Positions 1-64,000 of a stretch of 64,000 bases of DNA are shown piece after piece. The DNA is from Candidatus Kryptobacter tengchongensis (GTDB taxonomy: Bacteria > Bacteroidota > Ignavibacteria > Kryptoniales > Kryptoniaceae). The position numbers were made by a program, and so were the translations under genes. The notes below the pieces were generated by a model, which ran no database searches, had not been told where the DNA came from, and worked only from the letters and a program-made list of their open reading frames with translations. Numbering within the stretch: position 1 is the first letter of the stretch; each line of letters starts with the position of its first letter. The stretch is from the NCBI GenBank assembly GCA_001485605.1, contig FAON01000009.1:1-64000 (forward strand), in the 5' to 3' direction.

Positions 1-31
1 AATTTTTACACCTTACCCTCACACCAACCCT

Positions 32-412
32 TCACCCCCCCCATAAAATTTTCAAATAATCCTGAACCAATTTTTCCTTAACTCCAAAATTCTCATCCAA
101 CTTTCTTTTAAACTCTAACGGTGAAATACCCAATCTCCTTTTAAAAGCACCTCTAAAAGTTCTAATTCTATAATAGCCACATTCTTTACAAACATTTTTA
201 AAATTAACTCCCTCCGAAATTAACTTTATCGCTTTTTCAAGGCGAAATGTTTCAATGAGTTTATGCAAAGTTATTCCGTAATTTTCAGCAATGAAATCAT
301 ATAAATATGAAACTGAGACATTGAAATAACTCGCTACCTCAATTACACCGAAATTCTGATTTGAAATATTCTCCCGAATGACTTTTTCCAGATTTCTCTT
401 ATTAAGAAGCAT
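32..412 (-). CDS. AraC-type DNA-binding domain protein, short
   Basis: Small protein that is essentially only an AraC/XylS DNA-binding domain. Two helix-turn-helix units are visible, the first around the segment 'VIEVASYFNVSVSYLYDFIAE' and the second around 'VCKECGYYRIRTFRGAFKRRLGISPLEFK'. The second follows the family signature of a Phe-rich helix ending in G-hydrophobic-SP-x-E-(F/Y). There is no ligand-sensing domain, so the full-length family size (about 250-300 aa) is not reached. The longest frame starts with TTG at 424. I prefer the ATG at 412, which has GGGGA about 6 nt upstream. It follows the efflux adaptor by about 20 nt on the same strand, so it may be the last gene of the RND operon and a local regulator. 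The target is unknown. Confidence 0.7.
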   Translation of the reverse strand: MLLNKRNLEKVIRENISNQNFGVIEVASYFNVSVSYLYDFIAENYGITLHKLIETFRLEKAIKLISEGVNFKNVCKECGYYRIRTFRGAFKRRLGISPLEFKRKLDENFGVKEKLVQDYLKILWGG

Positions 413-433
413 AATCATCCCCAATTTTAATTT

Positions 434-1678
434 TCATTTTATGATTCTGACTTTTGAATCGTGTGCGAGGTTATAGTTTCCCTCAACGATTATAGTATCC
501 CCGGGGCTTATCCCACTTTTTATCTCGTAAAATTGCTCATTTTCACGACCAAGTTCAACATAAAACCATTTAGAGCGTCCTTGATCTTTGCCATCGCCTT
601 GATAAACAAACACAACTGGTCTGTTATCCCGCATAACAACTGCCCGTCTTGGGATGATCAAGACATTTTTATAAACTTCGCTCTGAATTCTCACTGTTCC
701 GAACATGCCAGGTTTTATTTTATGCTCGGGATTTTCAACTTCTATTATAACTTTTCCAAGCCGTCTTTCAATATCAATATAAGGGTTTATTTCAACAACT
801 TTACCTTTGAAAATCTTCCCGGGATAAGCAACGAATTCCACCTCAGCTATATTTCCAGGGCTAATCTTTGCCACCTGCATTTCTGTTAACTCAGAGATTA
901 TTCTAACTTTTGATATATCAACAAGCTTCATACATTTTTGCCCGGCTGTGACATAACCCCCGGGCGTCAATTCGCAATCAGCTATATATCCCGAAAATGG
1001 AGCTTTTATCTCCGTATAGCTTAAATTTAATTTCGCCCTTTCAAATTCAATCAGGGCTCTATTTAAACCACTTTTATTTGCGATCACATCCTCTCTGTTC
1101 ACATCGCTATAAACAAGCAAAGCTTCGTAATCTCTTTTAACCCTCTCAAGTTCTACTTCACTTATTTGCCCCATTTCAAACTTTTTCTTCATATCTTCAT
1201 AAATAACCCTCAAACTGTCAATTTCCCTTCTAAATCTTTCAGGATTCACACTCCCCGGGACAATACCTAACTTCATAAGGTTATACTCAACTCTCGCATC
1301 AAGCAAATTATTCTCCGCCTGTTTTAATGCCATCTTAAACTCCGTATCATCAATCTTTAAAATTAATTCCCCTTCCGTAATAAACTTGCCATTATAAACA
1401 TTTAAGTTAACAATTTGACCGCTAACTCTTGGGATTATATCAATCTCACGGGCTGGTTTTGCTAAACCACCTGCGCTTATCCACTGTATTAGGTCACCCT
1501 TCCTTGCAACATCAACTTTAACTGGAAAAATTATTTCACCCGTTTCTACTTCTTTTAAAGTCGCAATTTCCTCATCACTACCCCCAGATAAAATTAATCC
1601 CAAAGTTAAGATCACACCACAAATTATGAAGATGCCGACGAAGATTAAAAACCTCTTAAGTGAAATTTTTCCCACCAT
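434..1678 (-). CDS. RND efflux periplasmic adaptor (membrane fusion protein, HlyD/AcrA family)
   Basis: Adaptor subunit linking an inner-membrane RND pump to an outer-membrane channel. Residues about 8-30 form one hydrophobic anchor or uncleaved signal. A biotinyl-lipoyl-like half follows ('IVNLNVYNGKFITEGELILKID'), then an alpha-helical hairpin of about 100 residues, the second lipoyl half ('APFSGYIADCELTPGGYVTAGQ') and beta-barrel domains with the typical 'IKPGMFGTVRI' stretch. The longest frame opens at a GTG at 1687 that lies inside an AGGTG ribosome-binding sequence, so I take the ATG at 1678, 8-9 nt downstream of it. It follows the second RND permease by about 16 nt. No TolC-like gene is present, so the outer channel must be encoded elsewhere. 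Substrate unknown. Confidence 0.88.
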   Translation of the reverse strand: MVGKISLKRFLIFVGIFIICGVILTLGLILSGGSDEEIATLKEVETGEIIFPVKVDVARKGDLIQWISAGGLAKPAREIDIIPRVSGQIVNLNVYNGKFITEGELILKIDDTEFKMALKQAENNLLDARVEYNLMKLGIVPGSVNPERFRREIDSLRVIYEDMKKKFEMGQISEVELERVKRDYEALLVYSDVNREDVIANKSGLNRALIEFERAKLNLSYTEIKAPFSGYIADCELTPGGYVTAGQKCMKLVDISKVRIISELTEMQVAKISPGNIAEVEFVAYPGKIFKGKVVEINPYIDIERRLGKVIIEVENPEHKIKPGMFGTVRIQSEVYKNVLIIPRRAVVMRDNRPVVFVYQGDGKDQGRSKWFYVELGRENEQFYEIKSGISPGDTIIVEGNYNLAHDSKVRIIK

Positions 1679-1694
1679 ATTCAACACCTATAAT

Positions 1695-4600
1695 TTATTT
1701 AACGATAATTTTGTAAAATACCGGGATGACGAAGAGAGTAATTAACATTGAAAACAAAAGCCCACCCGAAACAGCAATAGCAAACGGATACCAGAGTGAA
1801 TATATATTCTTTGTAAAAACAAATGGTATAAATCCAGCTATCGTCGTAAAATTTGTTATCAAAATTGGTCTAACCCTGCTAAAAGAAGCCGATATCAGAA
1901 TATCGTCATAAACTAAATCTTTAACCTTAACACCTGATTTTGAAATTGAATTTGCCATCTTATCAACAAGAATTATTCCATTATTAACAGATAGACCTAT
2001 TAAAAGTATAAGACCTGCATACCCGCCTCTACCGAAATTAACATCAAAAAGGTAAAACACAGCAAATAAACCTATTAGAGACATAGGAACAGATAATATT
2101 ATGACAAATGGCTTCTTAAAAGATTCATAAAGCGAGGCGGTGATCATAAAAACAAGGCAAACGGAGACAATTGCAATTAATATCAGTGGTATTTTCTCCC
2201 TTTCACCAAATGAAAATAAATACTCAGGTCTTTTCACCTCATATCCAGGAGGAATTTTAACACTTTTTATAACAGCATCTGTAAATTTATTTCCGTAATG
2301 ATAAGGACCTTTGAAGTTAAAGGTCACATATCTTGTATATTGTTGATTTTCACGGCGTATTTCTGGCATCGTCGGGACAAACTCAACTTTTAAAACATCA
2401 CCTAATTTTATACTTCTATCTCTTATCACGAAATCAGATTCTAAAAGATCTCTTACATCAATTCCGGTATCCATACTTCCCGATTTTGAAATGTTGATTT
2501 TCAATCCAACCTTTTGATTCTGTATCTTCACATCAAAATTTCCAAGCGACATTCTTAATTTCCCAGCGATAAAATAAATCAACTCACCAAGATTAATTCC
2601 GTATTTGCCGAGCTTTTCTCTATCAATGGAAGCAACGATTTCATATTCCTTTGACATCCATGGCACTCTATCAAGTTCAATATCCGAAACCCTTGGATTT
2701 TGTGAAAGGATTTCACCTATGTTCTGCGCTATTTGTTTTACGACATCATAATTGTAACCAAGAATTTGAATTGAAAAACTTGGTGCAAGCTCTCCGCCTG
2801 AATAAAAACCGGGTCCAAATCCGTAAACAGATGTCGTAAATCCACTTGTTTGAGCACATAACGAAACCAAATTTTCCTTGATTATATAGGGTATTGATGT
2901 CATCGCAATTTTATCGTTGAAATCAACCCTTATAGTGGCGTATCTACTGGATATCCAAGAGGTGAACTTTTCTATGTAATTAAGGTTTTTTTCTAATTGT
3001 TTTTCAATTTTTCTAACAAACTCATCAACTCTTGAAATCTCTGTGCCTTGAGGTGCCATTATGCTAACCACTATGTATGTCTCGGCACCCCATCTCCACA
3101 ACTCGCCTTTGTAAACATACTTGAAAAAAAGATGTGATGTCCCCCCAAGTATATGGTCAATATAAGGTCTAACACTGCTATAAAATTCACTTGAAAAAAT
3201 CTTATTGTAAAGTCCTGCGATTTTAACAAGTGAAATTTTCCGCCCAAAAATTTTAAAGCTATCTTTACCCTCCTTTATCTCAATTTTTTCTGGCAACATC
3301 CACACAGGCAAACCGAAAAGCAAGATAATCAAAGAAAGGACAAGCCATTTATGATGTAAATTCCAGCGCAAAATTTTCGTATAAATATCTGAAAGAAACT
3401 TCAAAATCCAAGTTTTGTTCTTCGGCTTAACCCTGTTTAAAACCTTGAGCGAAGCAATTGGTACAAAAGTCAACGAGACCAAGAGAGAAAAAATAATAAC
3501 AAAACCAGCAGTAATTGCAAACTGAATAAAGTATGGCTTCAAATTTTCAGGAAGCAGGAAAACAGGTATAAGGGCACCAACTGTTGTAACCGAAGCTGCG
3601 ATAACAGGCAATCTCATTTCATTAACCGCTGTAAGGATGATCTCAACACCAAATTCTCTCCGCTCCTCAAAGTATCTTTGTATGTTTTCAAAAATCACAG
3701 TTGAATTATCAATTACTATCCCAAAAGATAAAGCCAGCGCCGAAAGAGTTATTATGTTAAGCCCAATTCCAGTGGCATATAAAAACACAATCGCACCTGA
3801 GATAGAAAAAATAACCGCGAGAAAGACAATAAACGACGAAATGATGTTCCGCAAAAACAAAACAAGAATTAAAATAATAAATCCAGCGGAGATAAAAGCT
3901 TTACTTGCAAGCTCTCTTATCTCTATCTTTATATCCTTGCTTCTATCGTAAACCTTTTCAATTCCAATTTTTAAACCGTATCTTGAGCTTATTAAATCTT
4001 CTAACTCATTAATTTTCTCATCAACTAAGTTCGCAACTTTTATCATATTTATTCCAGGCTCTTTGTCAATCTCAAGGCTCAAAGAAGGCATTCCATTTAT
4101 CCTTAAATAATTGATGGGTTCAGATATTGTATCGGAAACATTTGCAAAGTCAGAAAGTTTTACATAAATCCCTTGTTTATTTGCAATTTTGATATTTCTA
4201 ATTTCATCAACATCGTTGAAATAATTCCCGGTGTAAATGAAGTGTCTAACATTCCCATCGTCAACATAGCCAGCAAGGCTGTAAATTTGATATTCATCTA
4301 ACATTTTTATAAGTTCAGATACGCTGACTTTAAAATTTTTTAGCTTTTCTTCATCAACATTTATCAAAATTTCCCTTTTAACTCCTCCAAATACTCTCAC
4401 ATTTGCAACACCCTTTATCCCCAAAAGCGAAGGTTTAATTATTTCATCAACTATCTTTTGAATTGTTGTAATTTCAGCATCACCATAAATGCTGAGGCTC
4501 ATAAACCCCTGAAGCTCTTCAAACTCCGATGGCACATATTTTTGAATTTGTGGATATCCAGCTCCTTCAGGAAAAGTTCTGTAAATAGAGGCAAGCTTTT

Positions 4601-4922
4601 CAGATAGCTCAAGCCGTGCGAAATCAATGTCAACATTTTTCTGAAACTCAATTTCAACCCACGAATTCCCCTCCCGAGTTCTTGATGAAACTTTCTTCAC
4701 ACCATTGACCGTTACCGCAACTTCTTCAATCTTAGTGGTGATAAATCTTTCAACCAATTCAGCGGAAACACCATACCAATTTGTGACAACATAAAGCCTT
4801 GGGAAATCAACCTCGGGGGTTATCTCAATTGCAATTTGAGTAAATGAGAAAAACATTAAGACCAAAAGCGTAAAATAAAACATCAAGACGGTAACAGGTC
4901 TTTTTAAAATTTTCTCAATCAT
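1695..4922 (-). CDS. RND efflux permease (second of a tandem pair)
   Basis: Inner-membrane resistance-nodulation-division transporter of 1075 aa, a normal length for HAE-type pumps. The N-terminus has the first TM and the porter-domain signature 'WYGVSAELVERFITTKIEEV'. TM2-TM6 lie around residues 335-495 and the second bundle around 905-1075. The TM4 proton-relay motif reads 'GIVIDNSTVIFEN', keeping one Asp of the AcrB Asp pair with the second replaced by Asn. The TM10 equivalent is 'VNNGIILVD'. It sits between the first permease (14 nt upstream) and the adaptor, so the pump may be heteromeric like MdtBC. That is inference; two homotrimeric pumps sharing one adaptor is the alternative. Substrate cannot be told from sequence. 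Confidence 0.9.
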   Translation of the reverse strand: MIEKILKRPVTVLMFYFTLLVLMFFSFTQIAIEITPEVDFPRLYVVTNWYGVSAELVERFITTKIEEVAVTVNGVKKVSSRTREGNSWVEIEFQKNVDIDFARLELSEKLASIYRTFPEGAGYPQIQKYVPSEFEELQGFMSLSIYGDAEITTIQKIVDEIIKPSLLGIKGVANVRVFGGVKREILINVDEEKLKNFKVSVSELIKMLDEYQIYSLAGYVDDGNVRHFIYTGNYFNDVDEIRNIKIANKQGIYVKLSDFANVSDTISEPINYLRINGMPSLSLEIDKEPGINMIKVANLVDEKINELEDLISSRYGLKIGIEKVYDRSKDIKIEIRELASKAFISAGFIILILVLFLRNIISSFIVFLAVIFSISGAIVFLYATGIGLNIITLSALALSFGIVIDNSTVIFENIQRYFEERREFGVEIILTAVNEMRLPVIAASVTTVGALIPVFLLPENLKPYFIQFAITAGFVIIFSLLVSLTFVPIASLKVLNRVKPKNKTWILKFLSDIYTKILRWNLHHKWLVLSLIILLFGLPVWMLPEKIEIKEGKDSFKIFGRKISLVKIAGLYNKIFSSEFYSSVRPYIDHILGGTSHLFFKYVYKGELWRWGAETYIVVSIMAPQGTEISRVDEFVRKIEKQLEKNLNYIEKFTSWISSRYATIRVDFNDKIAMTSIPYIIKENLVSLCAQTSGFTTSVYGFGPGFYSGGELAPSFSIQILGYNYDVVKQIAQNIGEILSQNPRVSDIELDRVPWMSKEYEIVASIDREKLGKYGINLGELIYFIAGKLRMSLGNFDVKIQNQKVGLKINISKSGSMDTGIDVRDLLESDFVIRDRSIKLGDVLKVEFVPTMPEIRRENQQYTRYVTFNFKGPYHYGNKFTDAVIKSVKIPPGYEVKRPEYLFSFGEREKIPLILIAIVSVCLVFMITASLYESFKKPFVIILSVPMSLIGLFAVFYLFDVNFGRGGYAGLILLIGLSVNNGIILVDKMANSISKSGVKVKDLVYDDILISASFSRVRPILITNFTTIAGFIPFVFTKNIYSLWYPFAIAVSGGLLFSMLITLFVIPVFYKIIVK

Positions 4923-4936
4923 GAGGGTTCACAGAT

Positions 4937-7900
4937 TTATCTTCCCTTTAGAGAAAACCTATCAAAATAGGTATAAACGACAGGAATTATAAAAAGCGTG
5001 AAAACAGTTGATGCAATTAAACCTCCGATTACAGGATAACTTATCGCAACCGCAAGCTCAAGCCCTTTCCCAAAGCCAACGAGAAGTGGAATAATGCCAA
5101 GTATAGTTGTAATCGTTGTCATCACGATCGGTCTAAACCTTTTCTTCATACCATCAATTATTGAATCCTCAAGCGACATGCCATTTCTTCGGTTTGATAT
5201 TATAAGGTCAACAGCAATCACAGCATCGTTATCTATTGCACCGAGCATTATGACAAGTCCAACTATTGACATCACATTATAACTTTGCCCCGCAAGATAC
5301 ATCGCTATGAAAGCTCCAACAAGGGCAAGCGGGCTTGTCAACAAAATGACAAATGGATAAACAACCGATTCATATTCAGAAGCAAGTATCATATAAACTA
5401 TAAAAATTGAAAGCAAAATTATGATCAAAAGATTTCTATATGACTCGTAAATTTCCTCAATCTTTCCACCAGTTTTAATTGAAACGCCAGGGTATTTTAA
5501 CTCAATATCTTTGAGCATATCGCTTATTTGTTTATTTACCGCAAAGATATTTCCACCTTTTGAATTTGCAGATACAAGAGCTACTCTCGTCCCATTTTCA
5601 TGATAAATCTCACTTAATCCCTGCTTCTTTTCTATTTTTACAATGGATTGAACAGGAACTGATGGCGAAATCTTCAAATTGTTAGCCCTCAAACTATAAT
5701 TTAAAAGTGAAAATAAGGCGTTTTCATCCCCTGATTTATCAGAGATAATACGAATTGGTATTCGCTCGTTAAACCTACTAATGTAAGTAGCAACCTTGCC
5801 CCTCAAGTAGCTTGTCACTTCAGAAACAACCTCTGAACTACTTATGCCATATTTCTCAATAATAGATTTATCAACAAGTATTTTCACCTGCGGATTGCCT
5901 GGACCAGGGATAATCTTTATATCGGCTATATTTGGGATCTTTTCAATTTTCTCGGATATATCTTTTGCGATGAAAAGCAATGAATCAAATGATAAATTCA
6001 CAAACCCTTTCCAAGCAATTTTTATGGCGATATCATCTTCCGCAGTCTGAAGGATTCTTTCAAATGTCGTACCCCTTCTTTGAAGTGAAATTTCAGCACC
6101 GAGCGAGTTTAAGGTTTTAATTAAACCACTTCTATCAAAATAAGAACGAACCTTATGTATAACATCATCAACTTTGTATTCAGGTTTTATTTTCACATAG
6201 ATCTTAGCTTTATTTAAACTTGCAAACAAAATGCTAAAATAATCCTCCTGTGAAGAAATGCCGATATCCGAAACAACAGCCTGAATTTCGTTCATGCTTA
6301 ACAATTCCCTTTCAACTATCCCGACAACATCTGAAATAGCTTCAAGGGTTGAGCCATAGGGCATGTTTATTTCTACCATAAATCGGCTTTGGTCAATATC
6401 TGGGGCTTGTTCAGCCTTGATGAGAAAGGCTACGAAAAGCGAAATTAAAGTTAAAACCACCACTACAACCAAAACCACCACTTTATTTCTTAACATCCAC
6501 CTTAAGATGAATAGATATGAAGCCAAAAACTTTTCATAAATCTTGATAAGGAAATTCTCTTTAATCTTGGCTTCCTCTTTTTTGTCTTTTAATCTTAAAA
6601 GAAGAGAGGGAACCAGCATCACTGCGACAACAAGAGAAGATATAAGTGAGAAGGTCATCGTAAGTCCCATGTCAAGGAAAAGCTTTTGAGCGATCCCTTT
6701 GACCAGAACAACAGGCAAAAATATGGCAACATTTGTAAATGTCGCTGCTGAAACGGCAAGATTTATCTCCCTTGCACCTTTTAAAATTGCATCTTTAACA
6801 CTTAACCCCTGTTCCCTTAATCTTGTGAAATTTTCAACTATGATCACCGCATTATCCCCGATCATCCCGATCCCAAGCGCAAGCCCAGTGAGCGAAATTA
6901 TGTTGAAATTTATTCCTGCAAGATACATCATCATAACCGTGGCAAGAATTGAAAACGGGGTAACCATTCCAATTATCATTGGATATCTCCAATCACGCAG
7001 GAACAGGAAAAGCACGAGAAAAGCAAGCAAAGCTCCCCAGAAAATCGCTTGCTCAATATCAGAAATTGACTTCTTTATAAATTCCGCATGATCAAAAACA
7101 GTCTCAATTTTAATTTCAGGATAATCCCTAACAAGCTCGGATATAACTTTGGACACTTTTTCACTTACTTTTACCGTATTTGCGAACGCTTCCTTTTTCA
7201 CAAAAATTAGAATTGTTTCATTCCCATTCAATCTCGTCAACCCTTGCCTTTCCGAAAAACCTTCAACAACCTTTGCTACTTCAAATAAGCGAACATCAGC
7301 GCCCTGACCTTTTTTAATAACAACAGTTTCAATATCTTTTAGGCTTTGGAATTCAGAAGCAACACGGAACGGATATCTAAAACTTCCTTGTTTTATCGTT
7401 CCACCAGCAATACTTATATTTGAATTTTTCAATGCGTTCGCAATATCATCAAAGTTCAAATTGAACGATTTCATTTTTTCAACATCAACGATAACCAAAA
7501 TTTCCTTACTATATCCACCAGCCACAACCGCTTGAGAAACCCCCTCAATTTGTTCAAGTCTTCTCTTCACAAGAGCTTCTGCAAACTCCTTCAAATCCGC
7601 AATCTCTTCCTTTGATACATCTCTGTTCAAATAAGTCAAAGCAATGGTTATTATTGATTCAGACGAAGGATCAATTTTAACAATTGTGGGTCTCCCCGCA
7701 TCTTCTGGTAAAGATTGTCTTACAGCATCAAGTTTTTCCCTTACCTCAAGCATTGCATAATCAATATCTGTTCCCCAGTAAAACTGCAAACGAACAAGCG
7801 AAAGCCCCTCACGTGAAATTGAAGTGACTTTCTTAACACCCTCAACTGTTCCAAGAATTGATTCAATTGGCTCCGTTACCTGCTTTTCCACCTCCTCAGA

Positions 7901-8065
7901 TGAAGCTCCCGGATATATTGTTTGAACAAGAAGCTCGGGAATTTGTATAGGTGGGAGAAAATCAACACTTATGTAAAATAAAGCAATTGAACCAAGCACA
8001 GCAATCCCAACGAAAAACATCGCTACCGTAATAGGGCGATTTACCGAAATCTCGGTCAGAGACAT
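4937..8065 (-). CDS. RND efflux permease (first of a tandem pair)
   Basis: RND family inner-membrane permease, 1042 aa. The N-terminal 'SVNRPITVAMFFVGIAVLGS' and porter signature 'YPGASSEEVEKQVTEPIES' are typical. TM4 reads 'GIGMIGDNAVIIVEN', with a single Asp followed by Asn where AcrB has two Asp. The TM10 motif is 'GAIDNDAVIAVDL', more acidic than the usual 'VNNAILLVD', which may alter proton coupling. The ATG at 8065 has a GGTG sequence about 9 nt upstream. It is the first pump gene of the minus-strand cluster and lies 64 nt after the cysS stop, so it may read through from cysS or use a promoter inside that gap. Drug, bile-acid, metal or lipid export are all possible. Confidence 0.9.
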   Translation of the reverse strand: MSLTEISVNRPITVAMFFVGIAVLGSIALFYISVDFLPPIQIPELLVQTIYPGASSEEVEKQVTEPIESILGTVEGVKKVTSISREGLSLVRLQFYWGTDIDYAMLEVREKLDAVRQSLPEDAGRPTIVKIDPSSESIITIALTYLNRDVSKEEIADLKEFAEALVKRRLEQIEGVSQAVVAGGYSKEILVIVDVEKMKSFNLNFDDIANALKNSNISIAGGTIKQGSFRYPFRVASEFQSLKDIETVVIKKGQGADVRLFEVAKVVEGFSERQGLTRLNGNETILIFVKKEAFANTVKVSEKVSKVISELVRDYPEIKIETVFDHAEFIKKSISDIEQAIFWGALLAFLVLFLFLRDWRYPMIIGMVTPFSILATVMMMYLAGINFNIISLTGLALGIGMIGDNAVIIVENFTRLREQGLSVKDAILKGAREINLAVSAATFTNVAIFLPVVLVKGIAQKLFLDMGLTMTFSLISSLVVAVMLVPSLLLRLKDKKEEAKIKENFLIKIYEKFLASYLFILRWMLRNKVVVLVVVVVLTLISLFVAFLIKAEQAPDIDQSRFMVEINMPYGSTLEAISDVVGIVERELLSMNEIQAVVSDIGISSQEDYFSILFASLNKAKIYVKIKPEYKVDDVIHKVRSYFDRSGLIKTLNSLGAEISLQRRGTTFERILQTAEDDIAIKIAWKGFVNLSFDSLLFIAKDISEKIEKIPNIADIKIIPGPGNPQVKILVDKSIIEKYGISSSEVVSEVTSYLRGKVATYISRFNERIPIRIISDKSGDENALFSLLNYSLRANNLKISPSVPVQSIVKIEKKQGLSEIYHENGTRVALVSANSKGGNIFAVNKQISDMLKDIELKYPGVSIKTGGKIEEIYESYRNLLIIILLSIFIVYMILASEYESVVYPFVILLTSPLALVGAFIAMYLAGQSYNVMSIVGLVIMLGAIDNDAVIAVDLIISNRRNGMSLEDSIIDGMKKRFRPIVMTTITTILGIIPLLVGFGKGLELAVAISYPVIGGLIASTVFTLFIIPVVYTYFDRFSLKGR

Positions 8066-8129
8066 AAAAACGCACCACTTTATTTCCTGGGGTTATCCAG
8101 CTTTCATTGGTTTATAAAAACGAAATCCA

Positions 8130-9596
8130 TCACAATGTCTCTATCTTCTCAACGAATCGCCATATTGTTGTCCCATCTTTTCTGTCTTCAAGCACAATTC
8201 CGAGGTTTTTCAGTTCGCTTCTAACCCAGTCAGCAAGTTCCCAATTTTTATCCGCACGTGCTTTCGCCCTTATTTTGAGAAGAAGTTCAATTAATTGACT
8301 TTCAACGCCTGAACTCAGTCCCCCACCTTCAAATTCATCTGGTATTAACCCAAGGATTTTCCCCCCAAATTCTCTATAAAAATCGTCTATTTCTTTAAGA
8401 GATTCCGCAGAGTAAGTTTCACCAAGATTTAGAATTTGATTTACTTCCCTTGAAAGATCAAACAAAACGGAAATCGCAACTGGTGTATTAAAGTCATCAT
8501 CCATTGCTTCAATAAATCTTCGTTTATATTCATCAAGTTTTATCTCGTGCCTCTTTCCATGTTGTGATTTTGAAATTTCATATCTTAACAACTTAACAGT
8601 ATTGTGAAGCTTTTCAAGTCCTTTTCTTGCTGATTCAAGTGCTTCATCGCTGTAATCAACTGGACTTCTATAATGACTTGAAAGGATGAAAAATCTTATC
8701 ACAAGCGGATGATACTTTTTAAACGCATCTTTCAATGTCACGACATTCCCAAGGGACTTGCTCATTTTGACTCCATTCACTGTGACCATATTATTGTGAA
8801 GCCAATATCTAACAAATGGTTTCCCAGTTGCTGCTTCGCTTTGAGCTATTTCAGATTCATGATGCGGGAATTGATTTTCAATCCCACCACCATGAATATC
8901 AAATGTTTCACCAAGATATTTCATGCTCATCGCCGAGCACTCAATATGCCATCCTGGATAACCAACACCCCATGGGCTTTTCCATTTCATTATATGCCCT
9001 GGTTCTGCTCTTTTCCAGAGAGCAAAATCAAAAGGATTTTTCTTTTCACCCCTTACTTCAACCCTCGCACCAGCAATCAAATCCTCAATCTTTTTACCAG
9101 ATAATTTCCCATACTCGGGAAATTTCAAAACATCAAAATAAACAGAACCATTTACTTCATAAGCATAACCCTTGTCAAGCAAAATTTCAATAAGTTCAAT
9201 TTGTTCTGGGATATGCCCGGTTGCACGAGGTGAAATATCAGGTCTTAAATTCCCAAGTTTATCCATGTCCTCAAAATAACTTCTCATATAAATTTCAACA
9301 AGCTCCATTGGCTCAAGTCGCTCTTTTCTCGCTTGAGCTATAATTTTATCCTCCCCTTGATCTGCATTGTCAGTTAAATGACCGACATCAGTTATATTTT
9401 GAACATATCTAACTTTATAACCAAGATATCTCAAATATCTAACTATAACATCAAAAGAGACATAGCTTTTCGCATGCCCCAGATGTGAATGCGCATAAAC
9501 AGTTGGTCCACAAACATACATACGAACAAAGCCATCAACTTCAGGTTTGAATTCCTCTTTCCTTCTTGTCAATGAGTTATAAACTTTAAGAGCCAT
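8130..9596 (-). CDS. cysS: Cysteinyl-tRNA synthetase
   Basis: Class I aminoacyl-tRNA synthetase that charges tRNA-Cys. The HIGH motif is seen as 'HLGH' (in GPTVYAHSHLGHAKS) and KMSKS as 'VKMSKSLGN'. The zinc-binding set is visible as Cys in 'YVCGPTVY', Cys in 'GWHIECSAM', and His/Glu in 'FPHHESEIAQSE'. The C-terminal DALR-like helical domain and the end segment 'LKNLGIVLEDRKDGTTIWRF' are characteristic of bacterial CysS. The longest frame begins with TTG at 9602. The ATG two codons later (9596) gives the standard N-terminus MALKVYNS and is chosen. It lies downstream of recN by 27 nt in the same direction. Confidence 0.97.
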   Translation of the reverse strand: MALKVYNSLTRRKEEFKPEVDGFVRMYVCGPTVYAHSHLGHAKSYVSFDVIVRYLRYLGYKVRYVQNITDVGHLTDNADQGEDKIIAQARKERLEPMELVEIYMRSYFEDMDKLGNLRPDISPRATGHIPEQIELIEILLDKGYAYEVNGSVYFDVLKFPEYGKLSGKKIEDLIAGARVEVRGEKKNPFDFALWKRAEPGHIMKWKSPWGVGYPGWHIECSAMSMKYLGETFDIHGGGIENQFPHHESEIAQSEAATGKPFVRYWLHNNMVTVNGVKMSKSLGNVVTLKDAFKKYHPLVIRFFILSSHYRSPVDYSDEALESARKGLEKLHNTVKLLRYEISKSQHGKRHEIKLDEYKRRFIEAMDDDFNTPVAISVLFDLSREVNQILNLGETYSAESLKEIDDFYREFGGKILGLIPDEFEGGGLSSGVESQLIELLLKIRAKARADKNWELADWVRSELKNLGIVLEDRKDGTTIWRFVEKIETL

Positions 9597-9623
9597 TTTC
9601 AAAGCCGAATTTATTTTTCAAAA

Positions 9624-11330
9624 TTACTTTTTTAACCCCATCAGCTCTTTTGCACTCTCAATTGATGCCTGAGTTACCTCCTCACCGCTCATAAGTTTTG
9701 CAATTTCACGAATTCTTTCTTCAATTTCAAGTTCCCTTATCTTCGTCACAGCCCTGCCATCTTGAATAACTTTCTCCGCAACAAAATGTGTATCCGCCAA
9801 ACTCGCTATTTGGGGAAGATGTGTGATCACAATTATCTGATGATATCTTGAAAGATTTTTTAAGCTTTGTCCAACCTTTTGAGCAATTCTCCCACTTATC
9901 CCCGTATCAATTTCATCAAAAACAAGCAAAGGTAATCTTTCAGATTTCGCAAGGACGCTCTTTAATGCAAGCATTATCCTTGAGACCTCACCACCAGAGG
10001 CAACCTTAACCAAAGGCTTAAGATCCTCACCGATATTGGTTGAAATATAAAACTCAACAAAATCAATCCCACGACTTGTCACCTCATAACATTCCTTCCC
10101 AAGCCTAACATAACATCTTCCCTCTTTCTTCGGGCGATTCTCAATTTTAACCTCAAATTGCGCGTTATCAATTCCAAGCTCAGCTAAAACACCAACTATT
10201 ATCTTGCTTACCGTTTCAGCCACTTCCCGTCTCTTCAATGATAATCTTTCAGCTACCTCCGAACAAATCTTTATCTGTTCATCTATCTTTTTTTCAACCT
10301 TTGTGATTTCATCTTCAAAATTCTCAGCAAGCTCAAACTCACGCCTTATTTTATCCCTGTATTCAATCACGCTCTCAATTGTCCCACCATATTTCTTCTT
10401 CAACCTATTCAACGCATGTAATCTTTCACGAATGAATTCAAGCCGTTCGGGGTTAAATTCAATTCTGGAATTATAACTCTGAATGAAACTTGTTATCTCA
10501 TCAACGATCGCTTGAGCTGATCTTGCCTCCTCAACATAAGATTGAAATCTTTTATCAATCGCTGATAAATCCTCAAGTTGATTCCTCACAACGACAAGCA
10601 AATCATGAATTGATTTCTCAGAACCGTAAAGCAAGGAATAAAGTTGGGCTGTAGCCTCATACAATTTTTCAGCATTCTCAAGTAACCTCAACTCGCTTTC
10701 AAGCTCCTCAATTTCTCCAACCTGTGGATTTATGGTTTCAATCTCTTTTAACTGGAACTCATAAAGTTCCTTCTTTTCCTTCAACAATTTTTCCTTTTGC
10801 TTTAGCTCATCAAGCTGTTTATAAAGATTTTCAAGCTTGTGAATTTCCTTTCTAAACTCCTCAACCATTCCAAGCAATCCGCCGAAATCATCTAAAAGTT
10901 CTATGTGGGTTTCAACTCTCAAAAGCGATTGATGTTCATGCTGACCGTGCAAATCAACAAGATGATTGCCTATCTCCTTCATAACTGCAAGCGATATAGG
11001 TGAATCGTTAGCAAAGCATCTACTTTGTCCTTTTGCTGAAACCTCACGCCTCAAAATCAATTCATCGGAAAATTCAATCCCATTATCTTCAAGAATTTTT
11101 TTAATTTTTTTATTTCCCCCAACATAAAAAATGCCTTCAACCACCGTTTTATCCGCACCTTTGCGCACAACCTCACTGCTTGCCCTTTCCCCAAGTATTA
11201 ATCCAAGTGCATCAATTAAAATTGACTTCCCTGCCCCCGTCTCACCAGTTATTATGTTCAACCCACTTTTAAACTCAACCTGCACTTCCTCAATCAAAGC
11301 ATAATTTTTGACATACAAACTTCGGAGCAT
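9624..11330 (-). CDS. recN: DNA repair protein RecN (SMC-like ATPase)
   Basis: Cytoplasmic SMC-family ATPase that holds DNA ends during double-strand break repair. Residues 1-40 carry the N-terminal ABC half with Walker A 'GETGAGKSILIDAL' and 'LGLILGERASS'. A long coiled coil spans about 150-365. The C-terminal half has the ABC signature region 'KVASGGEVSRIMLALK' and Walker B 'LLVFDEIDTGISG', followed by 'VITHLPQIASLAD'. At 568 aa it matches the usual length. The ATG at 11330 starts directly with the conserved 'MLRSLYVKNYALIEE'. It is 46 nt downstream of the ATP-grasp gene and upstream of cysS, all co-directional. Confidence 0.97.
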   Translation of the reverse strand: MLRSLYVKNYALIEEVQVEFKSGLNIITGETGAGKSILIDALGLILGERASSEVVRKGADKTVVEGIFYVGGNKKIKKILEDNGIEFSDELILRREVSAKGQSRCFANDSPISLAVMKEIGNHLVDLHGQHEHQSLLRVETHIELLDDFGGLLGMVEEFRKEIHKLENLYKQLDELKQKEKLLKEKKELYEFQLKEIETINPQVGEIEELESELRLLENAEKLYEATAQLYSLLYGSEKSIHDLLVVVRNQLEDLSAIDKRFQSYVEEARSAQAIVDEITSFIQSYNSRIEFNPERLEFIRERLHALNRLKKKYGGTIESVIEYRDKIRREFELAENFEDEITKVEKKIDEQIKICSEVAERLSLKRREVAETVSKIIVGVLAELGIDNAQFEVKIENRPKKEGRCYVRLGKECYEVTSRGIDFVEFYISTNIGEDLKPLVKVASGGEVSRIMLALKSVLAKSERLPLLVFDEIDTGISGRIAQKVGQSLKNLSRYHQIIVITHLPQIASLADTHFVAEKVIQDGRAVTKIRELEIEERIREIAKLMSGEEVTQASIESAKELMGLKK

Positions 11331-11376
11331 CGCTCAATCTATGTATGTTTTCTCTTTGAATTTAATTTAAAAAAAT

Positions 11377-12294
11377 TTATCCTGATTTTAAATTCGCAAC
11401 AAATTCAGCTATTTTCATCGCAATTTCCCCCACAATCTCATCCGGAACCCCATCAATCGCCTTTGATTTCAAACGCATATCTGGAACTTCATTAACATAA
11501 TCAACCACGACAAACGCTTTCTCGCCATTTTTAACAGTAAATGCGATCTCGCTTGAGAAAAAATCAAGTTTGCAAACTTGATATATCTTCCTCATTATAT
11601 TTTCAATTTCACCAAGCCCCCAACTTCTAATTTCCTCATCTTTCACCACCTCATAAACTTTAACTTCGTTATCCCACCAACAGGTTAACACCTCACCAAG
11701 GATATAGAAAGATCTAAACCATGCTTTCTTCCCATCAAGATAAACCGGGTAAATCATCTCTTGAACAAGATAACTATCGTATGGAAATTCTTTTCTTGCC
11801 TCAATTATATCGCAAACAGAATGTCCAATTTTAACACCAATTCCACCTCCCGTTTCCGTTGATGGTTTGATAACAAATGGTATCTTAAGCTTCTCAAAAA
11901 CTTCCTCATTTATCTTAAATTCAGGAGATTCATCAAATGGAGGGAGAATAATCGTAAATGGCAAATTAACACCCGCATCTGAAAGCTCAATGTGCATCCT
12001 CGCTTTATCCAAAGCGTAAAGCATATTATCATATCTGTTGATTATCCTCGTTCCCAAAGATTCAAGCAGGGAATTCAACTTGAGGAAATCATCATTTGTA
12101 TCCGATGCCCTATCAAAATAAACCAAAAACCTAACATCCCCTTTTTCTACCCCCTTATAAACCTCTCTTATATTTGCCGGGGTGATAAAATAAACGGAAA
12201 CACCTAACTTTTCACATTTCTCCCCGATCAAATTTACAAAATCAAAGTCATACTCCCATTCCCAAGCAACACCAAGTTGATAAACCTTCGTCAT
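11377..12294 (-). CDS. ATP-grasp family ligase, glutathione-synthetase-like
   Basis: Predicted ATP-dependent carboxylate-amine ligase of 305 aa. An N-terminal pre-ATP-grasp Rossmann-like part (1-95) is followed by the ATP-grasp core. 'IPFVIKPSTETGGGIGV' is the nucleotide-loop region, 'SYLVQEMIYP' the hinge strand, and 'FFSSEIAFTV...FVVVDYVNEVPDMR' the metal-binding Glu/Asp/Asn cluster. RimK, glutathione synthetase and D-Ala-D-Ala ligase share this fold. None of their specific substrate motifs is clear, so the product is not assigned. It lies 26 nt after the mini XRE regulator and 46 nt before recN, probably in one transcript from the promoter at 12555-12583. Confidence 0.75.
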   Translation of the reverse strand: MTKVYQLGVAWEWEYDFDFVNLIGEKCEKLGVSVYFITPANIREVYKGVEKGDVRFLVYFDRASDTNDDFLKLNSLLESLGTRIINRYDNMLYALDKARMHIELSDAGVNLPFTIILPPFDESPEFKINEEVFEKLKIPFVIKPSTETGGGIGVKIGHSVCDIIEARKEFPYDSYLVQEMIYPVYLDGKKAWFRSFYILGEVLTCWWDNEVKVYEVVKDEEIRSWGLGEIENIMRKIYQVCKLDFFSSEIAFTVKNGEKAFVVVDYVNEVPDMRLKSKAIDGVPDEIVGEIAMKIAEFVANLKSG

Positions 12295-12320
12295 TAAGTG
12301 ATGATTATTTCAAAATAAAA

Positions 12321-12515
12321 TTATTTTTTCTTCTTTGGCAAACCCTTCTGAATAATTTCAATTAACTTATCACGATACTTCTTTGCAACCCTCTTACCTT
12401 TAATGATCTGTGAAACATAAGATTCCGTTACACCAAGCGCTTCCGCAAGATCTTTTTGTTTGATGCCCTTTTTCAAAAGCATCACCTTAATGTCGGTTGG
12501 CGTTAGTTTCTTCAT
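12321..12515 (-). CDS. Small XRE-family helix-turn-helix protein
   Basis: 64-aa single-domain DNA-binding protein. The segment 'GIKQKDLAEALGVTESYVSQIIKGKR' is a textbook Cro/C1-type helix-turn-helix. The C-terminus is a short Lys-rich tail (GLPKKKK). The ATG at 12515 has a perfect AGGAGG ribosome-binding site 8 nt upstream, and a strong sigma-70 type promoter lies 40-68 nt upstream. As first gene of the ATP-grasp-recN-cysS run it may autoregulate the transcript. This is inference; it could act elsewhere. Confidence 0.85.
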   Translation of the reverse strand: MKKLTPTDIKVMLLKKGIKQKDLAEALGVTESYVSQIIKGKRVAKKYRDKLIEIIQKGLPKKKK

Positions 12516-12554
12516 TTTTGCCTCCTGAAGTTAAGTTTAAATGTTTTCACTAAT

Positions 12555-12583
12555 ATATTAACAAATTTCACCTTAAATGTCAA
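12555..12583 (-). promoter_or_regulatory. Sigma-70 type promoter for the XRE/ATP-grasp/recN/cysS run
   Basis: On the minus strand a perfect -35 hexamer TTGACA (12583-12578) is followed after exactly 17 nt by TAATAT (12560-12555). Initiation would fall near 12548, giving a leader of about 33 nt containing the AGGAGG of the downstream gene. It is the cleanest promoter seen in the window. Confidence 0.75.
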
Positions 12584-12670
12584 GATATAGGCGTAACAAT
12601 AGAATCTGGGTAAATACTCATCGGGATGGAATTTAAAACGATAGCGAGTTGAAAACTATAAATTTATTTC

Positions 12671-13345
12671 TCAAATTTCCCCTTCATCAGAGAAAAGATT
12701 AATCCCACCTATACCCTTAACTTGACCCAATTCACGGACGAGGTCTTTAACCTTTGTTTTATCTTTCAACTTAACATAATATGAAATTTCAATTTTATCT
12801 GGCGACACGCTCTTAACATTTACCAAACTGAAATTTTTGCAATGCCTTTTTAAAACATCTAAATATAAACTGCCCTCTTCACCAGATGTTAAACTATATG
12901 AAAACTGAACGAGATAATCTCTTCTTTTGACCATGCCATAATTTAACTTTGTAAGAATCAAAATCACCAAACCAACAAGCAAAGCCCCAGATAAGGCGAT
13001 ACCGTAAAATCCAACACCGCTCGCCATCCCAACAGCAAGCGCAAAGAAAATAAAAACTATATCCTGAGTATCTTTTATCGCTGTCCTGAATCTAATTATT
13101 GACATAGCTCCAACCAAGCCAAAAGCCCTTGCAAGATTATTCCCGATAACCATTATCACCATTGCCGTTATCATTGATAAAGCGATAAGAGAACTAACGA
13201 AAACGCTTGAATAACTTATTCCCCTATAACTCAACCTGTAGAAAATAGAAACTATAAACCCGCACAAAAAAGAAACAAAAAGATTTTTTAGCACATCACC
13301 CAATGTAATTGAAAAATAAAATATGTTTTGGAAGTCCTGAAACAT
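12671..13345 (-). CDS. DUF4956 family integral membrane protein
   Basis: 224-aa membrane protein with about four TM helices in residues 18-130, followed by a soluble C-terminal domain of about 80 residues. The central motif 'GAMSIIRFRTAIKDTQDIVFIFFALAVGMA' (split here only to name it: G-A-M-S-I-I-R-F-R, then K-D-T-Q-D) marks the DUF4956 family, which resembles MgtC-type proteins. The family commonly neighbours VTC-domain and CotH genes, and here it lies 5 nt after the VTC gene with a strong GGAGG before its ATG. No reaction is established. A role with the VTC protein in anionic polymer handling is inferred from context only. It is the last gene of the nine-gene operon. Confidence 0.8.
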   Translation of the reverse strand: MFQDFQNIFYFSITLGDVLKNLFVSFLCGFIVSIFYRLSYRGISYSSVFVSSLIALSMITAMVIMVIGNNLARAFGLVGAMSIIRFRTAIKDTQDIVFIFFALAVGMASGVGFYGIALSGALLVGLVILILTKLNYGMVKRRDYLVQFSYSLTSGEEGSLYLDVLKRHCKNFSLVNVKSVSPDKIEISYYVKLKDKTKVKDLVRELGQVKGIGGINLFSDEGEI

Positions 13346-13350
13346 AACTC

Positions 13351-14073
13351 TTACCTCCTTAAAAGTTCAATTTTTTGTGATAAAATATCATGGGAATCAA
13401 GGCAAATGACATATTTTGAAAAACTGACAAGCTTTAACTCATAATTATAAATGATGCTTCTTAACCATACGGGCAACACCTGACTTGGGCTTTTAACTTC
13501 CATGATAAAAAAATCAAACATCACAAATTTTAAGATATCCTCAACAAATATATCACTGATTTTAGGGTTTAATAAACTTCGCAAATCCCTGTCAAATGTA
13601 ATGCGAAGCAGTGGATTAAACTTCCCGTGAAACGCATCTCTGTTGTAAGTCACAAGAACAACAGGCTTAAGATTATAAGCGTAAAGATGATATAAAAATT
13701 TCCGTGCATTTTCTTTTGATAACGGTTCAAGATTTAAAACATACCTTTCAATATCTCCAGTTTTAAGAAGATCATCAAGATTTGAATAAAAAACAGGGGC
13801 TCTGTTTTTAAAAATTGTAAGCCCATGTTTCCGCTTAATCTCAAGAAACGCAAGACTATTATCTCTTTGAACATCATATACTCTTATCCTAACCTTTTTT
13901 CTTACCTCCAGCCCTTCAACTTTGTCATTATAGTAATCAAAATTTGGAGTATCAAAATAAATACTACGAACAGCGTAATCCACCCTATCCTCAACAACAA
14001 ATGGCGCAATTTCGCTTTTAAGCCTATCGTAAAGTTCAACTCCAACGAGATATTTTAACTCAACCCTTTTCAT
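13351..14073 (-). CDS. VTC-domain protein (polyphosphate-polymerase-like, CYTH/TTM fold)
   Basis: 240-aa protein resembling the catalytic VTC domain of eukaryotic vacuolar transporter chaperones, a triphosphate-tunnel fold. 'RVELKYLV' is the opening strand with the E-x-K pattern. Strand pairs rich in basic residues follow ('RSIYFDTPNFDYYNDKVEG', 'RKKVRIRVYD', 'AFLEIKRKHG', 'PVVLVTYNRDAF', 'LRITFDRDL', 'FIMEVKSP'). These give the alternating Arg/Lys/Glu residues that line the tunnel. In yeast this domain makes polyphosphate from ATP. Bacterial homologues sit with DUF4956 and CotH, where function is unproven. The start overlaps the stop of the HlyD-like gene (ATGA), implying translational coupling. 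Confidence 0.82.
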   Translation of the reverse strand: MKRVELKYLVGVELYDRLKSEIAPFVVEDRVDYAVRSIYFDTPNFDYYNDKVEGLEVRKKVRIRVYDVQRDNSLAFLEIKRKHGLTIFKNRAPVFYSNLDDLLKTGDIERYVLNLEPLSKENARKFLYHLYAYNLKPVVLVTYNRDAFHGKFNPLLRITFDRDLRSLLNPKISDIFVEDILKFVMFDFFIMEVKSPSQVLPVWLRSIIYNYELKLVSFSKYVICLDSHDILSQKIELLRR

Positions 14074-15128
14074 AGTCTAATTCTCAAAAATTCTGTTAAA
14101 ATTCTATATACATAATCCTTAATTTTTAATTTTCCAACATAGACATTGCATTTAACGAACGAATTCGGAAGCAACTTAAAACCCTTGTCAATTTTAATTC
14201 TAACGGGGACAACTTCACGCCCATTTACAAAATAGGCACAATTATCCATGCCGTATATTTTACCTTTAGAAATGCCAAAAGTTGAAATTACTTCAACATC
14301 TTGCCCCTCCTTCAAATCAAAAATCTGTCTGCTTTCAAATAGCGAGATAACAACATATTCAGACTCATCAGCTATAGATATAATTGTATCGGAAGAGGAA
14401 AATTTAAACACAATTCCATTTATCGGGGAAAGAAAACAAAAAGAATTTAGTTTGTTTAACAATGCATTAATTTCATCTTCAAGCGCTTTAATTTTAACTT
14501 CACTTGCTTCTATTTCCTCTTTTTTGGCACCTGTTTTAAACGCCTCAAGCTGGGACTTAACCACATTAAAATTTATCCTGTAAAGTTCTAATGTGCTCTC
14601 AACTACTTCATATTCCTGTTGAGAAATCAGATTTTTTTCATATAAAATCTTCATCCTTTCAAATATCCTCTGCTGCGCATCAAGCTGTTGCTTTGCATAG
14701 GCAAGCCTGTTTTCCATCTCTTTTATCACCTCTTCTTTTGCTCCGGTTTTTAAAACATTAAGCGTCGCCATCTCCGTCTGAACAAGTCCCTTTAACCTCA
14801 CAAGTTGATACTCAATATCAGCTGAGATAATTTTCGCTATCGTATCACCAGCCATAATTTTATCCCCAACTTTGAACGGACGCCTGAAAGCCAACTTGAT
14901 AGCATCTCCACGCCCAAAACTTAATGTCTGATAAAATGTAACAACTCCAGATAAATTATCTCTTGATATCATTACTATCCTATCATCTTGACTGCGAATT
15001 ATATCAACCTCTCTCACAGGTAAAATTTTGCCAGTGGAGCTAATTTTCATCTCAATCTCAATCGGAGAAAATAAAACCACTAAAAACAAAACTATTAACA
15101 GAAAAGAAATAAGCAAAATGTTTTTCAT
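14070..15128 (-). CDS. HlyD-like membrane fusion protein of the polysaccharide cluster
   Basis: 352-aa protein with one N-terminal TM (residues 3-22), a split lipoyl-like domain ('RRPFKVGDKIMAGDTIAKI' and 'SPINGIVFKFSSSDTI') and a central coiled-coil hairpin of about 120 residues with duplicated 'KTGAKEEVIKEME' / 'KTGAKKEEIEASE' segments. It lacks a partner ABC or RND pump nearby. Its neighbours are a glycosyltransferase, a BcsA-like synthase and a VTC protein, so it more likely bridges the periplasm for polymer export, as Alg44-like or HlyD-like proteins do in other exopolysaccharide systems. Start at the ATG at 15128, 12 nt after the preceding stop. Confidence 0.78.
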   Translation of the reverse strand: MKNILLISFLLIVLFLVVLFSPIEIEMKISSTGKILPVREVDIIRSQDDRIVMISRDNLSGVVTFYQTLSFGRGDAIKLAFRRPFKVGDKIMAGDTIAKIISADIEYQLVRLKGLVQTEMATLNVLKTGAKEEVIKEMENRLAYAKQQLDAQQRIFERMKILYEKNLISQQEYEVVESTLELYRINFNVVKSQLEAFKTGAKKEEIEASEVKIKALEDEINALLNKLNSFCFLSPINGIVFKFSSSDTIISIADESEYVVISLFESRQIFDLKEGQDVEVISTFGISKGKIYGMDNCAYFVNGREVVPVRIKIDKGFKLLPNSFVKCNVYVGKLKIKDYVYRILTEFLRIRL

Positions 15129-15140
15129 TATTTCAAAAAA

Positions 15141-16718
15141 TTATTTTTCCGTTAAAATACGCTTTCTATAAACTGACTGAAAAACTCGCCAATTACCATA
15201 ACTATAAACAAGCAAAAGATCTTTTGATCCAGAAAAGAAAAGATTTTGATGCCTTTGATTGATTAAATCCCTTTTACCTTCAAACTTCTCAGGATTGTAA
15301 ATAACCACATAATCCGCATAAACCGCTGGCTGTTCAATGACCGAGGTAAACTCATATTGATACGGGAGTATAAAATTTTTAGGCTCCCCATGAAAAACAA
15401 CTATCGGAAAGGCAACGGCGTCATCCATTAAAATATTATCTTCCAATGAGGTGTTTTGCTTTAAAAATTCAGCGACTTTCTTTTCCTCCGCGAAAAGCCC
15501 ATCTAAATTCTCACCCATTAAAATTTTTGCGAAATTTTTTTCTTCTGGATAGAAAGAACTTCTAAGTTTATAGTAACCTGTGAAAAAAGAAATAAAAATC
15601 AACATGCCAAAAACAAGCATCACTGCATTTCTCCTCAAGCTCGGTCTCTTTTCACAAGCATAGATCATAGCGATAAAGGCAATAAATATAAATGGAGCAA
15701 AAAAATCAACATTCATCAAAGACAAACCCAAATAAGAAGTTATTATCAACGCTGTTATCGGTGTTATAAGCGCAAGCGAAAAGAAAAACCTACGCAAAAA
15801 AACAAATATCAAAACAATATATGCAGGCATATAAATTAAAACATTTTGCAGAACATATGTAGTGCTTTTGAATATATTGCCCTTAAGCTCAAGCAATGTT
15901 GGATTGTAAAGAACATATGTGCTTAAAGTTCTAAAATAAGAATACGGGCTATTTATAAAATGAAATGGATTTGATGTGAAAAGCCAATTTAAATAACACC
16001 AGCTGGAAAAGCCAATAATTGGTGGAATAAAGATCATCAAATAAATCGCAAACATCCTTCGGATAAATGTTTGTCTATACGCGGGCAATCTCCCGAGAAG
16101 CTCAAAAAAATTTTTATAACTTACACTTTCTTCCAGAGTTGTTTCAATAGCCAAAACAGCATTCACTAATATCCAGAAAATAAGCATGAAAACAATCTCG
16201 TATCTTACAAAAACGAGAAAGCCTATAAAAACTCCAGCGATGGCAAGATAAAAACTTACATTTCTCTCGTAATACTCAAAGATAAAAATATAAAAAAGCG
16301 AAAGAAATGTTAAGTAGAGATAAGAACTGCTACCAGAAGAAGCTACATACAAAATCACCGGGTTCAAAAATAAAATCAAAAGTAGGAAGACAATAAAAAT
16401 AAATGAGAGATTCTTCTTTAAAATTCTATAAACTACAAACGCTGTTAATAAACTCATAAAAAACGAAGAAGCAAAAATAGGTGCAACGAACGGATTGAAA
16501 AGAACAAATGGGAAAAGGACAAAAAAAGGCACCGGCGGATAAATTAAGCCTATGTTCTCAAGGCGAGGTGGATTACCCTTCAATGCCAGCAAACTTTTCT
16601 CAATAAGGAAAAGGGCTTCCGGGTTGTAATATCCATTTGATTCAAACACTAAACCCCATGCAAAATAATAAAAAAAGACAACAAGCGATAATGTAATGAT
16701 AATACCCAAGTTTTTCAT
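15141..16718 (-). CDS. Polytopic membrane protein, GT-C glycosyltransferase-like
   Basis: 525-aa protein with roughly eleven hydrophobic segments and a soluble C-terminal tail (about 410-525). The first loop, 'GYYNPEALFLIEKSLLALKG', is placed where GT39/ArnT-type enzymes carry their acidic catalytic motif, and 'IYPPVPFFVLFPFVLF' follows as in those families. The usual double-acidic DE/DD signature is not obvious, so catalysis is uncertain. In context it could transfer a lipid-linked sugar to the secreted polymer or act as a flippase-like partner. Its ATG overlaps the stop of the BcsA-like synthase by 4 nt. Confidence 0.6.
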   Translation of the reverse strand: MKNLGIIITLSLVVFFYYFAWGLVFESNGYYNPEALFLIEKSLLALKGNPPRLENIGLIYPPVPFFVLFPFVLFNPFVAPIFASSFFMSLLTAFVVYRILKKNLSFIFIVFLLLILFLNPVILYVASSGSSSYLYLTFLSLFYIFIFEYYERNVSFYLAIAGVFIGFLVFVRYEIVFMLIFWILVNAVLAIETTLEESVSYKNFFELLGRLPAYRQTFIRRMFAIYLMIFIPPIIGFSSWCYLNWLFTSNPFHFINSPYSYFRTLSTYVLYNPTLLELKGNIFKSTTYVLQNVLIYMPAYIVLIFVFLRRFFFSLALITPITALIITSYLGLSLMNVDFFAPFIFIAFIAMIYACEKRPSLRRNAVMLVFGMLIFISFFTGYYKLRSSFYPEEKNFAKILMGENLDGLFAEEKKVAEFLKQNTSLEDNILMDDAVAFPIVVFHGEPKNFILPYQYEFTSVIEQPAVYADYVVIYNPEKFEGKRDLINQRHQNLFFSGSKDLLLVYSYGNWRVFQSVYRKRILTEK

Positions 16719-18592
16719 TTCTTCGGATGATGAATATATTTGAAAAACTCACTTATCCCGTGTTCTGTCTTCTCCCAGTAAAACGGATTTGAAATCAACT
16801 GCCAAAGTGCTTTATACGAAGCTATTGAATGCAAAATCCAATAAAATGGGTTCAGCAATGCAAATGGGAGCAAATTATAATACTTCCGCCTGAAAACGGA
16901 CATCATGTTCATATAAATCATAAGTGTGTTGCCTAAAAGAAAATTAAAATTTGATATATACATAACCCAATCTGGAAAAACTAACCCTATCAAGTCTGAC
17001 TTGGTCAAAAGCCAGATTATAAATATAAACCACATCACAGGATTTGCTAAAAACACAAATGGAGTCCCACCGATGAAAAGCTGAAAACTAATAAATCCCT
17101 TTAATCCAACTTTTTTGATCAATTCAACTGGATGTCTCATATGAACAAGGTATGTCTGAATATAACCTTTTATCCATCTTGATCTTTGCCTTATCCAATT
17201 TTTAAGTGCTTTGTTTGCTTCTTCGTAAGTTGTTGAATCCAAAACAGCAACTTTGTATCCCTTTGCATAAGCCCTTATTCCAAGATCCGCATCTTCAGTG
17301 ACATTAAACGGATCCCATCCCGCAAGTTCTTCAAGTTTATCTTTCTTAAAGTGATTACTTGTTCCACCAAGAGGTATTGGTAAGCCCAATCTATTTAGCC
17401 CTGGTAACATATAATCAAACCAGTATGAATATTCAAGCGTAAACATCCTCGTAAGAAAATTTTCTTCCCTATTGTAATAGTTTAATGCACATTGAACGCA
17501 AATATATTCCTCTGGAAGCTTATCAAAAAGTGCCACAACTTTTTTAAGTTGATCGGAATCGGGCACATCTTCAGCATCATATATAGTCAGGTATTTACCT
17601 CTGGCGAAAAGGAGACCGTAATCACATGCTTTCGGTTTCGTCTTCGGAATCTCAGAAGGAACCACAATCGGCTCAAATACTGCCGGGAAATCAATTTTCT
17701 TTATAGCCTCAATTGTCTCTATGTCATCCTCCTCAAGCAAAAGTTTCACATCAAGTTTAAACTTTGGATAATCAAGTCGGCTTATGCTTTCAACAAGCTT
17801 TGAAATGACCCTCGGTTCTTTATATACGGGCAATAAAATTGTATAAATCGGTAACTTTTCATCTGGAATTGATTTTATCTCCTCAGCTTTTACAATCTCT
17901 TGAAGTTCATATCTTGCCCCAACGAGTGAGAGCACGAATTTAAATAAAATTGAGAAAAGGTATAGAAAGGCAACAATTATGTTAACAAAAATTAACGCTG
18001 AAATTGGGTTTATTGAGAAGTAAATCAAGTAAATAGTTATGATGGCAACTATAACAGCTGTTTGAGCCCCAGTTATTGTGACAACCGCAGATCTATCGGG
18101 GTCTTTCCATAGTAAGTTGTAAATTGCGATTCTGCAAAATGGTGGACCAAGATACTTGTGCAAGACCCAAACGATATCAACATCCATCGCCGAAATTACT
18201 TTAACATCGCTTTTGAAAATGTTTTTTACAAGCTCAATAAACTCCACATCAGTTGGGTCCACCATCGCAACTATAACCTTCCCATCCTCCTTTCTTATCG
18301 GAACCCCAAGATATTGTTCCATAACGAGCATATTAAGATATGAAACAACGCCTTTATCAATTTTTTCTTTCTTTAAATCAATCAGGTTGAAACCAATTTC
18401 TTCCAGAATTTCAGCCCATTTAATTCTGCTTACATAACCAAAGGTCAAACACACCTTCGCAAACGACCAACCAGTCTCAGCACAAAATTTTTCAATTTCT
18501 TCAACCTGCTGTTCTGTTATTATTCCTTTTTTAAGTAGATATTTAGCAATTGTTCTCTTTTTTTCAAGATCTTTTCCAACTTCTGGAAACAT
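16715..18592 (-). CDS. BcsA-like family 2 glycosyltransferase with N-terminal GspE-N/MshEN-type domain
   Basis: Membrane polysaccharide synthase of 625 aa. Residues about 10-150 resemble the N-terminal domain of GspE/PilB ATPases. TM segments lie near 172-222. A GT-A domain follows with 'PVYKEP' (about 255-260), a DxD-type site 'YDAEDVPD' (338-345), TED (432-434) and 'QRSRW' (469-473, the QxxRW motif of processive synthases). C-terminal TMs span about 490-600. The 'GGTSNHFKKDKL' and 'ADLGIRAYAKGY' segments match cellulose-synthase-superfamily enzymes. There is no PilZ domain. MshEN domains bind c-di-GMP through RLGxxL motifs, but both repeats here are degenerate, so ligand binding is uncertain. 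Flanked by OMP, BcsB-like and HlyD-like genes, it is the likely polymer-making subunit. Confidence 0.88.
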   Translation of the reverse strand: MFPEVGKDLEKKRTIAKYLLKKGIITEQQVEEIEKFCAETGWSFAKVCLTFGYVSRIKWAEILEEIGFNLIDLKKEKIDKGVVSYLNMLVMEQYLGVPIRKEDGKVIVAMVDPTDVEFIELVKNIFKSDVKVISAMDVDIVWVLHKYLGPPFCRIAIYNLLWKDPDRSAVVTITGAQTAVIVAIITIYLIYFSINPISALIFVNIIVAFLYLFSILFKFVLSLVGARYELQEIVKAEEIKSIPDEKLPIYTILLPVYKEPRVISKLVESISRLDYPKFKLDVKLLLEEDDIETIEAIKKIDFPAVFEPIVVPSEIPKTKPKACDYGLLFARGKYLTIYDAEDVPDSDQLKKVVALFDKLPEEYICVQCALNYYNREENFLTRMFTLEYSYWFDYMLPGLNRLGLPIPLGGTSNHFKKDKLEELAGWDPFNVTEDADLGIRAYAKGYKVAVLDSTTYEEANKALKNWIRQRSRWIKGYIQTYLVHMRHPVELIKKVGLKGFISFQLFIGGTPFVFLANPVMWFIFIIWLLTKSDLIGLVFPDWVMYISNFNFLLGNTLMIYMNMMSVFRRKYYNLLPFALLNPFYWILHSIASYKALWQLISNPFYWEKTEHGISEFFKYIHHPKK

Positions 18593-18604
18593 AGATTACA
18601 GAAG

Positions 18605-19426
18605 TTAGATTTCAATCCACGATGCGATAAAAAAACCACGACCCACGCCAATTTTTTTCCCATAAACATCATAGAAAAATCCAGCCTGCAACCATGCTTT
18701 ATAAGTGAATCTATAAGCAAGCGATAAACTCAATTTCCCTTCAATATAATCCGTTTCAATAGACGGGTTAAAACGAGTTGCAAAAGTTCCCTTTCCAATT
18801 GAATTTACACCATCAAATTGAATTAAACCCTGAGTCAAACTATTAAAATAAATTCCATATAAAAATTGAAACCTAACCTGCGAAGCAACCTTTGAATAAA
18901 ATTTTCTAAATCCTGTTTCAATGTTAAAATATGAATTCAACCCGAATGGACGCATCCCACCCGAAAAAAGAAATCTGATCTCGCCCGCATACTGTCTATA
19001 TCCAAGCAACGGCTCCCTATCAACTGAATAAACAGGCACAATTATAGATGTTTGAAGAGTAAATACAACTTTTGAATCATAAAATTTAAATTTTAAACCG
19101 ACTTCTACATCGCCAAAACCATAATTATCTTTATATGTGTAATCATCCATCCACTTATTTAAAATAAAAGGCACATTCCCTATGAAATTCAAATTATCGG
19201 TAAAACCATACTCAAAATAAATACCAAACCCTTGCCCTTCAAAATAACCACCGTTATCAATTGCTCTTTTCTTCCAGTTTAAATCATAATATTTTTCAGC
19301 ACTGTAAAAATAATAATACGGTACCACTAAAACATTACCCGCTTTTCTTGTCCATGCTCCAGCAAAAGCAAACTCAAAAATTAAAAAGAAAGCAACAAAA
19401 TATCTTAAACCTTCCTTAAATCTCAT
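18605..19426 (-). CDS. Predicted outer-membrane beta-barrel protein
   Basis: 273 aa with a signal peptide (cleavage near 'FAFAGA', residues 20-23) and then alternating amphipathic strands rich in Tyr, Phe and Gly: 'LVVPYYYFYSAE', 'GFGIYFEYGFTDNLNFIGNVP', 'GDVEVGLKFKFYD', 'LSLSLAYRFTYKAWLQAGFFYD'. It ends in an aromatic/hydrophobic strand 'GFFIASWIEI', as outer-membrane barrels do. Position between the glycosidase-like lipoprotein (11-nt overlap) and the synthase (12 nt gap) suggests it is the outer-membrane exit or an anchoring component for the polymer. No BcsC-type TPR domain is present. The exact family is not recognised. Confidence 0.7.
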   Translation of the reverse strand: MRFKEGLRYFVAFFLIFEFAFAGAWTRKAGNVLVVPYYYFYSAEKYYDLNWKKRAIDNGGYFEGQGFGIYFEYGFTDNLNFIGNVPFILNKWMDDYTYKDNYGFGDVEVGLKFKFYDSKVVFTLQTSIIVPVYSVDREPLLGYRQYAGEIRFLFSGGMRPFGLNSYFNIETGFRKFYSKVASQVRFQFLYGIYFNSLTQGLIQFDGVNSIGKGTFATRFNPSIETDYIEGKLSLSLAYRFTYKAWLQAGFFYDVYGKKIGVGRGFFIASWIEI

Positions 19427-20510
19427 CTCCCATCAGCCTGTTTAATGTCCTCAGAGTAATGGCTAATTCAAAATAAAATGAATCAATCTTTTCAGGACCG
19501 GCTTTTAACATAGCCTCAACCTTCTCAGGTAAGATATCACCAGCTATATACAAAACCAGTGTCCTATATTTTATCGGCTTTTTAAGCAAAAAATATATAT
19601 CTACTATCTTTGAAGAAACAACGAGACTAAAACCATCAGAAAAATTTGAGGGCATAAACTTTCCATTGCTTAAAACATAGTACTCACTCCACTTGCCAAA
19701 ATTGTTATAAATAAACTCAAGAATTTGCTTACTTGGTTCTCTGTTAAATTGAAAGATTGAAATACCTATATCAATTGATGAAATCAACGGGAAAAAACCA
19801 TCTGGCGAGTAATAACCCGAAGAAGATGGAACTACTGTTTTTATCCCGATATCATACAAAGAATAAAAAAATCCATTTTTAACATAGGCTTTGATCACGG
19901 CATTATACATCAACCGTGATTTCTCAAGCATATCTTTATCGTTGTTCTCCATCCCAATAAGCATAAGAAAATCTGGTCTTTGATTTATCATCCATGTGTT
20001 TTCAGATAGAGTTCTTGTTTGATAATTGAAATAATTTTTAACAAGGAATCGGTCAGAATCTATCATGAATCCATGCTTAAGATATGCTTTCGCAAGTGAA
20101 TAACTAACTCGCTTATATTCTTCAATTCCCCATTTTTTATAAGCCAGAAAAATCGCATAAGCACAATGAATTGTCTCAGCAGTTCCAGATGCGTCAATTC
20201 CAGCGCCAGGTTTATATCTCCACAACACAGCACTATCTATCCATGAATCCCTGACTATGTAATTTCTCTTTAAAATCTCATAAGCCCGAATAAATAAAAG
20301 TGAATCATCCGACTCAACCCCCGCCTGCATGATTTCTGCAAGATCAATGGCATAGCAGTATCCATCAGGTCGTAGCGGAAGCCCCAAACTTAACCTTTTT
20401 CTTAACTCACTTGCTACTTGAAATTTAAATTTTTGAATTTTATCCTGGTCAACTTTATAAATAACGGAGCATGATTGAAGTAACAAAAGAATTAACAGAA
20501 TTCTTCTCAT
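19416..20510 (-). CDS. Lipoprotein, glycoside-hydrolase-8-like (alpha/alpha-barrel) candidate
   Basis: 364-aa lipoprotein. From the ATG at 20510 the N-terminus is a short hydrophobic signal ending in the lipobox 'LLQSC'. The longer frame (from 20588) adds an unlikely non-signal extension, and the ATG overlaps the BcsB-like stop (ATGA), so the shorter start is preferred. The protein is helical with repeated aromatic segments. 'GIDASGTAETIHCAYAIFLAYKKWG' resembles the region of GH8/BcsZ enzymes that holds catalytic acids, and 'RPDGYCYAIDLAEIMQAG' and 'YSPDGFFPLISSID' fit an (alpha/alpha)6 barrel. Cellulose and poly-GlcNAc operons often carry such a hydrolase. The assignment is tentative; an uncharacterised structural lipoprotein is the alternative. 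Confidence 0.55.
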   Translation of the reverse strand: MRRILLILLLLQSCSVIYKVDQDKIQKFKFQVASELRKRLSLGLPLRPDGYCYAIDLAEIMQAGVESDDSLLFIRAYEILKRNYIVRDSWIDSAVLWRYKPGAGIDASGTAETIHCAYAIFLAYKKWGIEEYKRVSYSLAKAYLKHGFMIDSDRFLVKNYFNYQTRTLSENTWMINQRPDFLMLIGMENNDKDMLEKSRLMYNAVIKAYVKNGFFYSLYDIGIKTVVPSSSGYYSPDGFFPLISSIDIGISIFQFNREPSKQILEFIYNNFGKWSEYYVLSNGKFMPSNFSDGFSLVVSSKIVDIYFLLKKPIKYRTLVLYIAGDILPEKVEAMLKAGPEKIDSFYFELAITLRTLNRLMGDEI

Positions 20511-22522
20511 CCTTTTTCCGTTACCCTCCTTGCATGTTGTCTTCCACGAATAAAAATATACGCAAAAAGCGCAATTACCAAAAACCAAACAAAACCTATG
20601 ACAAAAACTTTATATTGATTAAAGTAATCCATAAAAGTCTTCTCCCCAGCATATTGAACTTTGAGCAATTTGCTCTCAATCTTAAAAAAGTACTCTTTCT
20701 CATAATCCACGATACCAACATTCCCAGATATAACACCATATTTACTTTCAATTGCTCTACTTGCGTCAAGCATCCTTTCATCTAAATAAATACCTGTTCC
20801 TGTGATTAATAAAACTGCATTATTCCCTCGCCCGTAAAAAATTTGAACAATTCCAACAGAAGTCGTATCCTGTAAAGTATAGAGAACTCGTTTAGTCGCC
20901 GAACTTATAATTCTGAAATCCCGTTTCGGTTTTACAGGTACGACTTCAAACCTATCAAATAAATTATCATCAGGGTCAAGAATCCCAATTATATTATAAT
21001 CCCTCAAAATGGACTCATCAGCAAGGTCCGAATAAATAACGGATGGGTAAAAATAAAAACTTTTTATACCTGAATTGATAGTATAAACTATCCTCGCGAG
21101 CGATTCTATTTTTTCAAGCGTAATTCTTCGGCCGAGAATACAAATCGTTTCACCATAGCCGAAGATACCAGGGAAATATTGAAAATTAAGCTCCTCTGGC
21201 TTATAAGATTCCTTGACTTCTATGTATGAATTATCATCGTCAACTTTACAGAAAAAATTAAACATCGCATTTTTGCATTCCTCAGAAGTTGGATAAAATA
21301 CAAACTCAATTCTAATCGTGTTCACTTTCATCAAATTAAATCGGTTGACTGTAAATTTATAATTAACTTTCCCTTCTTCGGATAAACGCCTGCTTTCAAG
21401 CAAAATATCATTAAAATAAACATTAAAAAACGCCCTTTCCATTTCTTTAAGCACCGGAGAATGAACTGCCGATATATTTACAGTTAGCTCACCCGGCAAA
21501 GATCCGAAATCTGAAACCTTAAAAGTGTAATTTATACCTAAGTTTCCAATCCCTTCAAGTCGTGCGCTTGAGAAACCAAGTTCTTTAAAGCTCAATTTAA
21601 AAGAGGAAACAGCTGGTTTAGCTCGTGGTAATTCCACAGCATCACGAACCAGAAGAATTGAACCAAAAGACGAGAAAACAATATCTGGGTTTAAAAATGC
21701 CTTTAAAGCTTTGCCTAATCCTTCATCACTGAAACCTGTTATAAATAAAATTCTCCGCTCTAAACCGCCTATCTCAATACTACCTGAAAAAAGATATATC
21801 AAACCATCATCCTTTAGAAAACTTCCAGCAATTAGACTTCTATATTTACCCGGGATTTTATCAAATCTTGATATTATCACAAAACTGGTAACGGTGTCGG
21901 GTAGTGTTTTAAAGGTTGCTATTTTAAATTCAGCCCCGGTATTTTTCCTCAAAAACGAGTAAATCCAAAGGCATCCCTCTACTTCAGTGGGACTTAAACT
22001 TTCAGGGATGACTATAAAGATTTTACCCCTGACATAATCAAAATAATTCCATATTCCAATTTTTTTCTTCTCAACCGCAGAATAGCGAACCTCAACATAA
22101 GATGTTCGCTCAATGGTAACATATAATCCGTTGCTTTGTAAATCCTTGCACCTATCGTCTGTTATCCTTAAGAAACCTTTTATCTCCAGTTTGATGTAAT
22201 TTGAGAAACTCAAATCAACTTTACTAAGTGGAATCACAACTTGTCGCCCCACTTGACTCAACCTGACACTTAATACGGGTTTATCCCATACGATAAATGT
22301 TAAAAATGAGTTTTTCACATCAAGGACGGGTGAAATATCAAGATTTAAAACAATATAACTTGATGATGGATCAACATTTTGACCAACCTTCAAAAATAGC
22401 GTCGCAATTGGGGAAGGACCATAAAGAACTATATCTGAATAACCAAAATTAGTGAAGGGAATATGTTCTGCTTTAACTAAAGCATATACGCCATAGAGCA
22501 GAATGAAAAATTTTTTTAGCAT
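20507..22522 (-). CDS. BcsB-like periplasmic polysaccharide synthase subunit
   Basis: 671 aa with an N-terminal signal (residues 1-18), a large periplasmic region of alternating beta-sandwich and flavodoxin-like parts, and one C-terminal TM (about 640-660, 'YKVFVIGFVWFLVIALFAYI') followed by a basic tail. This is the architecture of BcsB, the partner that guides the growing glucan and tethers it to BcsA. 'LFLKVGQNVDPSSSYIVLNLDISPVL' and 'VFYPTSEECKNAMFNFFCKVDDDNSYIEV' resemble BcsB carbohydrate-binding segments, including the conserved C-x-D region. It starts 13 nt after the CotH gene and overlaps the lipoprotein gene. Sequence similarity is remote, so polymer identity (cellulose or another beta-glycan) cannot be fixed. 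Confidence 0.78.
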   Translation of the reverse strand: MLKKFFILLYGVYALVKAEHIPFTNFGYSDIVLYGPSPIATLFLKVGQNVDPSSSYIVLNLDISPVLDVKNSFLTFIVWDKPVLSVRLSQVGRQVVIPLSKVDLSFSNYIKLEIKGFLRITDDRCKDLQSNGLYVTIERTSYVEVRYSAVEKKKIGIWNYFDYVRGKIFIVIPESLSPTEVEGCLWIYSFLRKNTGAEFKIATFKTLPDTVTSFVIISRFDKIPGKYRSLIAGSFLKDDGLIYLFSGSIEIGGLERRILFITGFSDEGLGKALKAFLNPDIVFSSFGSILLVRDAVELPRAKPAVSSFKLSFKELGFSSARLEGIGNLGINYTFKVSDFGSLPGELTVNISAVHSPVLKEMERAFFNVYFNDILLESRRLSEEGKVNYKFTVNRFNLMKVNTIRIEFVFYPTSEECKNAMFNFFCKVDDDNSYIEVKESYKPEELNFQYFPGIFGYGETICILGRRITLEKIESLARIVYTINSGIKSFYFYPSVIYSDLADESILRDYNIIGILDPDDNLFDRFEVVPVKPKRDFRIISSATKRVLYTLQDTTSVGIVQIFYGRGNNAVLLITGTGIYLDERMLDASRAIESKYGVISGNVGIVDYEKEYFFKIESKLLKVQYAGEKTFMDYFNQYKVFVIGFVWFLVIALFAYIFIRGRQHARRVTEKG

Positions 22523-22535
22523 TAATGTTAAAATT

Positions 22536-25328
22536 TTATTTTATAAGAACCATCTTTCTTGTAAAGATCCTTCCCTCAGCTTTTAAAGCATAAAAATAGA
22601 CCCCGCTTGGTAAATCGTCCGCATTAAAATTAACATAATAAAGCCCAGCAGGTTTATAACCTTCAACTAATGTTTTAATTTTTCTACCCAACACATCGTA
22701 AACTTCAATTTTAATATGCGACTCATAGGGTAACTCAAACGCAACTTTAGTTGAACTATTAAACGGATTGGGATAGTTTTGGTAAAGCTTAAATTCTACG
22801 GGTATTTCAGCTATAGGTCTATCGTAAACCTTTACCACACCACCAACATTAGTTGATAAAACCAATCCAAATACACCAGTTGCCCAACCATTTAAGGAGT
22901 CCACGAAATCAATTGAATAAATATCTTTTTTAGTTCCAACAGGTTGAAGATGCCAGCTCCGTCCACCATCTCTGGAATAAAACATAACCCCCTCATCACA
23001 AGCGAGAAAGATTTTCAATGTGTCAATTATCTTTATATCATTAACCTTCGCCCTGGGATTCTGTAAAGCTCTGGCAACAACTACATCAGATTTTATAACA
23101 TAAATAGAATCACCACTCACTGCAACGATAAATTTACCATCTTGAAATGTTTTGATTTTATATACAACCTGTCCTATTGAAATAGATTTAATATCTCCTG
23201 TGCTAACTGACCAAAAGACAAGCGTGGTATCAACTGCAGTTATAAAAGTATCAATTCCAATTATCTCCGTTTCACCTTTGACAAAAGAATTCAATCTATC
23301 CCAAGTATTTCCGCCATCAACCGTGTAATAAAACAGACTATCACCTCTTATGAAGCCATATCGCCCATTATTATAAAACCCAATCTGCTTAAAATTATCC
23401 ATCGCTCCCAAAGAAACTTGCGTCATAAGAGTATCCCCTATTCTCCCTTTATATACCAATCCCTGACCTCCAACGAAATAAACAAGCGAGTCAGCAAAAG
23501 CGATATCATTTAAAGATATTTCTTTCCCAAAACTTCTTTGAATCCATGAATTCCCCCCATCCAGAGTTAAAAAGAATGTGCTTGTCTCACCGACAATATA
23601 CCCAATGTTCCTGTCAAAAAATCTCACACGATTAAGCTTGTTCCAGGTATATGTTTTAACTAAATTCCACCTCTGCCTGTAATCAACAGGTATAAATATA
23701 GCAAAAGAGTTATTAGAATTTATCTCATTTTCAGTCAAATTATCAGCGATGATGAAATTACCATAATAGTTAACATATGAATCAAGTTTATGCCAAGTGT
23801 TCCCATTGTAGTAATGAAGTTTTAAAAATTTCTCGTCAAGAACATCAGATGTTAATTCCGTCCTTGATAAAGATTCATCTCTATATCCAACCCTAATTTT
23901 AACTTTAAATCTGGCATTATTAGGATATGGTATAAATTTAAAAACTCTTTTCACAAACTTATCTGGTAAGACATCAGCTGGCAAATATGGATGAACGCTA
24001 TCAGGATATACAATAACCGTCACGCTATCAAGAGCTTGAACTTCATAAAACCACATACTACAAAGCAACCTTCCAATCTTGTCAACAAAGTGATAGACTG
24101 TATCTACCCCAGTAATTTTCAAACTTGCTTTGTTAATTTCCCCAGGCCAGAAGTTTGAAAGCCACTTATAAAGAAAATATCTTCTGGCAGTGACATAATA
24201 TCTAAGCGCTTCAACTTGCTCTTCAAATTCTGCATTTGTCCCCCATTTAAACTCATCACGATAAACATAATCCTTTATCATCAGATAATACTGATCAATC
24301 AACCTATTAATTCTTTCCTCCGTAAAGACATTGGCAAGCATAGAATCAAGCCGCTGTTTAAACTTATTTAAAAGAACTTGATTTTGGAAAAACTTAATCT
24401 TTAGCGGGTTATCAACCCCATGATATGGCAACATATACCAGTATTTGAATTTATCACTTAACAAACTTAGTGGATATGGTAACCTTGAATCCCCATCTCT
24501 TCCAAACGAAAGATCATAATCCCATGGTATTATAAGCCACTTATCTGAAACGGAATCGTGATAAAGATAATAATTTTTGTTGTATGTATCCCCCATATGT
24601 GTAAGAGTGTTGAGAACAAACCAATTTATCAACGACTCACTGAAAAATCTCCTTTCAACAAATTCGTGAAAATTTTCAACTGGAGTTTGATTTATTTCTT
24701 GAATCAATTGGATTAAATCAGAGTAATTACTATCGGCGGGAAATTTTTTCTCATAACAAAGATAATAATTACTTGAATCTGTTGGGATAGAAAGATCACC
24801 ACAATGATAATTATCCGATGGTTCGTATAGAGAACCTCCTGGGCTAAAACCAAATTTTTCGGGATTACGCTTCAAAGTTTCATCAATTCTCTCAACAAAA
24901 AGATAAAGCCCATAATTTTTATTGTTGATATAAAGGTTAGCATAATATGTTTCAGGTCCAATCATTCCCATCGCTCTCCACAAATCCCATGTAAGTTGCT
25001 CTCGCATCAGTGATTTATCCGTATACATAGCATTAAACCCCATTCTACTCCATCCCTCAAACTCACTTCCTTTCTTAAACCTGATATAAAAAGGTTTCTT
25101 CGGATAATATCTTGAACTATGCCCTTTAAATCTGATTTCTCCACGATACTGTGCCCCTTCCGCAACAAATTTAATTGGTATCCATGTATTATCCCATATA
25201 CTGCGTGAATAAAGAAGGTATAAGCTATCCGGATGAATGTAAATATAAAACTCTCTAACCTGAGAAAATGTAGGTTGAATTAGAAGAATTAAAAAGTAAA
25301 AAAGCAATAGCACTTTTTTACTTATCAT
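22536..25328 (-). CDS. CotH-family protein kinase with type IX secretion sorting domain
   Basis: 930-aa secreted protein. A signal peptide (1-22) is followed by a CotH domain (about 25-400) with 'AQYRGEIRFKGHSSRYYPKKPFYIRFKK', 'FVERIDETLKRN', 'GGSLYEPSD' and the metal-binding 'IIPWDYDLSFGRDGD'. The middle holds a beta-propeller of repeated 'GGNSW/GGNTW/GGRSW' motifs typical of photosystem-stability-factor/BNR repeats. The C-terminus, from 'FKLYQNYPNPFNSST' to 'SGVYFYALKAEG...KMVLIK', is a type A sorting domain. CotH proteins are atypical kinases phosphorylating surface proteins. Known CotH genes neighbour VTC and DUF4956, as here. First gene of the nine-gene operon, with a promoter at 25352-25380. 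Surface location is inferred from the sorting domain. Confidence 0.9.
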   Translation of the reverse strand: MISKKVLLLFYFLILLIQPTFSQVREFYIYIHPDSLYLLYSRSIWDNTWIPIKFVAEGAQYRGEIRFKGHSSRYYPKKPFYIRFKKGSEFEGWSRMGFNAMYTDKSLMREQLTWDLWRAMGMIGPETYYANLYINNKNYGLYLFVERIDETLKRNPEKFGFSPGGSLYEPSDNYHCGDLSIPTDSSNYYLCYEKKFPADSNYSDLIQLIQEINQTPVENFHEFVERRFFSESLINWFVLNTLTHMGDTYNKNYYLYHDSVSDKWLIIPWDYDLSFGRDGDSRLPYPLSLLSDKFKYWYMLPYHGVDNPLKIKFFQNQVLLNKFKQRLDSMLANVFTEERINRLIDQYYLMIKDYVYRDEFKWGTNAEFEEQVEALRYYVTARRYFLYKWLSNFWPGEINKASLKITGVDTVYHFVDKIGRLLCSMWFYEVQALDSVTVIVYPDSVHPYLPADVLPDKFVKRVFKFIPYPNNARFKVKIRVGYRDESLSRTELTSDVLDEKFLKLHYYNGNTWHKLDSYVNYYGNFIIADNLTENEINSNNSFAIFIPVDYRQRWNLVKTYTWNKLNRVRFFDRNIGYIVGETSTFFLTLDGGNSWIQRSFGKEISLNDIAFADSLVYFVGGQGLVYKGRIGDTLMTQVSLGAMDNFKQIGFYNNGRYGFIRGDSLFYYTVDGGNTWDRLNSFVKGETEIIGIDTFITAVDTTLVFWSVSTGDIKSISIGQVVYKIKTFQDGKFIVAVSGDSIYVIKSDVVVARALQNPRAKVNDIKIIDTLKIFLACDEGVMFYSRDGGRSWHLQPVGTKKDIYSIDFVDSLNGWATGVFGLVLSTNVGGVVKVYDRPIAEIPVEFKLYQNYPNPFNSSTKVAFELPYESHIKIEVYDVLGRKIKTLVEGYKPAGLYYVNFNADDLPSGVYFYALKAEGRIFTRKMVLIK

Positions 25329-25351
25329 CCCTTCTATAGCATTTTTTTAAA

Positions 25352-25380
25352 AATCTATCAAAAAATTGACAAATTTTCAA
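25352..25380 (-). promoter_or_regulatory. Sigma-70 type promoter for the CotH/polysaccharide operon
   Basis: On the minus strand TTGAAA (25380-25375) and TAGATT (25357-25352) are separated by 17 nt. The start point would be near 25345, about 17 nt before the CotH ATG, with an AGAAGGG purine stretch between. The spacing is exact but the hexamers are imperfect in this AT-rich region. Confidence 0.5.
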
Positions 25381-25443
25381 GTAAAAAACAATAAATTTGA
25401 AAATTCTAACAGACTGCTCTACACCCAGGCAACTGAAACAATT

Positions 25444-26556
25444 TTAATACTTTAGATTACCTTCTTTCGCAAACTCTTCAATGAGTTTTCGCTGTTTTTC
25501 ATTTATTTTTTCGGGAATTTCAACTCTAACTGTGACATACATATCACCAACGCCACCATTTGATCTCACCCCAAGCCCTTTCAATCTAAATGTTGTCCCA
25601 TTTTGAGTTCCAGGTGGAATTGTCAATTCTACCTTATTCCCATGAATTGTTCTAATTCTAATTTTACTTCCTAAAATTGCTTGTGCTATATTGATTGGTA
25701 TTTCAACATAAATATCGTTTCCCTTACGTTTGAAAAATTTATCATCTTGGACTTTAATGTGAACATAGAGGTCACCATTTGCGCCCCCATTAATTCCGGG
25801 TTCTCCCTCGCCTTTAATTCTCAAAGTGGTCCCGGTATCAGCCCCAGCCGGAATTTTTATTTTAATTTTTCTTGTTGTCAAGATTTGCCCTGTGCCACCG
25901 CAACTATAGCAAATTTCTGAAATAATTTTCCCACGCCCATAACAGTTCGGGCATGGTCTTGAAAATGCAAACATTCCTTTGACATCAGAGATTGTCCCAG
26001 TTCCTTTACAAACCGGACAGGTGCTTACCCTCGCCCCTGGTTTTGCACCTGTCCCACCACAAACACTGCAAACTTCCTTCCTTGGAACATCAACATATAT
26101 CTCGCCTCCGTTAACCGCTGTTGAGAAGGGTATTTCAACGGTTATATTTATATCATCTCCTTTTACTGCGCCTCTTTTGCCTTTTCTAAAAAATTCCCCT
26201 CTATCAAAAAATTGATTCAAAAGGTCCTCAATGAACGAATCACCAACCGTGAAATTAAAACCTTCACCAAAACCTGTTCTGAAATTAGAAAATATATCTT
26301 CAAAGTTAAATCCCCCGGGAAATCCACCACCTTCAAATTTGGCGCCAAATTTCCTAAGTTGATCGTATTGCTTTCTTTTTTCTGGATCGGAAAGAACACT
26401 ATATGCCTCGTTAATTTCTTTAAACTTTTCCTCCGCCTGTTTATCTCCTGGATTCCTGTCCGGGTGATATTTCATCGCAAGTTTTTTATATGCCTGCTTT
26501 ATCTCATCAATCGTTGCATTTTCGCTTACACCAAGTATTTTGTAATAATCTTTCAT
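25444..26556 (-). CDS. dnaJ: Chaperone DnaJ (Hsp40, type I)
   Basis: Co-chaperone that delivers substrates to DnaK and stimulates its ATPase. The J domain with 'YHPDRNPGD' (HPD motif) comes first, then a Gly/Phe-rich linker ('[19 protein letters not shown]'). Four zinc-finger repeats follow: 'CSVCGGTG', 'CPVCKGTG', 'CPNCYGRG', 'CYSCGGTG'. C-terminal substrate-binding beta domains end at residue 370. The frame opens with a GTG at 26562, but a GGAGGTG (26571-26565) is correctly spaced (8 nt) from the ATG at 26556, which is chosen. It lies downstream of lon, separated by a hairpin terminator. Confidence 0.97.
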
Positions 26557-26588
26557 CTTCACATCACCTCCATTTTTATATAAACAAA

Positions 26589-26624
26589 AGGCGAATCATT
26601 CCGATTGTTCGGAACAATTCGCCT
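26589..26624 (-). terminator. Intrinsic terminator downstream of lon
   Basis: Imperfect hairpin with outer stem AGGCGAAT/ATTCGCCT (8 bp), a symmetric CA/CA internal mismatch and inner stem TTCCG/CGGAA around a 6-nt loop. On the minus strand it is followed by TTTTGTTTAT. It sits 40 nt past the lon stop and just upstream of the dnaJ ribosome-binding site, so it could also act as a leader structure for dnaJ. Confidence 0.65.
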
Positions 26625-26664
26625 TAAAGTTTACAACGAATGGATTTAAAAATTTCATTCACAT

Positions 26665-29037
26665 TTACTCAACTACTTCACAAACTTCTTCTTTCTTAAC
26701 GGCAAGTTCAAGGACTTCATCCATTTCCCTTACAAAGTAAAACTCCATCTCGCTTCTGACCTGTTCGGGTATTTCCTCAACATCAGCTTTATTCTTCTCT
26801 GGCAAAATTACCTTTTTAATTCCAGCTCTGTGTGCTGCAAGAACTTTCTCTTTTATACCACCGACTGGCAAAACCGCACCGCGAAGTGTGATCTCGCCTG
26901 TCATTGCAATATCATTACATACAACTTTTCCTTTGAGCAAAGAATAAAGCGCTGTTAATATCGTAACTCCAGCTGAAGGTCCATCTTTTGGGATAGCTCC
27001 AGCTGGCACATGTATATGAATATCGTATTTTTCCCTAAAATCTGGGTCAATCCCAAACTCATCAGATTTTGAAGCTATATAACTTAATGCTATATGTGCT
27101 GACTCCTTCATGACATCACCTAATTGACCTGTAAGATGCAGTGCTCCTTTTCCTTTCATCTTTGTTGCTTCAACAAAAAGGATTTCTCCGCCAACGGGGG
27201 TCCAGGCAAGCCCCATCGCTATACCTGGTTTATTAATTCTTTCAGCTGCCTCATGATAATACTTCGGCTGTCCAAGATATTTTGGAATCACATCCTCAGT
27301 TATCGTCGTTGGCTCTGTTTTACCTAACGCAACATCTTTAGCAACGCCACGGCATATATCTGCAATTCTTCTTTCAAGGTTCCTGACCCCGGCTTCACGT
27401 GTGTATGAATTTATTATTTTCCTTATCGCTGAATCTTCAAACTTTATCATATCTTCAGTTAATCCATGAGCCTTTATCTGCTTCGGTACGAGAAAATATT
27501 TCGCTATGTTTAATTTCTCCTCTTCAATGTAGCTTGGTATCTCAATTATTTCCATCCTATCTCTCAAAGCAGGTGGGATTGGTTCAATCATGTTAGCAGT
27601 TGCTATAAACATAACTTTTGAAAGATCAAATGGAACTTCAATGTAATGATCGCTGAACGAGTGATTTTGTTCAGGATCAAGAACCTCAAGCAAGGCAGCT
27701 GCAGGATCACCACGGAAATCTGCACCAATTTTATCAACTTCATCAAGCATAAAAACAGGGTTATTTGACCCAGCTTTTCTAATCCCCTGGATTATCCTCC
27801 CTGGCAAAGCTCCTATATAAGTTCTTCTATGTCCTCTTATCTCAGCTTCGTCATGAACACCGCCAAGCGAAATCCTTACAAATTTTCTCCCAAGCGCCTC
27901 AGCAATTGACCTCCCAAGCGATGTCTTACCAACGCCAGGGGGACCAACAAAGCAAAGTATTGGACCACGCATATCATTTTTCAATTTGCGAACAGCAAGA
28001 TACTCAAGTATTCTCTTTTTGACCCTTTCAAGCCCATAATGATCTCTCTCAAGTATCTCTTCAGCCTTCTTTATATCAAGGTTATCTTCGGTTGAGATGC
28101 TCCATGGCAATTCTATCAACCAGTCAAGATAAGTCCTCGCAACAGTATATTCAGCCGAGGATGGATGCATTCTTGATAATCTTTCCAGTTCCTTTAACGC
28201 AACCTTGCGTGCTTCCTCAGGCATGTTTGCCTTCTCAATTTTCTCCCTTAACTCCCTAATTTCCGCACCTTCCTCATCCTCACCAAGTTCTCTTTTTATC
28301 GCCTTCAACTGCTCTCGGAGGAAATACTCTCGTTGATTTTTCGTGATTTCATCCTGGACCTCCGCCTGAATCTTGTTCCCAAGCTCAAGTCGTTGTGCAT
28401 GTCTGTTTAAAATAAAATGACATTTCCTCAAACGCTCTTTTATATTAACCTGTTCAAGGATCTCTTGTTTCTCCGCAACTGAGACATTTAAAATTGAACC
28501 AACAATATCGGGCAAAGCATATATATCATCTGTCCCACTAACCATATTCGCCTGCTCAGGGGTTAAGTCAGGTGATAGTTCAACGACTTTTTTAAAAACA
28601 TTTTTTATCGCAACAGCAACTGCTTCATCTTCAAGGTCAATCTCACCTTCATCATCAACCTGTTGAATTACCCCTCTTAAATAAGGCTCCTGCTGTATAA
28701 AGGATAGAATCTTCGCACGATGCAAACCCTGAACAAACACACTCTTTGAACCATCCGGCAAATTATAAACTTTGAGTATCTTTGCAACTGTCCCAAAATG
28801 ATAGATATCATCAGGCGTCGGCTTCTCTATCTGAGGTTCCTTCTGCGCAACGATCAAAATAAGTTCACCACTTTTGCTGACATCTTCAATTAATTTTATA
28901 GTGCTTTCCCTACCAACTGAAAGAGGCATGAATTGCTTTGGGAAAAACACAGAATTCCTAAGCGGTAAAATTGACATCGCCTCAGGAATATGAACATGTT
29001 TTTCAGGATTTCGTGTGAACTTGAGTTCTTCTCCCAT
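26665..29037 (-). CDS. lon: ATP-dependent Lon protease
   Basis: Cytosolic AAA+ serine protease that removes misfolded and regulatory proteins. The N-terminal substrate-recognition domain starts with 'AMSILPLRNSVFFPKQFMPLSVGR' and the helical linker follows. The AAA module has Walker A 'GPPGVGKTSLGRSIA' and Walker B 'PVFMLDEVDKIG', with 'GGVHDEAEIRGHRRTYIGALPG'. The protease domain carries the catalytic Ser in 'PKDGPSAGVTI' and the Lys further on in 'GGIKEKVLAAHRAGIKKVILP'. At 790 aa it is full length. The N-terminus reads MGEELKFTRNPEKH from the ATG at 29037 with no strong Shine-Dalgarno. It follows the ferritin-like gene by 34 nt and belongs to a proteostasis block. Confidence 0.97.
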   Translation of the reverse strand: MGEELKFTRNPEKHVHIPEAMSILPLRNSVFFPKQFMPLSVGRESTIKLIEDVSKSGELILIVAQKEPQIEKPTPDDIYHFGTVAKILKVYNLPDGSKSVFVQGLHRAKILSFIQQEPYLRGVIQQVDDEGEIDLEDEAVAVAIKNVFKKVVELSPDLTPEQANMVSGTDDIYALPDIVGSILNVSVAEKQEILEQVNIKERLRKCHFILNRHAQRLELGNKIQAEVQDEITKNQREYFLREQLKAIKRELGEDEEGAEIRELREKIEKANMPEEARKVALKELERLSRMHPSSAEYTVARTYLDWLIELPWSISTEDNLDIKKAEEILERDHYGLERVKKRILEYLAVRKLKNDMRGPILCFVGPPGVGKTSLGRSIAEALGRKFVRISLGGVHDEAEIRGHRRTYIGALPGRIIQGIRKAGSNNPVFMLDEVDKIGADFRGDPAAALLEVLDPEQNHSFSDHYIEVPFDLSKVMFIATANMIEPIPPALRDRMEIIEIPSYIEEEKLNIAKYFLVPKQIKAHGLTEDMIKFEDSAIRKIINSYTREAGVRNLERRIADICRGVAKDVALGKTEPTTITEDVIPKYLGQPKYYHEAAERINKPGIAMGLAWTPVGGEILFVEATKMKGKGALHLTGQLGDVMKESAHIALSYIASKSDEFGIDPDFREKYDIHIHVPAGAIPKDGPSAGVTILTALYSLLKGKVVCNDIAMTGEITLRGAVLPVGGIKEKVLAAHRAGIKKVILPEKNKADVEEIPEQVRSEMEFYFVREMDEVLELAVKKEEVCEVVE

Positions 29038-29071
29038 GGCTTTATGTTTTTTTGTTTTAAAATTTGAAAAT

Positions 29072-29557
29072 TCAACACAACCGCATCACTATGTCCATCA
29101 AGACATCTTTATGTCTTACTTCATCCTCAACTATCTCACGAAGCAGTTTTTTTACATCCTCGTTTTCTATCCTATTGATCTGTGAGATATAATCCTCATA
29201 AATCTCCTTGTCAAACTCAAGGTCTGCAACAAGCTTTCTAAAACCCTTCTCATTATGAATTGACCCTGTCTTAACATCGTAAATTTTTGCTGACGGATTC
29301 ACACTTCCACCAAGCTCAGCGATTTTTTGTTTAAATTTTTCCGCGTGCTTTCGCTCCTCCTCTGCAATTTTTTTAAGTTTATCCTTTAAAAAATCAAAAG
29401 GTATTATCTCAGCATGCTCGTCCATCATTTTTGCTATAGTTATCTCTTTTGAATAATTTTCATTCAAGATTTTTAAAAGTTCTTCTCTTTCTGAAAAATA
29501 AGGCACAAACAAATTTCTCAAAATTTCAACGAAACCCTTTTTCGTTTCAACCGCCAT
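29072..29557 (-). CDS. Ferritin-like (rubrerythrin-type) four-helix protein
   Basis: 161-aa soluble helical protein with two E-x-x-H-type metal motifs typical of ferritin-like di-iron proteins: 'EEERKHAEKF' in one helix and 'EDEVRHKDVL' in a later one. Each is paired with Glu in preceding helices ('ITIAKMMDEHAE', 'DKEIYEDYIS'). No rubredoxin-type Cys4 domain is present, so it is not a complete rubrerythrin. It could reduce peroxide, store iron or be a COQ7-like sensor, and none can be decided. It lies between the hsp20 operon terminator and lon, probably co-transcribed with lon. Confidence 0.7.
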   Translation of the reverse strand: MAVETKKGFVEILRNLFVPYFSEREELLKILNENYSKEITIAKMMDEHAEIIPFDFLKDKLKKIAEEERKHAEKFKQKIAELGGSVNPSAKIYDVKTGSIHNEKGFRKLVADLEFDKEIYEDYISQINRIENEDVKKLLREIVEDEVRHKDVLMDIVMRLC

Positions 29558-29603
29558 ATTTTAAAACCTACTTTTGTTTTGACTTTTTCAAATATAAATT
29601 TAA

Positions 29604-29633
29604 AAAAATCCCGCCAAAAATGGCGGGATTTTT
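29604..29633 (-). terminator. Intrinsic terminator of the hsp20 operon
   Basis: Perfect 13-bp stem (AAAAATCCCGCCA paired with TGGCGGGATTTTT) around a 4-nt AAAA loop, starting 6 nt after the last hsp20 stop. A-tract and T-tract are part of the stem, so it could work in both directions. It is the clearest terminator in the window. Confidence 0.85.
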
Positions 29634-29638
29634 CAAAT

Positions 29639-30097
29639 TTAATCAACTTTAACCTCAATCTCCTTTGCCTTCGCTTCCTCAACTTTCGGAAGCTTTATTG
29701 TGAGAACACCATCTTTGAACCTCGCTTCAACCTTATCCACTTTCACAGCACCAGGCAGTGTAAATGTCCTGGTGAATGAACCATAAACTCTCTCAATCCT
29801 ATGAAAGTTCTCATTCTTCGTTTCCTTCTCTTGTTTCTTTTCCCCACTTATTGTGAGGACATTATCTTTTATCGTTATCTTGATGTCATCCTTGCTCACA
29901 CCTGGAACATCAGCTCTCACAATATATTCATCATCTGTTTCAGAGATATCAACCCTTGGGCTCCATTTCATCACTTTGAGTTCCTCTTCCTCTTCAAAGC
30001 CACGGAAAAATCTGTCAAACATTCTGTTTATTTCCCTCTGGAGGTCAAAAATTTCGGTCGCCAAATCCCTTATTGGAGTCCATCTGATGAGTGTCAT
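29639..30097 (-). CDS. Small heat shock protein, Hsp20/alpha-crystallin family (third of three)
   Basis: 152 aa. The alpha-crystallin domain spans about 45-145: 'SPRVDISETDDEYIVRADVPGVSKDDIKITIKDNVLTISGEKK', 'GSFTRTFTLPGAVKVDKVEARFKDGVLTIKLPK'. These contain the A-x-x-x-N/D-G-V-L motif and the C-terminal I-x-V type tail 'EIEVKVD'. The N-terminus 'TLIRWTPIRDLATEIFDLQREINRMFDRFF' is the usual amphipathic arm. It acts as an ATP-independent holdase. A strong GGAGGTG lies 8 nt before the ATG at 30097, and the gene is followed immediately by a terminator. Most closely resembles the first copy, so a local duplication is likely. Confidence 0.95.
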   Translation of the reverse strand: MTLIRWTPIRDLATEIFDLQREINRMFDRFFRGFEEEEELKVMKWSPRVDISETDDEYIVRADVPGVSKDDIKITIKDNVLTISGEKKQEKETKNENFHRIERVYGSFTRTFTLPGAVKVDKVEARFKDGVLTIKLPKVEEAKAKEIEVKVD

Positions 30098-30118
30098 GGC
30101 TTTTCACCTCCTTTATTT

Positions 30119-30487
30119 TTAGTTTATTTTAATTTCAATTTCTTTGCCCTCTTCTTTCTTCCCAAGCGTTAAGATCAAAACACCATTATCAAGTTTTGCA
30201 TTAATTTTGTTCCTATCAACATCTCCAGAGAGAATAAACTCACGCTTATATTCGCCATATATCAGCTCATTGAACAAAATTTCATCATCTTTTGAAACGG
30301 GAACATCAAATTTCCCTTGAACTACCAAAGTATCATCAAGAACTTTTATCTTCAAATTTTCTTTTGTGACACCTGGCATATCAAGGAATAGGATATATGA
30401 ATCTGGGGTTTCATACATATCAACTGGAGGTGTGATGTATGTCTTCAAATCTTTTTCATATTTAGCTATTGATCTATCTTTTCTCAT
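30119..30487 (-). CDS. Small heat shock protein-like, Hsp20 family (second of three, divergent)
   Basis: 122 aa, shorter and more divergent than its neighbours. It has the crystallin-domain signatures 'YILFLDMPGVTKENLKIKVLDDTLVVQGKF', 'GEYKREFILSGDVDRNKINAKLDNGVLILTLGKK' and a terminal 'EIEIKIN'. The N-terminal arm is only about 20 residues, so oligomer size may differ, or it may co-assemble with the other two. Preceded by GGAGGTG 7 nt before the ATG at 30487. Spacing of 21-32 nt to both neighbours indicates one transcript. Confidence 0.9.
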   Translation of the reverse strand: MRKDRSIAKYEKDLKTYITPPVDMYETPDSYILFLDMPGVTKENLKIKVLDDTLVVQGKFDVPVSKDDEILFNELIYGEYKREFILSGDVDRNKINAKLDNGVLILTLGKKEEGKEIEIKIN

Positions 30488-30519
30488 ACATCATCACCTC
30501 CTTTTTATAATTTTGTTTT

Positions 30520-30945
30520 TTAATTTACATTAATTTGAATTTCTTTCGGTTTTGCTTCCTCTTTCTTTGGGAGGATTATCTTCAAAATTCCATCTTTATA
30601 TTCAGCGCTTACCTTGTCCACATCAATTGGATAAGGCAATCTCACACTTCTCATAAACTTACCAAATTCCCTTTCACGGATAAGGCAATTCGCTTTTTCT
30701 GAAACTTCAGGCTCTTTCCTTTCCCCAGATATTGTCAAAACATCATTATGAATCTTAACCTTTACATCATCCTTGCTTACCCCAGGAATTTCAGCATATA
30801 TTACAAGGTTATCCTTTGTATCCACGATATCAAGCAACGGATATTCATACCCGGACTGGAATGTTTTGAAGAAATCGTTAAAGAGTTTATTTATCTCTTT
30901 CTCAATCATTTCAACCTCCTTAAATGGGGCATACCTAATCAACAT
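30520..30945 (-). CDS. Small heat shock protein, Hsp20 family (first of three)
   Basis: 141 aa from the ATG at 30945, which follows a GGAGGTG Shine-Dalgarno by 8 nt. A 23-residue upstream extension in frame is rejected because it would overlap that site. The arm 'RYAPFKEVEMIEKEINKLFNDFFKTF' precedes the crystallin domain: 'LVIYAEIPGVSKDDVKVKIHNDVLTISGERK', 'GKFMRSVRLPYPIDVDKVSAEYKDGILKIILPKKE', tail 'EIQINVN'. First gene of the operon. The upstream region carries two 13-bp elements at 31058 and 31099 that may control it. Confidence 0.94.
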   Translation of the reverse strand: MLIRYAPFKEVEMIEKEINKLFNDFFKTFQSGYEYPLLDIVDTKDNLVIYAEIPGVSKDDVKVKIHNDVLTISGERKEPEVSEKANCLIREREFGKFMRSVRLPYPIDVDKVSAEYKDGILKIILPKKEEAKPKEIQINVN

Positions 30946-31057
30946 AGGTCTCACCTCCTTTTTATTTTTTAGTTTTAAATTTTCACTAAAAAATAAATTC
31001 AAAGATTGTGCCAAATAAAAAAGATTAAAAATTAATCTCGCTTATTTAACTCCCTAT

Positions 31058-31070
31058 TGTCAAAGTGGCA
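31058..31070 (-). promoter_or_regulatory. TGCCA-N3-TGACA element, copy 1
   Basis: Read on the minus strand: TGCCACTTTGACA, 113 nt upstream of the first hsp20 ATG. It matches copy 2 in the pattern TGCCA-N3-TG(A/T)CA. The TTGACA within it could alternatively serve as a -35 hexamer for the hsp20 operon. Confidence 0.4.
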
Positions 31071-31098
31071 GGATGAAATTGAAATTTTGATATTTAGA

Positions 31099-31111
31099 TG
31101 CCAAGATGTCA
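31099..31111 (+). promoter_or_regulatory. TGCCA-N3-TGTCA element, copy 2
   Basis: Plus-strand TGCCAAGATGTCA, 28 nt from copy 1 and in opposite orientation, in the divergent region between hsp20 and the PASTA gene. Candidate stress-response operator or alternative sigma element. The family of the binding protein is unknown. Confidence 0.35.
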
Positions 31112-31216
31112 CTTCAGTATGAATTAAACTCACAAGGTATGGAAAAGATTATTCAATTGTGAATTCGCAAATTTATTTTTATATTTTACACACAAAAATA
31201 AAGCAAAACTTACAAG

Positions 31217-31966
31217 ATGAAAATAAAACGTCTTAAAAAGTTAATAATAGCTGTGTTTGTATTTCTTTTTTTAGTTCTTGCGATGGATAAAATCGTGATG
31301 CCTTTTTATGTAAATTCGGTTAAATCAATTGAGATGCCAAATCTTATCGGGATGAAGCTTGAAGACGCAAAAAAAATCATTGATACCTTAAACCTTAAAC
31401 TTGAAAATGTAACCGAGCGCCATGATGTGAGATTTCCTGTTGGATATGTGATAATTCAAAACCCAAGACCTGGGATGAAGATAAAAGAGGGAAGACGAGT
31501 ATATCTTGTCGTTAGTTCGGGCGAGCAAAAAATTGAGGTCCCATCACTTATTGGGAAATCGGTTCGTGAAGCTAAACTGACCCTTGAAAAATTTGGATTG
31601 CGCCTTGGGGAAGTCCAATATGATTTTTCTGACGACTTCCCTGAGGGAGCTATATTTTCCCAATCAATACCTGAAAAGACAAAAGTTTCAGCTGGGGCAC
31701 AGATTTCAGTTGTTGTAAGTTTAGGAAGCGCTGAAGGGAAAACACAAGTTCCAAACTTAATTGGGCTTCCACTTTCAAAGGTTGAGCAGATCTTGAACGA
31801 GGCTGGTCTTCGCATAGGTAAAGTTATCTATGAACCAAATTCTTCCGTTCTCCCCAATACAGTGATTGAACAATTTCCAAGACCTGCTTCTTTCGTTTCA
31901 AGAGGCTCAGCTGTTGATGTTTTTGTTGCAAAAGAATTAACAGAAGGTCAAAAACAAAATTATTAA
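31217..31966 (+). CDS. Membrane-anchored PASTA-domain protein
   Basis: 249 aa. One TM near residues 8-27 is followed by three PASTA repeats: 'IEMPNLIGMKLEDAKKIIDTLNLKL', 'IEVPSLIGKSVREAKLTLEKFGLRLGEV' and 'TQVPNLIGLPLSKVEQILNEAGLRIGKV'. Each ends with a 'PRPGMKIKEGRRVYLVVSSG'-like strand. PASTA domains bind muropeptides or beta-lactams in Ser/Thr kinases and penicillin-binding proteins. Here no kinase or transpeptidase is attached, so it is probably a periplasmic cell-wall-binding module. It is first in a plus-strand run with rpe (6 nt), nagA and a small secreted protein. No clear Shine-Dalgarno is seen. Confidence 0.88.
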   Translation: MKIKRLKKLIIAVFVFLFLVLAMDKIVMPFYVNSVKSIEMPNLIGMKLEDAKKIIDTLNLKLENVTERHDVRFPVGYVIIQNPRPGMKIKEGRRVYLVVSSGEQKIEVPSLIGKSVREAKLTLEKFGLRLGEVQYDFSDDFPEGAIFSQSIPEKTKVSAGAQISVVVSLGSAEGKTQVPNLIGLPLSKVEQILNEAGLRIGKVIYEPNSSVLPNTVIEQFPRPASFVSRGSAVDVFVAKELTEGQKQNY

Positions 31967-31972
31967 GATAAA

Positions 31973-32659
31973 ATGCTTAAACTTGCTCCATCTCTGCTTT
32001 CAGCTGATTTTTCCGAGCTTAAAAACGAAATAAGAAAAGCTGAAGAAGGAGGCGCGGACCTCTTTCACCTTGATATAATGGATGGACACTTTGTTCCAAA
32101 TTTAACCTTTGGACCGATGATAGTTAAAGCAATAAGAAAACTGACAAATCTTCCACTTGACTCACACCTTATGATTTCAAATCCAGATCAATATATAGAT
32201 GAATTTAGAGAAGCTGGATCAGATATAATAACTGTTCACTTTGAAGCTTGCACACATTTACATAGAACGATAACAAAAATCAAACAAACGGGGGCAAAAG
32301 CTGGTGTTTCAATAAATCCAGCAACGCCCGTGAATGCAATTGAGGAAATTATTGATTATGTGGATATTTTATTGATAATGTCAGTTAACCCTGGTTTCGG
32401 AGGGCAAAAATTTATTGAAACATCACTGCGGAAAATAGTTCAAGCTAAAAAGATGATCATGGAAAGAAATCTTGATGTTGAAATTGAAGTTGATGGCGGA
32501 ATAGACCTTGATAATGTTGAACTTCTACTTGAAGCAGGAGCCGATATCATAGTCGCTGGATCATCAATTTTTAAATCAGATGATGTCACAAAAACAGTGA
32601 AAAAATTTAAAGAAAAGTTTCTTGAATTTGAATTCAAAAACAAAGTAAAACTTATATGA
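31973..32659 (+). CDS. rpe: Ribulose-phosphate 3-epimerase
   Basis: TIM-barrel enzyme of the pentose phosphate pathway that interconverts ribulose-5-phosphate and xylulose-5-phosphate. It has the family signatures 'LAPSLLSADF', 'LFHLDIMDGHFVPNLTFGP' (catalytic Asp and metal His), 'LDSHLMI', 'ITVHFEA', 'LIMSVNPGFGGQKFI' and 'EVDGGIDLDNV'. At 228 aa it is standard length. The stop overlaps the nagA start (ATGA), which fits coupling of sugar-phosphate genes. Confidence 0.97.
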   Translation: MLKLAPSLLSADFSELKNEIRKAEEGGADLFHLDIMDGHFVPNLTFGPMIVKAIRKLTNLPLDSHLMISNPDQYIDEFREAGSDIITVHFEACTHLHRTITKIKQTGAKAGVSINPATPVNAIEEIIDYVDILLIMSVNPGFGGQKFIETSLRKIVQAKKMIMERNLDVEIEVDGGIDLDNVELLLEAGADIIVAGSSIFKSDDVTKTVKKFKEKFLEFEFKNKVKLI

Positions 32660-33822
32660 AAAAGATAGTTCTGCGAAATGTTAACGCAGTCACACCTTTC
32701 AGAGTGATTGAAAAATCTGGAATAATAATAGAAGGGAAGAAAATAGCTGAAATTGGAAAACTTGAAGATTTGAAGTTTGAACCAGATGAGGAATATGAAT
32801 TTTTTGATTTTGATGGAATGTATGCTACACCTGGATTTATTGACTTACATGTTCATGGTGGGCTTGGATATGGGTTTGAAGATGAGGACGATGAAGCGCT
32901 TTTCAAAATAAGCGAATTCTTTTTTCAACATGGAACGACAGGTCTTCTTGCAACGCTCTACCCAAAACCAGAAAAAGAATTCATCCGTGAGCTTAGAAGG
33001 CTCGCTGATTTCATAGAGCAAAATCATACAAATATCTGGGGCATACATCTTGAAGGTCCATTTTTAAACCCCGAGGAACGAGGTGCCATGAACCCAGATT
33101 ATCTGCTGAAGCCATCGCTTGATGCTTGGTATACACTGCGTGATGCTGGGCGTGGATTTATAAAAATAATGACAATAGCTCCTGAACTTCCTGGAGCTTA
33201 TGAGGTGATGAGGGAATCTGCCCTTGATGGTGTGATTTTATCAATTGGGCATTCCGTTGCAAATATTGAAGAAATACAAACGGCAATTCACAATGGTGCT
33301 GCTCATGTAACACATATGTTTAATGCAATGAAACCGTTTCATCACCGTGACCCTGGAGTGATAACAGGTTCTCTTCTCTTTGATGAACTCAAAATAGAAC
33401 TTATCGCTGATGGAATCCACGTACATCCAATGGTTATGAAACTTCTCTACAAAATCAAAGGACCTGCTGGAATTATACTTATAACAGATGCAATGAAAAT
33501 GTGTGGCTTACCGGATGGAGAATATGAATTTGCGGATCAAAAAGTAATCGTCAAAGACAAAAAAATTTTTCTTGAAGACGGAACACTTGCCGGGAGCACG
33601 CTCACAATGGAACAAGCAGTAAAAGTCATGGTTGAACTTGTTGATGTCCCCATTACATCTGCTGTTAGAATGGCCTCATTAAATCCAGCCCGAGTTCTCG
33701 GGAAAGAACATCGCAAGGGAATTCTCGCCACTGGGAAAGATGCAGATATAGTTGTTCTTGATAAAAATTTCAATGTCCATATGACAATTTATGAGGGGGA
33801 AATAAAATATAAAAAGGACTGA
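32656..33822 (+). CDS. nagA: N-acetylglucosamine-6-phosphate deacetylase
   Basis: Amidohydrolase-fold enzyme that releases acetate from GlcNAc-6-phosphate in amino-sugar or cell-wall recycling. Visible motifs are 'PGFIDLHVHGGLGYGFED' (metal HxH), 'GIHLEGPFLNPEERGAMNPDYL' (catalytic-site Glu), 'SIGHSVANIEEI' and 'GAAHVTHMFNAMKPFHHRDPG' (metal His residues), and 'LITDAMKMCGLPDGEY' (catalytic Asp). The C-terminus has 'GKDADIVVLDKNFNV', closing the small beta domain. Full length at 388 aa. No nagB is seen nearby. Confidence 0.95.
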   Translation: MKKIVLRNVNAVTPFRVIEKSGIIIEGKKIAEIGKLEDLKFEPDEEYEFFDFDGMYATPGFIDLHVHGGLGYGFEDEDDEALFKISEFFFQHGTTGLLATLYPKPEKEFIRELRRLADFIEQNHTNIWGIHLEGPFLNPEERGAMNPDYLLKPSLDAWYTLRDAGRGFIKIMTIAPELPGAYEVMRESALDGVILSIGHSVANIEEIQTAIHNGAAHVTHMFNAMKPFHHRDPGVITGSLLFDELKIELIADGIHVHPMVMKLLYKIKGPAGIILITDAMKMCGLPDGEYEFADQKVIVKDKKIFLEDGTLAGSTLTMEQAVKVMVELVDVPITSAVRMASLNPARVLGKEHRKGILATGKDADIVVLDKNFNVHMTIYEGEIKYKKD

Positions 33823-33824
33823 AG

Positions 33825-34235
33825 ATGAAAAACGTTTTTAAAAATAATGTTTTGACACTTTGCCTTATTTTGTTAGTTCTTTCGCCTCACAAACCTCAAT
33901 CAAAAACAAATAAATATGTCTTGTCAAATTTTAAACTTGAAAAGATAAAGCAAGACAAATTTGCACTCGTCATCACCTTGAAACCAATTCCCGGGATACA
34001 TATAAATTCAGAACCAAGACCAGAGATTAAATTCAATGAACCTGTTGAAGTTTTGAACATAAAATTTGATAAAGCAAAGGGAAGTTATATTGACACACAA
34101 AAACCAATAATAGTTGAGCTGAAGATTAAAACACATGAGATAAAATCCCTAAGCGGGAAATTTATCTATTTTTATTGTTCCGATGATGAAGGCTGGTGTT
34201 CAAAATTTGTTGAAAATTTCAGGGTAGAATTATAA
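33825..34235 (+). CDS. Small secreted protein resembling DsbD N-terminal (alpha) domain
   Basis: 136 aa with a hydrophobic N-terminal signal (residues 8-22). The rest is beta-rich: 'FALVITLKPIPGIHINSEPRPEIKFNEPVEVLNIKFDK' and 'SLSGKFIYFYCSDDEGWCSKFVENFRVEL'. The last segment has the C-x6-C pair and the 'YxxC...WC' look of DsbD/TlpA-associated thiol domains that receive reductant in the periplasm. No transmembrane or thioredoxin domain is attached. It follows nagA by 2 nt and ends 4 nt before the convergent propeller gene. Function by resemblance only. Confidence 0.5.
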   Translation: MKNVFKNNVLTLCLILLVLSPHKPQSKTNKYVLSNFKLEKIKQDKFALVITLKPIPGIHINSEPRPEIKFNEPVEVLNIKFDKAKGSYIDTQKPIIVELKIKTHEIKSLSGKFIYFYCSDDEGWCSKFVENFRVEL

Positions 34236-34239
34236 AAAA

Positions 34240-35589
34240 TTATCTTTTCAAAATTAACTTTGCGGAAGCCTCCGAAAGGGTTGTATCAACACGGATGATC
34301 TTATCAGCGTCAGCGATAAAAATCAAACCAGATCTTATATCAATACTTCGTGGTAGATTCAATCCACCGAGATTTTCTGCTTTGAAAATTTTCTCAACTT
34401 TATTACTTGTTAATTTCACAATGCCTTTAAGCCCGACATCTGCAACGAAAAAACAATTTGATACCGAATCATATTTTATATCAACGGGCATTATCAAAGA
34501 TTCTTGAATCTTCCCGATAAATTTTATTGTATCTCTTTTTGAATAAATTGCGATCCTCCCAAGCTCGGGATCTGTGCAATAAATGTTATATTTATCAACT
34601 GCTATTGCAGTTGGAAACTTCAAATTCAATGGGTCGGTGAAAGACGAGATGAGTTTAAAGTTGCGGTCAAAAATTTTAATAGCCCCATTGTCAATTACAT
34701 AAAATTTTTCTCCATCGGTGGAAATGTAACTTGGATACTTGACCATAAATTGCGCGACATTAGCAGTTCTATCCGGATAAACGATTGTTATTTTCCCAGC
34801 ATCACAAATATACAACCCTTCATTATAATACATCACTCCTCCAGCCCACCGTAAATATGTAAATCTGTTAAGAACATTACCAACGGTATCAAGCACTTGA
34901 ACATGTGAATAAATATCGCTTGAAATTGCAAATTTTGATGGGTTGATCAACGCAATTGAATTTATGTGATCAATTAAAGCTTCGTTAGCTTTCTTCATTT
35001 CTTCAATGGTTTTATACTTTTCACGGGATGAAACGATGAAATAATCAATTTCAACCTCGCCTTCATCCGTTCCAAGGATTATAAAGCCGGAGTTAAAATA
35101 TGGTTTCTCATCAAATACTTTTCTATCGTTAAAATAAACAGTATATTTCTCGGGTAAAACTTCAACAGTGATTGTTTTCCATTTATCCTTTGATTTCGGC
35201 AAAGAAGCAAATTTTGCTATCTTCTCCTCGGCAGTTGGTTCAATTACGCCTGTGTAGATTACATTATTAAAAAACTTAACATAATTTCCAGCGCGAATTA
35301 AATAAACATCATAAACATTGAACATAAGGGAAACTTTACTTCCAGAAAAAGAAAATTTAACAGTATATCCTGTTTTTGGTGGGATCAAAAGATTTAGCCC
35401 CAAAAGTGACGGTTTACCCACAGCTTCCAATTTAAGTTTTCCATTTTCAACATTTGATTTCCCAGAGATTACAAACCAAACATCATCAAGCTTTGCTCTG
35501 TTAAATTCATCTGAAAACCATATATTTTGCGCGTTGCCGATGGAATATAAAATCAAAAGCACAAGTATAAGAGAGTTTCTCAACATCAA
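34240..35589 (-). CDS. Secreted LamG-like plus beta-propeller (NHL-type) protein
   Basis: 449 aa with signal peptide (1-20, 'YSIGNAQ'). Residues about 22-190 resemble a concanavalin/LamG-like jelly roll: 'WFSDEFNRAKLDDVWFVISGKSNVENGKLKLEA', 'TITVEVLPEKYTVYFNDRKVFD', 'GFIILGTDEGEVEIDYFIVSS'. Residues 210-449 hold five to six propeller blades with 'YNEGLYICDAGKITIVYP', 'TAIAVDKYNIYCTDPELGRIAIYSK' and 'NCFFVADVGLKGIVKLT'. Such proteins bind ligands or act as surface or periplasmic lyases, and no catalytic motif stands out. It is convergent with the rpe-nagA run and downstream of rnc. Confidence 0.65.
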   Translation of the reverse strand: MMLRNSLILVLLILYSIGNAQNIWFSDEFNRAKLDDVWFVISGKSNVENGKLKLEAVGKPSLLGLNLLIPPKTGYTVKFSFSGSKVSLMFNVYDVYLIRAGNYVKFFNNVIYTGVIEPTAEEKIAKFASLPKSKDKWKTITVEVLPEKYTVYFNDRKVFDEKPYFNSGFIILGTDEGEVEIDYFIVSSREKYKTIEEMKKANEALIDHINSIALINPSKFAISSDIYSHVQVLDTVGNVLNRFTYLRWAGGVMYYNEGLYICDAGKITIVYPDRTANVAQFMVKYPSYISTDGEKFYVIDNGAIKIFDRNFKLISSFTDPLNLKFPTAIAVDKYNIYCTDPELGRIAIYSKRDTIKFIGKIQESLIMPVDIKYDSVSNCFFVADVGLKGIVKLTSNKVEKIFKAENLGGLNLPRSIDIRSGLIFIADADKIIRVDTTLSEASAKLILKR

Positions 35590-35645
35590 AATTAAGATTT
35601 AAATTTTAAGTCCAAATATAAGATTGCAAAATTTTGTGAAAAATT

Positions 35646-36437
35646 TCAATCCACAGGTTTATCAACGAGTCCAAGATTAAGAAGGGCGTTGTAAGCGGCG
35701 AATTTTTCAGCTTCTTTTTTATTTTTCCCCTGTCCAACCCCAACAACTCGGTCTCCAAGCAAAACTTCAACAGTGAAAATTCTTTCATGTTCGGGTCCTT
35801 CAACTTTCACAACTCTGTAAGTTACATCAAGATTTACCTTATGCGAATACTCAACCAGTATGCTTTTGTAGTGTTCCTTTGTTGATTCATAAAATTTTGA
35901 ATCAAACTCTCCGAGCAACTCTTTGAAAACACGAGTTAGAAATTTTTTTGTAGTTTCAAATCCAGAGTCAAGATATATTGCACCAACAATTGCTTCAAAC
36001 GCATCAGCAAGCATTGAGTTATATCCTTGCATCAAGGCTCGTTTAGCGGAGTGGCTTAAGAGCATAAATTCATCAAGCCTTAAGAGATAAGCATATTTGA
36101 CCAAAATCCCTTTGTTTATGATTCGCGACCTCAAACGAGTTAATCTGCCCTCGCTTGCAAACGGATAAGCTTTGTAAAGGAGTTCACCAGCAACTAAATT
36201 TAAAATTGAATCACCAAGAAACTCAAGTCGTTCATTTGATTCCGTCTTTATTCCATACTTCTGTTTTGCAATCGGAACAAAAGATCTATGGGTTAACGCT
36301 TGAACAAAAATATCCCTGTTGTGAATTTTTACCCCAAGAATCTTTTCAAGCTCTTTAAATTTTTCCTTGCTTATTAAACCTGAGTTTGAACTATTTAAAA
36401 GCTTGTACAACTTTTTGATTACTTTGAACAGAGCCAT
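35646..36437 (-). CDS. rnc: Ribonuclease III
   Basis: Double-strand-specific endoribonuclease for rRNA and mRNA processing. The catalytic domain has the signature 'NERLEFLGDSILNLVAGELLY' (Glu, Asp) and the second acidic site 'LADAFEAIVGAIYLDSGFE'. The C-terminal double-stranded RNA-binding domain reads 'DVTYRVVKVEGPEHERIFTVEVLLGD' and 'GQGKNKKEAEKFAAYNALLNLGL'. The N-terminus carries about 25 extra residues before the domain. It abuts fabF (stop/start share one base), the common fabF-rnc arrangement. Confidence 0.96.
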   Translation of the reverse strand: MALFKVIKKLYKLLNSSNSGLISKEKFKELEKILGVKIHNRDIFVQALTHRSFVPIAKQKYGIKTESNERLEFLGDSILNLVAGELLYKAYPFASEGRLTRLRSRIINKGILVKYAYLLRLDEFMLLSHSAKRALMQGYNSMLADAFEAIVGAIYLDSGFETTKKFLTRVFKELLGEFDSKFYESTKEHYKSILVEYSHKVNLDVTYRVVKVEGPEHERIFTVEVLLGDRVVGVGQGKNKKEAEKFAAYNALLNLGLVDKPVD

Positions 36438-37690
36438 TATTCTTCAAACTTTTTGAAAACTATTGAAACATTATGTCCACCGAATCCAAATGAATTTGAA
36501 ATCGCTGCTTTAACCTCTTTCTCAATTGCTTGATTTGGCACATAGAAAAGGTCACATTCGGGATCGGGATACTCATAGTTTATTGTAGGATGAATTTTGC
36601 CGGTAGTTATTGACAAAATCGTTACAATTGCTTCAACCGCTCCAGCAGCGCCTAAGAGATGCCCTATCATTGATTTAGTTGAATTTATAGCAAGTTTGTA
36701 GGCGTGATCACCAAAAACAGTTTTTATTGCCTGGGTTTCATTTTTATCGTTTTCTTTAGTTGATGTTCCATGTGCATTGATATAGTCAATATCCTCTGGT
36801 AATAATCCAGCATCTTTGAGTGCAAGCGACATTGACCTTGCAGCTCCCTCACCGCAAGGAGCTGGTGCAGTTATATGATAAGCATCTGCTGTAAGCCCAA
36901 AACCAGCAACTTCAGCATAAATTTTTGCACCACGATTTAAAGCATGTTCAAGCGATTCAAGTATCAAAGTACCCGCTCCTTCACCCATGACGAAACCATC
37001 ACGTTGTGCGTCAAACGGTCTGCTTGCCTTTTGTGGTTCATCATTTCTTGTTGAAAGCGCCCTCATAGCATTAAAAGAACCAATACCCATTGGGCATATA
37101 GCTGATTCTGAACCACCTGTAACTACAACATCTGCAAGACCACGCTCAATTAACATAACTGCATCCGCTATCGCATTTGCTGAACTTGCACAGGCAGAGA
37201 CAGTGGAATAATTTGGACCCTTGAAACCATATCTTATGGAAATATAACCAGGTACAATGTCAACTATCATCATTGTTACAGTAAATGGGCTTATATGTCT
37301 TGGTGTTCCTGTTTTAAAAAGTAATTCATGCTGTGTATGATATGTCCACATGCCCCCAATACCAGAGGCATAAACCACCGCAACCCTTTCTTTATCTATT
37401 TTTGAATCCGAATTCAATCCCGCATCCTTAATAGCCATCTCCGTAGCAGCCATTGCAAATTGAGTAAAGATATCCATTCTTTGTGCAAGTTTTCTATCCA
37501 TATAGTTCATTGGATCAAAATTTTTTACCTCCGCTGCGAATTTTGTAGCAAAATTTGTTGTATCAAACCTTGTTATATAATCAACTCCACTTTTACCTTC
37601 AAGAAGGTTCTTCCAGAATTCTTCAATTGTTAATCCAACGGGTGATATTACACCCATTCCTGTCACAACAACCCTTTTACGGTTGAACAT
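36437..37690 (-). CDS. fabF: 3-oxoacyl-[acyl-carrier-protein] synthase II
   Basis: Condensing enzyme elongating fatty acids with malonyl-ACP in the cytoplasm. Catalytic Cys is in 'YSTVSACASSANAIADAV', the first His in 'DYINAHGTSTKENDKNE', and the second in 'STKSMIGHLLGAAGAVE'. The N-terminus 'RVVVTGMGVISPVG' and C-terminus 'AISNSFGFGGHNVSIVFKKF' are standard. At 417 aa it is full length. It is downstream of acpP, separated by 72 nt that contain a terminator-like hairpin, and upstream of rnc. Confidence 0.97.
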   Translation of the reverse strand: MFNRKRVVVTGMGVISPVGLTIEEFWKNLLEGKSGVDYITRFDTTNFATKFAAEVKNFDPMNYMDRKLAQRMDIFTQFAMAATEMAIKDAGLNSDSKIDKERVAVVYASGIGGMWTYHTQHELLFKTGTPRHISPFTVTMMIVDIVPGYISIRYGFKGPNYSTVSACASSANAIADAVMLIERGLADVVVTGGSESAICPMGIGSFNAMRALSTRNDEPQKASRPFDAQRDGFVMGEGAGTLILESLEHALNRGAKIYAEVAGFGLTADAYHITAPAPCGEGAARSMSLALKDAGLLPEDIDYINAHGTSTKENDKNETQAIKTVFGDHAYKLAINSTKSMIGHLLGAAGAVEAIVTILSITTGKIHPTINYEYPDPECDLFYVPNQAIEKEVKAAISNSFGFGGHNVSIVFKKFEE

Positions 37691-37727
37691 GACACAATTT
37701 CATGTTTTGTTTTAAAAAAATAAAAAA

Positions 37728-37751
37728 GGGAGAGGCATATAATGCCCTCCC
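37728..37751 (-). terminator. Terminator/attenuator between acpP and fabF
   Basis: On the minus strand GGGAG-GGCAT pairs with ATGCC-(T)-CTCCC (one bulge, 4-nt loop), followed by TTTTTTATTTTTT. It lies 11 nt past the acpP stop. Incomplete termination here would give acpP more transcript than fabF, matching the high demand for ACP. Confidence 0.7.
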
Positions 37752-37762
37752 GGAAAAAATTT

Positions 37763-38002
37763 TTACGCCTGACCAAGCTTTTGCTTTAAATAGTTGATCG
37801 CATCTCCAACAGTTCTTATTTTCTCAGCATCCTCATCCGGAACCTGGATTCCAAATTCTTTCTCAAATTCCATCACAAGCTCAACCGTATCAAGTGAATC
37901 CGCACCAAGATCGTTAATAAAAGATGCCTCGGGAACTACCTTATCTTCGCTCACATTGAGTTTGTTAACGATTATTTGCTTGACCTTCGCCTCAATGTCC
38001 AT
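37763..38002 (-). CDS. acpP: Acyl carrier protein
   Basis: 79-aa acidic four-helix protein carrying acyl chains on 4'-phosphopantetheine. The attachment Ser is in '[18 protein letters not shown]'. The rest matches the family ('[22 protein letters not shown]', '[23 protein letters not shown]'). A strong AGGAGG precedes the ATG at 38002. It sits between fabG and fabF in the classical order. Confidence 0.98.
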
Positions 38003-38037
38003 ATTTTATCCTCCTTTTGTTTTTAGTTTTTTATTTT

Positions 38038-38781
38038 TTATGCGGTTAAACCACCATCAACAACTATAACTTGACCCGTGATATAATCTGATTCAGGTGA
38101 AGCCAAAAATTTAACAACATAAGCAATTTCTTCTGGTTTAGCTATTCTCTTTGCAGGTATCATCTCAAAAAGACGCTTCTTCTGTTCCTCATTTAATTTC
38201 TCCGTCATTTCAGTTTCAACATAACCCGGGGCAACGACATTAACCTGTATATTTCTTGAAGCAACTTCCTTTGCAAGTGCTTTTGTAAATCCAATTATCC
38301 CAGCTTTTGAAGCTGCATAATTTGCCTGTCCTGGATTCCCAATTAATCCAACAACAGATGCAATGTTAATTATTTTTCCAGACCTTTGACTTATCATATG
38401 CTTTATAACTGCCTTTGTAAAATTAAAAACCCCTTTTAGATTTGTCTCAATCACATCATCCCATTCACTTTCGCTCATCCTGAGCAGAAGATTATCTTTT
38501 GTGATCCCTGCGTTATTAATAAGTATATCAATTTTACCGAAATTTTTCAAAACCTCATCCACAACTCGCTGTGCGTCTTCAAATTTTGACGAATCCGCCT
38601 GAATAGCCATAGCTTTTGAACTTTTTGAAATCTCACTCACAACTTCCTGCGCCTGCTGAGCTGAGCTTTTATAAGTTATAACAACATCACATCCGGCAGA
38701 GGCAAGAACCTTAGCAATAGCCCTGCCAATTCCCCTTGAACCACCTGTAACTATGGCAACCTTATTTTTTAAATCGCTCAT
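38038..38781 (-). CDS. fabG: 3-oxoacyl-[acyl-carrier-protein] reductase
   Basis: Short-chain dehydrogenase reducing beta-ketoacyl-ACP with NADPH. The cofactor loop is 'VTGGSRGIGRAIAKVLA'; 'NNAGITKDNLLLRMSESEWD', catalytic Ser in 'INIASVVGLIGNPGQ', Tyr/Lys in 'NYAASKAGIIGF', and 'NVVAPGYVETEMTEKL' follow. The end 'SDYITGQVIVVDGG' is typical. 247 aa, full length. 2 nt gap to the preceding DUF3109 gene. Confidence 0.97.
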   Translation of the reverse strand: MSDLKNKVAIVTGGSRGIGRAIAKVLASAGCDVVITYKSSAQQAQEVVSEISKSSKAMAIQADSSKFEDAQRVVDEVLKNFGKIDILINNAGITKDNLLLRMSESEWDDVIETNLKGVFNFTKAVIKHMISQRSGKIINIASVVGLIGNPGQANYAASKAGIIGFTKALAKEVASRNIQVNVVAPGYVETEMTEKLNEEQKKRLFEMIPAKRIAKPEEIAYVVKFLASPESDYITGQVIVVDGGLTA

Positions 38782-38783
38782 TT

Positions 38784-39419
38784 TTACGTTTCACTATTTA
38801 TTTGAACTTTTTGTTTCCACTCTTCATAAATCCCCAATAGTTCAGCGTAACCATCTTGACCGAGAATATAAATAAATTCATCCTTACAAATTTCAATCAC
38901 AGGTCCTGCATGATTGTGTGTTGCCTTTATCCCACAATATGAAAGTTCTTCAGCGTGTCCATCATCATAAGTTAAAACACCTTCACAAAATGTCAAAGGA
39001 TAAATACAGCAATAAAATGGCTTTAAAGCCCACTTATGCATACCGCTATTTATTGCGGTTATCTGCAAAACACAATATCCCTCCTTCGTTAAAAAGGCAC
39101 ATTTATTGTTATAAATATTCGTCCCCACACATCTACCAGATGGGAAATCTGGATCATCCCATTCCTCTTTTTCAAACCAGAGTTCAATATCCCTGGGCTG
39201 AGTTTCATCCATATATTTCAAGATCAAATCTTTATTTTCAAGAATTTTATCTCTTTCCTTAACATCAACATAAACTCCCCAATAGCAACAATTCCCATGG
39301 CATACCGGCACATTGCAGAATGGGACGAAGCCAGCTGTGAAAACAATTGTATCTATCTTAAAATTTTTAACTTGGATAATTTCTCTATCAATCTTATGTG
39401 AATTTGACCGGCTATCCAT
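38784..39419 (-). CDS. DUF3109-family Cys-rich protein inside the fatty-acid operon
   Basis: 211-aa cytoplasmic protein with about ten Cys. 'FCNVPVCHGNCCYWGVYVDVKERDKI' opens the conserved region, then 'GRCVGTNIYNNKCAFLTKEGYCVLQ', 'FYCCIYPLTFC' and 'LSYCGI'. These resemble the YkgJ/DUF3109 group thought to bind zinc or an iron-sulfur cluster. No function is established. It is inserted between fabD (3 nt) and fabG (2 nt), so it is co-translated with them. The first 25 residues are poorly conserved-looking and the true start may be downstream. Confidence 0.75.
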   Translation of the reverse strand: MDSRSNSHKIDREIIQVKNFKIDTIVFTAGFVPFCNVPVCHGNCCYWGVYVDVKERDKILENKDLILKYMDETQPRDIELWFEKEEWDDPDFPSGRCVGTNIYNNKCAFLTKEGYCVLQITAINSGMHKWALKPFYCCIYPLTFCEGVLTYDDGHAEELSYCGIKATHNHAGPVIEICKDEFIYILGQDGYAELLGIYEEWKQKVQINSET

Positions 39420-39422
39420 AAA

Positions 39423-40337
39423 CTAACCTTCCAATTTTTTGATATCATCAAACTTATCAAAACCGGATACCTCAACATTTGAATCTATTCTTTTGATTAA
39501 ACCCTGCAAAACTTTCCCAGGACCGATTTCGTAAAATCTCGTTGCCCCATCCGAAATCATGTTTTTTATAATCTGTGACCATAACACAGGGCTTGTTATT
39601 TGAAGGTAAAGCAAATTTTTTATTTCCCCAGGATCATAAGATGGTTTTGCGGTGACATTGAAATAAACGGGAATAGATGGTTTGTTAAATTTCACCTCGT
39701 CAAGTGCTTTTTTAAGTTCTTCTTTAGCGCTTTCCATAAGCGGGGAATGGAATGCTCCGCTGACAACAAGTTCTTTAACCATCTTCGCCCCAACTTTCTG
39801 AGCAAGCTCCATAACCTTTCTCACCGCATCAACCTCGCCCGATATAACGATTTGTTCCGGAGTATTGAAATTTGCCGGTTGAACAATTCCATCTTTAACT
39901 TCTTCGCATAATTCCTTTACTCTTTCATAATCAAGACCGATTATAGCAGCCATGGTTCCGGGATTTTCCTCACCCGCTTTTTGCATCAATTCGCCCCGGA
40001 GTTTTACAATTTTTAAAGCATCTTCAAAACTTAACACACCAGCATAAACAAGGGCGGAATATTCCCCAAGCGAATGACCAGCGCTCATATCAGCTTTAAG
40101 CTTTCCATCAAGAAGTCTTGAAATAACATAGCTATGAACAAAAATCGCAGGTTGCGTTATTTTTGTTTGTTTTAAATCTTCTTCAGGTCCTTCAAAACAA
40201 AGTCGTTTTATCTCAAACCCAAGAATTTCCTCAGCTTTATCAAAAATTTCCTTCGCAATGGGATTATTCTCATAAAGATCTTTCCCCATTCCAACATATT
40301 GAGAAGCCTGACCTGGGAACACAAAAGCAATTTTCAT
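39423..40337 (-). CDS. fabD: Malonyl-CoA:ACP transacylase
   Basis: Transfers malonyl from CoA to ACP. '[19 protein letters not shown]' opens the protein. The nucleophilic Ser is in '[16 protein letters not shown]', Arg in '[12 protein letters not shown]', and His in '[13 protein letters not shown]'. '[17 protein letters not shown]' closes it. 304 aa, normal. The start overlaps the fabH stop by 4 nt. Confidence 0.97.
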
Positions 40338-41434
40338 TTACCAACTTCGTTTTTTATTTTCAATTCCTCGGGTATTTCAAATCTTCTTGAATCCATTTCT
40401 TCACAATATCTTGCTACATCTGGTCTTGGTTTTGGCGGGTTTGGAAGAGACCATCTCATCAAGACCGCCCCCCATGTATAACCTGCTCCAAATGCCGACA
40501 TAACTATTCTATCCCCAGGTTTCAACTTCCCACATTCCCAGTACTCAGACAGGCAAAGTGGAATTGTTGCAGCAGTTGTATTTCCATATCTATCAATGTT
40601 TATCATAACTTTTGAAAGATCAAGCCCCATCCTTTCAGCAGTTGCAGTAATTATTCTAAGATTTGCCTGGTGCGGAACAAGCCAATCAATATCTTTACCA
40701 GTTAAACCATTTCTCTCAACTATCTCAGCTGAAACATCAGCCATTCCAACAACCGCAACCTTAAAAACAGCCCTCCCATCTTGATAGATGTAATGCATCT
40801 TTTTATCAACTGTTTCATGACTTGGTGGATTTAAACTTCCTCCACCAGGCATATAAAGATATTTTCCACCTGTGCCATCCATATAAAAAATGTGGTCAAT
40901 AATTCCATATTCAGGATTATCGCTTGGTTCAAGCAAAACCGCTCCAGCACCATCTCCGAATAAAACACATGTGTTTCTGTCCGTATAATCAACAATTGCG
41001 CTCATTTTATCAGCACCGACAACAAGAACTTTCTTATAATTTCCAGATTCTATAAATTGCGCCCCCGTTATTAAAGCATAGATAAATCCTGAACATGCTG
41101 CTGAAAGATCAAAACCCCAAGCTCTTTTCAAACCAAGTTTTTCCTGAATAACGGCAGCAGTTGATGGGAAAAACATATCTGGTGTAACAGTTGCAACTAT
41201 CAAAACCTCAATCTCTTCTGGTGAGACACCACTATTTTCAAATAATCTCTTAATTGCCTCAACTGCAAGATCAGATGTTGCCCCCTTTTCAAGAATTCTC
41301 CTCTCACGAATCCCCGTTCTTGTCCTTATCCATTCATCACTTGTGTCAACCATTTTTTCAAGATCAAAATTTGAAAGAACTTTTTCGGGAACATAATGCC
41401 CAACCGCAGTTATAGTTGCTCTACGTTGCCCCAA
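40334..41434 (-). CDS. fabH: 3-oxoacyl-[acyl-carrier-protein] synthase III, C-terminally extended
   Basis: Initiates fatty-acid synthesis by condensing an acyl-CoA with malonyl-ACP. The triad is visible: Cys in '[13 protein letters not shown]', His in '[11 protein letters not shown]', Asn in '[13 protein letters not shown]'. The core ends at '[14 protein letters not shown]' (about residue 330). About 35 further residues ([18 protein letters not shown] onwards) exceed the usual 310-330 aa. The tail is charged and Pro-rich and could contact a partner. It lies 2 nt after plsX and overlaps fabD. Confidence 0.95.
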
Positions 41435-41436
41435 TT

Positions 41437-42480
41437 TTATACCTCCGTTTTAAGTTTGTAATGTTTTAATGCTTCTTTTATTTTTTCATTAACTCTTCTC
41501 TGCACTGTTTCTTCTGCTCTGTAAATCATATTTTTTATAGCAATAGCGCTTGAGCTCCCGTGCCCAATTATAGCAACACCATTTACACCAAGAAAAGGCA
41601 CACCCCCATATTCTTGATAATCAAACTCCTTCAACGCCTTTCTTAAACCACGAGCAAGAAACCCAAATGTTAACTTCCTGAAGATATTTTTAACAGCATA
41701 GTTTCTTAATTTCCTCTTTAAAACGCCAAGGACGCTTTCAGCAAATTTCAAAACTATATTTCCAACAAATCCATCACAAACAATCACATCAGCTTTCCCA
41801 AGAAGTATATCACGACCTTCAACATTTCCAATGAAGTTAAGTTTGCTCTCTGAAAGCATTTTATATGCCTGCAAAACTATATCCCCACCTTTTGTGCTTT
41901 CTTCACCAATGTTTAAAAGTGCAACCTTTGGATTTTTCTGCTCAAGTATCACATTTGAATAAATACTACCCATAATTGCAAACTCAAACAAATGATGCGG
42001 TTTACAATCAACATTTGCACCAACATCAAGCATTATGCTCTTGCTTCCAGCTTCAGTTGGGAACACACTCCCAATAGTTGGTCTTGAAATCCCTTCAATT
42101 TTCCCAAGTATAAAAGTCGCAGCTGTAAGCACAGCCCCTGTATTTCCAGCGCTTGCAAATGCGTCAACCTCACCATCACTATGTAATTTCATTCCGACGA
42201 CAATAGATGAATTCTTTTTCTTTCTTAATGCTACCGTTGGAATATCATCCATCCCTATCACTTGTGGAGCATCAACGATTGAAAAGTTAAGTCCAGCGGT
42301 ATCGTGTTTTTTTAATTCTTCTTTAATTTTTCTCTCATCCCCAACGAAAACAATTTCAAATCTATTATTTGACTCTCTCAACGCAGTCAGTGCGCCCTCA
42401 ATCACAGTTGTGGGTGCATAATCTCCACCCATCGCATCAACAGCTATTTTAATCTTCTTTGAATTTGACGCTTCTGCCAT
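41437..42480 (-). CDS. plsX: Phosphate acyltransferase PlsX
   Basis: Converts acyl-ACP to acyl-phosphate for phospholipid synthesis. Signatures seen: '[20 protein letters not shown]', '[26 protein letters not shown]', '[12 protein letters not shown]', '[13 protein letters not shown]', '[11 protein letters not shown]' and '[17 protein letters not shown]', ending with '[19 protein letters not shown]'. 347 aa. It lies between rpmF (149 nt gap with a hairpin) and fabH in the standard rpmF-plsX-fabH order. Confidence 0.97.
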
Positions 42481-42573
42481 TGAAATTTTAAACTTGAATT
42501 ATTTGCGAAATTCCATTTTTGATTCCCTGCTTTGCTTCAATTAAACTTCACCTCATTTAAAAATTTAATTCAC

Positions 42574-42597
42574 CCCTGGAACTTTGATGTTCCAGGG
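42574..42597 (-). terminator. Hairpin between rpmF and plsX
   Basis: Perfect 9-bp inverted repeat CCCTGGAAC/GTTCCAGGG with a 6-nt loop, 33 nt after the rpmF stop. The T-tract is better on the plus strand (TTTTAATTCT) than on the minus strand (GTGAATTAAATTTTT), so it may be a weak terminator, an attenuator or an RNA-processing site that uncouples ribosomal-protein and lipid genes. Confidence 0.5.
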
Positions 42598-42629
42598 TTT
42601 TAATTCTAAAGACATTTTTCAACTAAATA

Positions 42630-42809
42630 TCATTCTTTCGGGACTATAACAGTTCTTCCGTGGTAGTATCCGCACTTTGGACAGGCACGATGTGGAAGTT
42701 TTGGTTCGTGGCACTGCGGACATTCACTCAAAGTTGGCGCAGTTGGTTTGTAGTTTGCTCTCCTTTTGTCCCTGCGTGACCTTGAATGTCTTCGCTTCGG
42801 ATTAGGCAT
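42630..42809 (-). CDS. rpmF: 50S ribosomal protein L32
   Basis: 59-aa ribosomal protein found by reading the gap between plsX and the yceD-like gene. The protein starts MPNPKRRHSRSRRDKRRANY and continues 'KPTAPTLSECPQCHEPKLPH', 'RACPKCGYYHGRTVIVPKE'. The basic N-terminus and the two CPxC pairs forming a zinc ribbon identify the C+ form of L32. ATG at 42809, TGA ending at 42630. It follows the DUF177 gene by 18 nt in the conserved yceD-rpmF-plsX order. Confidence 0.97.
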   Translation of the reverse strand: MPNPKRRHSRSRRDKRRANYKPTAPTLSECPQCHEPKLPHRACPKCGYYHGRTVIVPKE

Positions 42810-42827
42810 AGTTAAATCACCCTTGCT

Positions 42828-43355
42828 TTAATTTTCACTTTCTTTTCTCAAATTTTCACTTTCCATAAGTTTTAAGAGTGGAGCCCATCTTGGGTCTATC
42901 TCCTCAACTTTGCAGGTGCATATTTCAAAATTTAAATTCTTACCACACCTTGGACAAAGCCCAAGGCATTCTTCATAACAAAGCAATTTCATCGGCACTG
43001 AAAGCAAAACAATTTGCCTCACATCATCAGATATATCAATTTCGTTCGTTTCAGGTGTTATCACGGCAACTTCGTCAGGTTCATATTTTTTTGACTCCTC
43101 CTCACTATAGACATAATACATCCTGTAACTATTTTCAAGAACCATATCAAAATCCTCAACACATCTATCACATTGAAACCTCCCAACTGTATAAACATTT
43201 GCCTTTAAAAAGAGTTGGCGCTTTGATTTCTCAAGCGTTGCTTCAACATAAACTGGTTTGTTAAATCTTTTTTCTTCAAGATCAAGATCCGATGGTTTAA
43301 CTATAAATGTATAAAAATGCTCACCATCGGACAATTTTGAAATGTTAATTTTCAT
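42828..43355 (-). CDS. DUF177/YceD-family protein
   Basis: 175 aa from the ATG at 43355; the longer frame starts with GTG at 43367 inside the AGGTG ribosome-binding sequence. The conserved C-x-R-C region is 'GRFQCDRCVEDFDMVLENSY' and the C-terminal cluster is 'LCYEECLGLCPRCGKNLNFEICTC', with 'DPRWAPLLKL' at the end, all as in YceD proteins. YceD is linked to 23S rRNA maturation in E. coli and nearly always precedes rpmF. The extra zinc-ribbon-like CPxCG/CxC cluster fits metal binding. First gene of the lipid/ribosome operon. Confidence 0.92.
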   Translation of the reverse strand: MKINISKLSDGEHFYTFIVKPSDLDLEEKRFNKPVYVEATLEKSKRQLFLKANVYTVGRFQCDRCVEDFDMVLENSYRMYYVYSEEESKKYEPDEVAVITPETNEIDISDDVRQIVLLSVPMKLLCYEECLGLCPRCGKNLNFEICTCKVEEIDPRWAPLLKLMESENLRKESEN

Positions 43356-43458
43356 TAAAGAATTCACCTGGGTTTTGAAAATTTTAGTAGAAATATAAAC
43401 AAAAAAATAGTTATAAACAAGCCAAGGTAGGACAAAAAGGCAGGTTAAAAATTTAAAA

Positions 43459-43481
43459 GCCCCAGCTAAATTCGCTGGGGC
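43459..43481 (-). terminator. Intrinsic terminator after the split-Soret cytochrome gene
   Basis: 8-bp perfect stem GCCCCAGC/GCTGGGGC with a 7-nt loop, followed on the minus strand by TTTTAAATTTTTAA. It starts 8 nt past the stop of the cytochrome gene and separates it from the yceD operon. Confidence 0.75.
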
Positions 43482-43488
43482 AATAACT

Positions 43489-44610
43489 TCACTTCGCTAA
43501 AACCATCTTCTTAGTTGCCACATAATTTCCAGCAATCATCCTGTATAGATAAACTCCGCTTGCCACACGGTTCCCATGGTCGTCCGTCCCATCCCATACA
43601 ACTTTGTATACACCCGGCTCATACCTTTCACCATCAATCAACCTTCTTATAATTCTCCCGGAGATATCATAAATTTCTAACCTTACATCGCAAGACTTTG
43701 GAACCGAAAACTCAATGCTTGTTGAAGGATTAAACGGATTCGGATAATTTTGAGCAAGGCGAAATGTAAACGCAACCTCTGAAAGTTGTTCAACCTTTGT
43801 CTGCGGATGAGCCCAGTTCGGCTTATGGCATTGATCACAAGTCATAATTGATTTAACATTGTCCTTATAAGCAGAGCCATGGCAAGCAAGGCAACCTGTT
43901 ACAACTCCAGGGAGTTGATATGTTTGCTGGAATTGACTATTTTTCCAAGCATTTAATAATTCAACTGTTTTAGCTGCAACATCACCTGTTAACCTTCCAC
44001 ACCTTTCTTTTCTTTCAGTTGAACCAGCTTTGTAGCCAGAAGCTACACACCACTTTGTAACTGACACATGGCATAGAGCCGAGCCACAGCTAGATTGAGG
44101 CAGAGCCTGGTTTAACCTGTTATCGTAGAATTGTCCATTTTGGGCATATTGATTGCTAATATCACTTGGGAACAACGCTTGTGTATACCAGCCCATAATT
44201 TCATGAACGATTTTATCAGTTGTTGCCTTATCACAAAACAAATTGACAGCTGCAGCAGCTCCAAGCAACGCTCCACAAGTTGTTCCCCATCCAACAACCC
44301 CGCCATGCCCAAAAATCATCATTTCACACAATGGCAATAAAGTCGTAAACGGTTCCCCTACTTTTTCATGCATTGCGTAAACTATTGCCTTAAATGCGCC
44401 ATAACAGCATCCTTTACCAGTCCAATAGAATTGGTGCCCTAACTTTCTTACATGTTCGGTATCAAGAATTTCATAAGGAAGTGGCCATGTAATTTGAGAT
44501 TGCGCTCTTACATTATTAGCAAGATTAATAATTGAAAAACCTATAGCGCCCCCAACAGCGCTTTTTGCGGTAAGTTCAAGAAATTGTTTACGCGTTAATT
44601 TTTCTCCCAT
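43489..44610 (-). CDS. Split-Soret-type multihaem cytochrome / C_GCAxxG_C_C protein with type IX sorting domain
   Basis: 373 aa. The N-terminus has a Tat-like signal ('LTRKQFLEL', one Arg-Lys rather than twin Arg, then a hydrophobic stretch to about residue 37). Residues 60-130 carry the redox-Cys pattern of the C_GCAxxG_C_C family: C68, C69, C95, C112 (TCGALLGA), C126. C175-x4-C180-H181, C240-x2-C243-H244 and C258-x2-C261-H262 are haem c candidates, as in split-Soret cytochrome c. Residues about 285-373 are a type A sorting domain (QNYPNPFNPST ... SGVYLYRM ... KKMVLAK). This predicts a haem protein anchored on the cell surface. It is divergent from the NrfD operon, has its own sigma-54-like element at 44677-44692, and ends at a terminator. 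Electron partner is inferred. Confidence 0.8.
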   Translation of the reverse strand: MGEKLTRKQFLELTAKSAVGGAIGFSIINLANNVRAQSQITWPLPYEILDTEHVRKLGHQFYWTGKGCCYGAFKAIVYAMHEKVGEPFTTLLPLCEMMIFGHGGVVGWGTTCGALLGAAAAVNLFCDKATTDKIVHEIMGWYTQALFPSDISNQYAQNGQFYDNRLNQALPQSSCGSALCHVSVTKWCVASGYKAGSTERKERCGRLTGDVAAKTVELLNAWKNSQFQQTYQLPGVVTGCLACHGSAYKDNVKSIMTCDQCHKPNWAHPQTKVEQLSEVAFTFRLAQNYPNPFNPSTSIEFSVPKSCDVRLEIYDISGRIIRRLIDGERYEPGVYKVVWDGTDDHGNRVASGVYLYRMIAGNYVATKKMVLAK

Positions 44611-44676
44611 GGCTGAAATGTGCTTTTGTTTTTTAAGTTTTTCTTTTTACAAGGTGCACTTCACTTCTAAAAATAG

Positions 44677-44692
44677 ACAAATTTTATGCCAA
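44677..44692 (-). promoter_or_regulatory. Sigma-54-like promoter for the cytochrome gene
   Basis: Minus-strand TTGGCATAAAATTTGT: GGCA and TTG with the exact GG-to-(GC) spacing of the TGGCAC-N5-TTGC consensus. The -12 C is replaced by T. Predicted start near 44665, leader about 55 nt. Confidence 0.55.
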
Positions 44693-44898
44693 TTCTACAA
44701 CCCTATTTCTCAAATTAAAATAGCATAATTTAATTCTCACCTTGCCATCATTCGTTATATTTTGCTACAACAATGAACATCTCAAAAATCTACATCTATA
44801 GCGTTGAACTTTTAAACAGCTCTCTGTTAAATTTTTAAACATTCAAAAATTTTTAATAATCAAAATTTTCCATACCACCAGGAGAAAATGCCGTTGAA

Positions 44899-44925
44899 AA
44901 TCTAAACACAAGCTGGTTTTAGATT
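44899..44925. promoter_or_regulatory. Inverted repeat, candidate enhancer for the NtrC-type regulator
   Basis: AATCTAAA and TTTAGATT, perfect 8-bp arms with an 11-nt spacer, centred about 98 nt upstream of the predicted plus-strand start and about 247 nt from the divergent one. The position suits an upstream activator site serving both directions. No second copy with this exact arm was noticed. Confidence 0.35.
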
Positions 44926-44982
44926 CATATCAAAATCCAAATTCCAATTGAAATTTAATCATCTAAGGATTGCCCAATCGTT

Positions 44983-44999
44983 CTGGCATTTCTTTTGAA
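44983..44999 (+). promoter_or_regulatory. Sigma-54-like promoter for the NrfD redox operon
   Basis: CTGGCATTTCTTTTGAA: GGCA-T-N5-TTG with exact spacing and A instead of C at the last -12 base. Predicted start is near 45010, which makes the upstream GTG at 45011 leaderless and favours the ATG at 45041. Confidence 0.6.
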
Positions 45000-45040
45000 C
45001 TTAATAATATGTGAGTAAAATAAAAACTGGAGAAATTGCC

Positions 45041-45709
45041 ATGGTAGCACTTTTTGTAATAGCAACAATTTTAGTTTGCTTAACAATTGATTATTTTGTT
45101 CAAAGAGCACAGAAAAAGCGTGAAGCTTATCAACCGCAGGTTATGTTAAGTCCTGAAAGTTTTATTTTACCCAGAGGTTATTTCTTTAGCAAAGCGCACA
45201 CTTGGCTTGAGATTCTATTTTCTGGAAAGGTTTATGTTGGGGTTGACGATTTCATTTCAAAGGTAACTGGAAAAATTGATGCGGTTGAAGTTTTGCCAGT
45301 TGGAGAGAAAATCACAAAGGGTGAACCTTTATTCAAAATTAGACAAGGGGAACGAACCCTAACATTTCTCTCGCCTGTAAGTGGAAAGATTGCAAAAATT
45401 AATCCGATCATATTTGAATCACCACAGACAATTTTGAAGGATCCATACTTAAATGGCTGGATTATTATGATTGAACCTGAGGATATCGCATCAGAAGTCA
45501 AAAACCTTTTGATTGGAAGTGAAGCTTCCAAATGGTTGAAAAACGAGATAAGAAGATTTAGGGAGTTTATAAGCAAAGAAGCGCCAAAATTTTCACCAGC
45601 CCTGGAGTTAACACTTGCAGATGGCGGGCTCGTGATAAAGGGAGTCCTTCAAAATGTTGACGCTAAAACATGGGAAAAATTTGAAAAGGAATTCATTCAG
45701 CAATCTTAA
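45041..45709 (+). CDS. Membrane-anchored GcvH-fold protein lacking the lipoyl lysine
   Basis: 222 aa from the ATG at 45041, which has GGAG 9 nt upstream; an in-frame GTG at 45011 would start at the predicted transcription start. One N-terminal TM ('MVALFVIATILVCLTIDYFV') followed by basic residues implies a cytoplasmic C-terminal part. Residues about 50-145 match glycine cleavage H protein: 'AHTWLEILFSGKVYVGVDDF', 'GEKITKGEPLFKI', 'LSPVSGKIAKIN', 'DPYLNGWIIMIEPED'. Aligning to the SVKA loop of E. coli GcvH places Glu104 (RQGERT) where the lipoylated Lys should be. It therefore cannot carry lipoate there and is probably a structural subunit of the ferredoxin-NrfD complex. No glycine-cleavage genes are nearby. 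Confidence 0.82.
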   Translation: MVALFVIATILVCLTIDYFVQRAQKKREAYQPQVMLSPESFILPRGYFFSKAHTWLEILFSGKVYVGVDDFISKVTGKIDAVEVLPVGEKITKGEPLFKIRQGERTLTFLSPVSGKIAKINPIIFESPQTILKDPYLNGWIIMIEPEDIASEVKNLLIGSEASKWLKNEIRRFREFISKEAPKFSPALELTLADGGLVIKGVLQNVDAKTWEKFEKEFIQQS

Positions 45710-45730
45710 AAATTAAACTCGGGTTCAAAA

Positions 45731-46501
45731 ATGAAATATGGGATTTTAATTGATGTAACCAGATGCATAGGTTGCTATGCTTGTGAGGAAGCGTGCGCTG
45801 AAAGATGGGGCAATCCTACTACAGAAACACACCAACTCTCTTCAATTCAAAATACTGCCGTTGAAGATCACAATGGAATTTATGTTCCCCGACTCTGTAT
45901 GCATTGCGAAAAACCAACCTGTGCATCTGTTTGTCCAGTCGGAGCATTTCAAAAAACAAAACTCGGTCCCGTCACTTATGATCCTTCAAAATGTCTTGGA
46001 TGCAGATATTGTATGCAAGCATGTCCATTCAATATACCGAAATATCAATGGAATAAATTAAACCCAAAGGTCACCAAGTGTGATATGTGTTATGAAAGGA
46101 TAAAGAATGGTGGGATCCCAGCCTGTGTTGAAGCATGCCCAGCCGAGGCAAGAACTTTTGGAACAAGGGAAGAACTAATTGAAGAAGCAAAGAGAAGAAT
46201 TAACGAAAATCCCGAAACATATTATCCGCATATCTTTGGTTTAAAAGAAGCTGGTGGAACTTCAGTGCTTTACCTTGCAGATAGACCTATGCAAAAACTT
46301 GGCATAAAAGTTAATTTGCCAGAAGTACCACTTTCTCATTTCACAGAACAAATTATGTCAAAAATTCCTAACTACATCTTTTGGGGTGGGACATTGCTAT
46401 TTGGAATATGGTGGATAACAAAACGCAGAGATGAGGTTCAAAAACTTCAAAGGAAACTCAAAGAAATGGAAGAAAACAACAAAAAAGGAAATGAGAAATG
46501 A
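45731..46501 (+). CDS. Four-cluster ferredoxin subunit (HybA/NrfC/DsrO-like) with C-terminal membrane anchor
   Basis: 256-aa electron-transfer subunit. The first Cys group is C12-x2-C15-x2-C18-x3-C22 ('TRCIGCYACEEAC'). Others are 'RLCMHCEKPTCASVCPVGAF', 'SKCLGCRYCMQACPFNIP' and 'TKCDMCYERIKNGGIPACVEACPAEA', giving ligands for four [4Fe-4S] clusters. A TM at about 212-230 ('PNYIFWGGTLLFGIWWI') anchors it. There is no Tat or Sec signal, so the clusters are predicted on the cytoplasmic side, unlike periplasmic NrfC. The stop overlaps the NrfD start (ATGA). It passes electrons between NrfD and an unidentified partner. Confidence 0.92.
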   Translation: MKYGILIDVTRCIGCYACEEACAERWGNPTTETHQLSSIQNTAVEDHNGIYVPRLCMHCEKPTCASVCPVGAFQKTKLGPVTYDPSKCLGCRYCMQACPFNIPKYQWNKLNPKVTKCDMCYERIKNGGIPACVEACPAEARTFGTREELIEEAKRRINENPETYYPHIFGLKEAGGTSVLYLADRPMQKLGIKVNLPEVPLSHFTEQIMSKIPNYIFWGGTLLFGIWWITKRRDEVQKLQRKLKEMEENNKKGNEK

Positions 46502-47682
46502 AAATAAAAATTCCAAAACTTACATTTTGGGGTTCAGTCTTTTGGGTTATAGTAGCACTTGGAATTTACTCAACGATACTTCGCTTCACCAAAGGGCTTG
46601 GCGCAGCTACAAATTTAAGCGATAACTTCCCTTGGGGTTTGTGGATTGGCTTTGATGTCCTTTGCGGTGTTGGACTTGCAGCAGGAGGCTTCGTGATGGC
46701 AGCCGCCGTTTACATTTTTAACCTTGAAGAATATAAATCAATTCTCCCATCAGCAATCTTAACAGCTTTTCTTGGCTATCTTCTTGTAATTATTGCCCTA
46801 CTTTACGACCTCGGAAAACCATGGAATATATGGCATCCAATTATAATGTGGAATCCCGAATCTGTTATGTTTGAAGTAGCCTGGTGCGTTATGCTTTACA
46901 CAACAGTCCTCGCTCTTGAGTTCAGCCCAATGGTCTTTCAAAAATTTAAACTTGAAAAACCCCAAAAAATAATAAAAAGCCTGACAATCCCACTCGTCGT
47001 CGCTGGTGTAATCCTTTCCACACTTCATCAATCATCCCTTGGCTCTTTATATCTAATCGTTCCAGAAAAATTATACCCAATTTGGTATTCAAGCAATCTC
47101 CCTTATCTTTTCTTCCTCTCTGCAGTTGCAGTTGGACCAGCGATGGTCACAATTGAATCTTATTTAAGCTCAAGAGCCTTCAAAAGAGAAATTGAAATTC
47201 ATATACTCTCAAAACTTGCAAAGGTTACAGCTGTTGCACTAATGGTTTACTTCGTCCTGAAAGTTGAGGATATAATTAACTATAAACTTTTCCCATACAT
47301 TTTTAGCCTAAACTATGAAGCATTAATGTTTTGGCTTGAATTCATACTTGGGATAATCGTGCCGATAATCCTTCTTACAAATTCACGCATAAGAAGCAGC
47401 AGAAAAGGACTATTTGTTGCACAGCTTATAACTGTGCTTGGTTTCATTCTCAACCGATTAAATGTCAGCATAACCGCACTTGAAAACTATACTCAAGCTG
47501 GTTATTTCCCAAAATGGACTGAAATATCCGTGACACTTTTCATTGTTGCGCTTGGATTTGCCTCATTTAGATTAATAGCAAAACATTTGCCTGTATTTCC
47601 ACCAGAAGTTGAGGAAAGAAAAGCAATTGCCGAAGGTTTTGAAGTTATTCCAATAAAGGAAGTTTTTAAAGAGCAAAATTAA
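46498..47682 (+). CDS. NrfD/HybB-type quinone-interacting membrane subunit
   Basis: 394-aa polytopic protein of about ten TM helices. Typical segments are 'FWGSVFWVIVALGIYSTILRFTKGLG', 'SDNFPWGLWIGFDVLCGVGLAAGGFVMAAAVY', 'LYDLGKPWNIWHPIIMWNPESVMFEVAWCVMLY' and 'ILSTLHQSSLGSLYLIVPEK'. The last carries the conserved His-Q-S-S-L-G of the PsrC/HybB family near the quinone site. It oxidises or reduces menaquinone within the membrane. It overlaps the ferredoxin gene and is followed 7 nt later by the second GcvH-fold gene. No molybdopterin catalytic subunit is encoded nearby, so the terminal reaction is unknown. Confidence 0.93.
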   Translation: MKIKIPKLTFWGSVFWVIVALGIYSTILRFTKGLGAATNLSDNFPWGLWIGFDVLCGVGLAAGGFVMAAAVYIFNLEEYKSILPSAILTAFLGYLLVIIALLYDLGKPWNIWHPIIMWNPESVMFEVAWCVMLYTTVLALEFSPMVFQKFKLEKPQKIIKSLTIPLVVAGVILSTLHQSSLGSLYLIVPEKLYPIWYSSNLPYLFFLSAVAVGPAMVTIESYLSSRAFKREIEIHILSKLAKVTAVALMVYFVLKVEDIINYKLFPYIFSLNYEALMFWLEFILGIIVPIILLTNSRIRSSRKGLFVAQLITVLGFILNRLNVSITALENYTQAGYFPKWTEISVTLFIVALGFASFRLIAKHLPVFPPEVEERKAIAEGFEVIPIKEVFKEQN

Positions 47683-47689
47683 CATTACC

Positions 47690-48304
47690 ATGCTTGAAGA
47701 GAAAAACACATGTCAACGCATAGTTATTGATATTATTTCACGATTTGTTGAAAATCTCTCAAAGCTTGAATTTCCAGATGATAGACTTTATACAAGTTCG
47801 TACACCTGGGTCAAGCTTGAACAAGACTTTGTGATAGTCGGGATAAGTTCTTTAATCGTTTATTTCTTTTCCCCGATTGTTGAGTTTATATTCCTTGATG
47901 TTCCTTCACTTGTGAAGAAAAGAACTCCCTGTGCATGGACAATGCACAGGGATGGGATTATAACAATTCGCTCGCCCGTTCAAGGCGAGCTCTTTGAAAT
48001 AAATAGAACACTGCTAAAAAATCCCGACATCGCAAATAAAGACCCATATTTCGCAGGATGGCTTTTTAAAATAAAAACATCTGAAAAAATAGCTGGATTT
48101 TACAATAAAGTTGAATTTTTAAATCTGCACCATTACAAAGTTGAAATCTTTAAAAACGAGCTTCTCTCACTTATCTCCGAATTCCTTAAATCAGATTCAT
48201 TTTCCACACTTCAAGATGGCGGGAAAATTATTGAAACGCTGAAGGATTTGCTTGGGGTAAAACGATATCTTTCGCTTATAAGCAAAATTTTTGAAATCCA
48301 TTAA
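47690..48304 (+). CDS. Second GcvH-fold protein lacking the lipoyl lysine
   Basis: 204 aa, no TM. Residues about 35-112 follow the H-protein fold: 'YTSSYTWVKLEQDFVIVGIS', 'VEFIFLDVPSLVKKRTPCAW', 'TIRSPVQGELFEIN', 'NPDIANKDPYFAGWLFKIKT'. The position of the modified Lys is Asp88 (MHRDGI), so lipoylation is not possible there. The C-terminal 90 residues are helical and unlike GcvH. It differs from the first copy by having no anchor and a CAW motif in the loop. A perfect 11-bp DNA hairpin (47926-47952) coincides with the codons of that loop. Last gene of the redox operon. Confidence 0.78.
   Translation: MLEEKNTCQRIVIDIISRFVENLSKLEFPDDRLYTSSYTWVKLEQDFVIVGISSLIVYFFSPIVEFIFLDVPSLVKKRTPCAWTMHRDGIITIRSPVQGELFEINRTLLKNPDIANKDPYFAGWLFKIKTSEKIAGFYNKVEFLNLHHYKVEIFKNELLSLISEFLKSDSFSTLQDGGKIIETLKDLLGVKRYLSLISKIFEIH
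47926..47952 (+). repeat. Perfect intragenic inverted repeat (11-bp stem, 5-nt loop)
   Basis: TCCCTGTGCAT - GGACA - ATGCACAGGGA within the second GcvH-fold gene, with no T-tract after it. It codes residues 79-88 at the pseudo-lipoyl loop. Could be an mRNA stability or translation-pausing structure, or chance. Confidence 0.6.
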
Positions 48305-48400
48305 TACCTTTTGTCCATCTTTTGAACTCGCTTTGTGACAAAAATGAAAATAAAACCCATCCTTTGAATGAAAAAAGATTAAAAAACAAAAACTTTTAAA

Positions 48401-48416
48401 CGGCACGGAATTTGAA
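48401..48416 (+). promoter_or_regulatory. Sigma-54-like promoter for the kinase/regulator genes
   Basis: CGGCACGGAATTTGAA: GGCACG and TTGA with exact consensus spacing (TGGCACG-N4-TTGC), C-to-A at the last -12 base. Predicted start near 48427, about 27 nt before the kinase ATG. Confidence 0.6.
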
Positions 48417-48454
48417 ATAAAACAAATGAGACCAAACATTCAATCTTAACTGTG

Positions 48455-50062
48455 ATGAAAATTTTTCAAAGTTTAGCATTTAAGCTTTTTATCCTTATCT
48501 TCATACTCATCTTGGGGATCACGGGTATTTTTTCAACCTTGATCATACGATGGCAGACCCAGAAATGTTTGCAAATATCAATGGAAAATGCCCTTAAAAC
48601 AAGCGATCTTATTAAAAGAGCTACACACTATAGCATGCTTCACAATCGCAGAGATGATATTTATCAGATAATAAAAATGCTTGGTCAACAACCAGGGATT
48701 GAAGTAATAAGGATATACAACAAGCGTGGGGAGATAACATTTTCAACCATACCTCATGAGGTTGGCAAGGTAATGTCTGTTGAAAGCGAAGCTTGCAATG
48801 TCTGCCATCGCAGCGGTAAAATAACTGTCCCCGCAGAAGCAACACAACTTACACGCATTTTTCACTCAACCGATGGATATGAAGTCCTTGGGGCTATAAA
48901 TCCGATAAAAAACGAAGAATCATGTTACAATGCCAATTGCCATGCGCACAAAAAAGAACAAACAATACTTGGCGTCTTTGATGTAATGATCTCACTCAAA
49001 GATATGCGAAGGAATATAGAGAAACTTACCAAGATCCAATACGCAAGCGGAATTGCGATGCTTCTTATAATTTCAATTTTTGTTCTCATTTTCATTTGGA
49101 AATTTGTTAATATCCCGTTAAGGAAATTAACATACGGAACAAGGGAGATAATGAATGGAAATCTTGATTTCAGACTTGATCTTTCATCAAAGGATGAAAT
49201 TGGATTGCTCGCCGAATCTTTCAATAAAATGACCGAAAGGCTTAAACAGGCACATGAAGAACTTTTAAACTGGGCTAAAACCCTTGAACAAAAAGTCAAT
49301 GAGAAGACAGCCGAACTCCAAAGAGCCCATGCTTATATGTTGCAGATTGAAAAAATGGCTTCGCTTGGAAAGCTTTCCGCAACCGTTGCACACGAACTTA
49401 ATAATCCTCTTGAAGGAATCCTTACATATGCGAAACTTTTAAAAAGAAAACTTCAAAATGAGAAAATTAACGAAGATGAGAAAGAAGAAATTTTGAACGA
49501 ACTTTCAATAATAATTGATGAAACAGCAAGGTGCGGTAACATAGTTAAAAATCTTCTCCTATTCTCAAAACAAAAGGTCGGGGAATTTAAAGATGAAGAT
49601 ATATGTCAGGTAATAAAAAGAAGTGTTAATTTGATCTCCCATCACCTTCAAATGAATAACATAAAACTTGAACTTGATATTCCTGAAAACCCCGTGTTTA
49701 TTTTTTGCGATGCTCAACAAATTGAACAAATGCTTATCGCAATGGAGATCAACTCAATTGAGGCAATGCCAGATGGCGGAACCTTAAAAATTGAACTTAA
49801 AGAAATTGACAGCGATAAAATTCAAATTAAGGTGATAGATACCGGTGTCGGGATACCTGAAGAAATTCTGCCACACATATTTGAACCATTCTTCACAACA
49901 AAAAAAGAAGGTAAAGGAACAGGACTTGGTCTTGCGGTTGTATATGGAATCGTTGAAAGGCATGCGGGTAAAATAAGCGTTGAATCAAAAGTAAATCACG
50001 GAACAACATTTACAGTCACATTACCAAAAAAACCAAACATCAACTATGATGAAAAAATTTAG
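48455..50062 (+). CDS. Sensor histidine kinase with haem c motifs in the periplasmic sensor
   Basis: 535 aa. TM1 (about 9-31) and TM2 (about 199-218) enclose a periplasmic domain with CxxCH at 115-119 (CNVCH) and C158-x4-C163-H164 (CYNANCH), suggesting covalently bound haem c as redox or gas sensor. HAMP (about 218-270) and a coiled coil follow, then HisKA with His314 in 'ATVAHELNNPLEGILTY', and HATPase with 'IDTGVGIPEEILPHIFEPFFTT' and 'GKGTGLGLAVVYGIVERH'. An adjacent GTG is in frame at 48452; the ATG at 48455 is used (residue numbers count from the GTG). It overlaps the regulator gene by 17 nt, marking a cognate pair. Signal (oxygen, NO, redox potential) is inference. Confidence 0.88.
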   Translation: MKIFQSLAFKLFILIFILILGITGIFSTLIIRWQTQKCLQISMENALKTSDLIKRATHYSMLHNRRDDIYQIIKMLGQQPGIEVIRIYNKRGEITFSTIPHEVGKVMSVESEACNVCHRSGKITVPAEATQLTRIFHSTDGYEVLGAINPIKNEESCYNANCHAHKKEQTILGVFDVMISLKDMRRNIEKLTKIQYASGIAMLLIISIFVLIFIWKFVNIPLRKLTYGTREIMNGNLDFRLDLSSKDEIGLLAESFNKMTERLKQAHEELLNWAKTLEQKVNEKTAELQRAHAYMLQIEKMASLGKLSATVAHELNNPLEGILTYAKLLKRKLQNEKINEDEKEEILNELSIIIDETARCGNIVKNLLLFSKQKVGEFKDEDICQVIKRSVNLISHHLQMNNIKLELDIPENPVFIFCDAQQIEQMLIAMEINSIEAMPDGGTLKIELKEIDSDKIQIKVIDTGVGIPEEILPHIFEPFFTTKKEGKGTGLGLAVVYGIVERHAGKISVESKVNHGTTFTVTLPKKPNINYDEKI

Positions 50063-51395
50063 CATTTTAATTGTTGATGATGAATTCATCGTCAGAGATT
50101 CACTATCAAAATGGTTTACCCAAGATGGATATAAAGTTGGAGTTGCTGAAAACGCAGCACAAGCACTTAAACTTATGAATGAGGGACCCTGGGATATAGT
50201 TTTCATTGACATCAAAATGCCTGGGATGAATGGGCTTGAACTTCAAAAAAGAATAAAGGAAATTGACCCGAACGCCATAATTATAATAATCACCGCCTTC
50301 GCATCGGTTGACACAGCAGTTCAAGCCCTTAAAGAGGGAGCTTACGATTATGTTACAAAGCCAATTGATCCAGACTATCTATCGCACCTCGTTAAAAACG
50401 CCCTTAAACAGAAAAAGTTAACAGATGAAAACATTAAACTGCGTGAACATGTATCCGAACTCCTGATGGAAGAGGAACTTATCGGCGAAAGCCCGCAGAT
50501 TAAAAAAGTAATTGAACTTGCAAAAACAGTCGCCCCAACAAATACAACTGTAATGATAAGGGGTGAAAGTGGAACTGGGAAAGAACTTGTTGCAAGATTA
50601 ATCCATGCACATAGCCCGAGAAGATTTTTCCCGTTTATTTCGGTAAATTGCGGAGCAGTCCCAGATACACTCCTTGAATCGGAACTCTTTGGACACGAAA
50701 AAGGAGCTTTCACAGATGCCCTCTACAGAAGAAAAGGTAAATTTGAACTCGCTGACGGAGGAACAATTTTCCTTGACGAGGTTGGAACCATAAGCCTAAA
50801 AATGCAAGTTCAACTTCTTCGTGTCCTTGAAACAAAACAATTCACAAGAATTGGCGGGAATGAGGTAATAACAAGTGACTTCAGAGTTATATGCGCAACG
50901 AATTCAGACCTCGAACAAGCAGTTAAAGAAGGGCGATTCAGAGAAGACCTTTACTACCGTCTTAATGTTTTCACAATCTTCATTCCACCATTAAGAGAAA
51001 GAAGAACCGACATCCCTCTTATAGCAAATTACTATCTTAAAAAATATGCAACGATGATGCACAAACCCATAACCGAAATTTCACCCGAAGCAATGGATAT
51101 CCTAATAAGATACGACTGGCCAGGAAATGTCCGAGAACTAAAAAATGCCATTGAAAGAGCAATGGTTCTTGCAAAACCCCCGGCAATCAAACCGCAGGAT
51201 TTACCAATTCAATTAACTGAAGAAGAACAACCAGAAGATGAAACACTTGAAGCAGTTGAAAAAGCGCATATACTTAAAATTTTGAGCAAAACAAACTGGA
51301 ACATAACTCAATCTGCGAAAATACTTGGCATAGACAGAGTTACACTTTACAATAAAATTGAAAAATATAACCTGAAGAGAAACAGGGTTACCTGA
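50046..51395 (+). CDS. Sigma-54-dependent response regulator (NtrC family)
   Basis: 449 aa. The receiver domain (4-120) has the phospho-acceptor Asp in 'DIVFIDIKMPGMNG' and Lys in 'DYVTKPID'. The AAA+ domain has Walker A 'GESGTGKELVARLIH', Walker B 'GGTIFLDEVGTI' and 'NCGAVPDTLLESELFGHEKGAF'. A Fis-type helix-turn-helix ends the protein ('NWNITQSAKILGIDRVTLYNKIEKYNL'). The sigma-54-contacting GAFTGA loop reads GAFTDA, with Gly replaced by Asp. It pairs with the haem kinase and likely activates the three sigma-54-like promoters in this block, including its own. Confidence 0.93.
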   Translation: MMKKFSILIVDDEFIVRDSLSKWFTQDGYKVGVAENAAQALKLMNEGPWDIVFIDIKMPGMNGLELQKRIKEIDPNAIIIIITAFASVDTAVQALKEGAYDYVTKPIDPDYLSHLVKNALKQKKLTDENIKLREHVSELLMEEELIGESPQIKKVIELAKTVAPTNTTVMIRGESGTGKELVARLIHAHSPRRFFPFISVNCGAVPDTLLESELFGHEKGAFTDALYRRKGKFELADGGTIFLDEVGTISLKMQVQLLRVLETKQFTRIGGNEVITSDFRVICATNSDLEQAVKEGRFREDLYYRLNVFTIFIPPLRERRTDIPLIANYYLKKYATMMHKPITEISPEAMDILIRYDWPGNVRELKNAIERAMVLAKPPAIKPQDLPIQLTEEEQPEDETLEAVEKAHILKILSKTNWNITQSAKILGIDRVTLYNKIEKYNLKRNRVT

Positions 51396-51402
51396 AAATC
51401 TT

Positions 51403-51984
51403 ATGTCTTCATCAAAATCAAACAAAATCCTCATAGCCCCAATCTATCCCGTTGATTTCGCACTCGCGCTTACGCTCGTTTCACCACTCAAAGAAATTTT
51501 CAAATGCGATGTCCTGCTTGACAATACGAATCACATAAATTTATCATTTGCTTATGATAGTTCACGCTCTCAATTTAATTCAACAAAAATAATTTTAGCG
51601 CTCTCGGAGAAATACAAAAATTTTAACGGAAAAGTTCTCGGCATAATTTCGGTTGATCTCTTCATCCCAGTTTTAACTTATGTATTTGGAGAGGCACAGC
51701 TTGGGGGAAAGGTTTCAATTGTGTCTACCCTCAGATTAAACGAAATCGCCTACGGTCTGCCAGAGAACAGAAAATTGACGGAGGAACGACTTCTAAAAGA
51801 AGCAGTTCATGAACTTGGACATAACTTTGGGCTTTTACATTGTGAAAATTATCTATGCGTCATGCACCCATCAACATCCATTGAAGAAGTTGATATAAAA
51901 ACTTCCTCATTCTGCAAAGATTGTTACGAAAAACTATTTGGGCAAACTTTTACCGAACTCAACGATCATCATAACTGCAAATAA
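51403..51984 (+). CDS. Archaemetzincin-family zinc metallopeptidase
   Basis: 193 aa. The signature 'HELGHNFGLLHC' gives the HExxHxxGxxHC zinc site. Further Cys follow in 'ENYLCVMHPS' (with the metzincin Met) and 'SSFCKDCYEKL' (CxxC structural zinc), exactly the archaemetzincin layout. The N-terminal part 'ILIAPIYPVDFALALTLVSPLKEIF' and 'KVLGIISVDLFIPVLTYVFGEAQLGGKVSIVST' fit the family. Probably cytosolic; substrates are unknown. It lies 7 nt after the response regulator, so it likely belongs to the same regulon. Its last 51 nt overlap the convergent YwiC-like gene. Confidence 0.9.
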   Translation: MSSSKSNKILIAPIYPVDFALALTLVSPLKEIFKCDVLLDNTNHINLSFAYDSSRSQFNSTKIILALSEKYKNFNGKVLGIISVDLFIPVLTYVFGEAQLGGKVSIVSTLRLNEIAYGLPENRKLTEERLLKEAVHELGHNFGLLHCENYLCVMHPSTSIEEVDIKTSSFCKDCYEKLFGQTFTELNDHHNCK

Positions 51985-52743
51985 AATTGAATAAACCGTC
52001 TCAATCCACCCAAGCCGTTTAAATACCACCTTTCTCTCAAGCATAAATGTCCCCATAATTGAATGAATTATCACAGGCAAAAATCCAGCGAAAATTAAAA
52101 GACCTATTGAACCACGAATAAAAAGAACGACAACAAGAAATAAAATGGCAACATGATATGCAATGTTGTATCTACCTATGAAAAGTTTTTCGTTAAGTGT
52201 GAATTTATCTCTCTTCGTTGCAAGCGCCGATATTTTCATCCTAACATAAATAATTCCACTCCCGAAAAACATAAGGTTCAAAAAGTAAAGTTGAACCATG
52301 ATTAAATCAAATTTGCCAACCCCGACATAATAGGCAGATGGAGCGGTCATAACAAGTATGCTCATTGCAAAAAGTTGCCCACCCTGCGTCTTGTCAAGAT
52401 TTAATCTCGCAAGGTATAACTGAACTAAAAACGCCGTTGCGCCAATCGCCCCAAAGATAAGCAACCCATAAAGTTTGTAATAAAAAACCAAAACAGCAGA
52501 TGAAACAAAAACAAATGGTAAAAAAACGAAAAGTGAATTTAACGCATCCCTTACATTTTCAGATGAAACTTTTAATTTTGATTTAGCAAGCATCAACGCT
52601 GGCTGATAAGAAAGAAAAATTGAAAGAACAGAGATAAGAAAAAGAAGCATCTTTACATCAAATCCACCGCCAATTTTCGCACCTATCAAAAAAGGGATAA
52701 ATAAAATCGCCCACGAACCGTGTTCCCTTGGGAAAATTATCAT
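51934..52743 (-). CDS. YwiC-like integral membrane protein
   Basis: 269 aa with about eight TM helices. The opening 'MIIFPREHGSWAILFIPFLIGA' is the hallmark of YwiC-like proteins, which in Bacillus lie near anaerobic respiration genes; function is unknown. 'LDKTQGGQLFAMSILVMTAPSAYYVGVG' and 'HSIMGTFMLERKVVFKRLGWIETVYSI' resemble UbiA-like loops, but no DxxxD prenyl-binding motif is seen. Its 3' end overlaps the archaemetzincin gene by 51 nt on the other strand. Proximity to the redox block may be meaningful. Confidence 0.8.
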   Translation of the reverse strand: MIIFPREHGSWAILFIPFLIGAKIGGGFDVKMLLFLISVLSIFLSYQPALMLAKSKLKVSSENVRDALNSLFVFLPFVFVSSAVLVFYYKLYGLLIFGAIGATAFLVQLYLARLNLDKTQGGQLFAMSILVMTAPSAYYVGVGKFDLIMVQLYFLNLMFFGSGIIYVRMKISALATKRDKFTLNEKLFIGRYNIAYHVAILFLVVVLFIRGSIGLLIFAGFLPVIIHSIMGTFMLERKVVFKRLGWIETVYSILFAVMMIVEFGKSLPK

Positions 52744-52758
52744 ACCCTACATAAAATT

Positions 52759-53637
52759 TTATTCTCGTTTAACTTTCTGCGCAAAGATGACGATATTTTT
52801 TGAAACTTCAGATTTAAATTCATTTCTAAAAAGATCCCCAAAAATTTCAACGCTCTTAAACCCAACCATGTGAAGTTTCTTACACAACTCTTCACTTCTT
52901 ATAGGCTTTATCCTCGTCGTTACAAGTTTATATGCATAATTTTTCGTTTTATCAACCACTAAAACATTAAACTTTAGAAAGTCCCTTCTTATCTCAAAGA
53001 CCCTTAAACTTGGTGAGCCAATTATCGTTGGCTCAAAGTCATAAAAGCGCACAAAAATTTTATCCGATGTCTCACGAACACTTATTATCCTTTCTTCCAT
53101 TTCCATAATTTTATCGTAATTTAAAATCTGAAGTATCAGAACGCCATCACCTCTCAAGACATTGTAAAAATTTCGCAATGCAACCAACAAATCTTTTTCG
53201 TTTAGAAAGTGTGGGAGTGTATTACCAAGACACAAAACGAGGTCAAATTCTTCCCTGTAATTATCTCTTATCGTTGAAAAATCAAGAACCTCAAACTTTG
53301 CGGACGCTCCAAACATTTGAGCAAATTCCCTTGCTTTCTCAATCATTGACGCCGAAATATCTATCCCAACCACATCAACCCCAAGTTTTGAAAGAATTAT
53401 TGAATGAAGTCCAACCCCACAACCAGCGTCAAGACATCTTTTAATTTTATACTCACTAACAATGTTTTCAAAAATTTCCCTTTCACTTTCAACCTTTGCC
53501 GAAAACTCAATCATATCTGCATAATCTTCAGAAAGTTCATCATAAAATTCAGAAATTGATTTAACTTTTCCGTATGTTTCAAATTTTCCGTTTTCGGGCA
53601 AGTTCAAATTCATAATTGTTTTAACAACATCCACCAA
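52759..53637 (-). CDS. Class I SAM-dependent methyltransferase
   Basis: 292 aa. Motif I 'RCLDAGCGVGLHSIILSKLG' binds S-adenosylmethionine, then 'VVGIDISASMIEKARE', 'FEVLDFS', 'FDLVLCLGNTLPHF' and 'GVLILQILNYDKIM'. The N-terminal 'SISEFYDELSEDYADMI' is common in small-molecule and ubiquinone/menaquinone-type methyltransferases. Substrate not assignable. The start lies 17 nt inside the end of the thioredoxin-like gene, indicating co-translation. Confidence 0.85.
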   Translation of the reverse strand: MVDVVKTIMNLNLPENGKFETYGKVKSISEFYDELSEDYADMIEFSAKVESEREIFENIVSEYKIKRCLDAGCGVGLHSIILSKLGVDVVGIDISASMIEKAREFAQMFGASAKFEVLDFSTIRDNYREEFDLVLCLGNTLPHFLNEKDLLVALRNFYNVLRGDGVLILQILNYDKIMEMEERIISVRETSDKIFVRFYDFEPTIIGSPSLRVFEIRRDFLKFNVLVVDKTKNYAYKLVTTRIKPIRSEELCKKLHMVGFKSVEIFGDLFRNEFKSEVSKNIVIFAQKVKRE

Positions 53638-53971
53638 CTTCTTTTATACCTTCATAAAAGCTTGCATCTTCAAGAGCCTCTTTAATCATCTCAACGGTCG
53701 GTGCGCCCAAAAATTTTCCTCCAATTCTATAAACCCGACACATTAAACCATAATTTCCGTTATCCATATAAAACGGATCAACATCAACACCATTAACTCT
53801 TATAGTTGGAGAACCAGGAAATTTATACTTTAAAGCTTCTTCCTCCGTTTTGATCTCAATTTCCTCAATGTGATAATTTTTTATTTTCGCCTTTTCTATC
53901 GCTTCATACAAATTTTTTCTCGCTTGTTCATGATTGGGGCAATCGGAAAAGTAAAGAAATTGAATTTTCAT
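53621..53971 (-). CDS. Thioredoxin-like small protein (CPxH active-site position, CC C-terminus)
   Basis: 116 aa with a thioredoxin-like fold: strand 'KIQFLYFSDCPNHEQARKNL', where the usual CxxC/CxxU reads C-P-N-H, then 'YKFPGSPTIRVNGVDVDPF' (cis-Pro strand) and 'GLMCRVYRIGGKFLGAPTVEMIKEAL'. The C-terminus 'EVGGCC' adds two adjacent Cys. Homologues called DF-family (seleno)proteins or alkylmercury-lyase-like thioredoxins share the GSPT-x-x-V-x-G-x-D and L-x-C-R-x-Y motifs. A thiol or metal(loid) role with the adjoining methyltransferase, for example arsenic or selenium methylation, is a possibility only. Confidence 0.7.
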   Translation of the reverse strand: MKIQFLYFSDCPNHEQARKNLYEAIEKAKIKNYHIEEIEIKTEEEALKYKFPGSPTIRVNGVDVDPFYMDNGNYGLMCRVYRIGGKFLGAPTVEMIKEALEDASFYEGIKEVGGCC

Positions 53972-54056
53972 GGTCGTTTATGAAACTTTATTTTTTTCTA
54001 TTTTAAAAAGTTTTTAAATTTTTTCAAAAGTTCAACATAACCTGCATTAACAAAAA

Positions 54057-55682
54057 ATGGATAAACTTCTTTACCTGACCTTCGTCCTAATTCTCATCGG
54101 ATGCGCAACACAAGTTCCACCATCTGGCGGTCCACCTGATACAACACCACCGGAGATAATAAAAACTTATCCCAAAAATGGCACAGTTAATTTCAAAGAT
54201 AATCATGTTGAAGTTGAATTCAGCGAATATATTGATAAACGCTCGGCTCAAGATGCAATTTATATCTCTCCATATATCACTGGCGAAATCAAATACAAAT
54301 GGTCAGGGAGAAGATTAAGGATAATTTTTCCAGAAAAACTTAAAGATAGTACAACTTATGTTATAACTTTTGGAACAGAGATTAAAGATTTAAATGCTGG
54401 AAATAGGATGAAGGAATCATTTACACTTGCATTTTCAACTGGCTCTGTTATTGATTCTGGCTCAATTGAAGGGAAAATATTCACACAAAAAGGAAACTTC
54501 ATGGTTTTTGCATACAAAATTGATGGAATAAACCCAGATACACTTTCCCCGCTTCATACGAAGCCTGACTATGTAACTCAAGCAGGAAAAGATGGAAACT
54601 TCAAGTTTCAATTCATCAGATTTGGCAAATACAGACTGTTCGCAATAAACGATAAGATGAAAAATCTTTTATATAATCCCACCGATGACGAATATGGGGT
54701 CTTTTGGAAAGACATTGAAATCTCACCGCAGAACCAAAGTTTATCAAATATAATTTTTAAGACCACAATTGAAGACACAAGCAAACCATTTGTCTCATCG
54801 GTGAATGTGGTTGATAACTCTCATATACTTCTAAAGTTTTCAGAAAAGATAAACCCGGAAAGCGCCTCAATAAAAATTGCAAAAAATGATACTCAAACTA
54901 TTCCAGTCATATCACAAATTTACCCCGATAGCAGTAAATTAATTCTAATTCTATCCGAGAAGCTTAACCCCACAAATAAGTATAAATTAACTCTTTCAGG
55001 GATTACAGATCTTGCTGGAAATGAACTTGATACATACATTCATGAAATTTCAAATGGATTTTTGCCCGATACAACAGCACCATCTTTAATTTTCTCAAAC
55101 CCATCGCAAGATGAAACTGATGTAAACCTTAAACCCGAAATCAAACTTCTCTTTGATGATTTTTTGAATCCAGAATCAAAAGCAAAACTTATTGACTCAA
55201 TCGGAAACGAGATAAAAATTAAAATTGAACAAAATTTAAACAAACTCACAGTTGAACCCGACGCTGAACTTAAACCAAACGGAGTTTATATACTTAAAAT
55301 TTTTAACCTCAGCGATATTGATAACAACCTTCAAAAAGATACCTTGGTATTATCCTTTAAAACCGTTGACCCATCAACTTGGGGAACGATTGAAGGAAAT
55401 ATCATCTGTGAAGATACAGACTCACAAGTTATTGTCACAGCAGTTGAAACTTCAAAAGGTAAAAAATATATCACAAGAACAAAATGCAACTCAAAATTTA
55501 CCATTGACCAAATCCCGCAGGGTAGATACTTAATTGAAGCTTTCATTGATTCAAACGGGAACGGGAAATATGACTATGGGAGAGTCTTTCCATTTACGCC
55601 ATCAGAAAGGTTTACCATTTACCCAGATACTGTAAAGGTCAGGGCAAGATGGACAGTTGAAAACATCAATATAAAATTTTAA
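54057..55682 (+). CDS. Ig-like domain lipoprotein (SbsA Ig-like)
   Basis: 541-aa predicted lipoprotein: signal 1-14 with lipobox 'LIGC', then 'ATQVPPSGGPPDTTPPEIIKTYPKNG', the classic Bacteroidota opening. Three Ig-like modules follow ('VEVEFSEYIDKRSAQDAIYISP', 'ILLKFSEKINPESASIKIA', 'EIKLLFDDFLNPESKAKLID'). A carboxypeptidase-regulatory-like module 'KGKKYITRTKCNSKFTIDQIPQGRYLIEAFIDSNGNGKYDYG' comes at the end. It probably sits on the outer membrane. The stop overlaps the convergent dehydrogenase stop by 4 nt. Confidence 0.85.
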   Translation: MDKLLYLTFVLILIGCATQVPPSGGPPDTTPPEIIKTYPKNGTVNFKDNHVEVEFSEYIDKRSAQDAIYISPYITGEIKYKWSGRRLRIIFPEKLKDSTTYVITFGTEIKDLNAGNRMKESFTLAFSTGSVIDSGSIEGKIFTQKGNFMVFAYKIDGINPDTLSPLHTKPDYVTQAGKDGNFKFQFIRFGKYRLFAINDKMKNLLYNPTDDEYGVFWKDIEISPQNQSLSNIIFKTTIEDTSKPFVSSVNVVDNSHILLKFSEKINPESASIKIAKNDTQTIPVISQIYPDSSKLILILSEKLNPTNKYKLTLSGITDLAGNELDTYIHEISNGFLPDTTAPSLIFSNPSQDETDVNLKPEIKLLFDDFLNPESKAKLIDSIGNEIKIKIEQNLNKLTVEPDAELKPNGVYILKIFNLSDIDNNLQKDTLVLSFKTVDPSTWGTIEGNIICEDTDSQVIVTAVETSKGKKYITRTKCNSKFTIDQIPQGRYLIEAFIDSNGNGKYDYGRVFPFTPSERFTIYPDTVKVRARWTVENINIKF

Positions 55683-56704
55683 TCAAAGACGATCATGCAC
55701 TTCAAAGATTCTCCAGCGCTTGCAGTTAACATAAAAGCATCAAGCGTATTTTCTATTTTAAATCTATGGGTGACAAATTTTTCAGCTTTTATTATCCCCT
55801 TGCTTATTAATTCCAGAGCTTCAACCGTATCATCCGGACCAGCGGAATAGCTTGGGATTATTGAAATTTCCTTGAAATAAACTTCATATGGTTTTATTTC
55901 AAGTATTGCATCATCAGGGGTTGGTGTAAATAAAACAAGTTTCCCTCCCTTTGCAACGATCTCAAGTCCTGAATAAATTGCTTCAATTGTCCCTGGTCCA
56001 ACTATGACGACATCAGCACCGTAACCTCCTGTAATTTCAAAGACTTTTTCCTTCACACTTTCATTTGAAAAATCAATAACATAATCGGCGCCATTTTCAA
56101 TTGCCTTTTCAAGCCGATATTTTACTTTATCAACTCCAATTGTGAGCTCAGCTCCGTAAAATTTCGCAAGTTTTACATTCACCTGTCCCATAAATCCAAG
56201 TCCAAGAATGACAACATAATCACCTTTCTTCACACCCGCTCTTTTAAAAGCCTTAACAGAACAAGCCACTGGCTCAACAATTGCGCCATCTTCAAATGAA
56301 AGATGGTCAGGCAACTTCAATGTATCATTTCTGAGATTGACATTTGGAACTTTGATAAATTCTGCAATCCCTCCAGGTATTATTTTTGAGTTTTTCCATA
56401 CATCACACATAACATAATTCCCCCTTTTACAATATCTGCATTCCATACAAGGGGCGTGATGATGGACAAATACTCTATCACCCGGTTTGAACTTATCAAC
56501 ATTTTCCCCGACTTCAACAACAACACCGCTGATCTCATGTCCTATCACAATAGGTGCTTTCTTTTTCACATACCACTTCATCGTATCACTTGAACAAATC
56601 CCACAGGCTTTAACCTTTACAAGCATTTCGTCAGAATTTATATCCGGCAGGTCCATTTCCTCTATCCTTATATCTCCAAAGTCGTATAATTTCGCAACTT
56701 TCAT
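55679..56704 (-). CDS. Zinc-dependent MDR alcohol/polyol dehydrogenase (first of two)
   Basis: 341 aa, medium-chain dehydrogenase. Catalytic zinc ligands are C37 ('CGICSSD'), His-Glu in 'VIGHEISG' and Glu in 'GAIVEPVAC'. The structural zinc loop 'CMECRYCKRGNYVMC' has four Cys. The NAD site is 'VILGLGFMGQV'. This resembles sorbitol, threonine and butanediol dehydrogenases; substrate unknown. Another family member lies at 62438, also on the minus strand, and the carotenoid island separates them. The divergent gap to the MerR gene is 60 nt. Confidence 0.9.
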   Translation of the reverse strand: MKVAKLYDFGDIRIEEMDLPDINSDEMLVKVKACGICSSDTMKWYVKKKAPIVIGHEISGVVVEVGENVDKFKPGDRVFVHHHAPCMECRYCKRGNYVMCDVWKNSKIIPGGIAEFIKVPNVNLRNDTLKLPDHLSFEDGAIVEPVACSVKAFKRAGVKKGDYVVILGLGFMGQVNVKLAKFYGAELTIGVDKVKYRLEKAIENGADYVIDFSNESVKEKVFEITGGYGADVVIVGPGTIEAIYSGLEIVAKGGKLVLFTPTPDDAILEIKPYEVYFKEISIIPSYSAGPDDTVEALELISKGIIKAEKFVTHRFKIENTLDAFMLTASAGESLKCMIVFD

Positions 56705-56764
56705 AATTAAAATTTTTTTTAGTTAATTTAATAAAGATCAAAAACTAATCACAAAATTATACAC

Positions 56765-57646
56765 ATGCTCCTAAAGAATAAATTTTCTATAGCTGACCTT
56801 GAAATAGCTACTGGAATAAAAGCCGGTACCATAAGGATATGGGAAAAAAGATATAAAATACTTAATCCCAAACGTGGTTCTAGAAATATCAGATATTATG
56901 ATATAAACGAATTTAAAAAAATGCTAAATATATCACTCTTGTATCATCAAGGTTTAAAGATCTCAAATATAGCTGCACTTTCAGAGAGACAACTAAATCA
57001 AAAAATTAATGAGATAGCCAAACAAGATATTTTAAAAGCGAGTTTTATGAAGTTTATATCAAGTATAATTGAAATAAACATTGACGAATTTGAAAAATTG
57101 CTTGCCGAAGCCATTAATTCCTACGGTTTAGAGAAAATTTATGAGGAAATTTTGATACCAATTCTTGAAAAAATTGGTTTATTCTGGCAATCTGAAACCA
57201 TCTGTCCAGGGGAAGAACACATATTTGTAAACATTATAAGAGAAGCCATCATAAAAAACGAAAAACAAGATATTAAAAGAAAAAAGCCTCTTTTATTTTT
57301 GTTGTTTTTATGCGAGAACGAGCTTCATGAAGTTAGTTTACTATTAGCAAGATATATAATACAAAAATGCGGTCATAAAGTTATATATTTAGGTCAGGCA
57401 ACTCCAATTCAAGATATAATTTTATTAACCCGAAAATTACCTAACATTAACTATCTATTGACCTCTTTCGTTGCCCCGATAGATAGCAAAACATTAAACG
57501 AGATAATAGAAGCCTTACTCTCAACTCAGAAACCTATTATGATCATAGGCAGACAAGTTAAAAATATATCATTTCCAAAGAGAAGAAACTTAAATATATT
57601 TACCGACATAGGTGAATTTAAAAAATTCATCTATGAACTTGCCTAA
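56765..57646 (+). CDS. CarH-type B12-binding MerR regulator (likely light-sensing repressor of carotenogenesis)
   Basis: 293 aa. A MerR helix-turn-helix at 6-75 ('FSIADLEIATGIKAGTIRIWEKRY', 'RNIRYY') is followed by a helical B12-cap domain with the W-x9-EH motif (W141, E151, H152: 'FWQSETICPGEEH'). The Rossmann B12-binding domain contains E186-x-H188-E-V-S191 ('ENELHEVSLLLARYIIQ'); His188 is the position of the lower cobalt ligand in CarH. CarH binds adenosylcobalamin as a dark tetramer on DNA and falls apart in light. Here the last Gly of the E/D-x-H-x-x-G motif is Ser. It is first in the carotenoid cluster, supporting this role. Confidence 0.87.
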   Translation: MLLKNKFSIADLEIATGIKAGTIRIWEKRYKILNPKRGSRNIRYYDINEFKKMLNISLLYHQGLKISNIAALSERQLNQKINEIAKQDILKASFMKFISSIIEINIDEFEKLLAEAINSYGLEKIYEEILIPILEKIGLFWQSETICPGEEHIFVNIIREAIIKNEKQDIKRKKPLLFLLFLCENELHEVSLLLARYIIQKCGHKVIYLGQATPIQDIILLTRKLPNINYLLTSFVAPIDSKTLNEIIEALLSTQKPIMIIGRQVKNISFPKRRNLNIFTDIGEFKKFIYELA

Positions 57647-57691
57647 CTACTCCCTCTCTAATTTTTAATATTGTTCCTGTTTTTATTTGTT

Positions 57692-57728
57692 TTTTGTTTA
57701 ACAAATTCGTATTTTCTGTTAAACAAAA
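57692..57728 (+). promoter_or_regulatory. Inverted repeat upstream of crtI, candidate CarH operator
   Basis: Perfect 12-bp arms TTTTGTTTAACA (57692-57703) and TGTTAAACAAAA (57717-57728) with a 13-nt spacer, ending 11 nt before the crtI ATG. No T-tract, so not a terminator. Size and place suit a repressor operator or a leader structure that hides the ribosome-binding region. Confidence 0.5.
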
Positions 57729-57739
57729 TTTATTTTCCT

Positions 57740-59215
57740 ATGCCATTAGAAGTTATTATTATCGGTTCTGGATTTTCTGGTCTCGCTTCATCAATTATTC
57801 TTGCAAACGCTGGATATAAAGTGAAGGTATTTGAGAAAAATTCATCTCCAGGGGGCAGGGCTCGCTCTTTAGAGTATAATGGTTTCAAGTTTGATATGGG
57901 TCCTACATGGTACTGGATGCCAGATGTATTTGAAAAGTTTTTTAATAGATTTAACACTACGCCTTCAAATTTTTATGAACTAATAAGGTTAAATCCTTCA
58001 TATAGAGTTTATTTCGCCGAAAACGACTATGTAGATCTTCCTGTAGAGCTTGCTCAAATTATTGAATTATTTAATAAAATAGAACCAGGTTCTTCTCAAA
58101 AGTTCCTCAAGTTTTTGAGTGAAGCTGAAAAGAAATATAATTTAAGTGTTAACAAGTTTATATACTATCCTAATTTAGCCTTATCTGAGTATTTAAATAA
58201 AGAGTTTTTGTTAAACGTTTTAAAACTCAATCTTTTCAGCAGTTTTCAGAGGTATCTTAGAAAAAATTTTAAAAGCGAAAAAATAATTGCCATATTGCGT
58301 TTCCCTTTAATTTTTTTAGGAGGAAACCCAGAAGAGCTACCTGCTCTTTATTCTATAATGAATTACGCAGATATCAAATTAGGAACATGGTATCCAAAAG
58401 GAGGTTTCAAAAGCGTGGTTGATTCGCTATATAAACTCGCTATATCTGCAGGTGTTCAATTTAATTTTGAGGCGCCCGTTCAAAAGATAATTGTTCGCGG
58501 AAATAAAGTTAATGGTGTCATAGTAGATAAAGAAAAGATAAAAGCAGATATAGTAATAGCCACTTCAGATTACCATCATTCTGAGAGTTTACTTGATATA
58601 GAATATCGAAACTATCCCCCAAAGTACTGGGAAAGCAGAGTGTATACCCCGTCTGGAATTTTATTCTATGTTGGGTTAAAAAAGAAATTACCAAAACTAC
58701 CGCATCATATACTATTTTTTGACGAAAACTTTGAAGCACACATAAATAGTATTTATAAAAAACCTGAGTTTCCACCCAAACCTCAAATTTATGTAAACCT
58801 TCCATCACAAACAGAACCTGAATTAGCCCCAGAAGGTAAAGAATGTATATATTTTTTCATACCTCTTGCCCCTGGGCTCAAAGAAGACGAAGAAATAAAG
58901 CAGAGGTACTTTAACTTTGCAATTGAAAAATTTGAAAATTTAGTCGGCGAGAAAATAAAAGACTCTATTGAATTTTTTATCTCTTATGGTCCAAGTGACT
59001 TTATGAAAGATTACAACGCTTACAAGGGAAATTGTTATGGGTTAGCAAACACCTTGTTTCAAACTGCTATTTTTAAGCCTAAGATTAGAAACAGAAAAAT
59101 AAAAAATCTATTTTACGCTGGTCATACGACCGTACCAGGACCGGGTGTTCCACCGTCTATAATCTCTGGCACCATTGTTTCAGACTTCATAATAAAAAAT
59201 AAGGATGAGATATGA
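57740..59215 (+). CDS. crtI: Phytoene desaturase (CrtI-type)
   Basis: 491 aa FAD enzyme turning phytoene into lycopene (or a related polyene). It starts 'MPLEVIIIGSGFSGLASSIILANAGYKVKVFEKN' with the dinucleotide-binding GxGxxG and 'PGGRARSLEYNGFKFDMGPTWYWMPDVFEKFF', the CrtI signature. The C-terminal FAD motif is 'IKNLFYAGHTTVPGPGVPPSIISG'. An in-frame upstream extension from 57671 is rejected because it would place residues before the FAD fold and cover the inverted repeat. The stop overlaps the crtB start by 4 nt (ATGA). The exact desaturation number cannot be told. Confidence 0.92.
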   Translation: MPLEVIIIGSGFSGLASSIILANAGYKVKVFEKNSSPGGRARSLEYNGFKFDMGPTWYWMPDVFEKFFNRFNTTPSNFYELIRLNPSYRVYFAENDYVDLPVELAQIIELFNKIEPGSSQKFLKFLSEAEKKYNLSVNKFIYYPNLALSEYLNKEFLLNVLKLNLFSSFQRYLRKNFKSEKIIAILRFPLIFLGGNPEELPALYSIMNYADIKLGTWYPKGGFKSVVDSLYKLAISAGVQFNFEAPVQKIIVRGNKVNGVIVDKEKIKADIVIATSDYHHSESLLDIEYRNYPPKYWESRVYTPSGILFYVGLKKKLPKLPHHILFFDENFEAHINSIYKKPEFPPKPQIYVNLPSQTEPELAPEGKECIYFFIPLAPGLKEDEEIKQRYFNFAIEKFENLVGEKIKDSIEFFISYGPSDFMKDYNAYKGNCYGLANTLFQTAIFKPKIRNRKIKNLFYAGHTTVPGPGVPPSIISGTIVSDFIIKNKDEI

Positions 59216-60063
59216 ACTATTACGAAATCTACGATAGATTCTCCGAAAAATGTAGTAAAATTATTACAAATTTATATACAACTTCTTTTTCAATTGGGAT
59301 ATTTTTGCTGGATAGGAAAATAAGAAAGGATATATATTCAATTTACGGATTCGTTAGATTAGCAGATGAAATAGTTGATACATTTCATGACAAAGATAAA
59401 CATAAACTTCTTTACGAGTTTAAAGAACAAACATACCGCGCAATTAATGAAAAATTTAGTTTGAATCCTATCTTAAATAGTTTTCAGAAAACCGTAAACA
59501 AATATAAAATTGATACCGAACTTATAGAGGCATTCTTCAAAAGTATGGAAATGGATCTTTACATTAGCGACTATTCAAAAGATATTTTGAAGAATTATAT
59601 CTATGGTTCTGCAGAAGTAGTCGGGCTTATGTGTTTAACCGTTTTTACTAATGGCGATAGTAAACTATACTATGAACTTAAGGAGCATGCAATTAAACTT
59701 GGGTCAGCTTTTCAGAAAATAAACTTCTTAAGAGACATAAGATACGACAACTTTATTCTTAAACGAAGATATTTTAATAAACTTGATTTAAAAACCTTAG
59801 ACGAAAAAGAATTAAAAACTATCATAGATGATATTCAAGATGAATTAAAGTTTGCATTGCGAGGAATACAAAAGCTGCCTAAAGAGGCTAAGTTAGGCGT
59901 TTTTGTTGCCTATTTATATTACTACTCACTTTTAAAAAAGATTAGAAAAAGCCCAATTGAAGTGCTCTGGAGAAAAAGAATTAGAATTTCAAACTTTCGG
60001 AAAATTCTCATAGCTCTAATAAGCATTATTAAAGTAAAAATTTTAAGGTTACAAAACCTATGA
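59212..60063 (+). CDS. crtB: Phytoene synthase
   Basis: 283 aa trans-isoprenyl synthase condensing two GGPP into phytoene. The two Asp-rich motifs are 'GFVRLADEIVDTFHD' and 'NFLRDIRYDNFILKRRYF', with the substrate-channel stretch 'TTSFSIGIFLLDRKIRKDIYSIYGFV'. The second motif (KINFLRDIRYD) resembles Bacteroidota enzymes rather than proteobacterial ones. Overlaps crtI and the glycosyltransferase gene by 4 nt each. No GGPP synthase gene is in the cluster, so GGPP must come from elsewhere. Confidence 0.93.
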   Translation: MNYYEIYDRFSEKCSKIITNLYTTSFSIGIFLLDRKIRKDIYSIYGFVRLADEIVDTFHDKDKHKLLYEFKEQTYRAINEKFSLNPILNSFQKTVNKYKIDTELIEAFFKSMEMDLYISDYSKDILKNYIYGSAEVVGLMCLTVFTNGDSKLYYELKEHAIKLGSAFQKINFLRDIRYDNFILKRRYFNKLDLKTLDEKELKTIIDDIQDELKFALRGIQKLPKEAKLGVFVAYLYYYSLLKKIRKSPIEVLWRKRIRISNFRKILIALISIIKVKILRLQNL

Positions 60064-61265
60064 AAATTCTTATAGTTCCATTTAACCTCCTTTCTCATGT
60101 GGGAAGATGCTTAACAATAGCTAAATCTCTAAAGGAACAATTTCAGGTGACATTTTTAATTTCTAAAGAATATATAAGCTTTGTAGCAGAACACGGTTTT
60201 TATTATCGTATAATTCACAATCAGGATAATGATATTCTCAACAAAGTTAAGCTTTCAGATTTTTCATGGATAAATAAACAGAATATCCTTTCAAATTTTA
60301 AGTATTTGACTTCAGCGATAAAGGAAATTAACCCAGATTTAGTAATATCTGACTCCAACATTTTTACCTCAATTTCCTGTGAATATTTAGGTGTGCCACA
60401 CATTTCACTTGTAAATACTTATATGAGTAGATATTTCGCTGAAAGACATACAGATATAAGTTATTTAAATATCAAGCCTAAACTTTTCATTTCTTTGCTT
60501 TATAAGCTAATCCCAGAGCCCAAAAGGTCTGAAATATTTAAAAGGGGTGAAGACATATATCTTAGAAATTTTCACGCACCTTTTAGATTTATTAGAAATC
60601 AATACACTTTAAGCGAGAAACACCATCTCTTTGATGAATTTGAGGGCGATGAAGTTTTTTTGCTTGATCCCGAGGAAATTTTTCCTATAGTCAAAAACAA
60701 AAAAACCAAAGTTATTGGTCCTATTTATTACAATCTCAATGATGTGAAAACGGAAAAGGTTAAATTCTATAAAAATAAACCGAACATTTTGATAACTTTG
60801 GGAAGTAGCGGAGATATAAAAAATTTTTTGTTTCTTGAAAAGATCAACTTAACAAAAACGTATAATGTCATATTACTTGGTGAATCATCTTTTTCTCTGC
60901 GCATAGATGGAGCTCAAAGGATAAAGTTCGCCAACATCAGACAAATTGCTGACTATATTGATGTTGTAATATGTCACGGCGGAAATGGAACCGTGTATTC
61001 TTTTTTAAGTAAGGGCGTAGCCTCTATAACCATACCTTCCCATATTGAACAGTATTGGTTTTCTTATCAAATTCATAAAAAGGGTCTGGGCGTGTTATAT
61101 AACCCCCAGAGTAAAACAAAGATAAATGAAATAATTGAAAATCTGATAGATATTAGAAGGAAAGGTTTGCTAAATGACATCTCTAAGCTTTTTGATGTTG
61201 AAAGATCTGTAGAAAGTTTCAAAAGTTATCTTTTTAACTTTATTAAAAACAAAAATATGGGTTAA
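60060..61265 (+). CDS. crtX: GT1-family glycosyltransferase, CrtX-like carotenoid glycosyltransferase
   Basis: 401 aa. N-terminal acceptor domain opens 'MKILIVPFNLLSHVGRCLTIAKSL', as in MGT/UGT enzymes. The C-terminal nucleotide-sugar site is 'VVICHGGNGTVYSFLSKGVASITIPSHIEQYWFSYQIHKKGLGVLY', with the H-G-G-x-G-T and P-x3-EQ pattern (Asp of the usual DQ is Glu here). Context between crtB and crtZ supports addition of a sugar to zeaxanthin hydroxyls. Sterol or lipid glycosylation is the alternative. Gene symbol is by context. Confidence 0.72.
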   Translation: MKILIVPFNLLSHVGRCLTIAKSLKEQFQVTFLISKEYISFVAEHGFYYRIIHNQDNDILNKVKLSDFSWINKQNILSNFKYLTSAIKEINPDLVISDSNIFTSISCEYLGVPHISLVNTYMSRYFAERHTDISYLNIKPKLFISLLYKLIPEPKRSEIFKRGEDIYLRNFHAPFRFIRNQYTLSEKHHLFDEFEGDEVFLLDPEEIFPIVKNKKTKVIGPIYYNLNDVKTEKVKFYKNKPNILITLGSSGDIKNFLFLEKINLTKTYNVILLGESSFSLRIDGAQRIKFANIRQIADYIDVVICHGGNGTVYSFLSKGVASITIPSHIEQYWFSYQIHKKGLGVLYNPQSKTKINEIIENLIDIRRKGLLNDISKLFDVERSVESFKSYLFNFIKNKNMG

Positions 61266-61269
61266 TCTA

Positions 61270-61740
61270 ATGATGGAGATATTTTTAACTTCAATCGTCG
61301 TATTTTTACTTATGGAACCAATTGTTTGGCTGATCCATAAATATGTAATGCATGGTTTTCTATGGGTTTTACACGAGGATCATCACAAAAAATATCCCAA
61401 GAAAGGCTTAGAAAAAAATGACATTTTTGTTTTATTTTTTGCACTGGTTAGTATAGCACTGCTATATTTAGGATTTAAGTCTGGAAATAAATTAACTTTG
61501 AGTATTGGGATCGGAATGACCATTTATGGATTCGCGTATTTCACTATGCATGATGTCTTATCTCACAGGAGGATAAACATATTTAAGAATCCTAAAAATT
61601 TCTATTTTCTTGCGGTTATAAGAGCACATAAACAACATCATAAAAACTTAGAAAAGGATAACTCAGAATGCTTCGGGTTCGTTTATCTTTTCCCAATTAA
61701 GTATTACAAACTCTCATTAAAGAAATCAAATGCGATATGA
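61270..61740 (+). CDS. crtZ: Beta-carotene hydroxylase
   Basis: 156 aa membrane di-iron hydroxylase, about four TM helices. The histidine clusters are 'HKYVMHGFLWVLHEDHHKKYP', 'MHDVLSHRRI' and 'RAHKQHHKN', giving the eight-to-ten His set of the fatty-acid-hydroxylase superfamily in the CrtZ spacing. Converts beta-carotene to zeaxanthin with O2. That needs oxygen, which is informative about the host's lifestyle. Four nt after the glycosyltransferase and overlapping the cyclase gene (ATGA). Confidence 0.93.
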   Translation: MMEIFLTSIVVFLLMEPIVWLIHKYVMHGFLWVLHEDHHKKYPKKGLEKNDIFVLFFALVSIALLYLGFKSGNKLTLSIGIGMTIYGFAYFTMHDVLSHRRINIFKNPKNFYFLAVIRAHKQHHKNLEKDNSECFGFVYLFPIKYYKLSLKKSNAI

Positions 61741-62441
61741 ATAATAAAACATATTTGTATTTATTCCTTGACATATCGTCTATCATAATTCCTTTTATCT
61801 CGGGATTCCACAAGAAAATTAATCTCCACAAAAAATTTCCATTTATTTTTATCGCCAATTTAATTGTGATGATACCATTTATAATTTGGGATTATATATT
61901 TGTGGGTGCAAAAATTTGGGGATTTAACGACAAATATACAGTAGGAATTAATATACTAAACCTTCCTATTGAAGAATATCTTTTCTTTATATGTATACCC
62001 TTTGCTTGTGTTTTTACACATCTTGCCCTTTGGAAGGTGCTTAAAATTTCAAAGTTGACTTCCAATATACATCTTTTACCCCTACTTCTAATTTTAATGG
62101 CTTCAATTTTTTTCATTTTCCAGTCCAAAATATATACAAAATTAGTGGGTTTCGTCACTTTGATTAGCTCACTCTTTACACTGTTCTTATATCGCACAAA
62201 CATCATAAAATTTGCCAAAGAATTCGCGATCTCGTATCTCATTTTGTTATTTCCGTTTTTAATCGTAAATGGAACACTCACGGGTTCATTTACAGCTGAA
62301 CCAATCGTCTGGTATAACGAAAATGCAATATTAGGAATTAGAGTTCTAACGATACCGATTGAGGATTTTTTATATGCCTTCTCTTTAATTATTTTGAATA
62401 TTGCATTAGTAGATTTTCTAATAAAGTTGAAAAATCATTAA
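61737..62441 (+). CDS. Lycopene cyclase, fused CrtYc/CrtYd type
   Basis: 234 aa with about seven TM helices. Two homologous halves each carry the P-x-E-(E/D) motif: 'NILNLPIEEYLFFICIPFACVFTH' and 'VLTIPIEDFLYAFSLIILNIALVDF'. This is the fused form of the heterodimeric CrtYc/CrtYd cyclases of Bacteroidota and archaea. It closes lycopene ends into beta rings. The stop overlaps the convergent dehydrogenase stop by 3-4 nt. Last gene of the translationally coupled cluster. Confidence 0.9.
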   Translation: MNNKTYLYLFLDISSIIIPFISGFHKKINLHKKFPFIFIANLIVMIPFIIWDYIFVGAKIWGFNDKYTVGINILNLPIEEYLFFICIPFACVFTHLALWKVLKISKLTSNIHLLPLLLILMASIFFIFQSKIYTKLVGFVTLISSLFTLFLYRTNIIKFAKEFAISYLILLFPFLIVNGTLTGSFTAEPIVWYNENAILGIRVLTIPIEDFLYAFSLIILNIALVDFLIKLKNH

Positions 62442-63469
62442 AATTCAATTTCATATTTTATGCCTTCCCTTCTTGATAGTTTTTCAAATACCTCATGAAT
62501 ATGAACAATGCGATATTTCCCACTTATGAGACGAGTTAATTCATCTGAATTATCACATAAAAACTCGTAAGCTTTTCGCACATCTTGTGATGTGAAATGA
62601 AAGACTCCTTTGATCGTTATTTGATCATAGTGAATTCTCGTTGCATCAAAATTTACTTTCGTCCCAGCTGGACAACCACCAAATAAAATTACCATTCCAC
62701 CTTTTGCAACAAGTTCAACGCTTTCTTCCCATACCTCTGGCTTTCCTGTGCATTCAATAACTAAATTAGGTCCTATACCCGATGTAATTTCCCTTAACCT
62801 ATCAAAGAGGCTAAACTCTGATACATTTATAATTTCGTCCGCCCCAAAGTTTAATGCAATATCAAGTCTTTCTTTGTGTCTTCCTGCGACGATGAGATTA
62901 ACATTAAAAAATTTTTTTATCGCAAGTGTAAACATTAATCCGATAGCTCCATCACCAATTACCAAAACTGAGTCCCCCTCTCGGATATTTAAATTTCTTA
63001 TTCCGTTCATCACACACGAAATTGGTTCAAGAAAAGACGACTGGGTGAAGGATAAATTTTTTGGTTTTATAAACATATTCTTCTTGACAATTCTCGCTGG
63101 GACTTTGGCAAATTCGGAATACGCCCCCAAAAAGATACCTTCAAACAAATTAACACATAAATTTTCATCCCCTCTTCTACAATAATAGCACTCACCACAA
63201 GAGGCGGAATTTGCAAACATTACTTCATCACCTTCTTTGAAATTTTTAACTCCAGCTCCAACCTTATAGATAACACCTGAACACTCATGCCCGAAAAGCA
63301 TTGGGAATTTAAATTTTGGATGTCCCCGAAGATACATTTTCAAATCTGTTCCACATGTAAGGGCGGACCTAACTCTAACAATAACCTCACCATCCATCGG
63401 CTCTGGAATTTTAACATCCTTTATTTCAATTTTTCTTATATTGGTTAAAAAAGCACTTAACATTTCCAA
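62438..63469 (-). CDS. Zinc-dependent MDR dehydrogenase (second of two)
   Basis: 343 aa. Zinc ligands: Cys in 'ALTCGTDLKMYLRGHP', His-Glu in 'LFGHECSGV', Glu in 'SSFLEPISC'. The structural zinc loop is 'CGECYYCRRGDENLC'. NAD motif 'VLVIGDGAIGLMF'. 'HYDQITIKGVFHFTSQDVRKAYEFL' resembles sorbitol/galactitol-type enzymes. It lies 11 nt downstream of the hydroxyacyl-CoA dehydrogenase gene, so they may work in one pathway. It only distantly resembles the dehydrogenase at 55679. Confidence 0.9.
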   Translation of the reverse strand: MEMLSAFLTNIRKIEIKDVKIPEPMDGEVIVRVRSALTCGTDLKMYLRGHPKFKFPMLFGHECSGVIYKVGAGVKNFKEGDEVMFANSASCGECYYCRRGDENLCVNLFEGIFLGAYSEFAKVPARIVKKNMFIKPKNLSFTQSSFLEPISCVMNGIRNLNIREGDSVLVIGDGAIGLMFTLAIKKFFNVNLIVAGRHKERLDIALNFGADEIINVSEFSLFDRLREITSGIGPNLVIECTGKPEVWEESVELVAKGGMVILFGGCPAGTKVNFDATRIHYDQITIKGVFHFTSQDVRKAYEFLCDNSDELTRLISGKYRIVHIHEVFEKLSRREGIKYEIEF

Positions 63470-63480
63470 CTATCACATTT

Positions 63481-64000
63481 TTAACTTTTAACTAAAAGCA
63501 GAGCTGGTTTGTATCTATTGGATATGAATTCCTCACAAGCAAGATTTAGAAAATTGATTATATTTTTCAAGCCAATTTGTTCCCCAAGCTCAAATGGACC
63601 AGCTGGAAATTTAACAAGTTTGAAGGCAAGATCTATATTTTCTTTGCTTGCGAGACCCTCCATCAGAGCATAAAATCCTTCGTTTATGATCATCGCAATA
63701 GTCAAAGCGAGGACAACTTTTTGCGATTCATTCAATTCATTCTTTTGGCTTAAAATTTTTTTGCATATTGTATCGGCAAGATTTATAAACTTTTTGCTAA
63801 ATTTATATTTTACTTTCTCACGCCTCAAAAAGTCATGCAGTTTTTTTTCTTTTCCAACATAATAATAAAATCCTGCGTTCGTTTTTCTGCCGAGCAAACC
63901 AGCTTCAACAAGCTTTGCTTGAAATGTAACGGGTTTAAACCTTTCCTCATAATTAAATCTCTCATAAATTGATCTTGATACAACATAATTTACATCAAGT
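63481..64000 (-). CDS. 3-hydroxyacyl-CoA dehydrogenase, C-terminal part (cut by window edge)
   Basis: The frame stays open to the window end, so the apparent TTG start at 63897 is not real. Reading through gives 'DVNYVVSRSIYERFNYEERF', 'KPVTFQAKLVEAGLLGRKTN', 'AGFYYYVGKEKK', the typical 3HCDH C-terminal helical domain (VEAGxLGRKTxxGFY). A second domain copy follows with 'NEGFYALMEGLASKENIDLAFKLVKFPAGPFELGEQIGL'. This is the two-C-domain layout of some bacterial enzymes. It oxidises 3-hydroxyacyl-CoA with NAD in beta-oxidation-like routes. The N-terminal NAD domain lies outside the window. Confidence 0.85.
   Translation of the reverse strand, partial: LDVNYVVSRSIYERFNYEERFKPVTFQAKLVEAGLLGRKTNAGFYYYVGKEKKLHDFLRREKVKYKFSKKFINLADTICKKILSQKNELNESQKVVLALTIAMIINEGFYALMEGLASKENIDLAFKLVKFPAGPFELGEQIGLKNIINFLNLACEEFISNRYKPALLLVKS

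Follow-up and report, generated by a model that had tools for sequence, protein, structure and literature searches.

GcvH-like proteins lacking the lipoyl lysine flank an Fe-S/NrfD pair in a bacterial operon with a haem-motif histidine kinase and an archaemetzincin

The window, a stretch of 64,000 nucleotides from Candidatus Kryptobacter tengchongensis (contig FAON01000009.1), carries an operon with the gene order GcvH-like A, Fe-S protein, NrfD, GcvH-like B, diheme histidine kinase, sigma-54 regulator and archaemetzincin, from which a cytochrome gene diverges:

43489..44610, minus strand: split-Soret cytochrome c-like protein, divergent from the operon
44676..44691, minus strand: sigma-54-like site TGGCATAAAATTTGTC, directed towards the split-Soret cytochrome gene, with GT for the GC at -12
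44984..44999, plus strand: sigma-54-like site TGGCATTTCTTTTGAA, 41 bp upstream of the first gene of the operon, 7.1 bits, with GA for the GC at -12
45041..45709, plus strand (open reading frame from 45011): GcvH-like A (PF01597), an N-terminal transmembrane helix followed by a GcvH-fold domain placed in the cytoplasm
45731..46501, plus strand: four-cluster Fe-S protein, HybA/HmcB-like, with 16 Cys (Fer4_11 88 bits, over the cut-off)
46498..47682, plus strand: NrfD-family integral membrane protein, HybB/HmcC-like (PF03916 94 bits, over the cut-off)
47690..48304, plus strand: GcvH-like B (PF01597), a soluble GcvH-fold protein, with its Asp88 codon at 47951-47953
48452..50062, plus strand: membrane histidine kinase with a periplasmic diheme-motif sensor, HAMP, HisKA and HATPase domains
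50046..51395, plus strand: NtrC-type response regulator with a PF00072 receiver, a PF00158 sigma-54 AAA domain and a PF02954 Fis helix-turn-helix, all over the cut-off
51403..51984, plus strand: archaemetzincin (peptidase M54; PF07998 84.3 bits against a cut-off of 24.4), the last operon gene, 8 bp past the regulator

A sequence-only reading of this DNA had described two GcvH-fold proteins bracketing a ferredoxin-NrfD pair, and both the arrangement, four plus-strand reading frames at the coordinates listed, and the fold were borne out. GcvH-like A starts at the ATG at 45041, as do most of its orthologues (MVALFV...). Both proteins match PF01597 well above its cut-off of 22.2 bits (70.3 bits for A and 58.5 for B) and fall below the cut-off of 115.85 bits of the gcvH equivalog model TIGR00527 (58.2 and 54.0 bits). 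In structure searches focused on the GcvH domain, the AlphaFold model of A (ma133e60b32db; pLDDT 89.7) reached a Z score of 19.0 to 1htp and that of B (m99249f8b3b54; pLDDT 93.2) one of 21.5 to 3a7l, and H-protein crystal structures superimposed on both models with an rmsd of 1.1-1.4 A over about 125 residues, in a barrel-sandwich fold; the modelled H-protein fold of both proteins is unambiguous. A PDB sequence search with the domain returned H proteins only. Weak matches to NqrA_N and RnfC_N (E 0.0016 and 0.2) were put down to the barrel-sandwich fold that they have in common.

The operon was found in Kryptoniota, Ignavibacteria, Bacteroidota and many phyla represented by MAGs. Among 84 loci of at least 9 kb, which were collected via GcvH-like A and are thus informative about the linkage of the remaining genes only, the Fe-S and NrfD genes are present in 74, the haem kinase in 73 and the sigma-54 regulator in 69, and 81 hold at least two GcvH-like genes. 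Departures from this layout include two loci with A, B, kinase and regulator in the absence of the Fe-S and NrfD genes (L114 and L158), three Desulfobacteraceae loci in which NrfD is absent from the neighbourhood of the GcvH pair, and L195, where kinase, regulator and archaemetzincin are separate from the gcv-FeS-NrfD genes. The literature searched, which covered few subscription papers, contained no description of GcvH with NrfD, histidine kinase or receiver domains; this widely conserved operon is undescribed within that literature, which does not in itself prove novelty.

The overlapping genes for the Fe-S and NrfD subunits have HmcB and HmcC as their closest NCBIfam models, with scores below the equivalog cut-offs (NF045715, 247 bits against 420; NF045714, 349 bits against 550). 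Unlike HmcBC/HybAB, however, the operon has neither a hydrogenase nor an HmcA-type cytochrome, its pair is flanked by GcvH-like proteins, and its Fe-S subunit has no Tat signal in the window. Tat motifs occur in many homologues of this subunit, and the charges of the tail suggest a C-in orientation. Four relatives (L071, L075, L085 and L101) encode a second, related system, in which a triheme cytochrome, a molybdopterin-like subunit, an Fe-S protein and NrfD are accompanied by their own GcvH-like pair, haem kinase and regulator. This system resembles QrcABCD and alternative complex III, both of them NrfD complexes in which the molybdopterin subunit is degenerate, from which the systems described here differ by the presence of the GcvH-like pair, the kinase and archaemetzincin; to our knowledge, none of these three features in descriptions of Qrc or alternative complex III. 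Glycine, GcvH, lipoyl and histidine kinase are not mentioned in a review of the NrfD family (PMC8076601).

The kinase carries the c-type haem motifs CNVCH (48794-48808) and CYNANCH (48923-48943), and the combination of CxxCH and CX4CH recurs in 74 of 75 distinct kinase homologues. Its sensor matches the haem-sensor family PF21563 weakly in Pfam (E 0.013), with the CXXCH conserved. The sCache_heme domains (DUF3365/Tll0287) are extracytoplasmic, bind c haem covalently and feed a kinase, in NO or redox sensing (preprint PMC12889525); the operon kinase is like them in its predicted extracytoplasmic c-haem-motif sensor and unlike them in its second motif (CX4CH), 43 residues further on. Of 96 operons, 27 have an upstream sigma-54 site of at least 12 bits, where 1.3 would be expected, and rpoN is present in the genome. 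The divergent layout of cytochrome gene and operon is also found in Kryptonium (L064, L065 and L067) and in Bacterium HR10 (L124). The three Kryptonium relatives have a full site of 14.3 bits on the operon side, and on the cytochrome side the sites score 14.3 bits in L064 and L067 and 12.3 bits in L065. Both sites of the window are weakened at -12, which counts against the control scheme proposed below. The split-Soret-like protein has a C_GCAxxG_C_C domain, haem motifs, a Tat-like N-terminus and a T9SS sorting tail (Por_Secre_tail), and scores 53 bits with PF09719, over the cut-off, and 183 bits with NF047622, below the cut-off of 400.

A separate, normal GcvH (L001, IEAVKAVSDLFSPVSG) is encoded in the same genome, next to what appears by eye to be a glycine dehydrogenase-like reading frame, and gcv genes are absent from the operon of the GcvH-like pair. 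The pair is like GcvH (PF01597) in its barrel-sandwich fold, in the hairpin position and in core residues kept across many phyla (H63, W65, G77, D79, P122, G125 and W150 in the P0001 numbering of A), and unlike it in having neither the lipoyl Lys, nor the Glu at -3 of it, nor gcvT/gcvP neighbours, and in carrying extra C-terminal helices with DGG and, in A, a transmembrane anchor. That A is membrane anchored and B soluble had been proposed from the sequence and holds, but the new C-terminal domain ascribed to B is not special to it: the extension with the invariant DGG, which is helical in A, is common to A (45620-45628) and B (48215-48223), and a separate domain limited to the second copy is thereby ruled out. 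An N-terminal four-Cys motif is present in most B orthologues and lost from B of the window. Because 118 of 147 A-type proteins have a transmembrane helix with the positive-inside pattern, and because a periplasmic PBP-like domain, a transmembrane helix and a GcvH domain are fused in Bacteroidota, the GcvH domain of A is most likely on the cytoplasmic side. Receiver-GcvH fusions, confirmed by Pfam, occur in 11 loci; several lineages have a receiver domain fused to each of the two GcvH-like domains, and the larger receiver-fused GcvH domain groups with GcvH-like A in the tree (94/91).

The lipoyl Lys of L001 aligns to Glu114 of P0001 (Glu104 from the ATG; codon 45350-45352) and to Asp88 of GcvH-like B (P0002), and the AlphaFold models place both residues at the tip of the beta-hairpin, between strands 106-112 and 115-120 in A (P0001 numbering) and between strands 80-86 and 89-94 in B, in agreement with the replacement of the lysine read from the sequence. 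At -3 of the tip, where Glu is the conserved residue of the canonical H proteins used for comparison, P0001 has Arg. The tip residue among 220 related reading frames is Gly in 71, Asp in 36, Asn in 29, Ser in 25, Lys in 16, Glu in 15 and others in the rest, and the variability of its column is close to average for the domain (rank 43 of 111 and 38 of 109, counted from the most variable position). Within the genus of the window, five genomes give E/A/E/N/G for A, and in B the residue is Asp in five of five Kryptonium proteins, the only group in which Asp is fixed.

These residues bear on what the pair might do at the former lipoyl site. An electrostatic function of the acidic tip, with Glu and Asp docking on the ferredoxin subunit in place of the lipoyl arm, would suit the acidic residue in both window copies (a chance of about 5% for two out of two, with 51 of 220 members acidic) and the Asp88 of the Kryptonium B proteins, but is highly improbable given an unconserved column and A proteins that vary within one genus; as a family-wide role it is refuted by this variation, an outcome that the sequence-only reading had itself named as refuting, and the orthologues elsewhere have mostly Gly, Asn, Asp, Ser or Lys. 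It is distinctly unlikely that the proteins are cofactor carriers after all, through another modified residue or through lipoate on the tip lysine of some members: 16 do have this lysine and the four-Cys motif of most B orthologues could bind a cluster or zinc, but most members have no Lys, every one with Lys is without the Glu at -3, Kryptonium has lost the Cys motif and a canonical GcvH is available elsewhere in the genome. Decaying GcvH paralogues riding along in a respiratory operon are hardly credible, since the lost functional residue and long branches in the tree are set against open frames, a fold core and a new motif that are kept across many phyla, the motif without variation, and the near-constant presence of at least two copies, a conservation that already contradicts decay. 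Retention was also the earlier view, and it agrees with the fold, core residues and DGG being kept where the Lys is not. Judged by the alignments, the pair is a specialised, putatively non-lipoylated branch of the GcvH fold rather than failed glycine-cleavage carriers, in which the tip is apparently a simple turn residue and the lost lysine alone is the family-wide trait.

There is an even chance that the two proteins, without lipoate, serve in the cytoplasm as adaptor or regulatory subunits of an NrfD unit that is linked to quinones and controlled by the haem kinase. The NrfD/Fe-S pair would exchange electrons between menaquinol and c-type cytochromes in the periplasm, the split-Soret cytochrome being the probable partner here and multihaem cytochromes elsewhere; the kinase would respond to redox conditions in the periplasm or to a haem ligand, for instance NO, and act through its regulator to activate the operon at a sigma-54 promoter. 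On the cytoplasmic face, the GcvH-like domains would link the kinase pathway to the NrfD unit, most directly where they are fused to receivers and a DNA-binding regulator is absent nearby, and archaemetzincin, as a co-expressed cytoplasmic protease, would possibly turn over a component of the module. More tentatively, the GcvH fold may itself be the signalling output, with the kinase phosphorylating receiver-GcvH proteins or regulating free ones via sigma-54, the GcvH proteins binding the cytoplasmic face of the NrfD complex to gate quinone-linked electron flow, and archaemetzincin resetting the system; such a module for the control of respiration would differ from all those known. The loci without NrfD (L114, L158 and those of Desulfobacteraceae) suggest that the signalling arm, rather than the NrfD unit, may be what the GcvH-like proteins serve. 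That they do so exclusively, as a scaffold for the diheme kinase or as its output partners, with the NrfD/Fe-S pair a regulated target sharing the operon, is rather unlikely: such a role would accommodate A, B, kinase and regulator being kept together in L114 and L158, the receiver fusions, the PBP-like sensor fusion and the separate kinase-regulator-archaemetzincin group of L195, but A and B tightly flank the Fe-S and NrfD genes in most loci, and the GcvH-like pair of the distant Qrc/Act-like complex points to NrfD.

Recruitment of GcvH-like proteins to electron transfer outside glycine cleavage has a parallel in LbpA, reported as a lipoate-binding component of the sHdr sulfur-oxidation system (PMC6067878), from which the operon proteins differ in lacking the lipoyl lysine and in being encoded beside NrfD and two-component genes. 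They represent a lipoyl-carrier fold that has apparently shed its cofactor and become, across many phyla, a conserved element of operons for redox respiration and signalling, receiver fusions included. The operon would add a new class of NrfD modules, controlled by a haem kinase, in little-studied lineages, for which cultured carriers exist (such as Sunxiuqinia dokdonensis and S. elliptica).

Archaemetzincin is an operon neighbour in 61 of 107 loci. Its full family M54 motif, HExxHxxGxxHCx4CxMx17CxxC, is present in all 60 operon-linked proteins compared (allowing 15-19 residues in the last gap), and, in contrast to the family as described, the protease is tied here to an operon with a haem kinase and a sigma-54 regulator. 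Papers on archaemetzincin say little about its biological role (PMC3427221; PMC4681839), and the latter does not mention an operon or a two-component system; bacterial archaemetzincins, proteases about whose biology little is known, gain a specific and testable operon context. Archaemetzincin and GcvH-like genes co-occur in two independently sampled groups, with counts of 35/4/2/20 among 61 relatives (p 3e-10) and 18/0/4/127 in a Bacteroidota order (p 1e-19), both by Fisher tests that ignore shared ancestry within each group.

The four open reading frames that the sequence-only reading had placed at 45041-48304 are confirmed, and the two outer products, GcvH-like A (P0001) and GcvH-like B (P0002), match PF01597 in a profile search with 70.3 and 58.5 bits, respectively (cut-off, 22.2). 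One other PF01597 protein is encoded in the genome, a normal GcvH (168.6 bits) on a different contig. AlphaFold models built from alignments of natural relatives (mean pLDDT, 89.7 for P0001 and 93.2 for P0002) have H proteins as their top structural matches: 1htp for P0001 (Z 19.0, rmsd 1.4 Å, 131 residues) and 3a7l for P0002 (Z 21.5, rmsd 1.1 Å, 125 residues). In the tree, canonical H proteins form a clade separate from the GcvH-like proteins. The lipoyl lysine of the reference GcvH lies seven residues N-terminal to SPVSG, and alignment to the genome's own GcvH places Glu114 of P0001 (Glu104 when counted from the ATG at 45041) and Asp88 of P0002 at this position, as had been proposed; both residues are at the tip of a beta-hairpin in the models.

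The acidic character of these substitutions had been regarded as meaningful, a view that is contradicted by the varied residues found there in orthologues and neighbors, the very outcome that the sequence-only reading had named as refuting it. Among 220 distinct GcvH-like ORFs drawn from related loci, the position is occupied by Gly (71), Asp (36), Asn (29), Ser (25), Lys (16), Glu (15), Ala (7), Gln (7), Phe (4), His (3), Trp (3), Thr (2), Arg (1) or a gap (1). Within the window's genus, the five A proteins have Glu, Ala, Glu, Asn and Gly, and the B protein has Asp in 5/5. The column is unconserved (variability rank 43/111 and 38/109, counted from the most variable), invariant fold residues include H63, W65, G77, D79, P122, G125 and W150, and the Glu at −3 of the canonical H proteins compared is kept in none of the 16 Lys-bearing members. 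The lipoyl site is thus missing across the family, and the replacement residue is of a kind typical of tight turns.

A C-terminal extension with a near-invariant DGG is common to both copies (P0001 204-206, P0002 176-178); the new domain that had been suggested for the second copy is therefore not peculiar to it. At the N-terminus, the sequence CxWxxAGxxxYKLCDRxFxCExCPFD is conserved in most GcvH-like B orthologues (L068, L070, L072 and about 45 other loci) and its four Cys possibly form a metal or cluster site; the motif is lost from Kryptonium GcvH-like B.

The gene order in relatives is GcvH-like A, Fe-S, NrfD, GcvH-like B, histidine kinase and sigma-54 regulator. Of 84 non-redundant loci spanning 9 kb or more, 74 contain Fe-S and NrfD, 73 the kinase, 69 a sigma-54 regulator and 81 at least two GcvH-like genes. 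In a scan of named genomes, the window falls close to Candidatus Kryptonium, with 84% identity to the best relative. The A protein is found in Kryptoniota, Ignavibacteria, Bacteroidota (including the isolates Sunxiuqinia dokdonensis, S. indica and S. elliptica), Poribacteria, Methylomirabilota/NC10, Zixibacteria, Acidobacteria, KSB1, Krumholzibacteria, Deltaproteobacteria, Armatimonadetes, Nitrospinae, Nitrospirae, Spirochaetes, Caldisericaceae and Myxococcales, where individual phylum assignments may be wrong because most carriers are metagenome-assembled genomes. The Fe-S subunit of the window (45731-46501) is without a Tat signal, which many homologues have (e.g., L091 and L093).

The periplasmic sensor of the kinase contains CxxCH and CX4CH in 74 of 75 distinct homologues, so binding of two c haems by the kinase is very probable. 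Among described sensors, sCache_heme domains, reported to sense NO or redox state (PMC12889525, preprint), come nearest, by likeness rather than assignment. When the sequence immediately 5′ of the first GcvH-like gene was scanned in 96 operons (threshold, at least 12 bits), −24/−12 sites were observed in 27, against 1.3 expected; rpoN is present in the genome. Two altered sites occur in the window:

44984-44999, + strand, sigma-54-like site with TGGCA kept and the −12 GC altered
44676-44691, − strand, sigma-54-like site with TGGCA kept and the −12 GC altered

In Kryptonium relatives, divergent −24/−12 sites also face a split-Soret cytochrome gene, and this arrangement recurs in Bacterium HR10. 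The window also encodes a split-Soret cytochrome-like protein (43489-44610, − strand) that, as in Kryptonium, carries a type IX secretion sorting tail; its gene is divergent from the operon and shares a promoter region with it.

Each of the two GcvH-like domains is joined to a response-regulator receiver in 11 loci (L087, L090-L092, L153, L162, L168, L177-L179 and L182), with both domains confirmed by Pfam in L091. No separate sigma-54 regulator was seen in the available sequence of 9 of the 11, two of these being short contigs. The larger receiver-fused GcvH domain clusters with GcvH-like A (support, 94/91). In Bacteroidota, the first GcvH-like protein carries, ahead of its GcvH domain, a signal peptide followed by a region with a weak PBP-like match and by a TM helix. 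This architecture and the positive-inside pattern of 118/147 A-type proteins place the GcvH domain in the cytoplasm. In L150 (4099-5769) and other Bacteroidota loci, GcvH-like A is thus shaped like a receptor, its PBP-like domain being periplasmic and its GcvH domain cytoplasmic.

Every component of the module is of an already known kind; a description of the whole combination was not found in the literature searched, in which subscription papers were poorly covered. The GcvH-like proteins may be cytoplasmic adaptor or regulatory subunits that would couple the haem kinase pathway to an NrfD unit, itself probably linked to menaquinol. The principal alternative is a role in the kinase arm alone, as the gene content of two loci without Fe-S and NrfD genes would suggest: in L114 (8013-12704) and L158 (8013-13476), A directly precedes B and is followed by kinase and regulator, and in L158 also by archaemetzincin. 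A link to NrfD is favored, however, by a second, Qrc/Act-type NrfD complex (triheme cytochrome, degenerate molybdopterin subunit, FeS and NrfD), which in relatives (L071, L075, L079, L085, L089, L100 and L101) has its own GcvH-like pair, diheme kinase and regulator.

The operon of the window ends with a peptidase gene:

51403-51984, + strand, archaemetzincin (peptidase M54), last gene of the operon, 8 bp past the regulator

An M54 homologue adjoins the operon in 61/107 loci, and the full archaemetzincin motif is present in all 60 operon-linked homologues examined. Among 61 relatives, the GcvH-like system and M54 occur together in 35, the system alone in 4, M54 alone in 2 and neither in 20 (Fisher p 3e-10, ignoring shared ancestry). 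For 149 independently sampled genomes of one Bacteroidota order, the corresponding numbers are 18, 0, 4 and 127 (p 1e-19, again ignoring shared ancestry), and 17 of the 18 pairs are on the same contig, about 6 kb or less apart. Because M54 is absent from the genomes with only the receiver fusion (G036, G045, G054 and two more found via L153 and L168), it follows the sigma-54 form of the module. Co-occurrence in two independently sampled genome groups thus provides a specific genomic context for bacterial archaemetzincins. A second Kryptonium archaemetzincin (L193 7924-8463; L194 7345-7914) lies directly 3′ of a series of suf-type genes for Fe-S assembly and of a gene for a Tat-signal protein resembling, by eye, superoxide dismutase; this suggests a link of M54 to Fe-S or redox protein maintenance.
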